64,000 nucleotides of DNA from Gemmatimonadota bacterium (lineage in GTDB: Bacteria; Gemmatimonadota; Gemmatimonadetes; Longimicrobiales; Gaopeijiaceae), in NCBI GenBank assembly GCA_030428885.1, contig JAUIEJ010000002.1, positions 498,501 to 562,500 on the forward strand, in the 5' to 3' direction. The notes below the pieces were generated by a model. The model made no database searches, was not told where the DNA came from, and saw only the letters and a program-made list of their open reading frames with translations. The position numbers and the translations under genes were made by a program. Positions 1 through 64,000 of this stretch are shown here, one piece after another; position 1 is the first letter of the stretch, and every line of letters starts with the position of its first letter.

Positions 1-1717
1 CGCTGGCGAGGCCCAGCAGGGCGTCGGCCCGGGCTCGGGACGGGCGGTCTCCGACCCGGCCCAGAGCCTGGCGATACGCCTCCACGGCCCCGGTCCAGAA
101 CCGGGCGCCGCGATGGGCGTTCCCCAGGGCCACCAGGGTCCGGGCCTGGATCGAGTCGGGGGCCTCCATCGTTCGCCGGGCCTCCACCGCCCGTTCCAGG
201 AGGGGCCGGGCCGCGTCGTAGTCCCCCACCCGGGCCTGGACCCGCCCCAGGGTCTCCAGCAGTTCGGCCTGAACGGCGGGCTGGTCGGCCAGGGAGTCGA
301 TGCGGGCGGTGCCCCGGTCCAGGAGGGCGGCCACGGTGAGGGAATCGGCGCGCATGGCTTCGGGGTCGGCGGCCTCGAAGAGGTCGACCAGGAAGGCCGT
401 CACCTCCCGGGCCGTGGCGGCCTCCTGCCGCGCCCGCTGGGCCGCCTCCACCACCGCGGCCCGCTGCAGCGCCAGGCCCACGGCCGAGCCGGTGACCAGG
501 AGGAACGCTCCCGCGGCCACCAGCATGGGCCCCCGGTGCCGCCGCACGAACCGGCGAAAGCGGTACCATCGGGCGTCGCCCCGGGCGGCGACGGGGGCCC
601 CGGCCAGGTGCCGCTCCAGGTCCTCGCGGAAGGCGGCCACGGAGGCGTACCGGGTCTCGGGGCGGGTCTGGAGCGCCCGGAGCAGAATCGCGTCCAGGTC
701 GCCTCCCAGGCGACGGCGGAGCGCCGCCCCCTCCAGACCCGGCACCACCACGGCGTCGTGGGCCACCACGGCCGACGGGGCCGTGGGCTCGTCGCCCCGG
801 ATCATGCGTTCCAGCACCGACCCGTCGGGGCGGCGTTCATAGGGACGAGATCCCGTGAGGAGCTCGTAGAGCAGCGCCGCCAGGGTGAAGACGTCGGTCT
901 GGGTGCTCACGGGCTCGCCCAGAAGCTGCTCGGGAGCCGCGTACTCGGGGGTGACGAAGCGCGCTTCGGCCCGGGTGACGGCCGGCGCGGCCGCGTCGGG
1001 CTCCAGGAGCTTGGCGATGCCGAAGTCCAGGAGCTTCACCTCGCCTTCGCCGGTGACCAGGATGTTCGACGGCTTCAGGTCCCGATGGACCACCAGGTGC
1101 CGATGGGCGTGGTCCACGGCGTCGGCAACCCGGATCACCAGTCGGATCCGCTCGTCCACCGAGAGGCGCCCGGACCGGACGAAGGCGTCGATGGCCACGC
1201 CGTCCACGTGCTCCATGACGAGAAACGGCCGGCCGGTCTCGGTGACGCCCCCGTCGAGCATCTGGGCGATGGCCGGGTGCTGGAGGGAGGCCAGGATCTG
1301 GCGCTCCCGCCGGAAACGGTCCCAGGCGGCGCCCTCGGCGAGCCCCCGGTGCAGCACTTTCACCGCCACGTGCCGCTCGAAGGCGCCGTCGGCCCGTTCG
1401 CCCAGGAAGACCGTGCCCATGCCCCCCCGCCCGATGACCCGCGTGAGGCGGTAGGCCCCGGCCCGGGAGCCCACGAGAGCCTCGGCGTCGGCTTCGCCGC
1501 GCCTGTCGGCCAGCGCCGCCCGCACCACTTCGCCGGGAGGCGCCAGGGCATCGCCGTCGTCGGCGTCCAGGAGGCGCTCCACCATGGCCCGGAGCGCCTC
1601 GTCGCCGCCGCACGCGGCCTGGACGAAGGCCCGACGCTCGTGGGCCGGGCGGTCCAGCGCCTGCTCCAGCAGGGCGTCGACCTCGTCCCATCGAGTCCAG
1701 AAGTCGTCGGGGGTCAT
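1..1717 (-). CDS. Ser/Thr protein kinase with membrane segment and TPR repeats (3' part outside window)
   Basis: PknB-type receptor-like kinase, 572 residues visible; the C-terminus runs off the window start. Visible motifs are the glycine loop GRGGMG (about 95-101), the ATP lysine in VAVKV (K120), the catalytic HRDLKPSN (211-218), DFG (231-233) and APE (263-265). One hydrophobic segment follows the kinase domain (about 375-400, MLVAAGAFLLVTG), then alanine/arginine-rich helices of the TPR kind, in which the window ends. An N-terminal helical region of about 85 residues precedes the kinase. The ATG at 1717 follows the sigma-factor gene by 70 bases. Kinases of this build commonly sit directly downstream of this ECF sigma type; joint regulation is inferred from that pairing. 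Confidence 0.93.
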   Translation of the reverse strand, partial: MTPDDFWTRWDEVDALLEQALDRPAHERRAFVQAACGGDEALRAMVERLLDADDGDALAPPGEVVRAALADRRGEADAEALVGSRAGAYRLTRVIGRGGMGTVFLGERADGAFERHVAVKVLHRGLAEGAAWDRFRRERQILASLQHPAIAQMLDGGVTETGRPFLVMEHVDGVAIDAFVRSGRLSVDERIRLVIRVADAVDHAHRHLVVHRDLKPSNILVTGEGEVKLLDFGIAKLLEPDAAAPAVTRAEARFVTPEYAAPEQLLGEPVSTQTDVFTLAALLYELLTGSRPYERRPDGSVLERMIRGDEPTAPSAVVAHDAVVVPGLEGAALRRRLGGDLDAILLRALQTRPETRYASVAAFREDLERHLAGAPVAARGDARWYRFRRFVRRHRGPMLVAAGAFLLVTGSAVGLALQRAAVVEAAQRARQEAATAREVTAFLVDLFEAADPEAMRADSLTVAALLDRGTARIDSLADQPAVQAELLETLGRVQARVGDYDAARPLLERAVEARRTMEAPDSIQARTLVALGNAHRGARFWTGAVEAYRQALGRVGDRPSRARADALLGLAS

Positions 1718-1787
1718 GGGCGGAGGGTCGGGGGCAGGGGTCGCACTCCTCCGTCGAACGCAGGGCCGGGACGCCGCCCGCCAGCCC

Positions 1788-2381
1788 TCACGCCTCTCCT
1801 TCCCCGTCTCCGGACAGGGCGGCCTGGAGGTAGCGCCGTGCCCGGGCCCACTCCCGTTCCACGGTTCGGGGGGACGCGTCCAGCGCTTCGGCCGTCTCGT
1901 CCACCGACAGTCCCCCGAAAAACCGGCATTCCACCACCGCCGCCATCCGGGGACTCCGGGCCTCCAGGCGTCGCAGCACGTCGTCCACCACCAGGATGTC
2001 GTCGATGCGGGCCTCCACCGACGCGGCGTCGTCGGAGAGGGGCACCCGCACCCGGTCGCCCCCCCGCTTGTCGGCGTGCCGCCGCCGGGCGAAGTCGATG
2101 AGGATCCGCCGCATGGCCTTGGAGCAGAAGGCGAAGAACTGGGCCCGGCTCTCCCAGGTGGCGCCGTCGACCCCGGCCAGACGCAGGTAGGCCTCGTGGA
2201 CCAGGACCGTGGTGTCCACCAGGGCGTCCCGTTCCCCCACCCGCAGATGGCGCCGGGCCAGGGCCCTCAGATCGTCGTAGACCGCCTCGATGAGGCGATC
2301 CAGGGCGCCCTCCTCCCCTCGGCTCCACGCCGACGCCAGCCGGGTGATCTCGCCGGCGCGTTCGGGTTCGAGGGGAGGCAC
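1788..2381 (-). CDS. ECF-type RNA polymerase sigma factor (Sigma70_ECF / Sig-70_X6 family)
   Basis: About 197 residues. The region-2 segment holds LVDTTVLVHEAYLRL and a FFAFCSKAMRRILIDFAR stretch, typical of the PF07638/TIGR02999 sigma family. The region-4 helix-turn-helix is LSVDETAEALDASPRTVEREW near the C-terminus. No ATG is available in frame before the conserved region; I use the GTG at 2381, 8 bases after the stop of the upstream BNR gene, but the frame stays open further upstream, so the start is uncertain. The gene is followed by a Ser/Thr kinase-TPR gene on the same strand, the usual arrangement for this sigma group, so the kinase probably controls or is controlled by it. No anti-sigma gene is visible. 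Confidence 0.9.
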   Translation of the reverse strand: MPPLEPERAGEITRLASAWSRGEEGALDRLIEAVYDDLRALARRHLRVGERDALVDTTVLVHEAYLRLAGVDGATWESRAQFFAFCSKAMRRILIDFARRRHADKRGGDRVRVPLSDDAASVEARIDDILVVDDVLRRLEARSPRMAAVVECRFFGGLSVDETAEALDASPRTVEREWARARRYLQAALSGDGEGEA

Positions 2382-2389
2382 GGGGGCGC

Positions 2390-5300
2390 TCAGCTCACGA
2401 TGCGCATGCGCCGAGGCAGCACCACGGCCGGGAGGCCCAGCCGCTCCACCGCCTCGTTGAACCGGAGCAGCTCGTTTTCCAGGAGGTCGAGGTAGCGCGC
2501 CCGCACGACGCCCCACTCGCCCTGGAGGTCGTCGAGCCGTTGAAGGGTGCCTTCGTGGGGACGCCCCTCGGCCCCCCCCGAGATGTAGCCGTCGGTGCCG
2601 GTGATGCGGCCGTAGAGCTCGAGCCACTGGTTGTCCAGGCGGGGCGGGAAGCGGATGGGGTCCTGCCCCGAGCGGTTCCGGGTCTGCATGAGGTCTTCCG
2701 TCACCGCCGTGGACTTGTCCTGGAGGGTGTCGGCCAGGGGCTGGAGCGTGGCGTCCTGCCCGGCGGCCTCGGCCCGGTCCATGACCCCCTCCACCTGTTC
2801 GCGGATGGCCGCCAGATCGTCGATGGCCCGGGCGATGGCGTTGATGGAGTCCCGCACTTCCATGGCCCGCTCGAACTGGGCCACGTAGTCGGCCGTGGTC
2901 ACCTCGGGGATCCGGGGATCGGGGCGCACGTCGAAGGACCGCTCCTGGACCTGGTCCCCCAGGGTCAGGCGCGCCGTGTACGTCCCGGGCGGCGCCACCA
3001 CACCCCCGGTGTAGCCCCAGACCACCGCACTCTCGGGAAGGTCGGGACCGGGATAGAAGAGGTCCCAGGAGAAGCGGTTCAGGCCGGCTTCCAGATCGAG
3101 GCGAACGGCCCCCGGGGCCGCCGCCGTGGCCGAGTCCGAAGCGAAGGTGCGCACGACACCGCCGGCGGCGTCCACCACGTCGACCCGCACCGGGGCGTCG
3201 GGCACCGCATCGAGCCAGAGGTGGATCAGGGCCCCCGACGGCCGCGGCTCGGGGTCGAATTCAGCCATCCCCCCCGAACCCACGTTGGTCTGGCGCACCA
3301 CGTCCCGGGGGGTGAAGAGGTGGGCGTCGGCGGTGAGGGCCCCGGGCATCTCCCTCAGGGGCGTGATGTCGTCGAGGATCCAGAAGGAGCGGCCCTGGGT
3401 GGAGACCACGAGGTCGTCGTGGGCCACCCGCATGCCCGTCACCGGCGTCACCGGAAGATCGCCCTGGAGGGGCTGCCACGAGGCTCCGCCGTCGAACGAG
3501 ACGTGGATCCCGAACTCGGTGCCGGCGAAGAGCAGCCCCTCCCGTACCGGATCCTCCCGCACCGTGCGGACCGGGGCGTCCCCGGGAATCCCGTCGACCA
3601 CGAGGCGCCAGGTGGCGCCCCAGTCGTCGGTGCGCAAGAGGTAGGGCGCGAAGTCGTCGAGGCGGTAGCGCTGCACGGCCACGTAGGCCCGACCCGGGGC
3701 GTGGGGCGACAACTCGATCTCGTCCACCGTACCGTACCGCGGCATGGCCGGGGGCGTGACCTCGGTCCACGAGCCCCCGCCGTCCCGGGTCAGGTGGATC
3801 CGACCGTCGTCGGTGCCGGCCCAGATCTCGTCGGCGTCGGTGGGCGACTCGGCCAGGCTGAAGACCGTGTTGTAGATCTCCACCCCGGTGACGTCGGCGT
3901 TGATGGGCCCTCCCGACTGGTCCTGATGCTCGGGTGTGTTCGTGGTGAGGTCGGGGCTTAGGGTCTCCCACGTCTCACCCTCGTCCCGGGAGCGGTTCAC
4001 GAACTGGGAACCGTGGTAGATCGTGTTGGGATCGTGACGGCTCACCAGCATGGGCGACACCCACTGGAAGCGGTGCTCCAGGTCCCGGGTAGCCATGCCC
4101 AGCTGGAGCTGGGGGTAGAGGTTGATGTTGCGCCGCTGGCCCCGCTCCAGGTCGGTGCGATCCATGACCCCGCCGTAGCAGCCGGCGTAGACGATGGAGG
4201 GCCGATCGGGATGGAGGGCCACCGGACCGGTTTCGCATCCCCCCACGTTGAGCCAGTGCTGCTTGGCGTAGAGCGTGTTCACGTCGGACCACGACGGCAC
4301 CGAGATGGTGGTGTTGTCCTGCTGGGCGCCGTACAGCCGGTAGGGGTAGCCGTTGTCCACGATGACGTCGTAGAGCTCGGCCGTGGGCTGGTTGAAGTAG
4401 GTGGACCAGGTCTCCCCCCCGTTCACGCTCACCTGGGCCCCGCCGTCGTCGGCCACCACCATGCGCCGGGGATCGCCGGGATGGATCCACAGATCGTGGA
4501 CGTCGCCGTGGGGCACGGGGATGTTGGTGAACGTCGTGCCGCCGTCCACCGAGCGGTACAACCCGGTGTTCAGCGCGTAGACGGTGTTGGGATCGGCGGG
4601 ATCGGCCTGGACGTGGGTGTAGTACCACGCCCGCTGCCGGAGGCTGTTGTCGGAGTTGGTGCGGGTCCACGTGGCGCCCCCGTCGTCGGAGCGGTACACG
4701 CCCCCGTCGGGCTCGGCCTCCAGGATCGCCCACACCCGGTCGGGATCGGCGGGCGAGACGCTCACCCCCACCTTGCCCACCAGGCCCTCGGGCAGTCCGC
4801 CGGCGAGCTTCGTCCAACTGTCGCCCCCGTCGGTGGACTTGTAGACGCCTCCCTCCTCGGCCCCGGAGATCAGGGCCCACGGCTTCCGCTCGCCCCGCCA
4901 CATGCCGGCGTAGAGAATCCGGGGATTGGTGCGGTCCATGGAGAGGTCGCTGGCCCCCGTGGAGTCGTTGAGGGCCAGGACGTGGTCCCAGCTCTCCCCC
5001 CCGTCGGACGACCGGAAGATCCCCCGCTCGGGGTTCTTGCCGAACGCGTGCCCCAGGGCCGCCACGTAGACCAACTCCGGGTCCCGGGGGTGGACCTCGA
5101 TCCGCCCGATCTGTCCAGCCTCCGGGAGTCCCATGAACGACCACGTCCGGCCCCGATCCATGGACTTCCACACCCCCCGCCCCGCCGACGTGTTGCCCCG
5201 GATGTCCACCGAGCCCTGCCCCACGTAGATGACGTTGGGATCGGCCTCGGCCACCGCCACCGCCCCGATGCTTCCCCCGAACCACCCGTCGCTGATGTTC

Positions 5301-5542
5301 GACCAGGTCAGGCCGTTGTCGTCGGACTCCCAGATTCCGCCGCCGGTGGTGCCCATGATCCACCGGTCCGGGTCGCCGGTGAAGCCCCAGACGGCCGACG
5401 ACCGACCGCCTCGATAGGGGCCCACCATGCGCCAATCGAGGCCGTGGAGGGCGAGAGAGTCCACCGGCTGGGCGAGGGAGGCGGTGGGCGTCGCCAACGC
5501 GGTGGAGGCCAGGGCGAGGGCGGCGAGAGCGAGGAGCCGCAT
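2390..5542 (-). CDS. Exported VPS10/BNR-repeat protein (sortilin-like glycosyl hydrolase fold)
   Basis: About 1050 residues. An N-terminal signal peptide (MRLLALAALALASTALA) ends near an ASLAQ site. The mature part begins GLDWRMVGPYRGGR, characteristic of the large BNR proteins of Gemmatimonadota and Bacteroidota, and carries at least ten Asp-box motifs of the S-x-D-x-G-x-T-W kind (for example SDDNGLTW, SMDRGRTW, SSDGGESW, SFDGGASW), so one or two beta-propellers of the sortilin/VPS10 type. The last 300 residues add a beta-sandwich-like part and a charged helical tail. The ATG at 5542 was chosen because it starts the signal peptide; the frame is open upstream. Substrate unknown: these proteins are often called glycosyl hydrolases without biochemical proof. 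The stop lies 8 bases before the sigma-factor start. Confidence 0.88.
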   Translation of the reverse strand: MRLLALAALALASTALATPTASLAQPVDSLALHGLDWRMVGPYRGGRSSAVWGFTGDPDRWIMGTTGGGIWESDDNGLTWSNISDGWFGGSIGAVAVAEADPNVIYVGQGSVDIRGNTSAGRGVWKSMDRGRTWSFMGLPEAGQIGRIEVHPRDPELVYVAALGHAFGKNPERGIFRSSDGGESWDHVLALNDSTGASDLSMDRTNPRILYAGMWRGERKPWALISGAEEGGVYKSTDGGDSWTKLAGGLPEGLVGKVGVSVSPADPDRVWAILEAEPDGGVYRSDDGGATWTRTNSDNSLRQRAWYYTHVQADPADPNTVYALNTGLYRSVDGGTTFTNIPVPHGDVHDLWIHPGDPRRMVVADDGGAQVSVNGGETWSTYFNQPTAELYDVIVDNGYPYRLYGAQQDNTTISVPSWSDVNTLYAKQHWLNVGGCETGPVALHPDRPSIVYAGCYGGVMDRTDLERGQRRNINLYPQLQLGMATRDLEHRFQWVSPMLVSRHDPNTIYHGSQFVNRSRDEGETWETLSPDLTTNTPEHQDQSGGPINADVTGVEIYNTVFSLAESPTDADEIWAGTDDGRIHLTRDGGGSWTEVTPPAMPRYGTVDEIELSPHAPGRAYVAVQRYRLDDFAPYLLRTDDWGATWRLVVDGIPGDAPVRTVREDPVREGLLFAGTEFGIHVSFDGGASWQPLQGDLPVTPVTGMRVAHDDLVVSTQGRSFWILDDITPLREMPGALTADAHLFTPRDVVRQTNVGSGGMAEFDPEPRPSGALIHLWLDAVPDAPVRVDVVDAAGGVVRTFASDSATAAAPGAVRLDLEAGLNRFSWDLFYPGPDLPESAVVWGYTGGVVAPPGTYTARLTLGDQVQERSFDVRPDPRIPEVTTADYVAQFERAMEVRDSINAIARAIDDLAAIREQVEGVMDRAEAAGQDATLQPLADTLQDKSTAVTEDLMQTRNRSGQDPIRFPPRLDNQWLELYGRITGTDGYISGGAEGRPHEGTLQRLDDLQGEWGVVRARYLDLLENELLRFNEAVERLGLPAVVLPRRMRIVS

Positions 5543-5640
5543 GCGTACACTCCAGGGGACGAGGGGCGGGGGAATCCCGAGACTGCCGGCCCGGCGGAAG
5601 CGGCGCAAGACGCCCCTGCCCGGCCCCCCCGCGGCTCCGA

Positions 5641-7392
5641 TCACCCCGACGGCGAATCCGACCCGGCCTCGCCGTCGACGGCGGGCGCCGGGGCGCCGCA
5701 CGACGCCTCCGACGCCGAGGGCGTCACCTTCGCCGCGAAGGCCTCACCGCCCCGGACCAATCGCACGGTCCCCTCGGGCAGGCCCTCGATCAGGGGCAGG
5801 GCGAGATCGGTGGCCATGCGGGCCGCCGCGTCTCCGGCGACCCCCGCCGAATCGGGCATCTCCACGCACAAGCGCACGCCGTCGCCTTCGGCCTCTCGCA
5901 CGAGTCCGGCCCCACGAGCCACGGCCGCCAGCCACGCGGGGGCCCCCTCCGACTCCACCCGCACCCCCACGGTGTCCACCGGATCGAACCGCACGGCGAA
6001 TCCCTCGGGGAGCCCGGGCCCCAGGGCCGCGGCCAGGAGACGGGCGGCTCCGGCGTCGGGGGTGGGGCCCAGATGCTGCACGTGGAGAGCCACGCCGCCG
6101 TCGGCCGCGAGGCGCACGTGCCATCCGGCGACGGGACCGTAGGCCTCTTCGGGCCAGGCCGCCGACAACGCCGAGGCGAGTTCCTGCCGGACCCGGGCCA
6201 ACTCGGCCCCCGGGGGGCCCGCGTTCGCCTCGCCTCCCCGGGGGGCGGGCTCCCGGGCGAGTTGGAGCGCGCTGTAGGTCGGCATCGCCGTGACCCGCAC
6301 GTCGGGTTCGACGCCGGCGGCGGCGGCGATGCGGGTGGCGAGGCGCGCTCGCAGGGTGTCGGCCGCCTCCACGGGCCCCACGAGGTACGTGCGGACCCGA
6401 ACCTGCCCGGCCGAGACGTCCCACTGCACGTCGAAATCGGTCTCCTCGGCGGCCTGGGAGAGGATCCGGGAGACCGAAGCCCGCGTCCGGGCCTCCCAAC
6501 TCACCTGCTGGAGCCCGCGGTAGAGGGGCACGGACACGGCGGCCAACAGGAGCGCCGGCAGGGCGAGGCGGACCACGCCGCTCCGCTGGCCCCCGAAGAC
6601 GCGCTCCAGGGCCACCAGAACCCGGCGGATCATGCTGTCGGCCGGCGCCGCCGCCAGGGCCTCGTCGTCCCAGACCCGCACCGAGACCCGCTCGTAGCCC
6701 AGCAGATAGAAGAAGAACGCCCCCACCGCGATGATGGCGAAGAGGTTCGTCACCAGGAGCAGGGAGGCGCCCCGGGCGATCTCCATGTCGGCCGTCCCCA
6801 GCCCGAAGCCCACGACGCAGATCGGGGGGACCAGGGCGATGCCGATGGCGGCGCCCGACGCCACCACGTTGGTCTCCGACCGGGCTTTGACGGTGGTGAG
6901 CGCCGCCGCCAGGGCGACGCACACGGCCAGCGCCATGTCCAGGAGGGTGGGCTGGGTGCGCCCGGCGATCTCGGCCGTGACCTCCCGGAACGGCAGCACG
7001 AGGGTGATGAGGGCCGCCCCCAGGATCACCACCGCCACCGAGCCGACGATGCGGATCGTGGATCGCACCGTGAGCACCGGCGACCCCACGACGAGCCCCA
7101 TGGCGAACTCCACGATGGGACCCATGAGCGGGCTCACCAGCATGGCCCCGATGACCACGGCCGTGGAGTCCATGGCCAGTCCCAGGGTGGCGATGGACAT
7201 GGACAGCACCAGGAACGTCCAGTACTCGACCACGCCGCGCTGACGATTGGCCAGCATCATGTGGACCTGGGTCTCCCGCTCGTGGCTCTCCAGGTTGAGC
7301 AGCCGCAGCAACCGCCGGTGGACCCACTGTTCCCCCCGGTGGAAGGCGTCGAGCAGGGCCGAGGTCTCGGGAGGAGCGCCGGAGTCCGTCAT
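5641..7392 (-). CDS. DUF389 family integral membrane protein
   Basis: 583 residues. The first half matches the DUF389 / conserved hydrophobic family: a short cytoplasmic N-terminus, then five to six membrane segments with the family hallmarks VIGAMLVSPLMGPI and ASGAAIGIALVPPICVVGFG. The second half is a soluble region of about 300 residues with alternating alpha/beta character and no recognised motif, longer than in the minimal family. Function of the family is unknown; a transporter or channel is often suggested. It is divergent from the membrane protein gene starting at 7456, with only 63 bases between the two starts. Confidence 0.87.
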   Translation of the reverse strand: MTDSGAPPETSALLDAFHRGEQWVHRRLLRLLNLESHERETQVHMMLANRQRGVVEYWTFLVLSMSIATLGLAMDSTAVVIGAMLVSPLMGPIVEFAMGLVVGSPVLTVRSTIRIVGSVAVVILGAALITLVLPFREVTAEIAGRTQPTLLDMALAVCVALAAALTTVKARSETNVVASGAAIGIALVPPICVVGFGLGTADMEIARGASLLLVTNLFAIIAVGAFFFYLLGYERVSVRVWDDEALAAAPADSMIRRVLVALERVFGGQRSGVVRLALPALLLAAVSVPLYRGLQQVSWEARTRASVSRILSQAAEETDFDVQWDVSAGQVRVRTYLVGPVEAADTLRARLATRIAAAAGVEPDVRVTAMPTYSALQLAREPAPRGGEANAGPPGAELARVRQELASALSAAWPEEAYGPVAGWHVRLAADGGVALHVQHLGPTPDAGAARLLAAALGPGLPEGFAVRFDPVDTVGVRVESEGAPAWLAAVARGAGLVREAEGDGVRLCVEMPDSAGVAGDAAARMATDLALPLIEGLPEGTVRLVRGGEAFAAKVTPSASEASCGAPAPAVDGEAGSDSPSG

Positions 7393-7455
7393 GGAGGAGG
7401 GCGGGGCTGGAGGAACGCCGCGGCATGGCCGGGCTCGGAGCCGTTCGACGCGATC

Positions 7456-8109
7456 ATGGGTACCGCGACGCTCCCTTCACCCCTCGCCCTCGTGCCCGGT
7501 TCCCCTTCCCTCCTCCCTCGCCTCCGGGCGCTGCCTCCCCAGGCGTGGACGGGCGTCGTGTCGGATCTGGTGCCCGCGGTGGGCGTGGCGTGGTTCGGAT
7601 GGGACGTCCACGCCGCGCTCTTCGTGCTGTCGTCCGAAGTGCTGATCCTGGCGGCGGCCCTGGGCTGGCTCTTCGACTATCCGCGGCGCTCCACGATCCG
7701 GGGCGTCCTCATGGTGATCCTCCTCCTTCCCATGGGACTCCTCATGTGGGCCCTCCTGGCCAAGGTCCGTGGCACGGTGCCCGAGTCGGTGGTGGGCACC
7801 GTGGCCGCCCTGGCCCCCGTGACCTGGCCGGCGCTGGTCACCCTGGGGGTCCACGGGGTCACCGCCACCCGCCGCTCCATGGCCCGGGCCCGGGAGCAGG
7901 GCGCCTCGATCCAGGTGAACGACCAGATCCTGCTCCACTGGCTCGCCGGCGTGGCCGGGCCCTTCATGGTATTCGTGGCGGTGGCGGTGGCGGGGCGGTC
8001 GCTGGGGGCCCTGGGACTCGCGGCGATCCTGGTCACCAAGGCGCTGGCGGACCTGTGGTTCCAGGAGCGGGCCTTCCGTCAGGGCAGCCGGCCGTCCAAC
8101 TCGGCGTAG
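7456..8109 (+). CDS. Multi-pass membrane protein of unknown function (DUF6498-like?)
   Basis: 217 residues with about five hydrophobic segments (starts near residues 30, 50, 75, 110 and 160) and a conserved-looking opening DLVPAVGVAWFGW, which resembles DUF6498 proteins; that assignment is tentative. The ATG at 7456 lies 63 bases from the divergent DUF389 start. The last 31 bases overlap the 3' end of the convergent metallo-beta-lactamase-fold gene. No function can be assigned. Confidence 0.75.
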   Translation: MGTATLPSPLALVPGSPSLLPRLRALPPQAWTGVVSDLVPAVGVAWFGWDVHAALFVLSSEVLILAAALGWLFDYPRRSTIRGVLMVILLLPMGLLMWALLAKVRGTVPESVVGTVAALAPVTWPALVTLGVHGVTATRRSMARAREQGASIQVNDQILLHWLAGVAGPFMVFVAVAVAGRSLGALGLAAILVTKALADLWFQERAFRQGSRPSNSA

Positions 8110-9038
8110 ACCTGCTGGACGGCCCGGGGGCCCTGAGACGCCCGCAGGCTCCACCCTTCCAGCTCGCCGAAGCGCGCCTCCTCCATGGCCTGCTCCAGGG
8201 GCACCCCGGCGTCGTGGAGCCGTCTCGCCTCGTCCATGACCGTCACCACGGCCCGACGGAAGACCTCGAGCTCCCGCTCCAGCACCTCGGGCGGGTCCAC
8301 GAAGCCGTGGCCCGGCACGTAGACCTCGGCATCCAGGGCCTGGGCTCGCTCGATCATGGCCACCCACTCCGACGGATACGCGGTGCGCATGGCCGGGAAG
8401 ACCCGGTGCAGATAGGCCTCGCTCAGGAAGAGCACCCCCCCGTCCGGGACGTGGACCGCCAGGTCTCCCCCGGTGTGGGCCCGGCCCAGGAACCGGACCT
8501 CCACCGTGCGCCCGCCGAGGTCGATCTCCGCCCGATCCGCCACCAGATCGGTGGGAGCGGGTCCCGGGGCGCCGGCGGCCTCCATGGCGGCCGCCGACGT
8601 GGGATGGACGAACACGCGGACGTCGTCGGGGAAGGCGCCGTTGCCCCCCGTGTGGTCGCCGTGATCCGACGCCACCACCAGATGGGTTACGGGCCGGGGG
8701 GTGATCTCGGCGATGTGGTCCAGCAGGCGGCGGGTTTCGTCTTCCGAGCCCTGGCCGTCGGCCACCAGCACCCCCTCCGTCCCCACCACGAACAGGCTCA
8801 CGGTGGTGAACCACTCCTCGCCGGCGGAGCGGAGCTGCTCGTAGGTGTAGACGTCGGGCGCCACCTCTCGAACCCGGGGGAAGTCGTCGTGGTCGAGGCC
8901 CCGGGCGAAGGGGTCGGCGGTGGCCACGAGGGCCGGGGCCGCCTCGACGGAGGGATCGGGGGCGGCCTCGGGCTCCGGGCCGGCGCACGCCGCCGTGACG
9001 ACGAGGCCCAGCACCGCGCCCCACCGACCCCCGGTCAC
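8079..9038 (-). CDS. Exported metallo-beta-lactamase-fold hydrolase with an altered metal motif
   Basis: About 319 residues. A short signal sequence ending VVTAACAG suggests a lipoprotein. The fold is recognisable from DHGDHTGGN, GRAHTGGDL and VPGHG, which supply the usual His/Asp metal ligands, but the first histidine of the HxHxDH signature is a serine (SDHGDH). Because that position normally binds zinc site 1, the enzyme may bind one metal or use another ligand. The GTG at 9038 overlaps the stop of the upstream esterase gene (GTGA), so the two are translationally coupled. Relatives include quinoprotein relay and SoxH-like MBL proteins; substrate unknown. Confidence 0.85.
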   Translation of the reverse strand: MTGGRWGAVLGLVVTAACAGPEPEAAPDPSVEAAPALVATADPFARGLDHDDFPRVREVAPDVYTYEQLRSAGEEWFTTVSLFVVGTEGVLVADGQGSEDETRRLLDHIAEITPRPVTHLVVASDHGDHTGGNGAFPDDVRVFVHPTSAAAMEAAGAPGPAPTDLVADRAEIDLGGRTVEVRFLGRAHTGGDLAVHVPDGGVLFLSEAYLHRVFPAMRTAYPSEWVAMIERAQALDAEVYVPGHGFVDPPEVLERELEVFRRAVVTVMDEARRLHDAGVPLEQAMEEARFGELEGWSLRASQGPRAVQQVYAELDGRLP

Positions 9039-10033
9039 CGGGTGAAGCGGGAGCCGAAGTCCCACACCACCTCGGCGGCGTCCACCAGGGTCGTGGGGCG
9101 GCCGATGATGGAGCGCAGCAGGGGCCTGGCGTCGGCCCCGGGCCAGCCGTGGCCCACCTCGGTGAGACGCATGTGCTCCAACGCGGCCCCCTCCCGGCAG
9201 CCGGACCAGACCAAGTGGGTCAGGGTCTGGCCGCGATTCGAGCCGCGTCCCTCGCGGGTCTCCACCACCTGGGGGTCTTCGTCGCATGCGTTCACCTCGG
9301 CCCAGAACGCCAGGGCCTCGTCCACGGGGCGGTGCACCACCGTTCGGTCGGTGCCGGGAAAGGGGGGTCCCTCGCCCCCATCGTACAGCGCCCGGGGGTC
9401 GTCGGCACTGTGGATGTGGAGCACGGGCACCGGAATCGTCGGCCGAGGACCCGACGCCACCATGGCGCCGCCCACGGGGACGGCCGCCGCCACCCGCTCG
9501 GGACGCTCGGCGGCGAACCGGTAGGTCATCATGGCGCCGTTGGAGTGGCCCGTGACCACCACCCGGGTGGGGTCGTAGGCCGTGCGGCGGGCCAGATCGT
9601 CGAGGACGGCCTCGAGGAAGCCCACGTCGTCGACGTCGTGGTCCATGGCCCACCCGCAGCACGACGGCCCGGCATTCCAGGTGTGGAGCCGGTCGGCCAG
9701 GGGCCCCGACCCGTCGGGATGCACGCTCAGGAAGCCCTCGCGGTCGGCCACGGCATCGAGGCCGTTCTCCGAGGCGAACTGCTCGGCGTTACCGCCGCCG
9801 CCATGGAGCGCCACCACCACGGCGGGGCGGGCGGCGGCGCCCCGGGGCACGTACACCCGGTACCGGCGATCCAGGCCGTCGTGCACCAGGTCGAACCAGT
9901 GGACCCCGGGGGCCAGGGTCGACGGCGGGTCGTCGGCGGGCCCGGCCGACGGCGTCCCGGCGCAGGCGGCCACCAGGGCCGCGGCGACGGAGGCGATGCC
10001 CTGGGCGAGGCGGCGGGGGGGCGATGTGGACAT
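9035..10033 (-). CDS. Exported alpha/beta-hydrolase, PHB depolymerase/LpqC-like esterase lipoprotein
   Basis: About 332 residues. Lipoprotein signal with lipobox LVAAC (Cys24). The hydrolase part shows the oxyanion HGGGGN (about 77-82), the paired cysteines of CCGW (about 125-128) typical of LpqC/feruloyl esterase-like enzymes, the nucleophile GHSNGAMM with Ser164, an acidic residue in HSADD and a late histidine in EVGHGWPG. These make a complete Ser-Asp-His triad plausible. Expected role: hydrolysis of an ester (polyhydroxyalkanoate oligomer, feruloyl or acetyl ester) at the cell surface. It is coupled to the downstream MBL-fold gene by a GTGA overlap and divergent from the membrane-protein gene at 10100. 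Confidence 0.9.
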   Translation of the reverse strand: MSTSPPRRLAQGIASVAAALVAACAGTPSAGPADDPPSTLAPGVHWFDLVHDGLDRRYRVYVPRGAAARPAVVVALHGGGGNAEQFASENGLDAVADREGFLSVHPDGSGPLADRLHTWNAGPSCCGWAMDHDVDDVGFLEAVLDDLARRTAYDPTRVVVTGHSNGAMMTYRFAAERPERVAAAVPVGGAMVASGPRPTIPVPVLHIHSADDPRALYDGGEGPPFPGTDRTVVHRPVDEALAFWAEVNACDEDPQVVETREGRGSNRGQTLTHLVWSGCREGAALEHMRLTEVGHGWPGADARPLLRSIIGRPTTLVDAAEVVWDFGSRFTR

Positions 10034-10099
10034 GGAGTCTCTCCGGGTGGTGATGGGCTCACCATTGCGTGACCCGGGCCGGGCCGCCATAGCACAGGC

Positions 10100-10810
10100 A
10101 TGACTCCCACCCAGGTGCCCCCCCGCCCGTCCCTTCCCGCCCTGGCCGGCGGCCTCGCCGCCGCCGTCGCGGTGGTGGTGGCCGTCTTCGTCTTCTTCGA
10201 GGCGGCCATCGAAGTGGAGGTCCTCTGCGGCACCCTGGGCCCGGGCACCCCCGCGGCCGACGCCCGGGCCACCCTGGCCACCGGCACGTTCCTCCGGGTC
10301 GACGAAGGGCCGGCCGGCGGTCCCTGGCTCGTCCACACGGGGTGGGACCTGGGCAACGCCCGCTGTCGGGTCACCACCGCCGACGGCGAGGTGCGGGAGG
10401 CCCGCTTCACCCGGCGGGTCGACGTGGCCCGGGTGGCCGCCCTGCTGGGGGCGGCCCTGGCCGCGGCCCTGGTGGTCTTCCAGGTGGGCCTGGCGGCGGG
10501 CGCCCCCTGGGGAGCCCTGGCCTGGGGGGGGCGGCACCGTGGCCGCCTGCCCGGGTCGTTGCGCCTGGGGAGTCTCGTGGCGGCCGCGGTGGTGGGGGTG
10601 GGGGTGGTGGCCGTCCTGGAACGGGGCGGCGCCGTGGCCGCGGCGTTGCCCGCCGGCATCGCCGGCACCCTCACCGCTCTCCTGGCAGGGGTCTTCGGCC
10701 TGAGCATCCTGGGCAACCGCCTGTCCACCAGCGAACTCGAGCGGAGGATCCAGACCCCCGTGGCCGTGGTCCTGGCCGTGACCTTCCTGGTGGTGGCTCT
10801 CTCGAAGTAG
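10100..10810 (+). CDS. Membrane protein of unknown function, four predicted TM segments
   Basis: 236 residues. One N-terminal membrane segment (AAAVAVVVAVFVFF) is followed by a soluble loop of about 75 residues containing two cysteines, then three further membrane segments. The stretch GAPWGALAWGGRHRGRLP between segments recalls a widespread uncharacterised membrane family; I cannot name it securely. A CATAGC box lies just before the ATG, 17 bases after a TTGCGT box, which would give a very short or absent leader. The gene ends 2 bases before the convergent LLM gene ends. Confidence 0.75.
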   Translation: MTPTQVPPRPSLPALAGGLAAAVAVVVAVFVFFEAAIEVEVLCGTLGPGTPAADARATLATGTFLRVDEGPAGGPWLVHTGWDLGNARCRVTTADGEVREARFTRRVDVARVAALLGAALAAALVVFQVGLAAGAPWGALAWGGRHRGRLPGSLRLGSLVAAAVVGVGVVAVLERGGAVAAALPAGIAGTLTALLAGVFGLSILGNRLSTSELERRIQTPVAVVLAVTFLVVALSK

Positions 10811-10812
10811 GC

Positions 10813-11853
10813 TCAGCCGCCGGTTCCCAGCGCCTTCCGCACCCGGGGCGCCACCTCGGTGCCCAGGAGCTCGATGGCCCGGAGCACGTCGGCGTGGGGC
10901 ATGGGCCCCACCGTGAGCTGGAGCAGGAAGCGGCGGTGGCCGAAGAGTTCGTGCTGGTACACGATCTTCTCCACCACCTCGTCGGGGCTCCCCACGAAGA
11001 GGGCCCCGGACGGAGCGCACTCGGCCTCGAACTGGGCCCGGGTGGGGGGCGGCCAGCCCCGCTCCCGACCGATGCGGCCCATGGTCTCGGCGAAGGGACC
11101 GAACGCCGCGTCCCGGGCCGCCCGGCCGTCGTCGGCCAGGAATCCGTGGGCGTTGATGCTCACGGGGAGTGACGCCGGGTCGTGGCCCGCCTCGGCGGCG
11201 GCACTGCGGTACAGCTCCACCATGGGTCGGAAACGGGCCGGGGCCCCGCCGATGATGGCCAGGGCCATGGGCAGCCCCAGGCGGGCGGCCCGCACCACGG
11301 AGCGAGGCGTGCCCCCCACGGCGACCCAGATGGGCAAGGGGTCCTGCTCGGGACGCGGATAGACCGGTCGGTCGTCGATGGCGGGCCGGTGCCCCCCTCC
11401 CCAACGCACCCGGACGTCGTCCCGCACCGCCAGCAGCAGCCGGAGCTTCTCGTCGAAGAGGGCCTCGTAGTCGTTCAGGTCCTGCCCGAAGAGGGGGAAC
11501 GACTCGGTGAACGAGCCCCGCCCGACCATGATCTCGGCCCGCCCCCCCGAGATCCCGTCCAGGGTGGCGAAGTCCTGGAACACCCGCACCGGGTCGTCGG
11601 AGCTCAGCACCGACACGGCGCTGGTGAGTCGAATGCGCTCGGTTCGCGCCGCCGCCGCCGCCAGCACCACGGCCGGGGCCGACACGGCGTAGTCGGGGCG
11701 ATGGTGCTCGCCCACGCCGAACACGTCCAACCCCACCCGGTCCGCCGTCTCGATCTCCTCCACGAGGCGGCGGATCCGCCCGCCCGCGTCGAGTTGGAGA
11801 CCGGTGGCGGGATCGACCCGGGTCTCCGCGAAGCTGTACACGCCCATGTCCAT
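10813..11853 (-). CDS. LLM-class flavin-dependent oxidoreductase (Atu2307/SP_0267 type)
   Basis: 346 residues, the usual length for bacterial luciferase-like monooxygenases. The N-terminal strand [11 protein letters not shown], the segment [11 protein letters not shown] and the later [13 protein letters not shown] and [11 protein letters not shown] match the TIGR03858-type LLM subgroup. These TIM-barrel enzymes use FMN or F420; which cofactor and substrate are used here cannot be read from the sequence. It is divergent from the YkvI-like gene with 77 bases between starts. Confidence 0.9.
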
Positions 11854-11930
11854 GGGGCTGCCAAACCCCCGACGGCGCCCCGGGGTCCCTCGGCTGGCGG
11901 CCCGATGCCGCCCCCCGTACCGTGGGCCCC

Positions 11931-13025
11931 ATGACGCGACCCTCGTTTCTGCGCCGGATCCTCCTCCCCGGCCTCGTCTTCCAGTCGGTGGTGGTGGCCG
12001 GCGGCTACGGCACCGGCCGGGAGCTGGTGGAGTTCTTCCTCACCCTGGGACCCCTGGGCGGCCTGGCGGCCATGGGGGTGAGCATGGTGGTGTGGAGCGC
12101 GGTGTGCATGGTGAGCTTCGAGTTCGCCCGCACCTACCGGGCCTTCGACTACCGGCACTTCTTCCGGGAGCTGCTGGGCCGGGGGTGGGTGCTCTTCGAG
12201 ATCGCCTACGTGATCCTCCTCCTCATCGTCCTGGCCGTCATCGCCGCCGCCGCCGGGACGATCCTGGAGGAGACCTTCGGCTGGAACTACTGGATCGGCG
12301 TGGTCGGCGTCATGGCCGCCGTGGGCGCCCTGGTGTTCGGGGGCTCCGAGGCCGTGGAGCGCTTCCTCGCCGGGTGGTCGGTGGTGCTCTACGCCCTGTA
12401 CGTCGTGTTCTTCGTCTGGTGCTTCCGGACGTTCGGCGCCGACATCACCTCGACCCTCACGTCCGAACCCGCCGGCACGGGCTGGGCGTGGGCCGGCCTG
12501 CGCTACGCCGGCTACAACCTGGCGGTGATCCCCGCGGTCCTCGTGACGATCCGCACCCACGAGTCCCGGCGGGACAGCCTCACGGCCGGCGCCCTGGCCG
12601 GCCCCCTGGCCATCCTTCCGGGCGTCCTCTTCTACCTCGCCATGGTGGGCCGGTACCCGGGCATCCTGGATCGCCCCGTGCCCGCCAACGAACTGCTTGA
12701 GGTGCTGGGGTCCCGGGGCTTCCAGATCGCCTTCCAGGTCGTGCTCTTCGGCACCCTCATCGAAACGGGCACGGGGCTGATCCACGCCGTCAACGAACGC
12801 ATCGCCGGCCTGGCCCGGGACCGGCACGGCGAGATGGCCCGCTGGCTGAGGCCCGCCGTGGCCGTGGCGTTCCTGGCCGCCGGCACCGCCATCTCCCGCT
12901 TCGGCCTCGTGGGCCTCATCGCGTCGGGCTACGGCACCCTGACCCTGGCGATCCTGGCGATCTACGTCCTGCCCATCCTCACGGTGGGCGTCGCCCGGCT
13001 CCGGAGGGGCTCGCCGCCGGGGTGA
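11931..13025 (+). CDS. YkvI-like integral membrane protein (APC/LeuT-fold transporter relative)
   Basis: About 364 residues and ten hydrophobic segments. The opening [26 protein letters not shown], with an unwound-helix-like GGYGTGRE, is typical of the YkvI/COG3949 family, distant relatives of amino-acid transporters. I prefer the ATG at 11931 over the in-frame GTG at 11922; a TACCGT box lies 8 bases upstream of the ATG, compatible with a leaderless transcript. Its stop is immediately adjacent to the stop of the convergent cytochrome gene. Substrate unknown, a small amine or amino acid is the best guess. Confidence 0.85.
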
Positions 13026-14012
13026 CTACCGTCCCCGGAGCGGATGCACGGGAAAGACCAGGGTGTCGTACACGGCGTCGCCGGGACGGCCGCCCCCGGG
13101 GTAGTCGGCGGCCTTGGAGGGAAACACCGGGCGGTCGTGGCTGTTGACGTAGGCTGCGATGTGCTGGGACTCCTCGTCGGTGAGGGTGCCCGGTGCGTTC
13201 AGAGGCATAGCCCACCGGATGAACCCCGCGAAGGTCCAGATCCGGGACGCGCCGGCGCCGTCGTTCCACGATCCCTCGCCCCACAGGGGCCCGGGACGAG
13301 CGAGGCCCAGATCCACCCCCTGCCCGTCGGTGCCGTGGCAGATGGTGCACTTCTCCTCGTACAGCACGCGCCCCCGTTCCACGTCCAGGTCGGCGATGGC
13401 CAGGCGAGCCTCTTCCGGGATCCGGTTCCGGCCCCGCCAGGGCGGGCTCTCCCCCACGGGCTGGCCCCGGGACAACCACGTGACGTAGGCGTTCAGCGCC
13501 AGCGACACCGGGTGATCCGGCGGCGGCGGAGTCCCATTCATACTCCGCTTGAAGCACCCCTCGATGCGCTCGGTGAGGGTCACGAGCCGATCGTCCCGGC
13601 CCCGGTAGAGGGGAAACAGCCCCGCCACTCCCACCAGGGGCAGGGCCCGCTCCCGCTGGCCTCCGTTCATGTGGCAACTGAAGCAGGAGAGGTCGTTGCC
13701 CACGAATTCGCCGGCCCCGAACCCCCGGGGGTCCCGGGCGATGTTGAATCCCAGGCGGATCTGCTCGGCCACCCGGGGGTCGGGATCCACCTCTTCCGTC
13801 CGGGGATCCCGGGGCAGGAGGTTGACCTCGTCGATGGTGGCGTCGGCCGGGACCAGGGGAAACGGCGCGGCGGTGGTGCTTCCCGCCGCTCCCCGGGGCG
13901 CGGACCCCCCGTCGTCGCAGGCCGTCAGCGTCCCGCCGGACACGGCCAGGAGCAGCGCAAAGACGGCGACGGGATCGCGGCGGAGGCGACGGGGGGGGCG
14001 ATTGGAAGGCAT
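13026..14012 (-). CDS. Diheme c-type cytochrome lipoprotein, thiosulfate dehydrogenase (TsdA)-like
   Basis: About 328 residues. Signal sequence with lipobox LTAC (Cys32). Two heme-binding CXXCH motifs, CFSCH (about 110-114) and CTICH (about 222-226), place it in the diheme class. Between them EGCFKRSMNG (about 151-160) matches the conserved TsdA/SoxA-like segment whose cysteine is the unusual axial ligand of the active-site heme. Predicted role: periplasmic oxidation of thiosulfate to tetrathionate, or the reverse, with electrons passed to the respiratory chain. A GGAG box 6 bases before the second of two neighbouring ATG codons decides the start at 14012 rather than 14018. It is divergent from the exported DsrE gene, which fits a sulfur role. 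Confidence 0.85.
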   Translation of the reverse strand: MPSNRPPRRLRRDPVAVFALLLAVSGGTLTACDDGGSAPRGAAGSTTAAPFPLVPADATIDEVNLLPRDPRTEEVDPDPRVAEQIRLGFNIARDPRGFGAGEFVGNDLSCFSCHMNGGQRERALPLVGVAGLFPLYRGRDDRLVTLTERIEGCFKRSMNGTPPPPDHPVSLALNAYVTWLSRGQPVGESPPWRGRNRIPEEARLAIADLDVERGRVLYEEKCTICHGTDGQGVDLGLARPGPLWGEGSWNDGAGASRIWTFAGFIRWAMPLNAPGTLTDEESQHIAAYVNSHDRPVFPSKAADYPGGGRPGDAVYDTLVFPVHPLRGR

Positions 14013-14177
14013 GCTCATCTCCGGGGGTCCGCGGCGGATGCGGTCGGCGCGGCCACGCAATGTGAGATCCCCCCGACCGTCGCGCTACGGGGGCGACGAC
14101 GGGGTCCGCATTGTGGACTGCGCAGTGGGCACCGAAGTTGTGACATTCGACCCTCCCCGCCCCCAACGGCTTCGCCC

Positions 14178-14759
14178 ATGTCCCGTCTCCGCCTCCTTCG
14201 TTCGACGCTCCCGGCCCTCGGCCTCGCCCTCTCCATGGGACTCCCGACCGCCGCCGCGGCCCAGCAGCCGCCGGCGGGCATGCAGCCCTCGGGCCCCCGC
14301 ATCCAGTCCGGCGGGCCCACCTTCGGCGTGGACAACCCCTCCTTCGTGGCCCCGGCGGACCACGTGTTCCGGGCGGTGTTCGAGATCAACCAGGGGGATT
14401 CGGACGGCACCCAGATGAATCCCCAACTGAACACCGTGGCCCGATTCCTCAACATCCACGCCCGCCACGGCGTGCCCGACGATCGGGTCCACGCCGCCGC
14501 CGTGATCCACGGCGGGGGATGGACGGCCCTCATGTCCGACGAGGCCTACGGGGCCCGGTTCGACGGCAAGACCAACCCCACCCGGGCCCTGGTGGAGGAA
14601 CTCCTGGCCAACGGCGTCCAGCTCGTCCTCTGCGGCCAGACCGCCGGCGCCCGGGGCGTGCGGCAGGAGGAACTGCTCCCCGGCGTGCAGATCGGGCTCT
14701 CGGCCATGACGGCCCTCAACGTGTTCCAGGCGCAGGGATACCAGTTCAACCCCTGGTGA
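14178..14759 (+). CDS. Exported DsrE-family protein
   Basis: 193 residues with a clear signal peptide (ALGLALSMGLPTAAAAQ). The mature part has a DsrE-like alpha/beta fold: RVHAAAVIHGGGW, then ALVEELLANGVQLVLCGQTA with the conserved cysteine of the family, then LLPGVQIGLSAMTALNVFQAQGYQ near the end. Cytoplasmic DsrE proteins carry persulfides; exported members are known but their partners are not. It lies opposite a TsdA-like cytochrome, so a periplasmic sulfur-transfer role is inferred. Confidence 0.85.
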   Translation: MSRLRLLRSTLPALGLALSMGLPTAAAAQQPPAGMQPSGPRIQSGGPTFGVDNPSFVAPADHVFRAVFEINQGDSDGTQMNPQLNTVARFLNIHARHGVPDDRVHAAAVIHGGGWTALMSDEAYGARFDGKTNPTRALVEELLANGVQLVLCGQTAGARGVRQEELLPGVQIGLSAMTALNVFQAQGYQFNPW

Positions 14760-14885
14760 GACGAGGTAGGGCGCCATCGCCGGGGCTCCCCGCGCCGCCC
14801 GCGTTCGCCCCGCAACCCGGTGGACGAATGGCGGGCGGCGAGACACGTTGCCGTTGTACATCGTGACCGTCCCCCGGAGCCGTCC

Positions 14886-17138
14886 ATGCCCGAGTCCGTC
14901 GTTCTCATCCGCCGCGCCCTGACCCTGTTCGCTCTTCTGTTCCTGGGCGGGGTCCCCTCGATCCGGGCCCAGTCCCCCCGCCCCTTCACGCCCGACGACG
15001 CCCTGGCGGTGCGCACCCTCTCGGTGGAGAGCCTTTCGCCCGACGGCCGCTGGGCCGCCGTCACCGTGCGGACCCACGAGGATCGCCTGAACGTCGACCA
15101 CTTCCGCTTCGGCGACCCCACCTACGTGGCGCCGTCCCTCGAGACGCTCATGGTCGTGGACACCCGGACCGGCAACGAGACGGCGCTCTTCGACGACCGG
15201 GTTCAGGTCTCCAACGTGGCCTTCTCGCCCGACGGCGGCACTCTGGCCTGGATCCGCTGGGACGGCGACGAGCATCACCTCGAGACATGGGACCCCGCCT
15301 CGGGACGCGTCGCCGCGGTGTCGCTGGACACCGACCTGGCCATCGCCTCCAATGCGGGGCTGACCTGGCGCCCCGACGGCCGGGGCTGGCTCGTCCAGTT
15401 CCGGGCCGAGGGGTGGGCCCAGGAGGCCCGGGCCGCCTTCCTGGAGATGACCGAGGGGCCCATCGTGGTCCACGACGGAAGCGAGCCGTTCCTGGACTGG
15501 GACCGGGTGCGCAACCTGGGCGGCCTCACGGTACCGGCTCTGGTGGGGCTCGACGGCGAGGTGCGCCCGATCCTCCCCGAGGGCGGCTGGGGCGCGTCCA
15601 CCTTCACCGACGACGGGTCGGCCCTCACGGTGACCGGCCAACGCCCCCTGAAGACCGTGTACGAGGGCAACGACGGCACGGAGTGGCGGCTGCTCCGGGT
15701 CGATCTGGCCACGGGCGACACGACCCAACTGGTCGAGCCCGACACCGACCGCATCCAGGCGAACTTCAGCCCCGACGGCACCCGCTGGGCCTACGCCGAC
15801 CGGGGCGACGTCTTCGTCCGGGGCATCGACGGCGACTCGGCGGTGAACCTCACCGAGGGCGACCGGGGGCCGGTGTCGGCCACCGACACCGCCACGATCC
15901 GGTACTCGGTCCTGGACTGGAGTCCCGACGGATCCCGGCTCCTGGTGTCGAGCCAGCAGGGATGGCACCTCATGGATGCCGCCTCGGGGAGCGCCCGCCT
16001 CGTGTTGCCCCTGGACGAAGAGGCCCGGGAGGAGGGCCCCCGCCTCAACCGGGTGGGGTGGACCCCAGACGGGTCCCGCATCGCCGTGGCCACCTCGGCC
16101 CGGGACCGCTGGCAGCGCGGACTGGCGTGGTTGGACCTCGCCTCTGGCACCCTGGAACAGGCGCGATCCGACGCCAATCTCTACTCCGCCTGGACGCTGA
16201 GCGAAGACGCGTCCACGGTGGTGTACCGCATGTCCGACGGCGATCGGCCCGACGAACTGTTCGCCGCCGGGCCCGACCTGGAGTCCCCCCGCAGGCTCAC
16301 GACCCTGAACCCCTGGCTCGACGAGGTCGCCCTGACCCGGAGTGAGCTCGTGGAGTACCTCGACGTGGACGGGGAGAAGCAGTTCGGGATCCTCTACTAC
16401 CCCGTGGGCTACGTGGAGGGGCGGGCGTATCCCCTTGTGGCCGAGGTGTACGAGGAGTTCTTCGACAACGGCTTCAACCACCGCATGAACCTGGTGGCCA
16501 GCCAGGGGTGGTTCGGCTTCCGCCCCTCGGTGGATCTGGAGGAGGGCTTTCCCGGCGAGGCGTGGATGAAGGGCGTCACCACCGGGATCAACACCCTCAT
16601 CGACCGGGGCCTGGTGGACGGCCGCCGGCTGGGCATCCACGGCACGAGCTACGGCGGCTACGCCGTCAACCTCATCGTGACCCAGACCGACCGCTTCGCC
16701 GCCGCCATCAACATCAGCGGCAAGGTCAACATCATCAGCTTCCTGGGCGACAGCGAGAAGATCACCACCCGCAACTACCGGGCGGCCGAGTCGGGGCAGG
16801 ACCGCATCGGCGCCACCCTCTGGGAGCAGCCCCAGAAATACCTGGCCCATACGGCGGTGCTGGCCGCCGACCGCATCGAGACGCCCCTCCTTCTCCTCAC
16901 GGGCGAGGGCGACTGGAACGTCCCCGCCACCAACCAGCGGGAGATGTACTACGCCCTGCGCCGCCTGGGGAAGGAGGTGGTCTGGGTGAACTACCTCCGG
17001 GCCGGCCACGGCGCCGGACGGGCCGGAACGGTGGAGGACTTCCACGATCACTGGAGCCGGATCCTGGGGTGGTATCGCACCCATTTCGACGAAGCCGTGG
17101 CCGACGACGCCGACGTGGTGTCGTCGAACCGGCCGTGA
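14886..17138 (+). CDS. Exported S9-family (prolyl oligopeptidase) serine peptidase
   Basis: About 750 residues. Signal peptide LTLFALLFLGGVPSIRAQ. The N-terminal two-thirds is a beta-propeller built from WD/PD40-like repeats (many S-P-D-G motifs, for example LSPDGRW, FSPDG, WSPDGSRL). The C-terminal alpha/beta-hydrolase domain has the nucleophile GTSYGGY (Ser588), Asp676 in GEGDWNVP and His708 in RAGHGAGR, a complete triad. It should cleave short peptides in the periplasm. The CsgG-like gene starts inside its stop codon (GTGA). Confidence 0.93.
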   Translation: MPESVVLIRRALTLFALLFLGGVPSIRAQSPRPFTPDDALAVRTLSVESLSPDGRWAAVTVRTHEDRLNVDHFRFGDPTYVAPSLETLMVVDTRTGNETALFDDRVQVSNVAFSPDGGTLAWIRWDGDEHHLETWDPASGRVAAVSLDTDLAIASNAGLTWRPDGRGWLVQFRAEGWAQEARAAFLEMTEGPIVVHDGSEPFLDWDRVRNLGGLTVPALVGLDGEVRPILPEGGWGASTFTDDGSALTVTGQRPLKTVYEGNDGTEWRLLRVDLATGDTTQLVEPDTDRIQANFSPDGTRWAYADRGDVFVRGIDGDSAVNLTEGDRGPVSATDTATIRYSVLDWSPDGSRLLVSSQQGWHLMDAASGSARLVLPLDEEAREEGPRLNRVGWTPDGSRIAVATSARDRWQRGLAWLDLASGTLEQARSDANLYSAWTLSEDASTVVYRMSDGDRPDELFAAGPDLESPRRLTTLNPWLDEVALTRSELVEYLDVDGEKQFGILYYPVGYVEGRAYPLVAEVYEEFFDNGFNHRMNLVASQGWFGFRPSVDLEEGFPGEAWMKGVTTGINTLIDRGLVDGRRLGIHGTSYGGYAVNLIVTQTDRFAAAINISGKVNIISFLGDSEKITTRNYRAAESGQDRIGATLWEQPQKYLAHTAVLAADRIETPLLLLTGEGDWNVPATNQREMYYALRRLGKEVVWVNYLRAGHGAGRAGTVEDFHDHWSRILGWYRTHFDEAVADDADVVSSNRP

Positions 17139-17959
17139 GGCGCCCGGGGCGGCGCACCGCCGGGATGGTGGCCCTGGCCGCCCTTCCGGCGGCGCTTCTG
17201 GCCGGCGCCCCTTCCGACGCCCGGGGGCAGGAGCCCCGGGTCGTGGCCGTGCTCCGCTTCGAAAACCACACGGGCGATGCGAAGTACGACAACCTGGGGC
17301 GCGGCCTCGCCGCCATGATGATCTCCGACCTGTCGGTCCTGGACGAGATCCGGCTGGTGGAGCGCGACCGCATGGAGGCGCTCCAGGACGAGCTCGAGTT
17401 TCAGCAGTCCGCCCACGTCGACCCCTCCACCGCCCAGGCCACGGGCCTCATGGTGGGGGCGGAGTTCGTGGTCACGGGAGCCCTGGGCCAGGTCGACGAG
17501 TCGGTCCTCCTGGACACCCGCATCGCCGACGTGGAGACCGCCGAGATCGTGAAGGCCGCCGACGTGTCGGGGCCGGCGAATCGGCTGTTCGAGCTCCAGC
17601 AGCAACTGGCCGAGGTGTTCATCGACGGGTTGGGGCTCGTCCTCACCGAGGAACAGCGGGCGCGCCTGAGGGAGCAGCAGGAGTCGAACCGGATCGACGA
17701 CCTCGACACGGTGCTGAGCTACTCCCGGGCCCTCTGTCACCTCGACCGGGGCGCCTACGAGCAGGCCGTGGAGGAGATGGCCGACGTGGAGAACGCCGCC
17801 CCGCGGTCGGCGCTGGTGGGGGTCACCGCGGCTCTCCTCCGCCAACGGGCCGAGGACGCGGCGAAGCAGCGCCTGGAGGACGAGGCCCGGAGCCGCATCG
17901 GGGGCATCCTCGGCCGGCGCCCCCCGCCCCGGCGCCCGGTGCGAATCACGGGCTGCTGA
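17135..17959 (+). CDS. CsgG/FlgO-like exported protein
   Basis: About 274 residues. The start is the GTG at 17135, overlapping the peptidase stop; it gives an arginine-rich N-terminus and signal peptide (VALAALPAALLAGAPS) ending before QEPR. The mature protein begins VVAVLRFENHTGDAKYDNLGRGLAAMMISDL, then LVERDRMEALQDELEFQQS, then GAEFVVTGALGQVD, which matches the CsgG/TolB-N fold. No lipobox is visible. The last 100 residues are helical and charged. Such proteins often assemble in or at the outer membrane; coupling to a peptidase gene is unusual. Confidence 0.82.
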   Translation: MRRPGRRTAGMVALAALPAALLAGAPSDARGQEPRVVAVLRFENHTGDAKYDNLGRGLAAMMISDLSVLDEIRLVERDRMEALQDELEFQQSAHVDPSTAQATGLMVGAEFVVTGALGQVDESVLLDTRIADVETAEIVKAADVSGPANRLFELQQQLAEVFIDGLGLVLTEEQRARLREQQESNRIDDLDTVLSYSRALCHLDRGAYEQAVEEMADVENAAPRSALVGVTAALLRQRAEDAAKQRLEDEARSRIGGILGRRPPPRRPVRITGC

Positions 17960-17975
17960 GGGGCCGACCCGCGTC

Positions 17976-18635
17976 ATGAAGTCCTACGACCGGAGCTATT
18001 TCGACCGCTGGTACCGGGGGCCCGAGGCGCCCGAGGGTCAGGCGGGCGCCCTGGAGCGCTACGTGGCCCTGGCGGTGGCCGTGGCCGAGTCGGTGCTCGA
18101 TCGACCGCTGGGCACGGTGCTGGACGTGGGGTGCGGCGAGGGGCGGTGGCAGCCGGCCATCGCCGGCCTTCGGCCCGAGTCGGCGTACCTGGGCATCGAC
18201 CCGAGCCCCTACGTGGTGGAGCGGTTCGGCGAGACCCGCAATCTCCGGCAGGGCCGCTTCGACGAACTGGACGTGCACGTCTTCGACGAGCCCTTCGATC
18301 TGGTGGTGTGCGCCGACGTGCTCCACTACCTGAGCGACGAGGAGATCCTGCGAGGGCTCGACACCTTCGTGGACCTGGTGGGGGGCGTGGCGCTTCTGGA
18401 GGTGTTCACCGCTCACGACCCGGTGGAGGGCGATCGGGAGGGCTTCCATCTGCGGGACCCGGCGTGGTACCGCCGGGCGTTCACGGGGGCCGGCCTGGTT
18501 CCCCTGGGACTCCAGCTCTGGGCCCACCACGAGATCGCCGAGGAGCTGGACGCTCTCGACCTGGCCGCGCCGGTCCCCCGCCCCGCCGGGAGTCCTCAGG
18601 AACGGAGCGGCGACTCCACCGCCCCCGGGGCGTAG
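17976..18635 (+). CDS. Class I SAM-dependent methyltransferase
   Basis: 219 residues. Motif I is TVLDVGCGEGRW (about 47-58), the acidic residue of the second strand lies in YLGIDPSPY, and FDLVVCADVLHYL is the motif-IV region. The substrate is unknown. The protein starts MKSYDRSYFDRWYRG, which is typical of small-molecule methyltransferases of the type-11 group. Its last 40 bases overlap the 3' end of the convergent GATase gene. Confidence 0.88.
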   Translation: MKSYDRSYFDRWYRGPEAPEGQAGALERYVALAVAVAESVLDRPLGTVLDVGCGEGRWQPAIAGLRPESAYLGIDPSPYVVERFGETRNLRQGRFDELDVHVFDEPFDLVVCADVLHYLSDEEILRGLDTFVDLVGGVALLEVFTAHDPVEGDREGFHLRDPAWYRRAFTGAGLVPLGLQLWAHHEIAEELDALDLAAPVPRPAGSPQERSGDSTAPGA

Positions 18636-19363
18636 CGAGCCACGAACCGGGCCAGCAACTCGTGGGCCCAGGGCGTGTGCTCCCGGGCCACGGCCGACCG
18701 GAGCGCCTCGGCGGTGTGGGCCGGAAAGTAGCCGTGGTTCCGGTAGACCTCGATGCGCACGGCGAAGCCCTCGGGATCGCCCTCCGGATGGAACTGGGTG
18801 GCGTAGATGTTGTCGCCCAGCCGGAACATCTGGACCGGGCACGCCTCCGACCCCGCCAGGAGAACGGCGCCCGGCGGCACGGCGTCGCAGGCCTCCTTGT
18901 GGCCCAGGAGGACCCGGAACCGGTCGGGAAACCCGGCCAGGAGCGGATCGGCCCGGCCGGCCTCGGTGAGGGTGACGTCGGCCCCGCCCACGGGTTCGGC
19001 GTAGCGCCCCGAGAGGGACGCCCCGCACCACGCCCCCAGGAGACCGTTTCCCGAGCAGGCCCCCAGAAAGGGGAAGTCCCGGGCGACGATGCGGTCCAGG
19101 AGGGCCTGGAATCCCGCCTCGATGCGCTGTTGCACCGCGCTCTTGTCCGCCTCGGGCGTGCTCACCTCGAAGGGGCTTCCACCGACGATGACCGCGGCCA
19201 CGCCGCCGAGGTCGACCTCGGGAAACGGCTCCCGATCCAGGCGCACCCGGCGCACGGCGTCGCGACGGATCCGGCCGTACCGGAGGATCGCCTCGTACTC
19301 GCCGTCGGCGGCGGCGTCCTCGGGGCGCAGTTGGAACAGGAGGAGGGGGAGCGGGGGCGACAT
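18596..19363 (-). CDS. Class I glutamine amidotransferase-like protein (GuaA-like domain)
   Basis: About 255 residues. The nucleophile elbow is FLGACSGNGLLGAWCG (Cys in GACSGN) and the catalytic histidine/glutamate are in QFHPEGDPEG, as in the COG0518 GMP-synthase-type GATase. No synthase domain follows, so it is a stand-alone amidase or gamma-glutamyl hydrolase-type enzyme. The ATG at 19363 starts the domain directly. It is divergent from the aminotransferase gene (89 bases) and overlaps the methyltransferase at the 3' end. Confidence 0.88.
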   Translation of the reverse strand: MSPPLPLLLFQLRPEDAAADGEYEAILRYGRIRRDAVRRVRLDREPFPEVDLGGVAAVIVGGSPFEVSTPEADKSAVQQRIEAGFQALLDRIVARDFPFLGACSGNGLLGAWCGASLSGRYAEPVGGADVTLTEAGRADPLLAGFPDRFRVLLGHKEACDAVPPGAVLLAGSEACPVQMFRLGDNIYATQFHPEGDPEGFAVRIEVYRNHGYFPAHTAEALRSAVAREHTPWAHELLARFVARYAPGAVESPLRS

Positions 19364-19452
19364 GGCCCTCAAGATGCCGACGGAGCCGGAGCGGGTCCAC
19401 GGGTGCGACCGGTTCGGTTTCGCCCCGGAAGGGCGGCCCGTATCATCGGGCC

Positions 19453-20778
19453 ATGACCACTCGCCGCGAGTTTCTCCGCCGGGCCGGCGTCTTGTCGGCC
19501 GCCCCTCTCGTCCTGCCGGCCTGTGCCGAGCCGACTCCCTCCGTTTCGCAGGCCGGCCCGTCGGCCCGACCCCTCCCGGCCCCACCCCCCGGCGACCCGG
19601 CCGACGTGGCCCGGAACGAAGGGTGGTGGGCCCGGGTGGCGGAGAACTACCGGGTCACCGACGAGGTGACCAATCTGGAGGCAGGCTACTTCGGGATGAT
19701 GGCCACCCCGGTCCTGGAGGCGTATCACGCCCACGTGGACCGGGTGAATCGGGCGAGTTCGTACTACGCCCGCCAGGAATACGGGGCCGCCGTGGGGGCC
19801 GCCCGGCGGCGCACCGCCGGGGCCCTGGGGGTCGACCCGGGTGAGATCGCCTTCTCCCGCAACGCCACCGAGGCGCTCCAGACCCTGATCCTCCAGTACC
19901 GGGGCGTGGGGGCCGGCGACACCGTGCTCTACGCCGATCTGGACTACCCGGCCATGCAGCAGGCCATGAACGCCCTGGCCGAACGCCGGGGGGCCACGGT
20001 GGCCACCCTGACCATTCCCGAGCCCGCGACCCGCGACGGCGTGCTGGCGGCGTACGAGGCGGCGCTGGACGCGAATCCCAGCACCCGGCTCGTCCTCCTG
20101 ACCCACGCCAACAACAAGACGGGGCTGATCCACCCGGTCCGGGCCCTCACCGAGATGGCCGAGGCCCGGGGCGCCGACGTCATCGTCGACGCGGCCCACT
20201 CCTTCGGACAGGTGCCCCTGGCGCTCCCCGACCTGGGGGCGCCCTTCGTGGGGATCAACCTCCACAAGTGGGTGGGGGCCCCGGTGGGTGTGGGACTCCT
20301 CTACATCCGATCCGACCGCCTCGACGCCATCGCCCCCGCCCCGGGCGAGCCCGACAGCGGCCGCATCGACAGCCGACTCCACACCGGCACCACCAACTTC
20401 GCCGTCACCATGACCGTGCCCGACGCCCTGGACTTCCAGGACGCCATCGGGGTGGAGCGCAAGGCGGCCCGGATCCGGTACCTGCGGGACCGCTGGGTGG
20501 GCCCGGCCCGGCAGATCGCCGGGGTGGACATCCTCACCCCCGACGACCCCGACCTGGTGGGCGCCATCACCAGCTTCCGGCTCCACGGCGACGGCTCCCG
20601 GGAGGGGAACCAGGCCGTGGCCCGCACCCTCCTGGACGAGTTCGGGATCTTCACGGTCTACCGCACGGGGCTGGCCGGCGGCGACTGCGTCCGGGTCACC
20701 CCCTCGCTGTACAACTCCCCCGCCGACACGGACCGGCTCGTGGCGGCCCTGGGGGAGATGGCGGCCCGGGCGGGCTGA
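19453..20778 (+). CDS. Tat-exported class V aminotransferase (isopenicillin N epimerase-like)
   Basis: 441 residues. The N-terminus is a Tat signal, TRREFLRRAG, followed by a lipobox-like LPAC, so the enzyme is likely exported folded with its PLP. The PLP domain shows FSRNATEALQTL, the cofactor aspartate in VDAAHSFGQVP and the Schiff-base lysine in NLHKWVGAPVG. Family members include isopenicillin-N epimerases and cysteine desulfurase relatives; the substrate is unknown. A TATCAT box ends 6 bases before the ATG, suggesting a leaderless transcript. It is convergent with the MoaD-like gene with 3 bases between. Confidence 0.88.
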   Translation: MTTRREFLRRAGVLSAAPLVLPACAEPTPSVSQAGPSARPLPAPPPGDPADVARNEGWWARVAENYRVTDEVTNLEAGYFGMMATPVLEAYHAHVDRVNRASSYYARQEYGAAVGAARRRTAGALGVDPGEIAFSRNATEALQTLILQYRGVGAGDTVLYADLDYPAMQQAMNALAERRGATVATLTIPEPATRDGVLAAYEAALDANPSTRLVLLTHANNKTGLIHPVRALTEMAEARGADVIVDAAHSFGQVPLALPDLGAPFVGINLHKWVGAPVGVGLLYIRSDRLDAIAPAPGEPDSGRIDSRLHTGTTNFAVTMTVPDALDFQDAIGVERKAARIRYLRDRWVGPARQIAGVDILTPDDPDLVGAITSFRLHGDGSREGNQAVARTLLDEFGIFTVYRTGLAGGDCVRVTPSLYNSPADTDRLVAALGEMAARAG

Positions 20779-20781
20779 ACC

Positions 20782-21102
20782 TCACCCGCCGGCGATGGCC
20801 CCCACCACCCGGAACACCTCGTCGCCCGACGCCACGGCCTCGGGCAGGGGCGCGTCGGGATCGTCGTGGGACAGATCCGCCGTGCCCGCGAAGTACCGCA
20901 TGTAGGCCCGACGCACCCCGGTGTCGTGGTCCCGGATCGTGCCCCGGAGCCGGGGATGGGCCGCCTCCAGGACGTCGAACATGCGCCGCTGGGTCGGTGC
21001 CCCGGGCCCGGGCACGGCCACCTCCACCTCCCGCTCCACCCCCGCCAGGGTGCGGAGGTGGGTGGGAAGGGCCACGACGATGGGCGCGCCCTCGCCCGTC
21101 AC
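20782..21102 (-). CDS. MoaD/ThiS-type ubiquitin-like sulfur-carrier protein
   Basis: About 106 residues with the beta-grasp pattern: [14 protein letters not shown], then a helix ([12 protein letters not shown]), then [21 protein letters not shown]. It ends in Gly-Gly, as sulfur-carrier proteins must for activation by an E1/MoeB-like enzyme. No moaE, moeB, thiG or JAB peptidase gene is in the window. The GTG at 21102 overlaps the stop of the BNR gene (GTGA), so both proteins are made together. The role could be molybdopterin, thio-cofactor or protein modification. Confidence 0.82.
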
Positions 21103-22214
21103 GGCAGGGTCTGGACCTCGATGGACAGCACCCGGGGCAGGTGCCCCGCCACCGTGGTCCACGTGTCGCCCCCGTCGGGCGATCCGTAGACCTGGCCGCC
21201 GGTGGTCCCGAAGTAGATGCCACAGGGGTCGAGGGTGTCGATGCTCATGGCGTCCCGGAGGATGTTCTGGAAGAACCCCTCCTGGGGCAGACCCTCGGTG
21301 AGGGCCTCCCACTCGCCCCCGCCCGAGCGCGACCGGTATACCCGGAGCCGACCGTCGGGGGGATAGTGCTCGGCGTCGCTCTTGATGGGCACGACGTAGA
21401 TGGTCTCGGGCTCGTGGGCGTGGACCGCGATGGGGAACCCGAAGTCCGAGGGCAGGTTGCCGCTCACCTCGGTCCACTGGCCGCCGGCGTCGTCGCTCCG
21501 GCACACGTCCCAGTGCTTCTGCATGAAGAGCGTCTCGGGACGCGACGGGTGCAGGGCGATGCGGTGCACGCAGTGCCCGACCTCGGCCTCGGGGTCGGGA
21601 ATGTACTCGGAGCTCAGCCCCTTCGTGATGACGCTCCAGCTCTCCCCGCCGTCGTCGGTGCGGAAGGCCCCTGCCGCCGAGATGGCCACGTACATGCGCT
21701 CGGGACGCGTGGGGTCGATGAGGATCGTGTGGAGGCAGAGGCCCCCGGCCCCGGGCTGCCAGATGCCCCCGGTGGAGTGGTGGCGCAGCCCCGGCAACTC
21801 CGACCACGAGGCGCCTCCGTCGGTGGACTTGAACAGCGCCGCGTCCTCCACCCCGGCGAAGACCGTGTCGGGGTCGTCGAGGGAGGGCTCCAGATGCCAG
21901 ACCCGCTTGAAGTCCCAGGGGTGGGGCGTGCCGTCGTACCACTGGTGGGTGCCCACGTCGCCCTCGTAGGCGAAGTGGTTGTCCACGGCCTCCCAGGTGC
22001 GGCCCCCGTCGTCGGAGCGGTGCACCACCTGACCGTGCCAGTCGGTCCAGGTCGAGGCGTAGAGGCGGTTCGGATCGGCCGGCGACCCCTTGGCGTGCAT
22101 CACCTGCCATCCCCCGAAGTGGGGCCCGTCCAGGGTCCAATCCCGCCGCCCCTCGTCGGAGGTGGCCACGAACAATCCCTTGCTGGTGCCCACCAGGATC
22201 CTCACCTGCCCCAT
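21099..22214 (-). CDS. BNR/WD40-YVTN-like beta-propeller protein (sialidase-like fold)
   Basis: About 371 residues starting [20 protein letters not shown], without a signal peptide, so probably cytoplasmic. Asp-box motifs recur ([32 protein letters not shown]), giving a propeller of about six or seven blades. A strong ribosome-binding site (GGGGAGG) lies 5 bases before the ATG and fixes the start. No catalytic sialidase arginine triad or FRIP motif is evident; it is usually annotated as exo-alpha-sialidase, which I would not assert. It overlaps the downstream MoaD-like gene by GTGA. Confidence 0.86.
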
Positions 22215-22310
22215 GACGACCTCCCCTTCGAATCGTGTGGATGGATTCCGCGGTGCCACTCTACCGCGCACCCCGTCCCCGAGGCCAGAGACGTCGCCGG
22301 ATCACCCGTT

Positions 22311-23636
22311 TCACCGCACCAACAGGATCCGATCCGCCGGGGGGTACAGCCACTCGGCCCCACGCTCCGTGATGAGGGCGTCGTCTTCCAGGGGCATGCG
22401 CACCTTGGCGCCGCCCCATTCGGGCACGGCGGTGTAGGCGAAGAGCTCGATGGACAGGAGCGTGTTGGGGCGCAGCTCGTACCCCTGGCGCGTCGGGTTG
22501 AAGAACGCCAGCGACGGGCCGATGCCGTGGCCCCAGTTCCCCACCGAGTGGGGCCCGAGCACGAGGTCGGTCACCGCCGGGTCGTCGCTGGGCGAGTTGA
22601 ACGCCACCATGTTGAAGCCGGCCGCCTCCAGCGCCGCCTCGGTGCGCTCCAGCGCCTGGAGTGCGGTGGGTGCGGGCCGGATGGACCGGGTCATGACGGT
22701 GCGGGCTTCCATGCCCCGGGCGTAGGCCCGCCGCAGGCTTTCGGGTGCCTCGGTTTCGCCCTCCCGAAGCACGTAGGCGACCCGCTTCATGTCGGTGTAG
22801 AAGTCCAGGAAGCCCACCCCCCAATCGATCATGAGCAGATCGCCCCGCTGGATGATCCGGTCGCTGGACACCGCCTCGATCCCGTCGGGCCCGGTGATGT
22901 AGACCGAGGGCATGTCGAACGACGACTCGAGCCCCCGCTCCAGCAGGCGGTCCCACATCCACCACGCCACGTCCTCCAGCGCCGTCACCCCCGGGGTGAT
23001 GACCTCGTTGGACAGGGCCCGCTCCGCGATCTCCCGGGACATCTCCCCGGCCTCGGCGAACGCGGCGATCTCCACGGTGGTGCGGGTGGAGCGGAAGTCC
23101 GAGATGAGCTTCTCGGCCGAGACCAGACGGTCGGCCCAGGGCGCGCCCAACGTCTCCCGGATGTGCCGATAGGACGTGTGCGAGAGGCCGTCGGCGTTGC
23201 CGATGGACTCGGCCATGTTGACCCCGATGCGGGCCGGGTCGCGCTCCGCCACGAAGTCGGCCAGGGCGTCGGCGCCGAGGAAGTGGTCGTACACCCCGCA
23301 CCCCTCCAGCATGCCCCCGCTCACTCCCAGCGCCGCCCGTTCGATCCGGTCCCCGCCCCGGTCGGTGAAGACGTAGAACGCCCAATCGCCCACGTAGCCT
23401 CGCCCCAGCGCCTCCCACAGGGGATCGAGCTGCCCCTCCCGCATGACCGTGATCCACATGTCGATGTCGTTGTCGCGCAGGGCGCCGGGCAGCACGTGAT
23501 CGAACTTCTCGGCCCGGATGGTGCACATGCGCTCCCACCGGCTTCGAGCCTCCTGGGCGCCGGCGGGGGCCGAGGCGAGGAGGAGCACGGCGAGGGCCGC
23601 CGCGGGGGCGAGCGGGGTGCGAAGGAAGGGTGCCAT
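22311..23636 (-). CDS. Exported M24-family metallopeptidase (Xaa-Pro aminopeptidase-like)
   Basis: About 441 residues. Signal peptide ALAVLLLASAPAGAQ. The creatinase-like N-domain spans the first 200 residues; the pita-bread domain shows the metal ligands Asp in MIDWGVG, Asp in FYTDMKR, His in GHGIGP, Glu in SIELFAY and Glu in PLEDDALIT, in the right order. Predicted to release N-terminal or proline-containing residues from peptides in the periplasm. It follows the ADOP permease gene by 77 bases. Confidence 0.9.
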   Translation of the reverse strand: MAPFLRTPLAPAAALAVLLLASAPAGAQEARSRWERMCTIRAEKFDHVLPGALRDNDIDMWITVMREGQLDPLWEALGRGYVGDWAFYVFTDRGGDRIERAALGVSGGMLEGCGVYDHFLGADALADFVAERDPARIGVNMAESIGNADGLSHTSYRHIRETLGAPWADRLVSAEKLISDFRSTRTTVEIAAFAEAGEMSREIAERALSNEVITPGVTALEDVAWWMWDRLLERGLESSFDMPSVYITGPDGIEAVSSDRIIQRGDLLMIDWGVGFLDFYTDMKRVAYVLREGETEAPESLRRAYARGMEARTVMTRSIRPAPTALQALERTEAALEAAGFNMVAFNSPSDDPAVTDLVLGPHSVGNWGHGIGPSLAFFNPTRQGYELRPNTLLSIELFAYTAVPEWGGAKVRMPLEDDALITERGAEWLYPPADRILLVR

Positions 23637-23713
23637 GGGACCGCGTTCCGGTGAGGTGGGCGAGATCCGCACAAGAGAGGGCCCGCAGGCCTCGGCGGCC
23701 ACCCCCGGTGGAC

Positions 23714-26440
23714 CTACCGGCGCATGGCCTCCACCGGATCCACCCGTCCCGCCCGGAACGCGGGGACCGCGGCGGCGGCGGCGGTGGTGATGAACAGCAC
23801 CGCGAAGACCGCCGCCAGCACCGCCGGATCGCCCGGCTCCACCCGGTAGAGCACCAGGGTGAGGCCGCCCCGGAGCCAGAGGGCGAAGAGGAGTCCCCCG
23901 GCGAGACCCAGTCCCACGAGCGCCAGGGCGCGGCGCAGGATCAGCCCCACCACCCCAGGGCCCCCGGCACCCAGGGCCACCCGGATGCCGATTTCCCGCT
24001 CCCGCTGGCCCACGGTGTACGACACCAGCCCGTACAGCCCCACGAGGACCATGAAGAGGGCCACGGCCCCGAACACCACGTAGTAGCCGCCGTAGAGCCG
24101 GTACTGCCCCCCGACCCGGGCCAGGGTCTCGTCGAGGGTGGTGAGGCCGTACACGGGCACGCCCGGCGCCAGGCGGGCCACGGCGGCCCGGAGCGGGCCC
24201 GCCACCGCAGCGCCGTCGACGCCCCGCACCATGACCCGGGCGTAGCGCAGCTCCCGCCGGTCGAAGATGCCGGTCCGGTTCACGGCCCCCGCCTGGGCGT
24301 AGGGCCGATAGAGGCCCTCCAGGTCGGCCCGCCGGATGCCGCCCATCCAGAGATCGGGCACGACGCCCACCACCCGAGCGGGCGCGAGGACGCCGTCGGG
24401 GCCCGGGACCTCCACGGTGCGCCCCACCGGGGCGCCGTCGAGCCGGCGGGCGGCGAAGCTCCGATTCACCACCACCACGGCCTCCCCTCCGGCCCGGTCG
24501 CCGGCGGTGACCAGGCGCCCCTCGGCGGCGTCGACCCCCAGCATCTCGAACCATCCCGGGTCCACGAAGGCCGTGGGCACGGTGAGGTCGCCGTCGTCCG
24601 CGTCGAGTTCGCGCCCCGGGATCGCCACGGGCTGCTGGGCCACGCTCAGGAACGGCACGGCGGTGGTCACCGAGACCGAGGCCACGGCCGGGTCGGCCAG
24701 GAGTTCGGCCCGGAGGTCGTCCCAGAAGCGCCGCCGCGCCTCCAGGGTGGGAAACGCCGACTCGTCGACTCCCAGGCGGGCGTCGGGGAGGCCGATGGCT
24801 CCCACCACCACGCCCTCGGTGGTGATCCCCCGCCCCACGGCGCCCAGCTCCACGACGCTCCGGGCCATGAGGCCCGACACCGTGAGGACGCCGGCGGCCA
24901 GGGCGATCTCGGCCACCACGGCGCCCCGGGACACCCAGCCGGTGCGGGCCGTGCCGCCCCGGCTCTCGTCCCGAAGCAGCCGCTGGGGCTCGGCCCGGAG
25001 CGCCCGGAGGGCCGGCAGGAGGCCGGTGACGAACACGGTGCCCACGGTCACGGCCAGCACGAAGGCCAGGGAGGTGGCGTCGAGGCGCACGTCCCACCAG
25101 AAGGGCACGGCGTCGCCGTGGGCCAACTGGAAGGTGCCGGGCCGGCCACCGCGCCCGGCGAACCACCCCACCCCCAGCCACGCCAGCCCCACCCCCACCG
25201 CCGCGGCCCCGGCGGCCAGGACGGCGGCTTCGGCCAGGAGGTGCTGCACCACCCTCCCCTGCCCGGCCCCCAGCGACACCCGCACCGCCACCTCCCGAGC
25301 CCGGCGCGTACCCCGGGCCAGCATGAGGGACGCCACGTTGAGGGAGGCCAGAAGCAGCACGAAACCCGCCGCCACCAGGAGGGCCACCACCATCTGGCCG
25401 AACTCCTCGCCCACGTACTCGTCGGTGTAGGAGCGGAGCACCGCCCGGACGCCGCCGTTGGTGCCCGGGTGGGCCTCGGCCAGGGCGGCGGAGATGCGGT
25501 CGAAGTCGGCCCGGGCCTCGTCCAGGCCCACGCCCGGCCGGAGGCGACCGAACACGTCGAGGCGTCCCTCCCCCCGCACGACGCTGGCCAGATCGAGGCG
25601 GAGAGGCAGCCAGAACTCCTCGCTCAGGGGGAAGCCGAAGCCCTCGGGCATCACCCCCACCACCGTGTGGGGCACGTCGTTGATTCGGAAGGTCCGCCCC
25701 ACGGCGCCCGGGTCGCCGTCGAACCGCCGCGCCCAGAGCCCGTGGCTCAGGAGCACCACCGGCGGGCCCCCGGGCACGTCGTCGGCCCCGGTGAGGAGTC
25801 GGCCCCGGGCCGCGTCGACACCCAGAAGCCCGAACGCCCGGGGCTCGATGGAGGTGCCGTACACCCGTTCCGAAGCCCCCGCCTCGTCGGTGACGGTCAC
25901 CACGGCCTCGGTGTAGGCCGCCAGGTCGACGAACGTCCGATTCGCCTCCCGCCAGTCCACGAGGTCGTGGGGCACCACCGGCAGGCTGCTCCGTTCGTCG
26001 TCCCCCCGCTCGAAGTGCACCAGTTCGTGGGGCGCGTCGAAGGGGAGTCCCCGGAGCACCGTGCCGTGGACGATGGAAAACGCCGAGGCCGTGAGGCCGA
26101 TCCCCAGTCCCAGAGCCAGCACCGCCGTCGCGGTGAACCCAGGCTCCCGCCGGAGCGTGCGCGTGGCGACGCGCAGATCCCGCACCATTCCCCGCCCGTC
26201 CATGGCCCATCCTCCCATCCGTGCGTCCCAGTGCGCCTCGAGCCCCAGCCCGAGGAGGTGAAGTGTGGAGCGGACCAGGAACGTGGCCCGCCCGACCCGG
26301 TTCTCCGTGGCCCGAACCCGGGACCACTCGGCGGCGAAGCTCTCGGCCATCTCCGGGGCGAAACGCCGGCGAAAGTCCCCCGGGAGCAGGCGGAGCAGCC
26401 GGCGATAGGCCGCCACCGCCGCCGGTTCGGACTCCCTCAT
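23714..26440 (-). CDS. ADOP-type ABC permease with N-terminal prefix domain
   Basis: 908 residues. An N-terminal cytoplasmic prefix domain of about 75 residues (YRRLLRLLPGDFRRRFAPEM) precedes a MacB-type permease: first TM with FTATAVLALGLGIGLTASAFS, a periplasmic core (about 130-360), FtsX domain one (about 365-500), a second core and FtsX domain two near the end (VGQREREIGIRVALGAG). This duplicated arrangement is the ADOP family (TIGR03434) described in Acidobacteria. No ATPase gene is in the window. The ATG at 26440 overlaps the stop of padR (ATGA), so permease synthesis depends on PadR-controlled transcription. Confidence 0.9.
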   Translation of the reverse strand: MRESEPAAVAAYRRLLRLLPGDFRRRFAPEMAESFAAEWSRVRATENRVGRATFLVRSTLHLLGLGLEAHWDARMGGWAMDGRGMVRDLRVATRTLRREPGFTATAVLALGLGIGLTASAFSIVHGTVLRGLPFDAPHELVHFERGDDERSSLPVVPHDLVDWREANRTFVDLAAYTEAVVTVTDEAGASERVYGTSIEPRAFGLLGVDAARGRLLTGADDVPGGPPVVLLSHGLWARRFDGDPGAVGRTFRINDVPHTVVGVMPEGFGFPLSEEFWLPLRLDLASVVRGEGRLDVFGRLRPGVGLDEARADFDRISAALAEAHPGTNGGVRAVLRSYTDEYVGEEFGQMVVALLVAAGFVLLLASLNVASLMLARGTRRAREVAVRVSLGAGQGRVVQHLLAEAAVLAAGAAAVGVGLAWLGVGWFAGRGGRPGTFQLAHGDAVPFWWDVRLDATSLAFVLAVTVGTVFVTGLLPALRALRAEPQRLLRDESRGGTARTGWVSRGAVVAEIALAAGVLTVSGLMARSVVELGAVGRGITTEGVVVGAIGLPDARLGVDESAFPTLEARRRFWDDLRAELLADPAVASVSVTTAVPFLSVAQQPVAIPGRELDADDGDLTVPTAFVDPGWFEMLGVDAAEGRLVTAGDRAGGEAVVVVNRSFAARRLDGAPVGRTVEVPGPDGVLAPARVVGVVPDLWMGGIRRADLEGLYRPYAQAGAVNRTGIFDRRELRYARVMVRGVDGAAVAGPLRAAVARLAPGVPVYGLTTLDETLARVGGQYRLYGGYYVVFGAVALFMVLVGLYGLVSYTVGQREREIGIRVALGAGGPGVVGLILRRALALVGLGLAGGLLFALWLRGGLTLVLYRVEPGDPAVLAAVFAVLFITTAAAAAVPAFRAGRVDPVEAMRR

Positions 26441-26808
26441 CCCGGAAACAGCCCCAGCGCCCGCTGCCGGGCCACGAGCCCCGCGAGGCGACGAGCCTCC
26501 AGGGCCAGCACGTCGCGGCCCAGGTCGGTGAGGGTGTAGTAGCGGCGCCGATCGTCGCCGTCCTCCACGTGTTCGGGCTCGTCGGTCTCGGCCACGAGGC
26601 CGTCGTCCAGCAGCCGCTTCATGCGCCGGTAGAGGGGACCCGTCTCCAACTCCACCCGCCCCTGGGACCGCTCCCGGACCCGCTGGAGGATGCCGTAGCC
26701 GTGGAGGGGCGTCTCGGCCAGCGCCATGAGGATCTCCAGGACCGACGCCTTGAGGGGCACGAAGTCGTGGGGATCGACGCGTTGCAGGAGCCGGGGCGTG
26801 GGGGGCAT
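26437..26808 (-). CDS. PadR-family transcriptional regulator (permease-linked)
   Basis: About 123 residues. Winged helix with FVPLKASVLEILMALAETPLHGYGI, then TGPLYRRMKRLLDDGLVAETDE, then RRRYYTLTDLGRDVLALEARRL, the standard PadR layout with a C-terminal helix. The ATG at 26808 sits just before the conserved domain and has a GGAG box 4 bases upstream; the open frame upstream is proline-rich leader. It is translationally coupled to the ADOP permease. The operator upstream (26908-26938) suggests autorepression; the ligand is unknown. Confidence 0.9.
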   Translation of the reverse strand: MPPTPRLLQRVDPHDFVPLKASVLEILMALAETPLHGYGILQRVRERSQGRVELETGPLYRRMKRLLDDGLVAETDEPEHVEDGDDRRRYYTLTDLGRDVLALEARRLAGLVARQRALGLFPG

Positions 26809-26833
26809 GGGACTCCGGGACGCGGGGAGGGCG

Positions 26834-26876
26834 GGATCGGCGGGGGCTGGATCGGCGGGGGCTGGACCCGGCGGGG
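26834..26876. repeat. Short tandem repeat in the padR 5' leader
   Basis: A 15-base unit, ggatcggcgggggct, is present twice in tandem (26834-26848 and 26849-26863), with a degenerate third copy to about 26876. It lies in the untranslated leader between the padR promoter and start codon. It could be a slippage product; no function is visible. Confidence 0.7.
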
Positions 26877-26907
26877 AAAGGACGTCGGGTCGCCCCTCCG
26901 GATCACT

Positions 26908-26938
26908 GCATACAGTTTGTATGCATACAGCATGTAGC
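26908..26938 (-). promoter_or_regulatory. PadR-type operator overlapping the padR-permease promoter
   Basis: A perfect 17-base palindrome GCATACA-GTT-TGTATGC (26908-26924) overlaps a 12-base palindrome TGTATGCATACA (26918-26929) and an imperfect second site CATACA-GC-ATGTAG (26924-26937). The run is A+T-rich compared with its surroundings. On the minus strand a TTGACG box (26943-26938), 16-base spacer and TACAAA box (26921-26916) lie across it, so a bound repressor would block RNA polymerase. Binding by the PadR encoded at 26437-26808 is inferred. Confidence 0.75.
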
Positions 26939-26943
26939 GTCAA

Positions 26944-27243
26944 GAGGGTGGGTGGCGGGGCGGCCCCGCCGCACGAACTCGCCATCCCGCGCCGAATCGG
27001 GCTCGCCGGCCCGATCGGGGCCCCCAGGACGCCCCGAACCGACACGCGGCGGCACAATCGAGCCCACCGTGACGGATCGGGGCGTCATGGGGCCCTCAAC
27101 TCGACCCGGGACTGGGCCGGAGGTCGCCGTGACGACTTGCCGGGAGTCGAGCGGCCCACGCCCCGGCAGGTCCGCCCACCCACGATCCCCCCTGGCGCCC
27201 CCGCCTGTTGCCCCCCCGGGCCCGCGGCGCCAGATACCACCCC
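26944..27243. other. 300-base intergenic region between divergent padR and tag genes
   Basis: No gene of credible composition. It holds a short G+C hairpin (GGCGGGG-CGG-CCCCGCC, about 26952-26968) and imperfect GATCGGG/CCCGAT inversions near 26990-27020. Any tag promoter must be near the right end; I see no convincing -35/-10 pair. Confidence 0.6.
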
Positions 27244-27849
27244 ATGGCCACCGATACCTGCTTCTGGGTCCCCGCAGGGGACGACCTCTACCGCGCCTAC
27301 CACGACGCCGAATGGGGCTTCCCCGTGGACGACGACACCCGGCTCTTCGAGAAGCTCTGCCTCGAGGGCTTCCAGGCGGGCCTCAGTTGGCGCACGATCC
27401 TGGGCAAGCGGGAGAACTTTCGGCGGGCGTTCGCCGGGTTCGACCTCGAGACCGTGGCAGCCTACGGCCCCGACGACGTGGAGCGGCTTCTGGGCGACGC
27501 CGGCATCGTGCGCCATCGAGGCAAGATCGAGGCAGCCATCCACAACGCGGGGCGGGCCCTGGAGTTGATCGCGACCGAGGGGTCGTTGGCCGCCTACGTG
27601 TGGAGCTTCGAACCCGCCCCCGGGTCCCGGCCCGCCCGGCTCACGGAAGCCGTACTCCGGACCATGGCCGTCACGCCCGAATCGAAGGCGCTATCGCAGG
27701 ACCTGCGGAAGCGGGGCTGGAAGTTCGTGGGCCCCACGACGGCGTACGCCTTCATGCAGGCCATGGGCCTGGTGAACGACCACCAGCACGACTGCCCGGT
27801 GCGGGGCCCGGCGGAAGCGGCCCGAGCCGCGTTTCGGGTGCCGGGCTGA
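27244..27849 (+). CDS. tag: DNA-3-methyladenine glycosylase I
   Basis: 201 residues, the usual Tag length. The zinc site is intact: Cys near the N-terminus (TDTCFW), His in AYHDAEWG, and His/Cys in DHQHDCPV at the C-terminus. The helix-hairpin-helix region includes FEKLCLEGFQAGLSWRTIL with the catalytic-pocket Glu and Trp. It removes 3-methyladenine from alkylated DNA in the cytoplasm. The ATG at 27244 begins the conserved domain. It is divergent from padR and shares no operon with the next gene (169 bases). Confidence 0.95.
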   Translation: MATDTCFWVPAGDDLYRAYHDAEWGFPVDDDTRLFEKLCLEGFQAGLSWRTILGKRENFRRAFAGFDLETVAAYGPDDVERLLGDAGIVRHRGKIEAAIHNAGRALELIATEGSLAAYVWSFEPAPGSRPARLTEAVLRTMAVTPESKALSQDLRKRGWKFVGPTTAYAFMQAMGLVNDHQHDCPVRGPAEAARAAFRVPG

Positions 27850-28018
27850 TCACGCCCGGGACCGGGCCGCGGCCGGGCATTCCCGCCGTCCGCACCCGGA
27901 TCCGGCTCGCTCACCGCCGGATCCGGCGCGTTCGACGGAGATCCCTTCGGCCCCGGTGTCCCCTGTTCCAGCGTTGTCCCGACGCGCGAAAACGGGACCT
28001 CGGACGGGAGCGACGACG

Positions 28019-30427
28019 ATGGGCGACGTGTGGCGGGATCTCATCTACAGCGTGCGACGCATGCGACGGGACTGGATGGTGTCGGCCATCGCCGCGCTGT
28101 CCCTGGGCGCCGCCCTGGGGGGCAACGCGACGGTCTTCAGCCTCGTGGACACGTTCCTCTTCCGCCCGCTGCCCTATGACGCGCCCGAGCGCCTGGTCCT
28201 CGTCGGCGAGCGCCGGTCGGACGCGCCGGCCATGCAGGGCAACCTCGGGACGTCGCTCCCCACCTGGGCCGACCTCGCCGAACGATCCCGCACGATCGAC
28301 GACTGGGCCGCCTTCGAGAACCGCGTCTTCCCGGTCCGGGGGTCGGAGCGAGCCGAAGCCGTACCCGGCGCCGCCGTAACCCCCCGCTTCTTCGAACTCC
28401 TCGGCGCCGTTCCCGCTCGAGGGCGGAGCCTCGGGGCCGCCGATGCCGAGGGAGGGGGCGTCGATGCCGTGATGCTGTCCCACGGATATGCCGAGACCCG
28501 GTTCGGGGCCGGCGCCGATCCCCTGGGCGAGGTGCTGATCGTGGGCGGACGGGCTCGGACCGTGGTCGGGGTGCTGCAGCCCGACTTCCAGTTCTTCTTC
28601 CCCCGCCTCGACGTCTGGGTCCCGCTGGCCACACCCCCGTCGGAAGCCCCTCGCGACGACCGCCGCTACATGGTGGTCGGGCGCATGGCGGTCGGGGTGT
28701 CCACCGAGACCGTGCGGGCGGAAATGACGGCCCTCGCCTCGGCCCTGGAGCGCGACGCGCCCGACCACCAGGCGGGGTGGACCCTCGACACCTACAACCT
28801 CCGCCACGACATCCCCACCCAGCAGAGCCGGATCCTCTTCGGCCTGCTCCAGGGATGCGTCGGGCTCGTCCTCCTCATCGCCTGTGCCAACGTGGCAAAC
28901 CTCCTGTTGGCCCGGGGGCAGGAACGGGGCCGGGAGATCGCCCTGCGGGCGGCCCTGGGCGCGGACCGCTCCCGAATCGTGCGCCAACTGCTCACCGAGG
29001 TGGCCGTGCTCGTGGCCGCCGGGGGCCTCGTGGGCGTCGGCGTCGCATGGACCGGGATCCGGTGGATCTCCGGGGCCTTCGCGGGCATCCTGCCCCCCGG
29101 GTACGAACTTCGGCTCGACGGTCGGGTCCTGGCGGTGACCGCGGCACTGTCGGTGGCAGCGATCGTCGTGGCCGGGCTGGTCCCGGCGTGGCGTGCGTCG
29201 GGTCGGGCCCGTGCCACCGCCCTGCGGGAGGGGCGGGGGGCGGGGGTGGGACGTGGACGGAAGACGGTGAGCCGGGTCCTCGTCGTGGCCGAGATCGCCC
29301 TCTCGTTCGTGGCCCTGGGGGGCGGGAGTCTGCTGGTGCGCTCGTTCCTGTCGCTCCAGGGGGGCGACCCGGGGTTCGAGGGCGACCGGATCCTCACGGC
29401 GTCCCTCGCCGCCCCGGCCGAGGACGTGGCCACCCCCGAAGCCCGCACGGCCCTCCACGGCCGGATCCTGGAGCGTCTCCGGGGGCTCCCCGGCGTCGAG
29501 GCCGCCACCCTCGCCGACGCGGTGCCGCGGACGTTCGGCCCGGCCGGCGACTCCCTGCGGGTCGTGGGGGAGGTGGATGACGGCACGCCCGCCCCCCGGG
29601 TCACCCGGATCGGCGCGGCCGAGGGCTACGTGGAGGCGGTGGGCCTCGCCCTCCTGCGAGGACGCTTCTTCGAGGCCAGCGACGGGCCCGACGACCCGCC
29701 CGTGGCCGTGGTGAGCGCGTCGCTGGCCCGCTCCCGCTGGGGCGACGAAGGCCCCCTCGGCCGGCGCGTCGTCGTCGGGGGCCGGGAGCGGGCGGTGGTG
29801 GGGGTCGTGTCCGACGTCGCCCCCCTGATCCGGGCGGCGGGCACCACCGCCGAGGCCGTCTACCTGCCCGTGGCCCAGTCCGACGGCGGCGGATCGACTC
29901 TGCTCGTGCGCACCACCGGGCGCCCCGAGGCGGCGGCGGAGAGCGTACGCGACGCGCTCCGGAAGCTGGATCCGGACCTCGCCCTGGCCAACGTGTCGAG
30001 CTACGACGATGTCATGGACCAGGCGTTCACCGGCGTGCGGGTGTTTTCGTCGATCCTCGGGGGATTCGGCGTCGTGGCCCTGATCCTCGCCTCGCTGGGC
30101 ACCTGGGGCGTCCTCGCGTTCACGGTGGCCCAGCGTCGCCGGGAGATCGGCATCCGCATGGCGGTGGGCGCGCCCCGGAACCGTGTCGTGTGGAGCTTCT
30201 TCCGTCAGGGGTTGTGGCTGGGCCTGGCGGGCCTGGCCCTCGGCCTCGTGCTGACCCTCCCTCTCGTGGGGCTCCTGTCTTCGCTCGTGGCGAGCTTCTC
30301 CACGGTGCAACCCCTCACGCTCGCGGGCATCGGGGGACTCCTCCTCGCCGTGACCCTCCTGGCGAGTTGGATGCCGGCCCGGGGGGCGGCGTCCCTCGAC
30401 CCCGTGCGGGCGCTCCGCACCGAATGA
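28019..30427 (+). CDS. ADOP-type ABC permease lacking the N-terminal prefix domain
   Basis: 802 residues. It opens directly with a short amphipathic helix and TM1 (MVSAIAALSLGAALGGNATVFSLVD), without the extra cytoplasmic domain of the other two ADOP proteins in this window. Two MacB-like periplasmic cores and two FtsX domains follow; VAQRRREIGIRMAVGAP marks the second, and the C-terminus ends DPVRALRTE. A GGGAG box lies 8 bases before the ATG at 28019 and fixes the start. No PadR gene is attached; the neighbours are a LytS-type kinase and LytTR regulator 37 bases downstream on the same strand. Confidence 0.9.
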   Translation: MGDVWRDLIYSVRRMRRDWMVSAIAALSLGAALGGNATVFSLVDTFLFRPLPYDAPERLVLVGERRSDAPAMQGNLGTSLPTWADLAERSRTIDDWAAFENRVFPVRGSERAEAVPGAAVTPRFFELLGAVPARGRSLGAADAEGGGVDAVMLSHGYAETRFGAGADPLGEVLIVGGRARTVVGVLQPDFQFFFPRLDVWVPLATPPSEAPRDDRRYMVVGRMAVGVSTETVRAEMTALASALERDAPDHQAGWTLDTYNLRHDIPTQQSRILFGLLQGCVGLVLLIACANVANLLLARGQERGREIALRAALGADRSRIVRQLLTEVAVLVAAGGLVGVGVAWTGIRWISGAFAGILPPGYELRLDGRVLAVTAALSVAAIVVAGLVPAWRASGRARATALREGRGAGVGRGRKTVSRVLVVAEIALSFVALGGGSLLVRSFLSLQGGDPGFEGDRILTASLAAPAEDVATPEARTALHGRILERLRGLPGVEAATLADAVPRTFGPAGDSLRVVGEVDDGTPAPRVTRIGAAEGYVEAVGLALLRGRFFEASDGPDDPPVAVVSASLARSRWGDEGPLGRRVVVGGRERAVVGVVSDVAPLIRAAGTTAEAVYLPVAQSDGGGSTLLVRTTGRPEAAAESVRDALRKLDPDLALANVSSYDDVMDQAFTGVRVFSSILGGFGVVALILASLGTWGVLAFTVAQRRREIGIRMAVGAPRNRVVWSFFRQGLWLGLAGLALGLVLTLPLVGLLSSLVASFSTVQPLTLAGIGGLLLAVTLLASWMPARGAASLDPVRALRTE

Positions 30428-30450
30428 CGGCGGGGCCCCGTCCCGACGCC

Positions 30451-30456
30451 TATCTT
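30451..30456 (+). promoter_or_regulatory. -10-like box of a probable leaderless promoter for the LytS-type kinase gene
   Basis: TATCTT ends 8 bases before the ATG at 30465, which puts the expected transcription start at or next to the start codon. No SD-like sequence lies in between. A -35 box is not obvious. Confidence 0.5.
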
Positions 30457-30464
30457 GAGCGATC

Positions 30465-31610
30465 ATGACACCCGACCCCGCCCCCATCCGCAACGATTCA
30501 ATCCGCCGGGAACGATCGCCGGGGTTCTGGATCGCCTTCGCCCTGGGGTGGACGGCCTACCTGGGCCTCCTGGCGGTCTCGGGCGTGGCCGAGGGGGAGG
30601 AGGCGGGGCTCGCCCTCCCCGGGGCCCTGGCCAACGTGGTGCCCGCCGCGGCCCTGAGCGTGCTGGTGGCCCTCCAGTCCCGGCGGCTCTTCCGGCCGGA
30701 GCGCCCGATCCTGGTGACGCTGGCCCTCAACGCCGCCGTGGCCCTGCTCTACGCCCTCGGCGCGGCCGCCCTCGGTACGGTGGTCATCGCCGTCACCGAT
30801 CGGTGGGTGGACTGGCCCCCCCAGTGGACCGACCCCGGGCCCCTGTTCGTCTACCGGCTCATCGGGGGCGTGTTTCTCTACGTCCTCCTGGGGGCCTTCC
30901 TGATGTGGACCGAGTCGGTGCGGCGGGTCGAGGAGAGCCGGGCGGTGGCGGCCCGGGAGGCCATGCTCCGGGCCCAGGCCGAACTCCAGGCGCTCCGGGC
31001 CTGGTTCAACCCCCACTTCGTGTTCAACACGCTCCACTCGATGCTGCTGCTGGTCCGGGCCGATCCCGCGGCGGCGGAGCGGGCCATCGAAGACGTCGCG
31101 GCTCTGATCCGGTACGCCGACCGACTCCGTCGCCACGACGTCGACCTCGTGCCCCTCGCCGACGAGGTGGCCTTCTGCCGTCGCTACGCCGCCCTCGAAG
31201 GGCTGCGCCTCGACGACCGCCTGCGCCTGGAGTGGTCCGTTGCGCCGGAGACCGAAGCGGTGGCGGCGCCGGCCTTCGCCCTCCAGACGCTCCTGGAGAA
31301 CGCGGTCCAGCACGCGGTGGCCCCCCGGCGCGAGGGTGCCGCGGTGGACGTCCACGCCCGCCTCGACGGCGACGACCTCGTCCTCGAGGTGGTGGACGAC
31401 GGCCCGGGCGTCCCGTCCGACGCCCTCCGCCCCGAAGCCGGACACGGCCTCGGCCTCCTGCGCCGTCGACTCGCAGCCCTGTACGGCCCCGACGGCCGCC
31501 TCGATCTGGCGGCGCGGCCCGAGGGCGGCCTCCGCGCCACGATCCGGATTCCCGCCCGCCCGGCGCCGGCGCGGGCCCGAGAGGCCGCCGCAGTGCCGGA
31601 GGTCGTGTGA
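30465..31610 (+). CDS. LytS-family sensor histidine kinase
   Basis: 381 residues. Four membrane segments fill residues 20-148, without an extracytoplasmic sensor domain. The His_kinase motif is LRAWFNPHFVFNTLHSM with His184, the phospho-acceptor of the LytS/AlgZ type. The ATPase domain has the N box TLLENAVQHAV and VVDDGPGVPSDA, then GHGLGLLRRRL. It should phosphorylate the LytTR regulator, whose GTG start overlaps its stop (GTGA). Confidence 0.92.
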   Translation: MTPDPAPIRNDSIRRERSPGFWIAFALGWTAYLGLLAVSGVAEGEEAGLALPGALANVVPAAALSVLVALQSRRLFRPERPILVTLALNAAVALLYALGAAALGTVVIAVTDRWVDWPPQWTDPGPLFVYRLIGGVFLYVLLGAFLMWTESVRRVEESRAVAAREAMLRAQAELQALRAWFNPHFVFNTLHSMLLLVRADPAAAERAIEDVAALIRYADRLRRHDVDLVPLADEVAFCRRYAALEGLRLDDRLRLEWSVAPETEAVAAPAFALQTLLENAVQHAVAPRREGAAVDVHARLDGDDLVLEVVDDGPGVPSDALRPEAGHGLGLLRRRLAALYGPDGRLDLAARPEGGLRATIRIPARPAPARAREAAAVPEVV

Positions 31611-32383
31611 CCGGCGCGCGGGGGACGGCCCGGATCCGGGCCCTGATCTGCGAGGACGAGCCCCTGGGGCGCCGGGCGATCCGCACCTACCTCGACGGAA
31701 TCGACTGGGTGGAGCTGGTGGGCGAGGCCCGGGACGGCGCCGAGGCCCTGCGCCTGATCCACAAACTCGAGCCCGACCTGGTCTTCCTCGACGTGCGGAT
31801 GCCGGAGATGACGGGTACCGAGGTGTTGGACGCCCTCACCCACCGGCCCGCGGTGGTCTTCACCACGGCCCACGAAGAATACGCACTCTCCGCCTTCCAG
31901 CGCGGCGCCGTGGACTATCTGGTGAAGCCCTTCGGCCGAGAACGGTTCGTGGAGACGCTGGCCCGGGTCCGCACCCGGCTCGTGGGCGAGGGGCTTCTCG
32001 GCCGGTCGCCCCGACTCGGGAGCGCCGACCCGGCGGCGTCCTCCGGCGGGAGCCACGCGCGGCGCCTCTTCGCGGAACGCCGAGGCGCCACGGCGCCGGT
32101 GGCCGTGGAGGCCCTCGTGAGGATCGAGGCCGAAGCGGGAGGATCCCGCCTCGTGACCCGCGACGGGACCTTCCTGATGGGAGCGACGCTCACGGAACTG
32201 GAAGCCCGCCTGGACCCCGCGGATTTCGTGCGGGTGCACCGATCCCACATCGTGAACTTGTCCCGGGTGGATACGATCCGCCGGTACGACGAGCGGCGCC
32301 TGGAACTCCGTCTCGCCGACGGCACCCGGATCGTGACCAGCCGGTCGGGGGCCCAGCGACTCAAGGCCCGGATCGGACCCTGA
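31607..32383 (+). CDS. LytTR-family response regulator
   Basis: About 258 residues. Receiver domain 1-125 with the acidic pocket CEDEP, phospho-acceptor Asp62 in LVFLDVRMPE and Lys107 in YLVKPFG. A linker of about 40 residues leads to a LytTR DNA-binding domain with VRVHRSHIVNLSRVDTI and the family's basic C-terminus. It starts at a GTG overlapping the kinase stop. Target genes are unknown; the ADOP permease just upstream and the lipoprotein gene that converges on it are candidates. LytTR regulators bind imperfect direct repeats, none of which I can identify with confidence. Confidence 0.92.
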   Translation: MTGARGTARIRALICEDEPLGRRAIRTYLDGIDWVELVGEARDGAEALRLIHKLEPDLVFLDVRMPEMTGTEVLDALTHRPAVVFTTAHEEYALSAFQRGAVDYLVKPFGRERFVETLARVRTRLVGEGLLGRSPRLGSADPAASSGGSHARRLFAERRGATAPVAVEALVRIEAEAGGSRLVTRDGTFLMGATLTELEARLDPADFVRVHRSHIVNLSRVDTIRRYDERRLELRLADGTRIVTSRSGAQRLKARIGP

Positions 32384-32399
32384 TCGAGTCCCTCCGACG

Positions 32400-33158
32400 T
32401 CAGCCGCCCTCGCCCCGCCCTTCCAGGACCTGAACGGCGTAGTACCCGCGCTGGATCGCCAGGTCGACCTCCCCCTCGTCCAGCGCCCGGCGGGCACCGG
32501 CCAGCAGCCGCTCGCCCCGGGAGAGGAAGCGAGGGTCGAGGGTTTCGCCGACTTCGGCCCGCACCAGGGCCCGATCGGCCCGGGAGATGAGGGTGCGGGC
32601 CACGGCCCGGGGACCCAGGGCCCGGATCCGGTCCGAGGCCTGGAGACCGGTGGTGAGGGCGCGATCGAAGCGGCCCTCGTCCAGCGCCGCCCGGGCGTCG
32701 TCCACGAGGGTGCGCACCTCCTGGAGCCGGGGCACCAGATCCGCCGGGACGTCGTCGATCTCGCCCAGATCGCGGCCCACGTCGAAGAGGGGCTGGAGGG
32801 TCGTGGTGACGCCTCCGCTTCCCAGGACGTCGCGGAGCGTCGGCGTGGCCTGGCGGATCGCCTCGTCCCGGGCGGCCCGACCCAGCTCGGGGTCCTCCGA
32901 CTCCCACCCCGACACCCACGCCTCCAGCACGGGGGCGAGTTCGTCCTGCACGTCGGGCCGGACGGCGAGTTCGCCCAGGGAGGGCAGCTCCACGGGCACG
33001 GCCACCGCGGGCGCCGTCTCGTTGGCCACCAGGGCGGCCAGGGGGTCGGAGGGGGCGTCCCGGCAGGCGACCGCCCCCAGGCACACGCCCACCACGGCGA
33101 AGGCCCGCAGGGCCGGGTGGGCCGCGAGGCGATACGGGGCGAAACGGGGCGACGACAT
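32400..33158 (-). CDS. Lipoprotein of unknown function, helical
   Basis: About 252 residues. Lipobox GAVAC follows a hydrophobic segment (AFAVVGVCLGAVAC). The mature protein is predicted almost entirely helical, with repeated charged heptad-like stretches such as LVDDARAALDEGRFDRAL and ERLLAGARRALDEGEVDLAI, reminiscent of TPR-like helical pairs. I recognise no family. The ATG at 33158 is divergent from the crotonase gene at 33313. Confidence 0.78.
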   Translation of the reverse strand: MSSPRFAPYRLAAHPALRAFAVVGVCLGAVACRDAPSDPLAALVANETAPAVAVPVELPSLGELAVRPDVQDELAPVLEAWVSGWESEDPELGRAARDEAIRQATPTLRDVLGSGGVTTTLQPLFDVGRDLGEIDDVPADLVPRLQEVRTLVDDARAALDEGRFDRALTTGLQASDRIRALGPRAVARTLISRADRALVRAEVGETLDPRFLSRGERLLAGARRALDEGEVDLAIQRGYYAVQVLEGRGEGG

Positions 33159-33217
33159 GCGCAAAGCTACCGGATTCTCCCCCCCTCGGGCAAACCCCTC
33201 CACCCCCCTTCCCTCGC

Positions 33218-33246
33218 TTGACCCTCGACACCCCCCCGGGTAGCTT
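33218..33246 (+). promoter_or_regulatory. Probable promoter of the crotonase-ALDH-thiolase operon
   Basis: TTGACC (33218-33223), a 17-base spacer and TAGCTT (33241-33246), about 66 bases before the ATG at 33313. The first box matches the -35 consensus in 5 of 6 positions; the -10 is weaker but resembles TATCTT and TAGCTT boxes elsewhere in the window. Confidence 0.55.
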
Positions 33247-33312
33247 CGCGATCTGCCTTTCGGGGCCCTCGCCGGGCCCCTCCAACGCCGGAAAACACCC
33301 CCGAGGTCGCCC

Positions 33313-34113
33313 ATGTCCGAGAAGGAACTGGTCCATTACGAGGTGCAGGACAAAGTCGCCATCCTGACCCTCGACGACCCGCCCGCCAATACGTACACCT
33401 ACGAGATGTTCCTGCAGTTCGACGCCGCCGTGCTTCGCGCCCGCATGGACAACGACGTCGAGGTGATCATGATCACCGGGGCCGGCGAGAAGTTCTTCTC
33501 GGCCGGGGCCAACATCTCCATGCTCAACGAGGCGGATCCGACCTTCAAGTACTACTTCTGCCTCCACGCCAACGAGACGCTGAACCGTCTCGAGCACACG
33601 CCGAAGCTCACGATCGCGGCCCTGAACGGGCACACGGTGGGGGGCGGGCTGGAGATCGCCATGGCGGCCGACCTGCGGGTGGCCCGGAAGGGCGGGGGCA
33701 AGATGGGACTCCCGGAGGTCAATCTGGGCGTCCTGCCCGGAACCGGGGGCACCCAGCGCCTCTGCCGCATCGTGGGCAAGTCCCACGCCATCGAGCTCAT
33801 GGTCGAGGGCGACCTCTTCGACTTCGACGAGGGCCTCGACAAGAACCTCGTCAACAAGATCATCGACGCCGATTCGAGCGACGACTTCAAGGCCCGGGCC
33901 CTGGAGTACGCCAAGCAGTTCACCACGCCCCACAAGGCGTCGAAGGCCGTGGGCAACATCAAGCGCTCGGTCCAGACCGGCTTCGGACTGCCCTTCGAGC
34001 AGGCGCTGACGGTGGAGCGGGAGCTGCAGCAGCTCCTCTTCCAGAGCCGGGACGCCAAGGAGGGCATCGCGGCGTACGTGGAGAAGCGGAAGGCCGACTT
34101 CTCCGGGAGCTGA
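33313..34113 (+). CDS. Enoyl-CoA hydratase/isomerase (crotonase family)
   Basis: 266 residues. The oxyanion-hole segments are FFSAGANISML and NGHTVGGGLEIAMAADL, and both catalytic glutamates are present (GGGLEIA and LPEVNLGVLPGTGGTQRL), so it should be a hydratase rather than an inactive relative. A GAGG box precedes the ATG. It is the first gene of a run of five acyl-CoA genes on the plus strand, 4 bases before the ALDH start. Close to PaaG/PaaF-type enzymes but the exact substrate is not readable. Confidence 0.9.
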   Translation: MSEKELVHYEVQDKVAILTLDDPPANTYTYEMFLQFDAAVLRARMDNDVEVIMITGAGEKFFSAGANISMLNEADPTFKYYFCLHANETLNRLEHTPKLTIAALNGHTVGGGLEIAMAADLRVARKGGGKMGLPEVNLGVLPGTGGTQRLCRIVGKSHAIELMVEGDLFDFDEGLDKNLVNKIIDADSSDDFKARALEYAKQFTTPHKASKAVGNIKRSVQTGFGLPFEQALTVERELQQLLFQSRDAKEGIAAYVEKRKADFSGS

Positions 34114-34117
34114 GGCG

Positions 34118-35575
34118 GTGAGCGACGCGATTCGCACCCGTCTCTGGATCCACAACGAGGCCGTCGACGCCGCTTCCGGCGAGACGTTCGACACGACCAA
34201 CCCGGCCACGGGGGCGACCCTCGCCTCCGTGGCCCGGGGATCGGCCGCCGACATCGACCGGGCGGTGGCCTCGGCCCGGGAAGCCATGGCGTCGCCCGCC
34301 TGGCGGCACATGGACGCCCACAAGCGCTCCCGCCTCATGTGGCGCCTGGCCGACCTCATCGAGGAACACGCCGACGAGCTCGGCGCCCTGGAGACCCGGG
34401 ACAACGGCAAGCCCTACTTCGAGGCCCGGAAGGTCGATCTGCCCAGCGTGGTGCAGAACTTCCGCTACTTCGCCGGACTGGCCGACAAGATCGGGGGCCA
34501 GACCATCCCGGTGTCGGGCCCCTTCCTGAACTACACGCTCCGGGAGCCAGTGGGAGTGGTGGGGTGCATCGTGCCCTGGAACTTCCCTCTCTCCCTGGCG
34601 GCGTGGAAGGTGGCCCCGGCCCTGGCGTGCGGGAACGCCGTGATCCTCAAGCCCGCCGAGCAGACCCCCCTCACGGCCATCCGCCTGGGTGAGTTGGCCG
34701 CCGAGGCCGGCTTCCCCCCCGGCGCCCTCAACGTGGTCCCGGGATTCGGCGACGAGGCCGGGGCCGCCCTGGTGGCCCATCCGGGGGTGGACGCCATCGC
34801 CTTCACGGGCTCCACCGCCGTCGGGAAGATCGTGGCCCGCACCGCCGCCGACACCCTGAAGAAGGTGTCGCTGGAGCTGGGCGGAAAGTCGCCCAACATC
34901 GTCTTCGCCGACGCCGACCTGAAGGCGGCCATCCGGGGGGCCGGCACGGGTATCTTCTACGGAAAGGGCGAGGTGTGCGCCGCGGGGTCCCGCATTCTCG
35001 TGGAGCGGGCGGTCTACGACGACTTCGTGGAGGCCTTTGCCGGCCGGGCCGAAAAGGCCACAGTGGGCGACCCCATGGACGGCGGCACCCGCCTCGGCGC
35101 CATCGTCAGCGAGGCCCAGCTCGAGCGGGTGCTGGGCTACGTCCAGGCCGGAAAGGACGACGGCGCCCGCCTGGTGGCCGGAGGGGAGCGCACCACCGTC
35201 GACGGCAAGGGCAACTTCGTCACGGCTACGGTCTTCGCCGACGTGACCAACGACATGACCATCGCCCGGGAGGAGATCTTCGGCCCGGTGGCGGCGGTGA
35301 TCCCCTTCGACGACGTGGACGAGGCCATCGCCATCGCCAACGCCACCGAGTACGGTCTGGCCGCCGGCGTGTGGACCCGGGACGCCGGGAAGGCCATCCG
35401 GGTGGCCCGGGACCTCCAGGCCGGCACCGTCTGGGTGAACACCTACAACCAGTACGATTCGGGCTCGCCCTTCGGCGGCTACAAGTCGTCGGGGTACGGC
35501 CGGGATCTGGGCGTCCAGGCCGCCCTGGACAAGTACACCCAGACCAAGAGCGTCTGGGTCGCGGTGGACGGATGA
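34118..35575 (+). CDS. NAD(P)-dependent aldehyde dehydrogenase
   Basis: 485 residues, full length for the ALDH superfamily. It has PWNFPLS, the FTGSTAVGK nucleotide-binding segment, the general base in SLELGGKSPN, the catalytic Cys287 in GEVCAAGS and the C-terminal FGGYKSSGYGRD. GTG start at 34118 with a GGGAG box upstream. It oxidises an aldehyde to a carboxylic acid; betaine-aldehyde or phenylacetaldehyde-type enzymes are the closest by motif. Its stop overlaps the thiolase ATG. Confidence 0.93.
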   Translation: MSDAIRTRLWIHNEAVDAASGETFDTTNPATGATLASVARGSAADIDRAVASAREAMASPAWRHMDAHKRSRLMWRLADLIEEHADELGALETRDNGKPYFEARKVDLPSVVQNFRYFAGLADKIGGQTIPVSGPFLNYTLREPVGVVGCIVPWNFPLSLAAWKVAPALACGNAVILKPAEQTPLTAIRLGELAAEAGFPPGALNVVPGFGDEAGAALVAHPGVDAIAFTGSTAVGKIVARTAADTLKKVSLELGGKSPNIVFADADLKAAIRGAGTGIFYGKGEVCAAGSRILVERAVYDDFVEAFAGRAEKATVGDPMDGGTRLGAIVSEAQLERVLGYVQAGKDDGARLVAGGERTTVDGKGNFVTATVFADVTNDMTIAREEIFGPVAAVIPFDDVDEAIAIANATEYGLAAGVWTRDAGKAIRVARDLQAGTVWVNTYNQYDSGSPFGGYKSSGYGRDLGVQAALDKYTQTKSVWVAVDG

Positions 35576-36765
35576 ACGTCGTCGTCGTCGACGCCGTCCG
35601 GACCCCCATCGGACGACACGGGGGGGCCCTGGCGCCGGTGCGGCCCGACGACCTGGCCGCCCTCACCATCGAAGCCCTCCTGGAGCGGACCGGCCTCGAT
35701 CCCGCCGAGATCGACGACGTGATCTTCGGCTGCACGAATCAGGCGGGGGAGGACAACCGCAACGTGGCCCGCATGGCCCTGCTCCGGGCCGGGCTGCCCG
35801 TGTCGGTGCCGGGCCAGACGGTGAACCGGCTGTGCGGCTCGGGACTGCAGGCGGTGCTGTCGGCCGCCCACGCCATCCGGGCCGGAGAGGGCGAGGTCTT
35901 CGTGGCCGGCGGGGTGGAGAGCATGAGCCGGGCGCCGTGGGTCACCCTCAAGCCGTCCACGGGCTATCCCCGGGGGACTCCGGAGACGGCCGACACCGTC
36001 CTCGGGTGGCGCTTCGCGAACCCGGCCCTGCCCCCGCAGTGGACCATCGGCCTGGGGGAAACGGCCGAGGTGGTGGCCCGGGAGTTCGGCGTGAGCCGGG
36101 AGGCCCAGGACGCCTTCGCCCTGGAGAGCCAGCGCCGCTGTGCCGCCGCGGTGGCCGCCGGGCGCTTCGCCGGCGAGATCGTGCCGGTGTCGGTGCCCCG
36201 GCGGAAGGCCGACCCGGTGGTGGTGGCCCGGGACGAGCACCCCCGGCCCGACACCACGCCCGAGATCCTGGCGAAGCTGCGCCCGGTCTTCGCGACCGAC
36301 GGGACGGTGACGGCGGGCAACGCGTCGGGCATCAACGACGGCGCCGCGGCCCTCCTGGTCATGAACGAAGACCGGGCCGCCGAACTCGGCCTCGAGCCCA
36401 TGGCCCGGTTCGTCGCCGGGGCCGTGGCCGGCGTGGAGCCCCATCGCATGGGCATGGGGCCCGTGCCCTCCAGCCGCAGGGCCCTGGAGCGCGCCGGGTG
36501 GACCCTGGACTCGGTCGACCTCGTGGAGCTCAACGAAGCGTTCGCCGCCCAGGCCCTGCCCTGCATGGAGCAGCTCGGCCTCGACCCCGAGCGGGTCAAC
36601 GTGAACGGCGGCGCCATCGCCCTCGGGCACCCGGTGGGCTGCTCGGGAGCCCGGATCCTCACCACCCTGGTCCACGAGATGCGCCAGCGGGACTCGGGCC
36701 GGGGGCTGGCCACCATGTGCATCGGCGTCGGCCAGGGCATCGCCGCCCTGGTGGAGAGACCGTGA
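35572..36765 (+). CDS. Acetyl-CoA acyltransferase (thiolase), PaaJ/PcaF-like
   Basis: 397 residues. Catalytic residues are Cys88 in NRLCGSGLQ, His353 in ALGHPVGCSG and Cys383 in TMCIGVGQG. The opening, with FGCTNQAGEDNRNVARMA, is characteristic of beta-ketoadipyl-CoA thiolases (PcaF/PaaJ) rather than short-chain acetoacetyl-CoA thiolases, so thiolysis of a 3-oxoadipyl-CoA or longer dicarboxylic acyl-CoA is likely. It overlaps the ALDH stop (ATGA) and the dehydrogenase start (GTGA). Confidence 0.93.
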   Translation: MNVVVVDAVRTPIGRHGGALAPVRPDDLAALTIEALLERTGLDPAEIDDVIFGCTNQAGEDNRNVARMALLRAGLPVSVPGQTVNRLCGSGLQAVLSAAHAIRAGEGEVFVAGGVESMSRAPWVTLKPSTGYPRGTPETADTVLGWRFANPALPPQWTIGLGETAEVVAREFGVSREAQDAFALESQRRCAAAVAAGRFAGEIVPVSVPRRKADPVVVARDEHPRPDTTPEILAKLRPVFATDGTVTAGNASGINDGAAALLVMNEDRAAELGLEPMARFVAGAVAGVEPHRMGMGPVPSSRRALERAGWTLDSVDLVELNEAFAAQALPCMEQLGLDPERVNVNGGAIALGHPVGCSGARILTTLVHEMRQRDSGRGLATMCIGVGQGIAALVERP

Positions 36766-37622
36766 TTCATCGCGTCGCTGTCCTCGGCGCCGGCACCATG
36801 GGCCACGGCATCGCCCAGGTGGCGGCCATGGCCGGCTACGGCGTGACCCTCTTCGACGTGGACTTCGTGGCCGTGGAGACCGGCCTCCAGCGGATCCGGA
36901 AGACCCTGGACAAGGGGGTCCACCTGGGCAAGGTGGCCGACGCCGTCCGGGAGACCACCCTGGCCGCCCTGAAGACCTCCACCGATCTGGCCGAGGCCGT
37001 GGGCGAGGCCGATCTGGTCATCGAGGCCGCGCCCGAGTCCATGGAGCTGAAGAAGCGCATCTTCGCCGACGTGGAGGCTCACGCCCCCGCCGAGGCCCTC
37101 CTGGCCACCAACACCTCGTCGCTGTCCATCGGCGAGATCGCCTCGGGGCTTCAGCGTCCCGGGCGCTTCCTGGGGCTGCATTTCTTCAACCCGGTCCACC
37201 TCATGCAGCTCGTGGAGGTGGTCCACGGACCGGCCACCGACGAGACCACGCTCCACACCGCCGTCCAGTGGGTGGAGCGTCTGGATCGGGAACCCATCGT
37301 GGTGAAGGACTCCCCGGGGTTCGCCTCCTCCCGCCTGGGCGTGGTGCTGGGCCTCGAGGCCATGCGCATGGTGGAGGAAGGGGTGGCCCGCCCCGAGGAC
37401 ATCGACCGGGCCATGGAGCTGGGCTACCGCCACCCCATGGGCCCCCTCAAGCTCACCGATCTGGTGGGACTCGACGTACGCCTGGGCATCGCCCGCTACC
37501 TCCACGAAACCCTGGGCTCGGAAGCGTTCCGTCCCCCGGAGATCCTGGAGCGCATGGTGGCCGAGGGCCGGACCGGCAAGAAGGCCGGCCTGGGCTTCTA
37601 CGACTGGGGAAGCGACGCGTGA
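36762..37622 (+). CDS. 3-hydroxyacyl-CoA dehydrogenase (PaaH/FadB2-like)
   Basis: 286 residues. The NAD-binding fold starts VAVLGAGTMGHGIAQVAA, and the catalytic His lies in LGLHFFNPVHLM with the partner Glu in VIEAAPESMELK. The C-terminal helical domain includes YRHPMGPLKLTDLVGLD and GKKAGLGFYDW, as in single-domain 3-hydroxybutyryl- and 3-hydroxyadipyl-CoA dehydrogenases. GTG start at 36762 overlapping the thiolase stop. It supplies the 3-oxoacyl-CoA for the thiolase just upstream. Confidence 0.93.
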   Translation: MIHRVAVLGAGTMGHGIAQVAAMAGYGVTLFDVDFVAVETGLQRIRKTLDKGVHLGKVADAVRETTLAALKTSTDLAEAVGEADLVIEAAPESMELKKRIFADVEAHAPAEALLATNTSSLSIGEIASGLQRPGRFLGLHFFNPVHLMQLVEVVHGPATDETTLHTAVQWVERLDREPIVVKDSPGFASSRLGVVLGLEAMRMVEEGVARPEDIDRAMELGYRHPMGPLKLTDLVGLDVRLGIARYLHETLGSEAFRPPEILERMVAEGRTGKKAGLGFYDWGSDA

Positions 37623-38401
37623 GCGACGTGGTGCTGGTGGAGGTGGGCGACGACCGGGTCGCCCGCATCACCCTGAACCGCCCCGACAAACTCAACGCCC
37701 TCAACGCCGAGATCCGGCGGCGCCTGGTGGAGACCTTCGACGCCCTGGCCGGCGACGACCGGGTGAGGGCCGTGGTGATCCACGGCGCCGGCGACAAGGC
37801 CTTCGTGGCCGGGGCCGACGTGGCCGAGTTCGCCGGCCGCACCGTGGAGGAGCAGCGCCCCGTCACCTACCGCCGCCGCATCTACGAGGTCATCGCCGAC
37901 TTCCCCAAGCCGGTGGTGGCGGCCATCCACGGCTTCTGCCTGGGCGGCGGCTGCGAACTCGCCGTGGCCTGCGACGTCCGGGTGGCCGATCCCACGGCCC
38001 GCTTCGGCCAGCTCGAGGTGCGGTTGGGGCTGATTCCCGGGGGCGGCGGCACCCAGCGCCTCGCGCGTCTGGTGGGCCCGGGCCAGGCCCTGCGCATGGC
38101 CCTCACCGGCGACCTGGTGGACGCCGCCGAAGCCCACCGCATGGGCCTCGTGGAGATCCTGGCCGACGACGAGGGAGGCCACCTGGACGCCGCCCTCACC
38201 CTGGCCCGACGCATGGCGCGCTGGAGTCCCGTGGCGCTGCGCCTCGTGAAGGACGCCGTGCGCCACGGCCTCGAGGTGTCCCTGGCCCAGGGCCTGGACT
38301 ACGAGAAGGAGCGTTTTCTCGAGGCCTTCGCCTCCGACGACGGCCGGGAAGGCGTCGCCGCGTTCGTGGAGAAGCGCGACCCCACTTTCACCGGGAGTTG
38401 A
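37619..38401 (+). CDS. Enoyl-CoA hydratase (PaaF-like crotonase)
   Basis: About 260 residues. Contains FVAGADVAEFAG, HGFCLGGGCELAVACDVRVA and QLEVRLGLIPGGGGTQRL with both catalytic glutamates. It starts at a GTG overlapping the dehydrogenase stop (GTGA). With the thiolase and dehydrogenase it completes hydration, oxidation and thiolysis of an enoyl-CoA, as in the lower phenylacetate or adipate-like pathway. Confidence 0.92.
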   Translation: MSDVVLVEVGDDRVARITLNRPDKLNALNAEIRRRLVETFDALAGDDRVRAVVIHGAGDKAFVAGADVAEFAGRTVEEQRPVTYRRRIYEVIADFPKPVVAAIHGFCLGGGCELAVACDVRVADPTARFGQLEVRLGLIPGGGGTQRLARLVGPGQALRMALTGDLVDAAEAHRMGLVEILADDEGGHLDAALTLARRMARWSPVALRLVKDAVRHGLEVSLAQGLDYEKERFLEAFASDDGREGVAAFVEKRDPTFTGS

Positions 38402-38405
38402 CCTC

Positions 38406-39374
38406 ATGGGCTCGACGCGCCGCCTCGCGACCCTGGTCCTGGCCGCTGCGTCCCTGGCGGCGGCCGCCCTGCCGGGGCCTCTCGCCGCCCAGGACACCCA
38501 CCGGGCGATCCTCGTGGACAAGCTCGACGCCGAGCTGGCACGCCTGGCCCAGGCCTTCCACGGCGTAGCGGGCCTCCAGGCGGTGGACCTGGTGAGCGGC
38601 GAGACCTTTTCGGTGGACGCCGACCTGGTCTTCCCCCAGGGGAGCGCCATCAAGATCCCCCTCCTCCTGGAGCTCTTCCGCCGGGAGACCGAATCGCCGG
38701 GCTTCCTGGCCCAGCGCCGCGCCATCACCGACGCGGTGCGCACCGGGGGAAGCGGGGTGCTCCAGCACCTGGGCGACGGCGGCACCGAGATGTCGCTGGA
38801 GGATCTGGCGGTCTTCATGATCGTCTACAGCGACAACACGGCCACCAACCTCCTGGTGGACGCCGTGGGCATGGACGCGGTGAACGCCTTCATGGCCGAG
38901 CTCGGCGCACCTCGGACCCTCTTCCAGCGCAAGATGATCCGGCCCGACGCCAGCGTGCGGGGCGAGGAAAACCTCTCCACCCCCGCCGAGGCCGCGGCCC
39001 TCATGGTGCGGATCGCCGGCTGCGACCTCCCCCTGTCCGCCCCGGCCTGCGCCCGGGTGAAGGAGATCCTGACCCTTCCCAAGGGCGGCGCCTTCCGGGA
39101 CCCGGTGCCCAGCTCGGTGCCCGTGGCCTGGAAGCCCGGCGGCGTGGAGGGGGTGGCCACGGCCTGGGGCATCGTGGGACTCCCGGATCGGCCCTACGTC
39201 CTCACCGTCATGACCAACTACGGGGGCGACGGGGACGCCCTGATCCGGGCGGTCCAATCGGCCGTGTACGACTACTTCTCCCGCCTGGACCGGAGCACCG
39301 ACTACGGGGTGCGGGTGCCCCTGCGGGTCCTTCCCGAGAGCCGCCGGCAACGGTCCGGAGGAGGGTCGGAGTGA
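38406..39374 (+). CDS. Exported class A beta-lactamase-like serine hydrolase
   Basis: 322 residues. Signal peptide (LVLAAASLAAAALPGPLAAQ). Active-site motifs are S80-A-I-K83 in FPQGSAIKIP, S142-D143-N144 in YSDNTATN, a glutamate-containing GEENLST in the omega-loop area, and WKPGGVEG in place of the K-T-G triad. The SxxK and SDN pair is complete; the altered third motif argues for a beta-lactamase-fold esterase or peptidase more than a resistance enzyme. It begins 4 bases after the acyl-CoA operon and a GGGAG box precedes the ATG. Confidence 0.85.
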   Translation: MGSTRRLATLVLAAASLAAAALPGPLAAQDTHRAILVDKLDAELARLAQAFHGVAGLQAVDLVSGETFSVDADLVFPQGSAIKIPLLLELFRRETESPGFLAQRRAITDAVRTGGSGVLQHLGDGGTEMSLEDLAVFMIVYSDNTATNLLVDAVGMDAVNAFMAELGAPRTLFQRKMIRPDASVRGEENLSTPAEAAALMVRIAGCDLPLSAPACARVKEILTLPKGGAFRDPVPSSVPVAWKPGGVEGVATAWGIVGLPDRPYVLTVMTNYGGDGDALIRAVQSAVYDYFSRLDRSTDYGVRVPLRVLPESRRQRSGGGSE

Positions 39375-39610
39375 GCCTCCGCTACGCCCGGACCCTGGCC
39401 TTCGTCTTCCTGGCCGCCTACGCCGTGGCGGTGACCTGGCCCGGCATGGTGCCGTTCAACCGCATCCACCCCCTGATCCTGGGGCTGCCCTTCTCCATGG
39501 TGTGGATCGCCATCTGGATCGTGGCCGGCTGTCTGGTGCTCTGGATGCTCCACCGGGTGGAATCGACCCACCGGGCCCGCCGCGGCCTCGGCGACGACGG
39601 GGCCGACTGA
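39371..39610 (+). CDS. DUF3311 small membrane protein (symporter partner)
   Basis: 79 residues with two membrane segments and the family-typical FNRIHPLILGLPFSMVW. DUF3311 proteins are usually encoded directly before a sodium:solute symporter, as here. GTG start overlapping the beta-lactamase-like gene stop. Probable accessory subunit; role unproven. Confidence 0.88.
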   Translation: MSLRYARTLAFVFLAAYAVAVTWPGMVPFNRIHPLILGLPFSMVWIAIWIVAGCLVLWMLHRVESTHRARRGLGDDGAD

Positions 39611-39611
39611 C

Positions 39612-41111
39612 GTGGAGCGCTGGCACGTCGTCACGGCCATCCTGGCGGGCTACCTCGCCCTGACCCTCTGGATCGGACTCCGGGCCGGCCGGAAGCGGTC
39701 GGCCTCGGTCCAGGGCTACGTGGCCGGCGACCGGGACTTCGGGCTCCTGGTCATGTACTTCGTCACCGGCGCCACGGTCTTCAGCGCCTTCGCCTTCCTG
39801 GGCGGCCCGGGCTGGGCCTACTCCCGGGGCGCGGCGTCGTTCTACATCCTGGCGTACGGCGTGCTGGGCATCGCCCCCTGGTACTGGATCGGCCCCCGGG
39901 CCGCCGCCGTGGGCCGTCGGGAGGGCTACGTCACCCAGGCCCAGCTCATCACCGGTCGGTTTCCGTCCCGGACCATCTCGGTGCTCTTCGCCGTCATGTC
40001 GGTGGCGGCCTTCGTGCCCTACGTCACCCTCCAGATGCAGGGCGCCGGCATCGTCATCGAGGCCGTGACCGACGGGCACATTCCCCTCTGGGCCGGGGCC
40101 GCCCTGGCCTACGGCATCGTGGTGATCTACGTGCTCCGGGGCGGCGTGGGCGCCGTGGGGTGGACCAACACGTTCCAGGGGATCTTCATGCTGATCATCG
40201 CCTGGACCCTGGGACTCTACCTCCCCACCCGGCTCTACGGCGGCGTGGGCCCCATGTTCGAGCAGATCGCGACCCAGCGCCCCGAGCTCCTCACGGTGCC
40301 GGGCCTGGCCGCCGACGGCTCGCCGTGGAGCTGGGGCGCCTATTCGTCGTCGATCCTGGTGAGCGCCATCGGCATCAGCCTCTGGCCCCACCTGTTCATG
40401 AAGGCCTTCACGGCCCGGAACGACGAGATCCTGCGCCGCACGGTGGTGCTCTTCCCCACCTTCCAGCTCTTCCTGATTCCCGTATTCCTCATCGGCTTCG
40501 CGGGGGTGCTCTTCCAGGGCGGCGCGCCCGAGACCCCCGACTTCATCCTCCCCTTCATGATCCTGGAGACCGACCTCCCGGCCATCGTGGTGGGGCTCTT
40601 CTGCGCCGGCGCCCTCTCGGCCTCCATGTCCACGGGCGACGCCCTGCTCCACGCCGCCGCGTCGGTCACGGTGGAGGACGGGATCCGACCGTTCCGGCCC
40701 ATGGACGACGCCGCCCAGCGCCGGGTCATCCAGATCCTGGTGGTGGTGGTGGGCGTCATCGCCTACGCCTTCGCCCTGGACGAGAACTCGTCGCTGGTGG
40801 TGCTCCTCCTCACGGCCTACGGCATCATCGCCCAGTTCGCTCCCCCGGTGCTGGCCACCCTCTACTGGCGCCGGGCCACCACCCCGGGCGTCCTGGCGGG
40901 GTTGATCGCCGGGTCGGCCACCAGTGTGTTCTTCCTCCAGAACGCCTCGCTCCGGCCCTGGGACCTCCACGAAGGCATCCTGGGGCTCCTGGTCCACGTC
41001 CCGGTCCTGGTCGCCGTGAGCCTGGCCACCCGCCCCCAGGATCCCACCCACGTGGCGGGCTTCGTGGCCGACGACGCCCTGCACGCCGTCTCCGAGTCCC
41101 CCCATGGCTGA
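39612..41111 (+). CDS. Sodium:solute symporter family transporter
   Basis: 499 residues with about thirteen hydrophobic segments. It has FVTGATVFSAFAFLGGPGWAYSRG, GGVGAVGWTNTFQGIFM and CAGALSASMSTGDALLHAAAS, hallmarks of the SSS (SLC5) family. GTG start 1 base after the DUF3311 stop. Substrates of DUF3311-linked members include carboxylates such as pyruvate or acetate; the substrate here is unknown. Its last 8 bases overlap the chorismate mutase ATG. Confidence 0.92.
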   Translation: MERWHVVTAILAGYLALTLWIGLRAGRKRSASVQGYVAGDRDFGLLVMYFVTGATVFSAFAFLGGPGWAYSRGAASFYILAYGVLGIAPWYWIGPRAAAVGRREGYVTQAQLITGRFPSRTISVLFAVMSVAAFVPYVTLQMQGAGIVIEAVTDGHIPLWAGAALAYGIVVIYVLRGGVGAVGWTNTFQGIFMLIIAWTLGLYLPTRLYGGVGPMFEQIATQRPELLTVPGLAADGSPWSWGAYSSSILVSAIGISLWPHLFMKAFTARNDEILRRTVVLFPTFQLFLIPVFLIGFAGVLFQGGAPETPDFILPFMILETDLPAIVVGLFCAGALSASMSTGDALLHAAASVTVEDGIRPFRPMDDAAQRRVIQILVVVVGVIAYAFALDENSSLVVLLLTAYGIIAQFAPPVLATLYWRRATTPGVLAGLIAGSATSVFFLQNASLRPWDLHEGILGLLVHVPVLVAVSLATRPQDPTHVAGFVADDALHAVSESPHG

Positions 41112-41427
41112 CCCCGCCGACGCCCGCCTGGCCGAAATCCGGGACCGGATCCTGGAGTTGGACCGCACCCTGGTGGAGCTCGTGGGTGAACGCCGCAACC
41201 TGGTGCTGGAGGTGGGGCGCTTGAAGGGCGAATTGGGACTCCCGATCCTGGACCCGGCCCGGGAAGCCCAGGTGGTGCGGCGGGCCGCCGAACTCGCCCG
41301 GACCCACGAGGTGGACGAGGAACTGGTGCGGGACGTGATCTGGCGCATCATCGCGTCGGCCCGGGACGCCCAGGAGGGCCGCACCCGCTGGGGCCCGCCC
41401 GAGCCGCCGGGCGACGTGCGCGGGTGA
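41104..41427 (+). CDS. Chorismate mutase, AroQ-type helical domain
   Basis: 107 residues. Helix 1 has ILELDRTLVELVGERRNLV with the conserved active-site Arg, followed by KGELGLPILDPAREAQVVRR and LVRDVIWRIIASARDAQEG, which is the AroQ pattern (three helices, stand-alone). It converts chorismate to prephenate for Phe/Tyr synthesis in the cytoplasm, or is a related isochorismate-pyruvate lyase. It overlaps the symporter stop by 8 bases and the AraC gene by GTGA, an unexpected operon setting. Confidence 0.85.
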   Translation: MADPADARLAEIRDRILELDRTLVELVGERRNLVLEVGRLKGELGLPILDPAREAQVVRRAAELARTHEVDEELVRDVIWRIIASARDAQEGRTRWGPPEPPGDVRG

Positions 41428-42461
41428 CCTCCGACGCCCTGGCCGGGGCCCGGCCCGTCTACGTCCAGGCGGTGAATCGGGTGGTGGACCGCATCACCTC
41501 CGACCCGGCCGGCGATCTCTCCGTGCACGCCCTGGCCCGGGTGGCGGGGTTTTCGCCCTACCACTTCCACCGGCTGTTCGGCGCCCTCATGGGCGAACCC
41601 CTGGGGGCGTTCGTGCGTCGCGCCCGCCTCGAGCGCGCCGCCCGGCTCCTCAAGGCGGCCCCCACCATGCCCGTCTCCGACGTGGCGCTCCGGGTGGGAT
41701 TCCAGGGTCTGCCCCAGTTCTCCCGGGCCTTCGGCGACCACTTCGGCGTGGCGCCGGGACGCTGGGATCGGCGCTCCCCGCTGGAAGTCCGCAAGATCGG
41801 CAAAGTCGGGGGCCCCGAGACGGACTACGATCCACACGAGTTCGACGGAGACGATCCCGCCCTCCGACCCACGGTGCGGGTGGAGCGGCTCCCCTCGAGG
41901 CGTGTGGCCTACGTGCGGGTCCTGGACCCGTACGGCAACCCTCGCCTCGTGGACACCTACCACGCCGTGGCGCGGTGGGTGGAAGACCAGGGACTGGACC
42001 GGAGCGACGTGGTGTTCGTGGGGTCGGCCGTGGACGATCCGGCCATCACGCCCCTGGAGCGCTGTCGGTACGATCTGGGCATCGTGGTCCCCCTGGACGA
42101 CGAGCCTTCCCTGCTCCGGGACGTGTACGCCCGGCGGGGGGTCGACGCCGAAGGGTTGGCCGCGCTCCAGGAGCGGGCCGGAACGTGGTCCCGGGGAGGA
42201 GCCCCGGCCGCGGGCATGAGCGTCGCGGACCGGGCCCCGGCCACGGTGGCGGCGGTCCACTGCGCCGGTGACCTGGCGGTGGAGGAGCGGGCGCTCCGAT
42301 ACCTGTACGGCCGGTGGCTCCCTCGGAGTCCCTGGCTCCCGGCCGACGCGCCGGCCTCGGAGCTGTTTCGGCGGCTCCCCGAGGAGATCGGCTGGGATCG
42401 CTTCGATCTCGAACTCGTGGTCCCCATCGAAACCACCGGAGGAAGGGAGATCGACCCATGA
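41424..42461 (+). CDS. AraC-family regulator with GyrI-like effector domain
   Basis: 345 residues. N-terminal AraC helix-turn-helix pair (about 5-105), with [33 protein letters not shown] and [22 protein letters not shown]. Residues about 150-345 form a GyrI-like small-molecule-binding domain ([21 protein letters not shown]). This architecture belongs to the SbmC/Rob-type multidrug sensors. It starts at a GTG overlapping the chorismate mutase stop and is coupled to the VOC gene. Confidence 0.9.
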
Positions 42462-42910
42462 ACGTACGAACGAACGCACGCTGGATCGTCCTGGGCCTGG
42501 CCGCCGGGTGGATCGCCGGGGCCGCGGTGGCGGGCGCCGCGCCGGCGCCCCGGCTCCCGGTCCCCGAGCTCGGACCGTTTTCGGTGAGCCTGACGGTGCA
42601 GGACCTGCCGGCCTCCCGGGAGTTCTACGAAACCCTGGGCTTCGAGGCCCTCCCCGGCTCCGACGCCGGGGGACTGGTCTACGGCGAATCCTGGCTGATG
42701 CTGGAGCGCGCCGGCACCAAGATCGGGCTCTTCCAGGGCCTCTTCGACACCAACACCCTGACCTTCAATCCCCCGGACGTGCGGGCCCTCCAGGCCCATC
42801 TGGAGTCCCAGGGTGTGGAGATGGTGGTTCGCGCCCCCGCCGGTGAGGGCCCCGCCAGCGCCATGCTGGTGGACCCCGACGGGAATCCCATTCTCCTGGA
42901 CCAGTTCTGA
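42458..42910 (+). CDS. Exported VOC (glyoxalase-like) protein
   Basis: 150 residues. An N-terminal signal or anchor ([18 protein letters not shown]) precedes one VOC module: [24 protein letters not shown], then [17 protein letters not shown], then [18 protein letters not shown]. The metal ligands expected at conserved positions are not clearly present, so function is open. The ATG overlaps the AraC stop (ATGA). Most VOC proteins are cytoplasmic, so a membrane-bound or exported one next to an AraC/GyrI sensor is unusual. Confidence 0.83.
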
Positions 42911-42925
42911 GGCCGGGGACTCCCG

Positions 42926-44686
42926 TCAGCCGCCGGAGCCCGGCGCCGTTCCCCCGGGTGCATCGACGATGAGCCACCGGGACTCGCCCCGGCGCATGCG
43001 CCCCACCTCCACCGGAGCCCCCGCGTCCCGGCCGTGGACCACGGCCACGGTGACGTTCCGATCGAAGGGAATGCGGCAGACCCCCCATCGCCCCAGGCCG
43101 TCAGGCACGATGTCGGCCCCGGATTCCACCGTTTCCAGACCCCCGCCCCCCCGCTCCACCCGGGACCAGGTCACCCGGACGATCAGTTCGTCGGCCGGGA
43201 GTCCCCGGGTCCGAACCACCCCCGCCAACGCCGCCGTTTCGGGGGAGGGCGGGTCCGCCCCCACCCGGGCGCAGGCATCGAAGACGAGTCCCCGGATCGA
43301 CGGAAGGAACACCCGGGCCCGGGTCTCGGCCCGGGGCTGGACCTCCACGGGAACCGCCGGCGACATGATCCCCAGTTCCGACAACCGGGGGTGGTCGACC
43401 AGGAGGGTGTAGAGCCCCCCGGGCACCTCGTTCATGGTGAAGGCGCCGTCGTCGTCGGTGCGAGCCGATCGGTTCGTCCCCGACACGAACACCACCGCGT
43501 CGGCCAGGGGCCGGCCCGTGGTGGAGTCCACGACGCTCCCCTGGATGCGGCCGGCGGCGGCCCCGGAGGCGCCCAGGGGCAGGACCCGCTCGGCCTCCCG
43601 CACCTCCACCACCCGGCCCCCCGCGGTCTCCACCGCGTCCACCACCATGCGAGGCGCGCCGGAGAGGGACACCACATTCGCCAGGATCGGCATGCGGATT
43701 TCCCACTCCCGGACGATCCACTCCCCGCCCGGAAGTTCCTCGAACTGCACCTCGCCCCCGAAGCGCTCGTCCACGGCCTCGGTGACGTTGACGTAGCGGT
43801 ACTCGAGGGACTCCAGGCGGGACGTGCCCTCCTCGAACCAGAGCGTACCCCGCACCTCGGTCTGGCCCCGCCCCGGCACGGGCGTGAAGGCCAGGCCCAG
43901 GCGCTCGTCGACGCGCACCGCCTCGAAGCAGTGAGTGCCCAGGAAGGCGTCGGAGAGCATCACGCCGGCGTCGGGGGCGTAGTAGAAGCGCCCCTCGGCG
44001 TTGCTGCCCTGGACGAAGCCGTTCTCCGCCAGGTTTTCGGGCGAAACGGCACGGAAGGCATGTCGGCCCACGTGGGTGCGCCGGTCCAGGCGCTCGTTCA
44101 TGAGGCGGCGGCCGCTGCGGTCGAAGCGCCGCGTCCAGGCCTCGAGTTCGTAGACGAAGCGGCCCCCGTCGTCGGTCCAGAGAGCCACGTCCAGGGCCTT
44201 GCGGGCCTCCTCCCAGAGGGCCAGGGTGGCCCGGCCCGCCTCGGGACGGAGGTCACAGCGGCGGCCGCCCTCCACGTCCACCCCCTCGATGAGCACGGCC
44301 TGGGCCGGAGCCACCACGTCGACGTCGACGATCTGGCCCTCGGGCACCCGCACCTCGAGGCTCTCGGTGCTCCGGAAGCCGATGCGTTCGGCCCGGATGC
44401 GGTAGGCCCCCGGATCGGGCACCTCGATGAGGAACGACCCGTCATCCCGGGACAGCCCCCCGGCGACCCGGTCGCCGTCGATGCCCAGGACCGAGACGAA
44501 CGCTCCGCCCACGGGACGCCCCGTCCCCTCTTCGGTCACCGACCCCCGGATCGCCTGCCGGGTCTGGGCCGCGCCCTCCCCCGCCCCGGCCAGGGCCCAG
44601 GCCAGCGCCCACGTCACGGCATAGGCCAGCCCCGAGGCCAAGCCGCGGAGCGACCGGACAGAACGAATCGAGGGGGAGCGGCGCAT
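42926..44686 (-). CDS. Exported protein with two carboxypeptidase-regulatory-like domains
   Basis: 586 residues. Signal peptide through about residue 40 (ending EGAAQ). A CarboxypepD_reg-like beta-sandwich spans about 45-125 (RGSVTEEGTGRPVGGAFVSV), then an intermediate region of about 250 residues, then a second such domain about 385-460 (GSVVDSTTGRPLADAVVFVSG) and a C-terminal beta-rich part. These proteins are typical outer-membrane or cell-surface proteins of Gemmatimonadota and Bacteroidota; function unknown. A TATAGT box sits 5 bases before the ATG. Confidence 0.82.
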   Translation of the reverse strand: MRRSPSIRSVRSLRGLASGLAYAVTWALAWALAGAGEGAAQTRQAIRGSVTEEGTGRPVGGAFVSVLGIDGDRVAGGLSRDDGSFLIEVPDPGAYRIRAERIGFRSTESLEVRVPEGQIVDVDVVAPAQAVLIEGVDVEGGRRCDLRPEAGRATLALWEEARKALDVALWTDDGGRFVYELEAWTRRFDRSGRRLMNERLDRRTHVGRHAFRAVSPENLAENGFVQGSNAEGRFYYAPDAGVMLSDAFLGTHCFEAVRVDERLGLAFTPVPGRGQTEVRGTLWFEEGTSRLESLEYRYVNVTEAVDERFGGEVQFEELPGGEWIVREWEIRMPILANVVSLSGAPRMVVDAVETAGGRVVEVREAERVLPLGASGAAAGRIQGSVVDSTTGRPLADAVVFVSGTNRSARTDDDGAFTMNEVPGGLYTLLVDHPRLSELGIMSPAVPVEVQPRAETRARVFLPSIRGLVFDACARVGADPPSPETAALAGVVRTRGLPADELIVRVTWSRVERGGGGLETVESGADIVPDGLGRWGVCRIPFDRNVTVAVVHGRDAGAPVEVGRMRRGESRWLIVDAPGGTAPGSGG

Positions 44687-44691
44687 GGTCC

Positions 44692-44697
44692 ACTATA
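44692..44697 (-). promoter_or_regulatory. -10-like TATAGT box just before the CarboxypepD_reg gene
   Basis: TATAGT on the minus strand ends 5 bases before the start codon at 44686, implying a leaderless mRNA. No SD-like sequence precedes the start. A -35 box is not convincing. Confidence 0.5.
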
Positions 44698-44753
44698 CGC
44701 CCGCTCCCCCCCGGTCTTGCCAGATCTCCGTCGGGATCGTTACCCGACCCCCC

Positions 44754-45788
44754 TCAGTCGTCGGCCCGGCGCGCTCCCCAGGGTCCGCCCCCGATGGAGG
44801 CCACCACCTGGGCCACGTCGCCCACGGGGACCCGCAACCCGTACGACCCCCCCGGGGGCGTGGCGCCCCGCACCAGGTGGGGATTCAGTTCCCGGAGCCG
44901 GCTCGTGGGCACGTCCAGCGCCCGGGCCACGATGCGCAGCGGCGTCCCCCCCGGTACCCAGACCCGGTCGAAGGTGTAGGCCCCCGCCGGCTCGATGTCG
45001 AAGGCGTACCGGTCGGTGTCCCGGGCCAGCAGGGTGAAGGCCAGCATCCGGGGCACGTGCTCCCGGGTCTCCCGGGGAAGATCGTCGATGATCTCCCAGT
45101 ACAGATCGGCGTCGCCCTCGGCGGAGCGCGCCCCCTGGCGCCGGAGCGCCCGGTCCACGCGGCCGTGGCCGGCGTTGTACGCGGCGGCCGCCAGGTACCA
45201 CGAATCGTAGCGATCGTGGAGCCAGGTGAGGTATTCCAGTGCGGCGTCGGTGGCCCGGATCGGGTCGCGACGCTCGTCGACCCAGTCGTCGACCCGGAGC
45301 CCGTACTGCTGAGCCGTGGGTCCCATGAACTGCCACAGGCCCACCGCCGCCACGTGGGACGTGGCCGCCGGCGTGAAGCCCGATTCGATCATGGCCAGGT
45401 AGATGAGTTCCCCGGGCATGCCCCGTTCGGCGAGCTTGGCTCGAATCAGGTCACCATAGACCCCTTCCCGAGACATGAACTCCTCGAAGGTGCGCCGCTC
45501 GTCGGTGGTGAACCGCTCCACCCAGTACCGCACCCGCTCGTTGATCTCCACGGGCAGTTCGGCCACGGCCTCGTCGTCCAGGAGGGGAAGAGCCGCCTCG
45601 GGCGCCGCTTCGATCTCGCCCGATACGAGGGACCTCAGGCCGGGAGATGCGGCGCCGAGCGTGGCGAGCAGGGCCCCGAAGGCAAGCCCGACCCGGAGGC
45701 CGGACCACGGAAGAATCCCGGACGGACGTCCGGGGGAACCGAAACCGCGCGTCGAACCACCGGGACGCGAATCGTCGGTGAAGTGCAT
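44754..45788 (-). CDS. MltD-like lytic transglycosylase with LysM-like tail
   Basis: About 344 residues. One N-terminal membrane segment (LRVGLAFGALLATLG) anchors or exports it. The SLT domain has the catalytic Glu in YLAMIESGFTP, then ATSHVAAVGLWQFMGPTAQQYG and YLAAAAYNAGHGRV. A LysM-like module (TPLRIVARALDVPTSRLRELNPHL) ends the protein. It cleaves peptidoglycan glycan strands. An AGGAGG ribosome-binding site 9 to 10 bases before the ATG at 45788 decides the start against upstream in-frame codons. Confidence 0.9.
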   Translation of the reverse strand: MHFTDDSRPGGSTRGFGSPGRPSGILPWSGLRVGLAFGALLATLGAASPGLRSLVSGEIEAAPEAALPLLDDEAVAELPVEINERVRYWVERFTTDERRTFEEFMSREGVYGDLIRAKLAERGMPGELIYLAMIESGFTPAATSHVAAVGLWQFMGPTAQQYGLRVDDWVDERRDPIRATDAALEYLTWLHDRYDSWYLAAAAYNAGHGRVDRALRRQGARSAEGDADLYWEIIDDLPRETREHVPRMLAFTLLARDTDRYAFDIEPAGAYTFDRVWVPGGTPLRIVARALDVPTSRLRELNPHLVRGATPPGGSYGLRVPVGDVAQVVASIGGGPWGARRADD

Positions 45789-46001
45789 ATCGATGAACCT
45801 CCTCGTCCACATCCGTGCACGGGATACGGCTCGGGATACATACACGAACCGTACCAGAAACCGGACGGGGCATGAGCTCCAGGAGGAAACATCTGGATCA
45901 CCGGGTGCCTGCTGGGATCCGTCCTGGAGCGGCGTCGCCGATCGGAGGTCGGGCGACCGGAACGCCGGGTGGATATCGTGGGTTCTACGGCCCCACGCGT
46001 G

Positions 46002-46040
46002 AAAAAGGTCCGCCCGGGGAAGGCCTCCCTGGGGCGGACC
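46002..46040 (-). terminator. Rho-independent terminator of the rplU-rpmA transcript
   Basis: On the minus strand the inverted repeat GGTCCGCCC ... GGGCGGACC (46040-46007) is followed by TTTTTC (46006-46001), the best intrinsic terminator in the window. It lies about 22 bases after the rpmA stop. Confidence 0.9.
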
Positions 46041-46061
46041 GGACCTCGGTGACCGAGGGAA

Positions 46062-46319
46062 CTACTCGCCGGCGGGGTAGACCGAGACGGCCTTGCGACG
46101 CTTGAAGTTCTCGAACTTCACGACGCCGTCGATGAGGGAGAAGAGCGTGTCGTCGTTGCCCCGACGCACGTTGCGTCCCGGGTGGAACTTCGTCCCCCGC
46201 TGGCGAACGATGATGCCCCCGGCGTTGACGGGCTGGCCGCCGAACCGCTTCACGCCGAGGCGCTTCGGATTGCTGTCCCGGCCGTTTCGGCTCGAGCCGA
46301 CACCCTTCTTGTGAGCCAT
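46062..46319 (-). CDS. rpmA: 50S ribosomal protein bL27
   Basis: 85 residues, full length. It begins [20 protein letters not shown] and has [15 protein letters not shown], both diagnostic. bL27 reaches the peptidyl-transferase center of the large subunit. A GAGGAG box 6 bases before the ATG fixes the start; no N-terminal extension needing cleavage by a Prp protease is visible. It sits 40 bases after rplU and is followed by a terminator. Confidence 0.99.
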
Positions 46320-46359
46320 GGGTGACTCCTCTATGCAGCGAGTGAGGTCCGACCGGCGG

Positions 46360-46671
46360 TCAGACCTTCACCTCGTCGATTCGAATCTCGGTGAACCCCT
46401 GCCGATGACCCTGCTTCTTGCGGTAGCCCTTCCGGCGCTTCCGCTTGAAGACGATCACCTTCTTGTCGCGCCCGTGCTTCACCACCTCGGCGGTGACGGA
46501 CGCGCCTTCGACGGCCGGAGCCCCCACCTTCACCTCGTCGCCGTCGGAGGCGAGGAGGACGTCGTCGAAGGTGACGGTCTCGCCGGGCTCGATATCCAGG
46601 GAAGGCACCCGAAGGGTCTTCCCCGGCTCGGCCCGGAACTGTTTTCCACCAGTCTTGATCACCGCGTACAT
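46360..46671 (-). CDS. rplU: 50S ribosomal protein bL21
   Basis: 103 residues, the normal length. [17 protein letters not shown] at the start and [22 protein letters not shown] near the end are diagnostic. It binds 23S rRNA domain I. The start follows homology; the SD-like signal is weak. It forms an rng-rplU-rpmA run with RNase G upstream, common in bacteria. Confidence 0.98.
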
Positions 46672-46715
46672 CGCAGGGCCCGTTCGCAGGGGGGTCCGTC
46701 CAATCAACAGAGCCT

Positions 46716-46747
46716 GTAAACTTGCACCCGGAGGCTCACCGGGTCAA
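46716..46747 (-). promoter_or_regulatory. Possible rplU-rpmA promoter
   Basis: In the gap between rng and rplU, a minus-strand TTGACC box (46747-46742) is followed by an A+T-richer CAAGTTTACAG stretch, with CAAGTT beginning 17 bases downstream. It could provide a promoter separate from rng; the -10 box is not well defined. Confidence 0.35.
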
Positions 46748-46764
46748 CCCATGGGGGCGTCGGG

Positions 46765-48291
46765 TCACCGAAGAACGTATTTCTCCGTCACGTCGGCTTC
46801 CGACGGCCCCGCCAGGAGGTGGAACTCGTCTTCCCGGAGCAGCGGGTCGTCGCGCAGTTCCAGCTCGATGCGGGTCCGCTTGCCGAGCCGCTGGAGGAAG
46901 TCGGGCTCCTCCTCGATGACCTGGAGGGCCACCTCGGGGTGCACCCGCACCACCAGGCTCCGTTCCTTCTCCACGGCGGCCCGCACCAGCGATCGCTCGA
47001 TGCGCCGCACGACGGTGGCGGGCGTGGACACCCGCCCCGTTCCGCCGCAGTGCTCGCAGGGCGCCGTGAGAGACTGGAAGAGGGAGGGCCGCACCCGCTG
47101 CCGGGTCATCTCGATGAGGCCCAGGTCGGACACCTCGAACGCCTTGGTCCGGGCCCGGTCGCGGCCCAGGTGACTCCGGAGTTCGTGGAGCACCTTGTCG
47201 CGGTTCTCCTGGGACTCCATGTCGATGAAGTCCACGACGATGATGCCGCCCACGTCCCGGAGCCGCAGTTGCCGGGCCACCTCCCGGGCGGCGTCGAGGT
47301 TGGTCCGCAGGATCGTGTGCTCCGGATCCTTCCGACCGGTGTACCGCCCCGTGTTGACGTCGATGGAGACCAGGGCCTCGGTGGGTTCGACGATGATGTA
47401 GCCCCCCGACGGCAGATCCACCCGCCGCACGAAGGCCTTCCGGATCTCCTCCTCCACGCCGTGTTTGTCGAAGAGGGGGACGGGGTCGTCGTGGAGGTGG
47501 ATCCGCTCCAGGAGCTCGGGCGAGACGTTGGAGACGTACTGGGTGATCTCGTTGTGGATCTCCTTCGAGTCCACGGTCAGCCCGTCGAACTTGTCGGAGA
47601 AGAGGTCCCGGATCACCCCGCTGATGAGCTTCGCCTCGCCGTGGACCCGGGCCGGGGCCTTCTGGGACTTGGCCCGCCGCTGGATCTTCTTCCAGTTGGC
47701 GTGGAGCCGCTGGAACTCCCGCTCCAGCGTCTCCCGGGTGATCTCCTCGCCCACGGTCCGGATGATGATGCCCCCGGAATTCCTGGGCATCATCTCCTTC
47801 GCCATGGCCCGGAGCCGGCTCCGCTCCTCCCGGTCGTCGATCTTGCGGCTCACCCCCACGTGGGAGCTGAACGGCATGTAGACCAGAAAGCGCCCCGGAA
47901 GGGAGACCTGGGCCGTGATGCGGGGGCCCTTCGTGGAGATGGGCTCCTTGGTGACCTGGACCAGGATCTCCTGCCCCTTCCGCACCTGGTCCTGGATGGG
48001 GGGATACTTCCGGCTGCGGCGACCGCCGCCGCCCCCGTTGCCGTTGTCGTCGTCGTCCTCCTCCTCTCCCAGGAGATCGGAGACGTGGAGGAAGCCGGCC
48101 TTCTCCTCGCCGATGTCGACGAACGCCGCCTGGATGCCCGGGAGCACCGCTTCCACCCGGCCGAGATAGATGTCGCCCACGAGGCGACCCTGGTCGGGCC
48201 GGTCGAACATGATCTCGACCAACTGACCGTCTTCGAGCAACGCCACCCAGGATTCCTGGGGGGACGCGCTCACGAGGATTTCACGCCGCAA
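46765..48291 (-). CDS. rng: Ribonuclease G/E family endoribonuclease
   Basis: About 508 residues. N-terminal S1 RNA-binding domain (IYLGRVEAVLPGIQAAFVDIG); the catalytic core includes SIDVNTG and IVVDFIDM with the Mg-binding Asp pair, and the zinc-link cysteines are in CEHCGGTG. The length fits RNase G (no RNase E scaffold tail). The S1 domain contains an acidic and glycine-rich insertion (EEEDDDDNGNGGGGG). The start is TTG at 48291 with AGGAG 9 bases upstream, supported by the family N-terminus. It processes 16S rRNA 5' ends. Confidence 0.95.
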   Translation of the reverse strand: MRREILVSASPQESWVALLEDGQLVEIMFDRPDQGRLVGDIYLGRVEAVLPGIQAAFVDIGEEKAGFLHVSDLLGEEEDDDDNGNGGGGGRRSRKYPPIQDQVRKGQEILVQVTKEPISTKGPRITAQVSLPGRFLVYMPFSSHVGVSRKIDDREERSRLRAMAKEMMPRNSGGIIIRTVGEEITRETLEREFQRLHANWKKIQRRAKSQKAPARVHGEAKLISGVIRDLFSDKFDGLTVDSKEIHNEITQYVSNVSPELLERIHLHDDPVPLFDKHGVEEEIRKAFVRRVDLPSGGYIIVEPTEALVSIDVNTGRYTGRKDPEHTILRTNLDAAREVARQLRLRDVGGIIVVDFIDMESQENRDKVLHELRSHLGRDRARTKAFEVSDLGLIEMTRQRVRPSLFQSLTAPCEHCGGTGRVSTPATVVRRIERSLVRAAVEKERSLVVRVHPEVALQVIEEEPDFLQRLGKRTRIELELRDDPLLREDEFHLLAGPSEADVTEKYVLR

Positions 48292-48480
48292 GGCGAACCG
48301 CTCCTTTCGTCTGTGCTCGATCCGTTCCGGCGCCGCCCGCTTCGAGGTCGGCCCGGTCGGCGGGGAGGATCGGTATCCTCCACCCCCCGGCCGGCGACAC
48401 CTCGACCCGGTCGTTGATCCGGATTCGCCGTAGTGGCCCGATGCAGGACTCCCCGCCCGGCGGGCGGGAGGGCCCGGGCA

Positions 48481-49707
48481 TCAGGCGGCCGACGCCTCCA
48501 ACTCCGTCCGGAGCAGGTGGCGTGCGATCACCAGGCGCTGGACCTCGCTGGTCCCTTCCCCGATCTCGCAGACCTTGGCGTCTCTCGCCATGCGCTCGAC
48601 CGGATACTCGTCGGAATACCCCGCACCACCCATCAACTGGATCGCCCGGAGCGTGGCCCGCATGGCCAGCTCCGACGCGTACAGTTTGGCCATGGCCGCC
48701 TCGGTGGAGAACGGCCGGCCCCGATCCTTCAGCCACGCGGCGTGGTACGTCAGATGCCGCGCCGCCTGGATCTCCGTGGCCATGTCGGCCAGGGGGAACT
48801 GCACCTGCTGGAAGTCCCACACCCGCCGTCCGAACTGCTCCCGCCCCGTCGTGTAGCGGAACGCCGTGTCGAACGCCCCCTGGGCCAACCCCAGGGAGAG
48901 GGCCGCGATACCGATGCGACCCGCGTCCAGCGTCTTCATGAAGTTGATGAAGCCCCGGCCTTCCTCGCCCAGGCGGTTCTCCACCGGGACGAAGACGTCG
49001 TCCAGGAGGAGTTCCCGGGTGTCGGACGCCCGCCACCCCATCTTGTCCTCCTTCTTCCCCGACTTCACCCCGCTCATGTACTCCAGGCGGTCGGGACGGT
49101 GCCCGATGCCCAGGGCCTCACAGCGCTCCACGTCCACCGTGGGTTTGGTCACCACGAACGACGAGATGCCCTTGGATCCGCGCTCGGGATCGGTCACCGC
49201 CGTCACCGTGAAGATCTCCCCGACCCCGGCATGGGTGATGAAGATCTTCGACCCGCTCAGACGGTAGCCCCCGTCGGCCGCCACGGCCCGGGTGCGCGTG
49301 CCCCCCGAGTCCGATCCCGCGCCGGGCTCGGTGAGCCCGAATCCGCCCAGCACCTCGCCCGAGGCCAGGAGCGGGAGGTAGCGCTGTTTCTGCTCCTCGG
49401 TGCCGAACTGGAGGATCGGCCCGCTCCCCAGAGTGGTGTGGGCCGAGATGGTGATGGCGTGGCTGGCATCGACCCGGGCCATCTCCTCGACGCAGAGGAT
49501 GTAGCTCGTGTAGTCCAGGCCCAGTCCCCCGTATTCCCGGGGCACCGGCACACCCAGCAGTCCCATCTCGCCCATGGCCTTGACGTTGTCCCACGGGAAC
49601 GTCGACGTGGCGTCGAGTTCGCGGGCCACGGGGGCCACGGCGTCGCGGGCGAACTCGGCCACGCGGGCTCGCAGGGCGACGTGGTCATGGGAAAGATACC
49701 GATCCAT
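48481..49707 (-). CDS. Acyl-CoA dehydrogenase
   Basis: 408 residues. It has the substrate-binding GFGLTEPGAGSDSGGTRT, the FAD-binding WRASDTRELLLDDVFVP region, the ETF-linked C-terminal helices and IGEGTSEVQRLVIARHLL with the catalytic glutamate of short/branched-chain ACADs. It oxidises an acyl-CoA to the enoyl-CoA. It lies 36 bases downstream of recQ on the same strand, and 189 bases upstream of rng. A 7-bp hairpin without U-run (48364-48381) lies in that gap. Confidence 0.94.
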   Translation of the reverse strand: MDRYLSHDHVALRARVAEFARDAVAPVARELDATSTFPWDNVKAMGEMGLLGVPVPREYGGLGLDYTSYILCVEEMARVDASHAITISAHTTLGSGPILQFGTEEQKQRYLPLLASGEVLGGFGLTEPGAGSDSGGTRTRAVAADGGYRLSGSKIFITHAGVGEIFTVTAVTDPERGSKGISSFVVTKPTVDVERCEALGIGHRPDRLEYMSGVKSGKKEDKMGWRASDTRELLLDDVFVPVENRLGEEGRGFINFMKTLDAGRIGIAALSLGLAQGAFDTAFRYTTGREQFGRRVWDFQQVQFPLADMATEIQAARHLTYHAAWLKDRGRPFSTEAAMAKLYASELAMRATLRAIQLMGGAGYSDEYPVERMARDAKVCEIGEGTSEVQRLVIARHLLRTELEASAA

Positions 49708-49743
49708 GGAGACGGGGGTGGGAGGTACGGGACGCAGGACCCT

Positions 49744-51033
49744 TCAAGGTACCGCGGCGGGGACGGCGCTCAAAGGGACGTGGGCTCCCTCGGGAACGCA
49801 CCGATCGCAGCCGGAACACCGGGGTGGCGGGTCCGGTTCCCCCAGGTAGGCCAGGACGGCTCGACGCCGACACCGCCGCCCCCGGAGGAACCGGGCCAGC
49901 GCCCGCAGGCGACCCCGGGACGCACGCCTCCACCGCCGGGCCTCCCGGTCGGGACGCACCGCCGAAGCTCCGTCTCGTCCGCCGCCGGAGGCGGCCAGGC
50001 GGGCCTGGAACCGCAGGTCGTCCGGATGCCAGAGCACGAGGCAGCGGGCCGGCGCCCCGTCCCGTCCGGCCCGCCCCGCCTCCTGGTACCAGGCCTCGAG
50101 GGATCCCGGGGGCGCCCAGTGCACCACCTGACGCACGTCGGCCTTGTCCACCCCCATGCCAAAGGCGTTGGTGGCCACCACCACCCGCACCTGCCCCGCC
50201 AGGAAGCGATCCTGCACCCGGGCCCGCTCGGGGGCCACCAGGCCCGCGTGGTAGGCCTCGGCCACGATGCCCCGCCGGGCCAGGGCGTCGCGGACCGCCT
50301 CAACGGTGCGCCGGGTGGGAGCGTAGACCAGGGCGGGCCCGGGGCGCCGGAGGGCCAGGCGGAGGGCGGTCCATCGGTCCGCCTCGCCCCGGACACGGCG
50401 CACCTGCCACGCCAGGTTGGGGCGGTCGAACGAGCCCTGGACCCGCACGGGGTCCCGAAGACCCAGCACCGACTCCATGGCCCGGCGCACCGGGGGGGTG
50501 GCGGTGGCGGTCACCGCCAGGACGGGACAGTCGAGGCGGCGGCCGATCCCGGCCAGCGCCCGATAGGCCGGGCGGAAGTCGAATCCCCACTGGATCAGGC
50601 AGTGGGCCTCGTCCACGGCCACCCGCCCCACCCGGCCCGACGCCAGGAGCGGGGCGAAGCCCGGCGCGAGGAGTCGCTCCGGCGCCACCAGCAGGACCTG
50701 CAGCTCACCGGCCAGGGCCTGGCGGAGGATCGCCCGGCGGCGAGTCGACGGCACCCCCGAGTGGAGGGCGGCGGCCCGGAGTCCCGCTTCCCCTCCCCGA
50801 CGGACCTGGTCCGCCATGAGGGAGACCAGGGGACTCACCACCAGGGTGAGGCCGGGAGCCACCGCGGCCGGGAGCAGGTAGGTCACGCTCTTGCCCCCGC
50901 CGGTGGGGAGGAGCCCCACCGCGTCGCGACCGCCCAGGAGCGCCCGGACCAGGGACTCCTGGCCCGCGCGGAAGCCCGGGTGCCCGAAATGGCGGTGCAG
51001 AGCGGCCAGGAGGGGGTCGGACGAACCGGACAC
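49744..51033 (-). CDS. recQ: RecQ-family ATP-dependent DNA helicase
   Basis: About 429 residues, shorter than E. coli RecQ. Walker A is LLPTGGGKSV, Walker B is VDEAHCLIQWGFDFRP, motif V/VI are TNAFGMGVDKADVRQVVHW and YQEAGRAGRDG. A zinc-binding-like cluster (CSGCDRC) ends the protein, but the winged-helix and HRDC domains of full RecQ are absent. I use the GTG at 51033, just before the conserved part; an upstream start is possible. It likely unwinds DNA in repair. Confidence 0.92.
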   Translation of the reverse strand: MSGSSDPLLAALHRHFGHPGFRAGQESLVRALLGGRDAVGLLPTGGGKSVTYLLPAAVAPGLTLVVSPLVSLMADQVRRGGEAGLRAAALHSGVPSTRRRAILRQALAGELQVLLVAPERLLAPGFAPLLASGRVGRVAVDEAHCLIQWGFDFRPAYRALAGIGRRLDCPVLAVTATATPPVRRAMESVLGLRDPVRVQGSFDRPNLAWQVRRVRGEADRWTALRLALRRPGPALVYAPTRRTVEAVRDALARRGIVAEAYHAGLVAPERARVQDRFLAGQVRVVVATNAFGMGVDKADVRQVVHWAPPGSLEAWYQEAGRAGRDGAPARCLVLWHPDDLRFQARLAASGGGRDGASAVRPDREARRWRRASRGRLRALARFLRGRRCRRRAVLAYLGEPDPPPRCSGCDRCVPEGAHVPLSAVPAAVP

Positions 51034-51167
51034 GTCGAAGCACGGGCAGAGGGGAGCCAACGGAAACTCCGGGAAACGTGTGTGTAAGGAGGGGCCCCTC
51101 CATGGCGCGATACGCCACCCTCCCCGGGCTTCCCCCGCCCGACCGACCCGCACTCCGGCCTCAGCCG

Positions 51168-52457
51168 ATGTTTCCTAGATCGTTCGTCCTTCCCGTGATG
51201 GGTCTCCTCACGGGACTCGCCGCCTCGTTCCCCTCTCCCGCCTCCGCCCAGGATCCCGAACCGGGCATCCGTGCCGGCGCCCTGGGTGTCTTCCTGGACT
51301 GCAACACCCGGTCCTGCGATTCGAGGTATTTCCGCACCGAGATCACCTTCGTGAACTGGGCCCGGGACCGGACCCTGGCCGACGTCCACCTGATCCTCAC
51401 CTCGGTGCAGACGGGAGGCGGAGGACAGCAGTTCAATCTGGACTTCATCGGCCTGGGCGATCTGGAGGACACCGACGACGCCCTGACCTACACCTCCCTC
51501 TCCACCGACACCCAGGCCGAGATCGTGGAGGGGCTGACCCGGGTCATGGCCGCCGGCCTGGCGCGCTACGCGGCGCTGGCCGGACGGGCCGGTGACCTGG
51601 TGATCCGGGGCACCGAGGCGCCGCCGCCCCCGGTGGATCGCCTCGTCTCCCCCCAGGAGGTCGACGACCCGTGGAACTTCTGGGTCTTCGAGATCGGGGC
51701 GGGCTTCGACCTCGAGGGCGAGGAGACCGAAAGCGAGCGGAGCTTCGACGGCCGCATCGAGGCCCGGCGCACCACCGACCTCTGGAAGGTGGAGCTCTCG
51801 GGTCGGGGCTGGTTCAACCGTTCGGAGCGGGAGCTGTCGGACAGCACCACCATCGTGGACGAGCGCACGAACTGGAACACCAATCTCCTCGTCGTCTACA
51901 GCCTCGCCGAACACTGGTCGGTGGGCATGACGGCGGGCGCCGGCGCCTCTACGAGCCGCAATCAGGACCTGGGAGCCGACGTCTTCGCCGCCCTGGAGTA
52001 CAGCTTCACCCCCTACCCCGAGGCGCCCCGCCGCTCCATCTCGACCCGGTACCAGATCGGCGTCCAGTACTTCGACTGGGAAGAGGAGACCATCTTCCGC
52101 CAGACCTCCGAGACCCGGCCCCAGCACTCGGCCCGCTTCGACGTGTTCCAGCGCCAGCCGTGGGGGCAGAGCCGGGCGTCGATCCAGGCAAGCCAGTACC
52201 TCCACGATCTGGACCTGTGGAGCCTGCGCCTCAGCGGCAACCTCAATTTCCGGATTCTCCGGGGACTGTCCCTCGATCTCCGGGGCGAGGTGGATTGGAT
52301 CGAAGACCAGCTCTACATCTCCGGCGAGGGCCTCAGCGACATCGACATCCTCCTGGGCCGCTTCGACCGCCCCACGGACTACGCCTACGAGTTCTCCGTG
52401 GGCCTCAGCTTCGAGTTCGGGTCGATCTTCAACAACGTGGTGAACAACCGGTTCTAG
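51168..52457 (+). CDS. Outer-membrane beta-barrel-like protein of unknown function
   Basis: About 429 residues. Signal peptide FVLPVMGLLTGLAASFPSPASAQ. The first 150 residues after it contain two cysteines (CNTRSC) and a soluble domain; the rest shows alternating aromatic strands (WKVELSGRGWFNR, WSVGMTAGAGAST, YQIGVQYFDWEEE) and ends in NNRF, a C-terminal Phe typical of barrel insertion signals. It recalls DUF481-type barrels; function unknown. The ATG at 51168 is divergent from recQ with 134 bases between. Confidence 0.75.
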   Translation: MFPRSFVLPVMGLLTGLAASFPSPASAQDPEPGIRAGALGVFLDCNTRSCDSRYFRTEITFVNWARDRTLADVHLILTSVQTGGGGQQFNLDFIGLGDLEDTDDALTYTSLSTDTQAEIVEGLTRVMAAGLARYAALAGRAGDLVIRGTEAPPPPVDRLVSPQEVDDPWNFWVFEIGAGFDLEGEETESERSFDGRIEARRTTDLWKVELSGRGWFNRSERELSDSTTIVDERTNWNTNLLVVYSLAEHWSVGMTAGAGASTSRNQDLGADVFAALEYSFTPYPEAPRRSISTRYQIGVQYFDWEEETIFRQTSETRPQHSARFDVFQRQPWGQSRASIQASQYLHDLDLWSLRLSGNLNFRILRGLSLDLRGEVDWIEDQLYISGEGLSDIDILLGRFDRPTDYAYEFSVGLSFEFGSIFNNVVNNRF

Positions 52458-52757
52458 GGTGTCCTCGCCGGATCCCACCTCCCGCTGTCAGAAACGTGAC
52501 AATCGCCCCCGATCCCGGGGGCGATTGTCGCATATGTGACGGTTTCCGGGGCGATCCGCGACAATCGCCGTGACGCCGGCCACCGCGATTGTCTCCAAAC
52601 CGACGAATATCCGCCCGGTTTGCATCAACCGGCTCCGCTCCGGCCCCCGATTGTTGCGTTTCGGCCACCCGGCGCCGGAGCGAGGCGTCGACTCGCTCCA
52701 GGATGAAGCGCCCCCCAGAGGGACGCGTCTGTCTCATCCACTCCGAATCAGGACGTT
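52458..52757. repeat. Non-coding block with palindromic GACAATCG repeats (REP-like)
   Basis: No credible gene. The block contains a perfect 14-base inverted repeat GACAATCGCCCCCG-ATCC-CGGGGGCGATTGTC (52498-52529), and the core GACAATCG or its complement recurs near 52559, 52586 and, degenerate, 52648. Around the cores TGTCA-GAAACG-TGACA (52486-52501) and TGTCG-CATATG-TGACG (52527-52541) form spaced inverted sites. It separates two convergent genes. No U-run follows either strand, so it is not a normal terminator. Confidence 0.7.
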
Positions 52758-55406
52758 CTAGTCGTCCCTCAGGCAGAGAATCGGCTCCACCCGGGCCGCC
52801 CTCCCCGCCGGCAGGAGACAGGCCGCCGTGGCGGTGGCCAGGAGGACCGCCACCACGGCGGCCAGCACCCGGGGGTCGCTCACCCGGGTCTCGAAGAGCA
52901 GCGGCTCCAGCCACCGTCCCGCGGCCAGGGTCAGGCCCACCCCCAGGGCGATGCCCAGGCCGGCGGCCCCCAACCCCTGGGTGAGGATGAGTCGGCGGAT
53001 CCCGGCGCCCGACGCCCCCAGGGCGATCCGGACCCCCATCTCCCGTCGGCGGCGCTCCACCAGATACGAGAGCACGCCGTACACGCCCAGAATCGACACG
53101 AGGAGCGCCACCGTGGCCGCGAGCCCCAGCACCCAGGCGCCCATGCGCCAGGGCCTCACCTGGGGATCCAGCACCCGCTCCAGCACCGTGGCTTCGACGT
53201 AGGCCACCCGGGGATCCAGGTCGTCGAGTCGTCGACGGAGGTCTCCCGTCGCCGCGGCCCCATCGGTGGAGACCCGGACCACCAGCGCCATGCCCCCGAA
53301 CCGCCCCGCGGGGGTCAGGGGCACGTAGTACTGCATGGAGGGGGGCTCCCGGTACCCGGTGCGGTGCACGTCCTCGGCGATCCCCACCACCCGGGAGCAG
53401 GGGTCGTTCATGGAGCCCACGTGGAGACAGGCCCCCAACGCCTCGGCCGACGGCCACAGAGTGCGGGCCATGGCCTCGCTCACCACCACCACCGAAGCCC
53501 CGGCCTCCACCTCGTCGGGGGTGAAGTCCCGCCCCCGGACGAGGGCGGTGCCGGTGGCGTCGAAGTAGCCGGGACTCACGGCACTGAGCCAGGGGCCGCC
53601 CCCCGGGAGTTCGGGAATGGAATCCCGTCCGGGCACGGCCACCGAGAGTCCGAAGTTGTAGACGAAGGGCAGACCCAGGCTGACGGCCACTCCGTCCACC
53701 CCCGGCGCCCCTCGAAGGGCGTCCGCAGCGCGATCGTAGAGGGCGTGCTCCTCGGGCGACGGCGAGGGAATGGCCCCGGGCTCGGCCTCCCGCAGGGTGA
53801 GGGCGACCACCCGATGGGCGTCGACGCCCAGATCCGTCACCCGAATCGTGCGGAAGCTCTCCAGGAACAACCCGGCGCCCAGGAGGAGCGCCGCCGACAG
53901 GGTGATCTGGGCCGTGGCCAGGGCGAGCTGCAGACCCCCCCGGGCGCCGGCGGCCCCCCGCCCCCCCGAGCGCAGGGCACGGGCCAGATCGGTCCGGCCC
54001 GCCCGGGCCAGGGGCACGAGGCTCACCAGGACGGCGGTGGCGAGGGCGGCGCCGCCCGTGGCCGCCACCACGGTCCAGGGCAGAGGCGTCGTGGACCAGG
54101 CGACCCCGGGCAGGAGCACCTGCCGGAGCAAGGCCCCCGCGCCCCAGGCCACCGGAAGGGCGGCCACGCCGGCCGCCACCGACAGGACCAGGTTTTCGGT
54201 GAAGAGCACCCGGGCGAGCCGCCGCCGGCCGATGCCCAGAGCCAGGCGCACCGCCACCTCCCGGCGGCGGCGGGAGAGCCGGGCCAGAAGGAGGTTCACC
54301 ACGTTGGCCACGGCGATGAGGAGCACCAGCCCCGAGACCCCCAGGAGCAGGGCCGCCACCGCCACTTCCGGCGGCCGGCCGCCGTCGTCTCCCGCCCCCA
54401 CGGGCGCCAGGGTCACCGACCCGTCCAGCGCCCACTGGAAGAACCGACCCGGATCGGTGCGGCGGTGGGCCGCTTCGGCCGCGGCCACCACCCGCTCCCG
54501 GGCCGCCGGGTCGGCGTCGGCGAGGCGGGCCGCCACGTACCAGTTCCGGCTGTCGGTGGAGAGGGGATCCAGGAGCACCCACACGTCGACCCCGTCGAGG
54601 TGGGGCCCGGAGAAGCCCTCCGGCGCCACGCCCAGCACGGTATGGCCCGCACCGTCGAGATCGAGGCGCCGGCCCACGGCGTCGGCGGCCGACCCGAACC
54701 GGGCCCGGGCGAACGACGCCGACACCACGGCCCCGGATTCCGCCCCGTCGTCGGGCCCGAACCACCGTCCCCGGAGGGGCTGGGCACCCAGCAGGGGGAA
54801 GTAGCGGCGGTCGACCACGGCCAGACGGGCCGGGCGCACCTCGGTGCCGACGCCGGCAAGGCGTTCCTCGAAGCGGTACCGGGTCAGGTCGTCGAAGGCG
54901 CCGGTGCCCGCCACGGCCTCGGAGGTGGCCCACGGGATCCACGGACTCGAGCGGGCCGGCACTCCTTCACCGCCGGGGAAGTGGAGCAGCACCCGGACGA
55001 GTTCGTCCGGCGCCGTGACGTGGGCCGGCCCCCGGAGGAAGAGGCGATCCGCCACCCCGTACAGGGCGGCATTGGCACCGATGCCCAGGGCCAGCGTGAG
55101 GACCACGAACCCGGTGACCCGACCATCCCGCGCCAGCGACCGCACCGCCTGGCGAACGTCCAGCAGCCATCCCCCCATGCCCCACCTCCCCTCACCGTTC
55201 GTGGACGCGGCCGGCGCCCGTCGCCGTCGCCGCATGCGCAGCACGAATTCCACCGTGTCTCGTCGGAGCAGCCGACCCCACCACCACGTCCGTGCCCCGA
55301 CCTTCCCCGCCCCGCGCGCCTCGTCGTCCAGGGCCTCCAGGAATTCCCGGCTCCAGTCGTCGTCGGGGAGGAGTCTCTCCAGAAGGCGGCGGGGCCAGGG
55401 CCTCAT
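52758..55406 (-). CDS. ADOP-type ABC permease with N-terminal prefix domain
   Basis: About 882 residues. N-terminal prefix domain of about 70 residues (LLERLLPDDDWSREFLEALDDEA), then TM1 (VTGFVVLTLALGIGANAALYG), MacB-like core, FtsX domain (about 340-475), second core and a second FtsX domain ending before RVEPILCLRDD; VERRRREMGVRIALGASG marks it. Same family as the proteins at 23714 and 28019. It overlaps the PadR gene stop (ATGA). Its 3' end abuts the repeat block at 52458-52757. Confidence 0.9.
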   Translation of the reverse strand: MRPWPRRLLERLLPDDDWSREFLEALDDEARGAGKVGARTWWWGRLLRRDTVEFVLRMRRRRRAPAASTNGEGRWGMGGWLLDVRQAVRSLARDGRVTGFVVLTLALGIGANAALYGVADRLFLRGPAHVTAPDELVRVLLHFPGGEGVPARSSPWIPWATSEAVAGTGAFDDLTRYRFEERLAGVGTEVRPARLAVVDRRYFPLLGAQPLRGRWFGPDDGAESGAVVSASFARARFGSAADAVGRRLDLDGAGHTVLGVAPEGFSGPHLDGVDVWVLLDPLSTDSRNWYVAARLADADPAARERVVAAAEAAHRRTDPGRFFQWALDGSVTLAPVGAGDDGGRPPEVAVAALLLGVSGLVLLIAVANVVNLLLARLSRRRREVAVRLALGIGRRRLARVLFTENLVLSVAAGVAALPVAWGAGALLRQVLLPGVAWSTTPLPWTVVAATGGAALATAVLVSLVPLARAGRTDLARALRSGGRGAAGARGGLQLALATAQITLSAALLLGAGLFLESFRTIRVTDLGVDAHRVVALTLREAEPGAIPSPSPEEHALYDRAADALRGAPGVDGVAVSLGLPFVYNFGLSVAVPGRDSIPELPGGGPWLSAVSPGYFDATGTALVRGRDFTPDEVEAGASVVVVSEAMARTLWPSAEALGACLHVGSMNDPCSRVVGIAEDVHRTGYREPPSMQYYVPLTPAGRFGGMALVVRVSTDGAAATGDLRRRLDDLDPRVAYVEATVLERVLDPQVRPWRMGAWVLGLAATVALLVSILGVYGVLSYLVERRRREMGVRIALGASGAGIRRLILTQGLGAAGLGIALGVGLTLAAGRWLEPLLFETRVSDPRVLAAVVAVLLATATAACLLPAGRAARVEPILCLRDD

Positions 55407-55708
55407 GCGGGGCCGATGCCCTCCCACATGCGCTCGTTGGCCGACCGGGTGGCCCGGAGTTCGGCCCACCCGGCTTCGGTGAGTTCGAAGATGCGCACGG
55501 CCCGCCCGCCCCGATCCGGCGTCTCTCCGCGCCGGGAGCGCAGCAGGCCCCGGTCTTCCAGGCGGGTCAGGGTGACGAACGCCGTGCTCACGGCCACCTC
55601 CCGGCCCGCCACGTCGGCGAGCTCGGCCCGCACGTCGCGGGCCACGGCCCGGGGCCCGAGACGGGCCACGGCCAGGAGGGTCAGGTACTGGAGGTCACCG
55701 ACGGACAT
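55403..55708 (-). CDS. PadR-family transcriptional regulator (permease-linked)
   Basis: 101 residues. It starts with LQYLTLLAVARLGPRAVARDVRAEL and has the winged-helix part VSTAFVTLTRLEDRGLLRSRRGETP and RAVRIFELTEAGWAEL. Shorter than the other PadR in the window and without the long C-terminal helix. It is coupled to the permease by ATGA. An operator-like palindrome lies in its promoter, so autorepression is likely. Confidence 0.88.
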   Translation of the reverse strand: MSVGDLQYLTLLAVARLGPRAVARDVRAELADVAGREVAVSTAFVTLTRLEDRGLLRSRRGETPDRGGRAVRIFELTEAGWAELRATRSANERMWEGIGPA

Positions 55709-55714
55709 GCACCG

Positions 55715-55743
55715 AAAATGACATCGTCACTTTCGCTGTGCAA
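55715..55743 (-). promoter_or_regulatory. PadR operator and promoter, probably leaderless
   Basis: The minus strand shows TTGCAC (55743-55738), 17 bases, then CATTTT (55720-55715), ending 6 bases before the ATG at 55708. In the spacer and -10 box lies AAAGTGAC-GAT-GTCATTTT (complement of 55715-55733), an inverted repeat. A regulator bound there would occlude the promoter. The short distance to ATG suggests a leaderless mRNA. Confidence 0.6.
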
Positions 55744-55763
55744 GGGACTCCGCTTCGAGGCGG

Positions 55764-56000
55764 TCAGCGGTCCAGATCGGAATCCGGGAGCTCGGAATCG
55801 GTGTCCCCCGAGGCGCCGTCGTGGGGGCCGGGGATGAACCGGAGGAAGAACCCCACGGCAAGAATGGCGATGGCCACGTTCACCATCCAGGCGCGTTCCA
55901 TGGCCATGCCCGCCAGGGCCAGCACCGCGCCCACCCCCATCAGCCGGACCCGCCACTCCAGGTGCCGCACGGGCCGGCCGGGGTCCCGATCGACCTTCAC
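55764..56000 (-). CDS. Small two-TM membrane protein of unknown function
   Basis: 78 residues from the GTG at 56000, which overlaps the hydratase stop (GTGA). Two membrane segments (LMGVGAVLALAGMAM and WMVNVAIAILAVGFFLRFIPG) and an acidic C-terminus (SELPDSDLDR). It closes the acyl-CoA operon. I know of no function. Confidence 0.7.
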   Translation of the reverse strand: MKVDRDPGRPVRHLEWRVRLMGVGAVLALAGMAMERAWMVNVAIAILAVGFFLRFIPGPHDGASGDTDSELPDSDLDR

Positions 56001-56776
56001 GACGGGGGCCGGTCGTTCACCCGCTCCAGGAAGGCCCGCACCCCGGCCCGACATGCCTCGGTGAGGCGGGCCAGAGCGTTGACCTCGGCCCCCCGGCGGA
56101 TGCCGTCGTCCACCGACAGGCCGTCCACGCCGTAGAAGAGCCGCTTGGTGAGCTCCAGCCCCGAGGGGGGGAGGGCCGCCAGCTCGGCCAGATAGGCGGC
56201 CACGGCCCCGTCGAACTCGTCGGCGCCGAACACCCGGTTCACGAGACCGAGGTCCCGGGCCTCGGAGGCGTCGATGCGCCGCCCCCGGGCCACCAGCTCG
56301 AAGGCCCGGGCCTCGCCCACCTTCCGGCGCAGGATCGACAGGACCATGGCGGGTACGAAGCCCAGGTGCACCTCGGGGTAGCCGAAGCGGGCGTCGTCCC
56401 GGGCCAGGACCAGGTCGCAGGCCGTGGCCAGGCCGCAGCCCCCGGCCAGGGCCTTGCCGTGGACGGCCGCCACCACGGGACGGGGGTGTCGCCGCAGGGC
56501 ACTCAGAACGTCGCCCAGTCGCTGGGCGTCGGCCATGCTCTCCACGGGCCCCGACGACGCCATGGCCTCGAGTTCGGCCAGGTCGGCCCCGGAGCAGAAA
56601 TCGGGCCCCGAGCCCCGGAGGCAGACCACCCGCACGTCGGGATCGCCGGCGGTCTCCGCCAGGGCGTCGGCCAGGGCGGCCACGAGAGCGCCGTTCAGGG
56701 CGTTGCGTTTGTCCGGACGGTTCAGCTCCAGGATCGCGACCCCGTCCTGCCGCTCCACCCGCAGTACCTCACTCAT
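55997..56776 (-). CDS. Crotonase-family hydratase, LiuC/AtuE-like
   Basis: About 259 residues. It has FCSGADLAELEAM, ALAGGCGLATACDLVLARDDARFGYPEVHLGFVPAMV. The first catalytic glutamate of hydratases (GGCELA in ordinary crotonases) is Gly here, and the segment is of the AGGCGL kind seen in methylglutaconyl-CoA hydratase LiuC and isohexenylglutaconyl-CoA hydratase AtuE. With AtuA and a carboxyltransferase next door that is the best reading. Start at 56776, overlapping the upstream stop (ATGA). Confidence 0.88.
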   Translation of the reverse strand: MSEVLRVERQDGVAILELNRPDKRNALNGALVAALADALAETAGDPDVRVVCLRGSGPDFCSGADLAELEAMASSGPVESMADAQRLGDVLSALRRHPRPVVAAVHGKALAGGCGLATACDLVLARDDARFGYPEVHLGFVPAMVLSILRRKVGEARAFELVARGRRIDASEARDLGLVNRVFGADEFDGAVAAYLAELAALPPSGLELTKRLFYGVDGLSVDDGIRRGAEVNALARLTEACRAGVRAFLERVNDRPPS

Positions 56777-57165
56777 GGCGACCCGTACCGGTCCGGCGTC
56801 CATCCGGCGGGCACCCGGCCTCGCCCACGAACGGCGGCCGCCACCTCGTCGGGTACGTCGATCTCCATGCGCAGGAGGGCGGTGCTGAACACCTTGCCCT
56901 GGGCGTCGTTCATGAGGGAGCGGGTGCCTCCTCCCCCCAGCGCCCCGTGGAGGAGGAAGTTGAGGGCGTGGAGGTTGGGCAACTCGAACCGCTCCACCGG
57001 GCCGTGGACCAGACCGGTGAAGTGGGCCTTCACCGCCTCGACGGTGACGGCCTCCACCAGGAGGGGGTAGTGGGCCGGATCGTAGGCGATGAGGCCCACG
57101 TTGGCCGTGTCGCCCTTGTCGCCGGAGCGGGCGTGGGCCAGGTGCACCAGGGGAACCCGGGTCAT
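56773..57165 (-). CDS. AtuA C-terminal-like small protein
   Basis: About 130 residues. It starts MTRVPLVHLAHARSGDKGDTANVGLIA and has LHGALGGGGTRSLMNDAQGK, typical of the ferredoxin-fold domain that is the C-terminal half of some AtuA proteins and a separate gene in others. A GGAGGTG box 6 bases before the ATG fixes the start. It lies 1 base after the AtuA stop. The two together probably form one enzyme; the reaction is not known. Confidence 0.85.
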   Translation of the reverse strand: MTRVPLVHLAHARSGDKGDTANVGLIAYDPAHYPLLVEAVTVEAVKAHFTGLVHGPVERFELPNLHALNFLLHGALGGGGTRSLMNDAQGKVFSTALLRMEIDVPDEVAAAVRGRGRVPAGWTPDRYGSP

Positions 57166-57166
57166 C

Positions 57167-58540
57167 TCACACCTCCACCACGTCGACGGCCAGTCCCGGC
57201 TCCACCGCTTCCCGGCGGATGAGGGCGGGCCAGTAGGCCATGATCTCCTGGACCCGGGGCCGCCCACCGGCGAACCCCGTGACCGACGGGGGTCCCGTGA
57301 GGATCAGGGGAGCGAGCTCCCGGGTGAATCGCTCCACGGCGGACCGATCGGGCCCGCGCACGCCGATGCGGAGCTGCACCTCCGGGAGGTCGGCCGGCGG
57401 CTCCCCGGCCAGGGGACCGTGGGTGGAGTCCCACCCCACCAACTCGGTGCGGACCTCGTCGAAGACCAGTCCCAGTCGATCCATGCGCTCCCGGAGCACC
57501 CGGTCGGCGGCCCGGGCCTTGGCCACGGCGTCGGGCCAGGCGTAGGTGAGGGTGCCCGTGGCCTTCCACCCGTCGGAGTAGGCGATGGAGGCCTTGAGGA
57601 ACGGCGTCCGCGGCCCGCCCTTCACCCCGGTGACCTTCACCCGATCGGGCCCGTCGTCGTCCAGGCGGATCGTGGTGAAGTCGGCCACCACGTCGGGCGT
57701 GATGTAGGTGGAGGGGTCGCCCATCTCGTAGACGATCTGCTCGGTCACGGTCCGCCGGGTGACCCGCCCCCCGGTGCCCGGATGTTTGGTCACCACGAAG
57801 GAGCCGTCGGGACGGGCCTCGACGATGGGAAAGCCCACCGTGGCCATGTCGGGCAGGGTCCACCAGTCGGCGAGGCAGTTGCCCCCCGTGCTCTGGGCCC
57901 CGCACTCGTTGATGTGGCCCGCCACCACGCCGGCGGCCAGCCGGTCGTGGTCGTCGGGGCTCCAGCCGAAGGCGTGCATCATGGGCCCGTACGTCAGGGC
58001 CGTGTCGGTGGAGCGGCCCGTGACGATGACGTGGGCGCCCCGCTCCAGCGCCTCCACGATGGGGGCCGCCCCGATGTACACGTTGGCGCTCTGGACCCGG
58101 TCCAGGATGGAGGTCAGGGGCTCGCCCGTCTCCATGTTCTCCAGGGCGTGGCCGGCGGCGATGAGCTCGGGGAGCCGCTCCAGGATGTCGTCGCCCTCCA
58201 CGCGGCCGATGCGCACCCGGCCGGCCACCCCCGCCTCCCGTCCGGCCTCCACCAGCGCCTCGGCGCACCCCCGGGGATTCACGCCCCCGGCGTTGGTCAC
58301 CACCCGGATGCCCCGCTCCGCCACTGCCGGGAAGATGCGGGACATGAGGGGCACGAAGTCCCGTGCGTATCCCGCCCCGGGATCCCGGGCCCGCTGCTTC
58401 TGCATGATGGACATGGTCACTTCGGCCAGGTAGTCCAGCATGAGGACGTCGATGGGTCCGCCCTCCACCTGGCGCACCGGGGCGTCGAGGTCGTCGCCCC
58501 AGAAGCCCTGGCCACTGGCGATCCGCAGCAGGTCACGCAT
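57167..58540 (-). CDS. atuA: AtuA family protein (DUF1446), acyclic terpene/acyl-CoA catabolism
   Basis: 457 residues. The core includes [53 protein letters not shown] and [14 protein letters not shown], diagnostic of the AtuA/DUF1446 family. It is needed for citronellol/geranyl-CoA degradation in Pseudomonas, but the family occurs in many other acyl-CoA operons, so terpene use is not proven. AGGAG lies 9 bases before the ATG at 58540, inside the last codons of the carboxyltransferase gene (8-base overlap). Confidence 0.9.
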
Positions 58541-60167
58541 CGTCCGACGCTCCTTCGTCGAAGGCACCGAGATGGAAGGCCCCGAGGTGGGGTCCCGGGT
58601 TGTGCAGCGCCGCCCGCAGCAGGAGCGACAGCGCCGGGCGGAGTTCGTCGGGGGTCACCACCTCGTCGACGAACCCCCGGGCCGCGGCGAAGCGGGCGTC
58701 GAGCTGCCGCTCGTACTCGGCCCGGACCTCGTCCATCCGGGTGGTGAGGTCCTCGTCGGGGACCTTGCCCTCGGCCTTGAGCTTGTCGATCTGCCCGCTG
58801 AAGAGGGCCATGACGGCGCTCTCGCCCTCCATGACGCCCATGCGCCCCGTGGGCAGGCTCAGGATGAAGTCGGGATCGAATCCCTGCCCGGCCATGGCGT
58901 AGTAGCCCGCACCCGACGCGTGATTCACCGTGAGCACCAGCTTGGGCACCGCCGCCGTGGCCATGGCCTCCACGAATTCGGCCCCGGCCCGGATGATGCC
59001 CGAATGTTCGGCCTCCGGGCCCACCATGAACCCGCTCACGTCCTGCACGAAGAGGAGCGGCGTGCGGTGGCGGTTCATGGTCTCGATGAAGTAAGCCACC
59101 TTGCGGGCGCTCTCCGTGTACACGATGCCCCCGAAGCGCGGCGGTCCGGGGCGCCGGTCCTTCACCATGGCGCGACGATTGGCGATGACGCCCACCGGTA
59201 CACCGTCCACGAACCCCGTGCCGCAGATCATCTCCGCCGCATGGTCGGGCTGGAACTCGTCGAGGCCCTCGCCGTCCAGGATCACGTCCAGGACCGCGTG
59301 CATGTCGTAGGGCTGCCGGTGGTCCTCGGGGAGGAGCGCGGCCAGGTCCGACGCCGGACGTCCGGGTTGGGTGCCGGCTCCCGCCGGGGGCGGGACCCGG
59401 TCCCGGGGCAGCTCGGAGACCAGGCGCCGGAGCTTTTCCAGGCAGGCGTCGTCGTCGGGCACCCGGAAGTGGGCCACCCCGCTCACCTCGGTGTGGACCC
59501 GGGCGCCCCCCAGCTCCTCGGCCTCCACGCTCTGCCCCGTGGCCCCCTTCACCAGGTTGGGCCCGCCCAGCCCCATGAACGACGTGCCCTCGACCATGAG
59601 GATCACGTCGCTGAGGGCCGGGAGATAGGCTCCGCCCGCGATGCACGGCCCCATGACGGCCGAGAGCTGGGGCACCCGGAGGTAGTGCCGCATGATGGAG
59701 TTGTAGTAGAAGATCCGCGCCGCGCCGTACTGCCCCGGGAAGACGCCCCCCTGGTAGGGCAGGTTCACCCCCGCCGAGTCCACCAGGTACACGATGGGGA
59801 TCCGGCAGCGCATGGCGATCTCCTGCGCCCGGAGGATCTTGGTGATGGTCTCGGGCCACCACGAGCCGGCCTTCACGGTGGCGTCGTTGGCCACCACCAC
59901 CACCTCCCGCCCCTCGATGCGCCCCACGCCCGTGACCACTCCCGCCGCCGGCGCCTGCCCGTCGTAGCGGTCGTGGGCCACCAGGAGTCCCACTTCCACG
60001 AAGGGCTCGTCGGCATCCAGAAGCCGCTCCACCCGCTCCCGGGCGGTGAGCTTGCCCTGGGCGTGCTGCCGGGCGATGCGCCGTGGGCCGCCGCCCTCCT
60101 TCAGGGTGGTGCGGAGGGACTCCAGATCGGCGACCAGGGCGTCGAGGCGTCGGGGACCGTCGGGCAT
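58533..60167 (-). CDS. Acyl-CoA carboxylase carboxyltransferase (beta) subunit
   Basis: About 544 residues, full length. It shows two crotonase-like carboxyltransferase halves: [56 protein letters not shown], then [15 protein letters not shown], and [18 protein letters not shown] with [20 protein letters not shown]. Resembles methylcrotonyl-CoA or geranyl-CoA carboxylase beta (LiuB/AtuC). No biotin carboxylase alpha subunit is in the window. The ATG shares one base with the preceding stop (TGATG). Confidence 0.92.
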
Positions 60168-60583
60168 CAGACCCGCTCGCCTCGCTGGGCGAACCACTCC
60201 CGGATGTACGCCACCGCCTCGGTGGTGGGGGTGCCGGGTCCGAAGAGCTTGCCGACGCCCTGCTGCTCCAGGGCCGCCACGTCCTCCTCGGGGATGATGC
60301 CGCCCCCGGTGAGGAGCACGTCGTCGGCTCCGGCCTCGGCCAGGAGCGCCCGGACCCGGGGGAAGAGGGTCATGTGGGCACCGGAGAGGATCGACATGGC
60401 CACCACGTCGACGTCTTCCTGCACCGCGGCGCTCACGATCATCTCGGGGGTCTGGTGCAGGCCGGTGTAGATCACCTCGAAGCCGGCGTCGCGGAAGGCG
60501 CTGGCGATCACCTTGGCGCCCCGGTCGTGGCCGTCCAGGCCGGGCTTGGCCACCAGTACGCGGATCTTGCGGTCGTCGGTCAT
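60167..60583 (-). CDS. Methylmalonyl-CoA mutase small (cobalamin-binding) subunit
   Basis: 138 residues: a stand-alone B12-binding domain with the DxHxxG motif in GLDGHDRG (His19 coordinates cobalt), then [28 protein letters not shown] and [14 protein letters not shown]. Cobalamin is held here for the large subunit, whose gene is separated by two others. A GGAG box 4 bases before the ATG supports the start. Acts in propionyl-CoA to succinyl-CoA conversion. Confidence 0.94.
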
Positions 60584-60709
60584 GGAGCTCCACTCGGTGT
60601 GCGTTCCGGGCGGCTCCGGCGAGGTGGAGCCGCGGCGTGGGAAGGCTGGTGTACAGCCCTCGAAAGATAGGCTCGACGCCCGTTCCGGCGTACCCCGCGG
60701 GCCCGGCCC

Positions 60710-61411
60710 CTACGCGCCGTCGAGCCAGGCCGGGAGGGCCGCCACGTCGGCGATGCGGTCGACCCCCAGGGCCAGGCCGTCGTAGGCATCGAAGGGGTCC
60801 AGCAGTACGGGATGGAGTCCCGCTCCCCGGGACCCCAGCACGTCCACGGCGTAGAGATCGCCGACGTAGACGCACTCCTCGGGGGCCAGTCCCAAGCGCT
60901 CCACGGCGATCTGGAAGATCCGGGGGTCGGGCTTCTCCACCCCCACCCGATGGGAGTCCACCACGAACTCGAAGAGGGGGTCGAGCCCCACCGTGGTCAT
61001 GACGTCGGGCATGCGTCCGTCGGCGTTGGAGACCACCCCCAGGCGGTACCCGGCGTCCCGGAGTCGGGCCAGGGCGCCGGGCGTGGCGGGGTCGATCCGG
61101 GTCCACATGTGGTCGGCTTCGTGGGCCGCCAGCATGGCCCGTCCGGCCTCGGCCGCCCCCTGGGCGCGGATGCCCAGGCCGGTGAGGAGGGCCCGGAAAT
61201 AGCCGCGCCACGCGTCGGCCTCGGGAACGGGCGACGGTCCGGCCAGGGAGCGCACGAGGCGGAGCCGGGCGGCGCGCTCGGCGCCGTGGAACGCGTCGAG
61301 ATCGGTGGTGGCCCCGTAGGGCGCCAACACCTCCAGGGCCCGCCGGGGCTCCACGAAGACCAGGGTGTTGCCGGCGTCGAAGAGCACGGCCCGGGCGTCG
61401 GAGGGCCTCAC
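60710..61411 (-). CDS. HAD-superfamily hydrolase (phosphatase type)
   Basis: About 233 residues. Motif I is VLFDAGNTLV with the nucleophile Asp, motif II VVSNADGR, motif III VGVEKPDPRIF, motif IV VYVGDLYAVDV. Motif I has DAGNT instead of DxDGT, as in the HDHD3/haloacid dehalogenase-like subgroup. Starts at a GTG overlapping the histidine kinase stop (GTGA). Substrate unknown; it lies between the two subunits of a mutase and 126 bases upstream of the B12 subunit. Confidence 0.87.
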   Translation of the reverse strand: MRPSDARAVLFDAGNTLVFVEPRRALEVLAPYGATTDLDAFHGAERAARLRLVRSLAGPSPVPEADAWRGYFRALLTGLGIRAQGAAEAGRAMLAAHEADHMWTRIDPATPGALARLRDAGYRLGVVSNADGRMPDVMTTVGLDPLFEFVVDSHRVGVEKPDPRIFQIAVERLGLAPEECVYVGDLYAVDVLGSRGAGLHPVLLDPFDAYDGLALGVDRIADVAALPAWLDGA

Positions 61412-63093
61412 GCCGAGGCCGTGTCGCCGAGGGACGCGGGACGATCGTCGGGGTCCGGGGCCGCCGGCCACAGCAGCTCCACCGTGGTGCCCGATCCCGG
61501 CGACGACTTCACGTCGATGGTGCCCCCCGCCTGCTCCACGATGCCGTGGACCATGGCCAGACCCAGTCCCGACCCCTCGCCGTAGGGCCGGGTGGTGAAG
61601 AAGGGGTCGAACATGCGGTCGGCCACGTCGGGGGCCATGCCCACGCCGTCGTCGGTCACCGTGATCCGCACCCAGCGGGAATCGGAGACGTCGTCGGGCC
61701 CGGCCACGTCGTCGGTGCGGACGGCGATGCGCCCTCCCCGGGGAAGCGCCTTGGCTGCATTGCCCACGAGTTCCCGCACCACCTGCAGGAGTTGTCGGGC
61801 GTCGGCCAGGATCCACCGCTCCGCCCGAAGATCGAGCTCCAGGGTGTGACTGTCGTCCAGGAGTCCCTCCAGCTCCGGCCGCCCCCGATCCAGATCGTCC
61901 GAGACCCGACGGGGCTCGGGCACCGCCACGTCCTTCCGGGCGAAGGCCAGGAGTTGGCCGATGAGGGTGGCGCCCCGGGTCTGGGCCAGGAGGATCTCGT
62001 CCAGCAGTTCCTCCCGATCGTCTCCCGGCCCGAGCTTGAGAAGTTCGGCCGATCCGCGGATCACGGTGAGGAGGTTGTTGAAGTCGTGGGCCATGCCCCC
62101 GGCCATGACCCCCAGGGCCTCGAGGCGCTGAGTGGTGCGGCGTTCCTCGGCAAGTTCCCGCTCCCGGGCATCGGCCCTGACCCGTTCGGTGACGTCGCGG
62201 AGCATCACCTGGGTGCGGACCTCGCCGAGGTCGTCGGGAAGCCGACGGGAGGTGGCCTCGAGCAGCCGCAGGCGCCCCTCGGCGTCCACGGCACGGACCA
62301 GGACGGGCACGGTGGTGCCCCGACCCCAGTCCACCGGCGCCCCGCCGTCGTCGGAGGCGTGGCGCAGTCGGTCGAACTCCTCTCCCCGGAGGTCGTGGAG
62401 GGCGCGGCGGAAGTACCGCTCCGCCGTGGGGTTGGCCTGGAGGATCCGATTCCCGCCGTCCAGGACCAGGATCCCGTCGGGGGCGTGAAGCACCAGATCT
62501 TCGGCCCTGCTGCGCGCCTGATCGGCCCGGCCCATGCTCGCCACCAGCGCCCGGACGCCGTTGAGGGTGAGGAGCGCCACGCCGAGTTCCGAAACGAACA
62601 GGTAGATCACCCGCTCGATCTCCCGGGGGGTGAACCCCGCAGGCCCCGCCGAGATGCCGGCCGCCACCGTGATTCCCACCGAAAGGATCAGGGTGATCCC
62701 CAGAGCCCGCTCTCCGAAGAGGAAGCCTGCCCCCAGGACGAAGGCCGGCCCCAGCAGGAGCGTGGGGCCTTCGATACCGTAGCCGAAGAAGAAGAGGTGG
62801 GTTTCCAGGAACGCCCCGGCCACGAACACCAGGGCCCATCCCCGGGTGGCCGCCCTACGCCCCAGCATCAACCCCGTGACACTCAGCGCCAGGAGCGGGA
62901 CCTCGGGGATCCGGTACCGCCAGAGCTCCGGCTCCACGAGCCACCCCACGATGATCCCCGTGAGGTAGCCGATCACCCCGATGCCGAAGGTGATGCGCAC
63001 CCACCGGCCGTAAACCTCGGGATCGAGAGACGACAGCCCCTCGAAGCTCCCCTCCCGGAGCCCGGCTGGCCTCACCGGCGGGTCGACGGTCAT
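61408..63093 (-). CDS. Membrane-bound sensor histidine kinase with PAS-like domain
   Basis: 561 residues. Six or so N-terminal membrane segments (about 35-180), a PAS-like region (LVLHAPDGILVLDGGNRILQANP), then HisKA with MAGGMAHDFNNLLTVI (phospho-acceptor His), and the ATPase with VGNAAKAL, VTDDGVGMAPDVAD, FDPFFTTRPYGEGSGLGLAMV. No response regulator is adjacent. Its stop overlaps the HAD gene; it begins 19 bases after the mutase large-subunit stop. Not a usual companion of methylmalonyl-CoA mutase. Confidence 0.92.
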   Translation of the reverse strand: MTVDPPVRPAGLREGSFEGLSSLDPEVYGRWVRITFGIGVIGYLTGIIVGWLVEPELWRYRIPEVPLLALSVTGLMLGRRAATRGWALVFVAGAFLETHLFFFGYGIEGPTLLLGPAFVLGAGFLFGERALGITLILSVGITVAAGISAGPAGFTPREIERVIYLFVSELGVALLTLNGVRALVASMGRADQARSRAEDLVLHAPDGILVLDGGNRILQANPTAERYFRRALHDLRGEEFDRLRHASDDGGAPVDWGRGTTVPVLVRAVDAEGRLRLLEATSRRLPDDLGEVRTQVMLRDVTERVRADARERELAEERRTTQRLEALGVMAGGMAHDFNNLLTVIRGSAELLKLGPGDDREELLDEILLAQTRGATLIGQLLAFARKDVAVPEPRRVSDDLDRGRPELEGLLDDSHTLELDLRAERWILADARQLLQVVRELVGNAAKALPRGGRIAVRTDDVAGPDDVSDSRWVRITVTDDGVGMAPDVADRMFDPFFTTRPYGEGSGLGLAMVHGIVEQAGGTIDVKSSPGSGTTVELLWPAAPDPDDRPASLGDTASA

Positions 63094-63112
63094 GGGCGCG
63101 GCCCCCCGAACC

Positions 63113-64000
63113 TCAGAAGAAGACGGGCTCGCGGTAGGCCCCGAAGACCTCCTCCATGGCGTGGCGGATCTCGTAGAGGGTGCAGTAGGCCCGGGCGCAG
63201 TCCAGGATCCGGGGCACCAGGTTGTCCCCGTCCCGGCAGGCCGCGGTGAGGGCCGCCAGGGTCCGCTCCACGGCCTCGGCGTCCCGGGAACTGCGGAGTT
63301 CGGCCATGCGGGCCCGCTGCCGCTCCTCCACCTCGGGACCGATGCGCAGCACGTCGATCTCCACCTGCTCCGAGCCGTCGGTGAAGTCGTTGACCCCGAC
63401 GATGGTACGGTCCCCGTTCTCCACCTCGATCTGCTGGCGCATGGCCGAGTGGGCGATCTGCTGCTGGAACCACCCGGCCTCGATCCCCGGCACCACCCCG
63501 CCCTGCTCCTCGATCTCGGCGAAGAGGGCCTCGGCCTCGGCTTCGAGTTCGTCGGTGAGGGTCTCCACGTAGTACGATCCCGCCAGGGGATCGATGGTGT
63601 GGGGGACTCCGGTCTCGTGCGCCAGGACCTGCTGGGTGCGCAGGGCGATGCGGACGGCCTTCTCCGTGGGGAGGGCCAGGGTCTCGTCCATGCTGTTGGT
63701 GTGGAGGGACTGGGTCCCGCCGAGGACCGCCGCCATGGCCTGGTAGGCCACCCGGACGATGTTGTTCTCCGGCTGCTGGGCGGTGAGGGTCACCCCCGCC
63801 GTCTGGCAGTGGGTCCGGAGCCGCCACGATTCCGGGTTCTTCGCGCCGTAGACGTCCCGGAGGCGCTTCGCCCAGATGCGCCGGGCGGCCCGGAGCTTGG
63901 CGATCTCCTCGAAGAAGTCGTTGTGGACGTCGAAGAAGAAGCTCAGGCGGGGCGCGAAGGCGTCCACGTCCAGCCCCCGGGCCATGCCCCGCTCCACGTA
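63113..64000 (-). CDS. Methylmalonyl-CoA mutase large (alpha) subunit, C-terminal part
   Basis: About 295 residues visible; the N-terminus lies beyond the window. It shows APRLSFFFDVHNDFFEEIAKLRAAR, RTHCQTAGVTLTAQQPENNI, GGTQSLHTNSMDE and HTIDPLAGSYYVE, as in the TIM-barrel subunit of acyl-CoA mutases. It ends after FGAYREPVFF without a cobalamin domain, consistent with a separate small subunit gene (60167). Isobutyryl-CoA or hydroxyisobutyryl-CoA mutase is the alternative; the selecting residues lie outside the window. Confidence 0.95.
   Translation of the reverse strand, partial: YVERGMARGLDVDAFAPRLSFFFDVHNDFFEEIAKLRAARRIWAKRLRDVYGAKNPESWRLRTHCQTAGVTLTAQQPENNIVRVAYQAMAAVLGGTQSLHTNSMDETLALPTEKAVRIALRTQQVLAHETGVPHTIDPLAGSYYVETLTDELEAEAEALFAEIEEQGGVVPGIEAGWFQQQIAHSAMRQQIEVENGDRTIVGVNDFTDGSEQVEIDVLRIGPEVEERQRARMAELRSSRDAEAVERTLAALTAACRDGDNLVPRILDCARAYCTLYEIRHAMEEVFGAYREPVFF

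Follow-up and report, generated by a model that had tools for sequence, protein, structure and literature searches.

Layout of the spacer between two convergent genes

The 64-kb window, by which we mean the entire stretch of DNA analysed, contains a pair of convergent genes separated by a repeat-rich block whose limits are the stop codon of one gene at 52457 and that of the opposing gene at 52758. The upstream gene (51078–52457, plus strand) encodes a protein of no known family, for which a profile search against Pfam and NCBIfam produced no match; its predicted C-terminus reads ...NNRF and then stop, as in several relatives, which is in line with its 3' end being intact. The downstream gene (52758–55469, minus strand) was classified as a permease of the ADOP/MacB-FtsX type on the basis of matches to PF12704, PF02687 and TIGR03434 (2.6e-177, under the curated cut-off of the latter model).

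The 298 bp between them (52458–52755; features cited without a strand were assigned none) are interpreted here as a very probable non-autonomous, MITE-like relic of the IS481 family, in view of a second copy and of IS481-like edges. Both edges are marked by TTCTAG, on the left at 52452–52457, where TAG closes the reading frame of the plus-strand gene, and on the right at 52756–52761, where CTA closes that of the minus-strand gene. These two target-site duplications, one per edge, are the only occurrences of TTCTAG in the 64-kb window, where CTAG itself is strongly avoided (3 observed versus ~53 expected from dinucleotides). Just inside the left repeat lies a terminal tip GGTGTCCT (52458–52465, plus strand, IS right-end side), and inside the right one an IS481-family left end (52698–52754, minus strand) with a hairpin at 52701–52739. 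The preliminary description, made from the sequence only, had overlooked both the TTCTAG edges and their similarity to IS ends.

Between the IS ends, the interior consists of three dyads of the form GACAAYCG-N16/18-CGATTGTC with a period of 62–64 bp. Unit 1 (52498–52529) is the perfect 14-bp inverted repeat GACAATCGCCCCCG-ATCC-CGGGGGCGATTGTC noticed earlier, and its palindrome is lengthened by the two outer TGTCR-N6-TGACR sites (52485–52541), which were likewise recovered as described, at 52485–52500 (TGTCAGAAACGTGACA) and 52526–52541 (TGTCGCATATGTGACG). Unit 2 (52560–52593, GACAATCG...CGATTGTC) follows 62 bp past unit 1, while unit 3 (52624–52655, ATCAACCG...CGATTGTT), delimited by alignment to the second copy, is degenerate in the window. 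The 64-kb window has no GACAATCG/CGATTGTC cores other than the four at 52498, 52522, 52560 and 52586, and the further cores of the preliminary description, including the degenerate CGATTGTT, were placed at 52560, 52586 and 52648. Overall, repeated or inverted 8-mer pairs number 29 in the block, whereas shuffled versions average 3.3, and either strand folds better than every shuffle (z = -5.4 and -4.8). No supported open reading frame of the element's own and no transposase gene were present within the 298 bp; neither a T-run terminator, in agreement with the earlier remark that a U-run was missing, nor a sigma-70-like promoter was found in the block.

Second copy, IS481-type ends and target site

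A count of copies in the genome, as the preliminary description had suggested, was performed on a 95% complete assembly (5.39 Mb, 23 contigs) and returned two, each between convergent genes, with no third. The second copy (G000:C8:583196-583483) lies on the opposite strand of the same contig, 32 kb from the window copy, in a 421-bp spacer between convergent trpA and an rqcH/NFACT-like gene; its neighbourhood differs from that of the window copy, and the flanking genes are unrelated. The two copies are 84–85% identical over ~285–314 bp, with 48 of 300 sites differing (16%). Dyad unit 3 is intact in copy 2 (GACAACCG...CGATTGTC, offsets 281/305), and relative to that copy the window element lacks ~95 bp beside the left tip. 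No full copy was detected among up to 57 related genomes. A search of 84,980 species genomes with the exact hairpin pattern gave 16 scattered matches, mostly in unrelated taxa (Clostridiales, Chromohalobacter and others), which we took as chance or terminators, local re-comparison having revealed little similarity beyond the hairpin.

Comparison with relatives revealed a junction free of the element. In a genome of the same genus (G004), rqcH and trpA are also convergent and their stops are just 23 bp apart, as opposed to 421 bp with copy 2, and the trpA/rqcH spacer of G002 is likewise short; these junctions represent the empty orthologous site of copy 2. For the window copy the empty site is unreadable, since the upstream gene's nearest orthologues, at 66% and 63% identity, sit among other neighbours. 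The corresponding trpA/rqcH spacer in G001:C1 (L115 3290-4270) measures ~980 bp and is occupied by tandem repeats rich in GGCGGG, along with a long duplicated unit that bears no relation to the window element.

The strong folding of both strands would suit a bidirectional terminator or a small structured RNA common to both convergent genes, the latter having been among the readings offered by the preliminary description, and so would one hairpin of the IS-end part, in which a single pair is compensatory. In all, hairpins on the IS-end side showed two compensatory pairs between the copies (from two sequences only). In the palindromes H1–H3, however, 7 of 46 pairs are broken between the copies and none is compensated; without compensatory changes the palindromes lend no support to an RNA, which is weak evidence with two sequences. 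Together with the missing T-run, a search of Rfam that gave no family at threshold (only miRNA-precursor matches to the hairpin, far under gathering scores) and the mere 23-bp spacer that suffices a same-genus relative at the trpA/rqcH junction, these changes make such a shared transcript feature unlikely.

The nature of the edges was revealed by a full IS481-family element in another genome of the same genus (G003), whose left end lies at G003:C68:942-1009. This element starts CTAG-GCTGTCCTGATTCGGAGT, finishes ACTCCGGAATAGGACAGC-CTAG and is flanked by GCCTAG on each side; its first open reading frame is an IS481-family transposase (NF033577, 8.6e-33). The whole transposase match to NF033577 reaches 210 bits and contains one stop, so this IS copy may be inactive. 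On the minus strand, the right edge of the window element is 86% identical to the G003 left end over 57 bp (E 5.5e-12 / 4e-13), and this edge of the window element is 76% identical over 66 bp to a remnant in G001. Both G003 ends are recognisable in copy 2, the left at 81% over 69 bp (E 3e-10) and the right at 76% over 66 bp (E 6e-7). The tips are GCTGTCCT at both G003 ends, TCTGTCCT in copy 2 and GGTGTCCT in the window, where the left edge retains a TGTCCT tip. Terminal inverted repeats are clear in copy 2; in the window copy the left one has been shortened to its tip of 8 bp, with a weak match to CGGA besides. The ~250-bp dyad filler has no counterpart in the G003 element.

An autonomous element with matching ends was not found in the 95% complete assembly of the own genome. 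An IS481-like gene there (C13:146090) was considered as the parent and rejected; with the G003 transposase it shares only ~31% identity, no DNA match to the ends was obtained, and it therefore belongs to a different subfamily. Counting this one (G000:C13:146090-146710), fragments of other IS481-family transposases were seen at three places in the own genome, the remaining two being C20:231830-232852 and C1:184417-184629. In G003, a lone IS481-type end, CTAGCCTGTCCCGATTCGGAGT, occurs without adjoining IS sequence (G003:C244:8315-8336, L066) and may be a solo end or another relic.

These ends bear on how the block came to be present twice. A segmental duplication could account for two copies 32 kb apart on one contig in opposite orientation, but the similarity between the copies does not go beyond the IS tips and CTAG, the flanking genes are unrelated and the edges correspond to the ends of an IS present elsewhere; we consider such an event very unlikely. 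Even less credible is a REP/BIME-type palindrome moved by a RAYT (Y1) transposase, a reading to which the location of the palindromes, outside coding sequence and next to the 3' end of a gene, would conform. REP/BIME sequences number tens to hundreds per genome, versus two here, and the unit of 300–420 bp, the DDE-type IS481 ends and the 6-bp target duplication all differ; two copies with IS481 ends mean that the block is no REP/BIME. Of the "mobile palindrome cluster" envisaged in the preliminary description, the mobility is therefore retained, in that this is a transposed element present twice, and the REP/BIME assignment is abandoned for a 298-bp unit with IS481 ends.

We conclude that the block is, with high probability, what is left of a miniature IS481-family element without a transposase, inserted at TTCTAG, with the CTAG presumably contributed by overlapping stop codons. 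Removal in silico of the insert and one repeat leaves the two genes overlapping by CTAG, and the convergent pair probably overlapped in this manner before insertion. A published parallel exists in the IS481-family transposon TnRErm46, which targets CTAG with a direct repeat NCTAGN and whose CTAG provides TAG stops to the target genes, which remain intact (PMC6794481). As GCCTAG occurs on both sides of the G003 element, the repeat in the present case is best written NNCTAG. The miniature-element reading draws further on the match of copy 2 to both G003 ends, on the left end and tip retained in the window copy, on the restriction of TTCTAG to the two edges in a window where CTAG is otherwise rare and on the element-free 23-bp spacer of G004. 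It is weakened by a copy number of two with 16% divergence, by the failure to find an autonomous element with the same ends in the 95% complete assembly, by the flanks of copy 2, which show CTAG on one side and CTGG in its place on the other, and by the altered neighbours of the upstream-gene orthologues, which obscure the empty site in the window.

Mechanistically, a transposase of the IS481 type, which would have acted in trans and is no longer found in the genome, would have moved a cassette made up of two IS481 ends around the ~250-bp filler with its three dyads spaced by 62–64 bp. The cassette would have entered and duplicated a TTCTAG target, whose CTAG is presumed to be where the TAG stops of the upstream and downstream genes overlapped, in an uninserted junction reading ...AACCGGTTCTAGTCGTCC.... 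Through duplication of CTAG, each gene would regain its stop codon, with the pair now 300 bp apart. The insertion would have been silent and without cost, for which reason the element would have persisted and then decayed. Such a course of events would explain the anomalous convergent spacer simply, the target CTAG doubling as a TAG stop overlap and neither gene being harmed, and from it one would expect gene 3' ends and convergent junctions to be preferred sites of IS481-type insertions and of their relics.

Dyad array and DUF559/AbiEi-like genes

A near-identical unit-1 hairpin was found directly after a DUF559/AbiEi-domain gene in G001 and G004, overlapping the TGA stop. The DUF559 clade with this motif has three members (two in G001 and one in G004, 60–67% identical), all of which carry 3–4 RACAAYCG/CGATTGKY sites within 250 bp (170 bp) of the stop, where chance would yield ~0.04–0.08 per 250 bp. 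Their array has a period of ~62 bp, close to that of the window element. At these loci the motif is absent inside the gene and elsewhere, except for a single G004 site lying 2.1 kb upstream, and none of the remaining DUF559 3' flanks examined contains it. The own genome has no DUF559 gene of the motif clade, its four DUF559 genes being 39–48% identical and devoid of the motif; the window has no DUF559 gene, and its array sits within the transposed cassette.

A similar periodicity emerged from DUF559 3' flanks in general. A lag of 60–62 bp was the commonest strong lag, being in the top 5% in 10 of 27 flanks versus 1.35 expected (binomial 9e-7, before correction for ~40 independent lags) and in 2 of 32 control flanks; with the GACAATCG clade left out, the count was 7 of 24 (2e-4, uncorrected). 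Rank tests of DUF559 flanks against controls gave P = 0.010 and 0.039, and a separate 8-mer repeat test agreed (14/27 versus 7/32, P = 0.017). Because this lag had first drawn attention in a subset of these very data, and because the sample includes several related genes and some flanks made of simple tandem repeats, we rate the 60–62-bp period as suggestive of a general trait of DUF559 3' flanks. At four loci, a repeated motif of its own follows the DUF559 stop with a period of ~60–62 bp (L145, G097:C11; L036, G001:C1:4077859; L038, G001:C1:2175926; L147, G019:C58), for instance TTGAAGA...TCTTC three to four times at L145 and GTGCCATATACGGGAC twice at L036. Past another DUF559 gene, near a contig end (L035, G000:C23:672-1565 and flank), a long GC-rich tandem repeat with GGGGGCGCCGGAGCGCCCCC was seen. 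DUF559 relatives were not found in viral contigs, and plasmids yielded one remote match.

Tentatively, then, the DUF559/AbiEi-like nuclease genes of this bacterial family might carry a cognate DNA array directly after their stop (about three dyads, 60–64-bp period, clade-specific), of which orphans would ride on IS481-type miniature elements. A related reading, in which the dyad array would be functional and bound by a DUF559/AbiEi-like nuclease as its cognate site, with the IS481 ends serving as a mere vehicle, appears possible but rather doubtful. It gains from the presence of the motif set in all three members of one clade and its absence from other DUF559 flanks, as well as from the matching ~62-bp period and the peak of DUF559 flanks at lag 60–62, and it loses from the lack of a DUF559 gene of that clade in the own genome and from the drift of the copies, with unit 3 decayed in the window and palindrome-breaking changes uncompensated. 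The "protein-binding array" of the preliminary description may accordingly hold for the interior, where dyads and period are those found after DUF559 genes. As for the source of the filler, one possibility is the internal deletion of a larger IS481-type transposon with a DUF559 gene as cargo. The motif array of one DUF559/AbiEi clade and the 60–62-bp period point to a possibly undescribed nuclease-associated repeat; our literature search found no paper pairing DUF559 with AbiEi, and papers that mention DUF559 along with palindromes dealt, judging from title and abstract, with other subjects.

Comparison with known systems

As a mobile element, the block is a low-copy case of a known type, and earlier IS481-derived MITEs may exist. 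With IS481 and ISRe46/TnRErm46 it shares the CTAG target, CTAG-containing direct repeats and terminal inverted repeats starting TGT, and with TnRErm46 also the insertion at TAG stop codons that leaves target genes intact (PMC6794481). Unlike members of the IS481 family, however, the window element has no transposase and measures 298 bp, and its repeat reads NNCTAG (TTCTAG, GCCTAG) in place of the perfect NCTAGN of TnRErm46. Bacterial MITEs are similarly short, transposase-less and intergenic, with IS-derived ends and a target duplication, whereas the present element is distinguished by having only two copies, a three-dyad filler and partly eroded ends. REP/BIME sequences with RAYT resemble it in being extragenic palindromes and differ in copy number, size, ends and target. 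The 3' flanks of DUF559/AbiEi genes of one clade have the GACAATCG dyads and the 60–64-bp period in common with the element; this shared array may be new, and a putative DUF559 nuclease together with its array would be loosely comparable to RAYT and REP.
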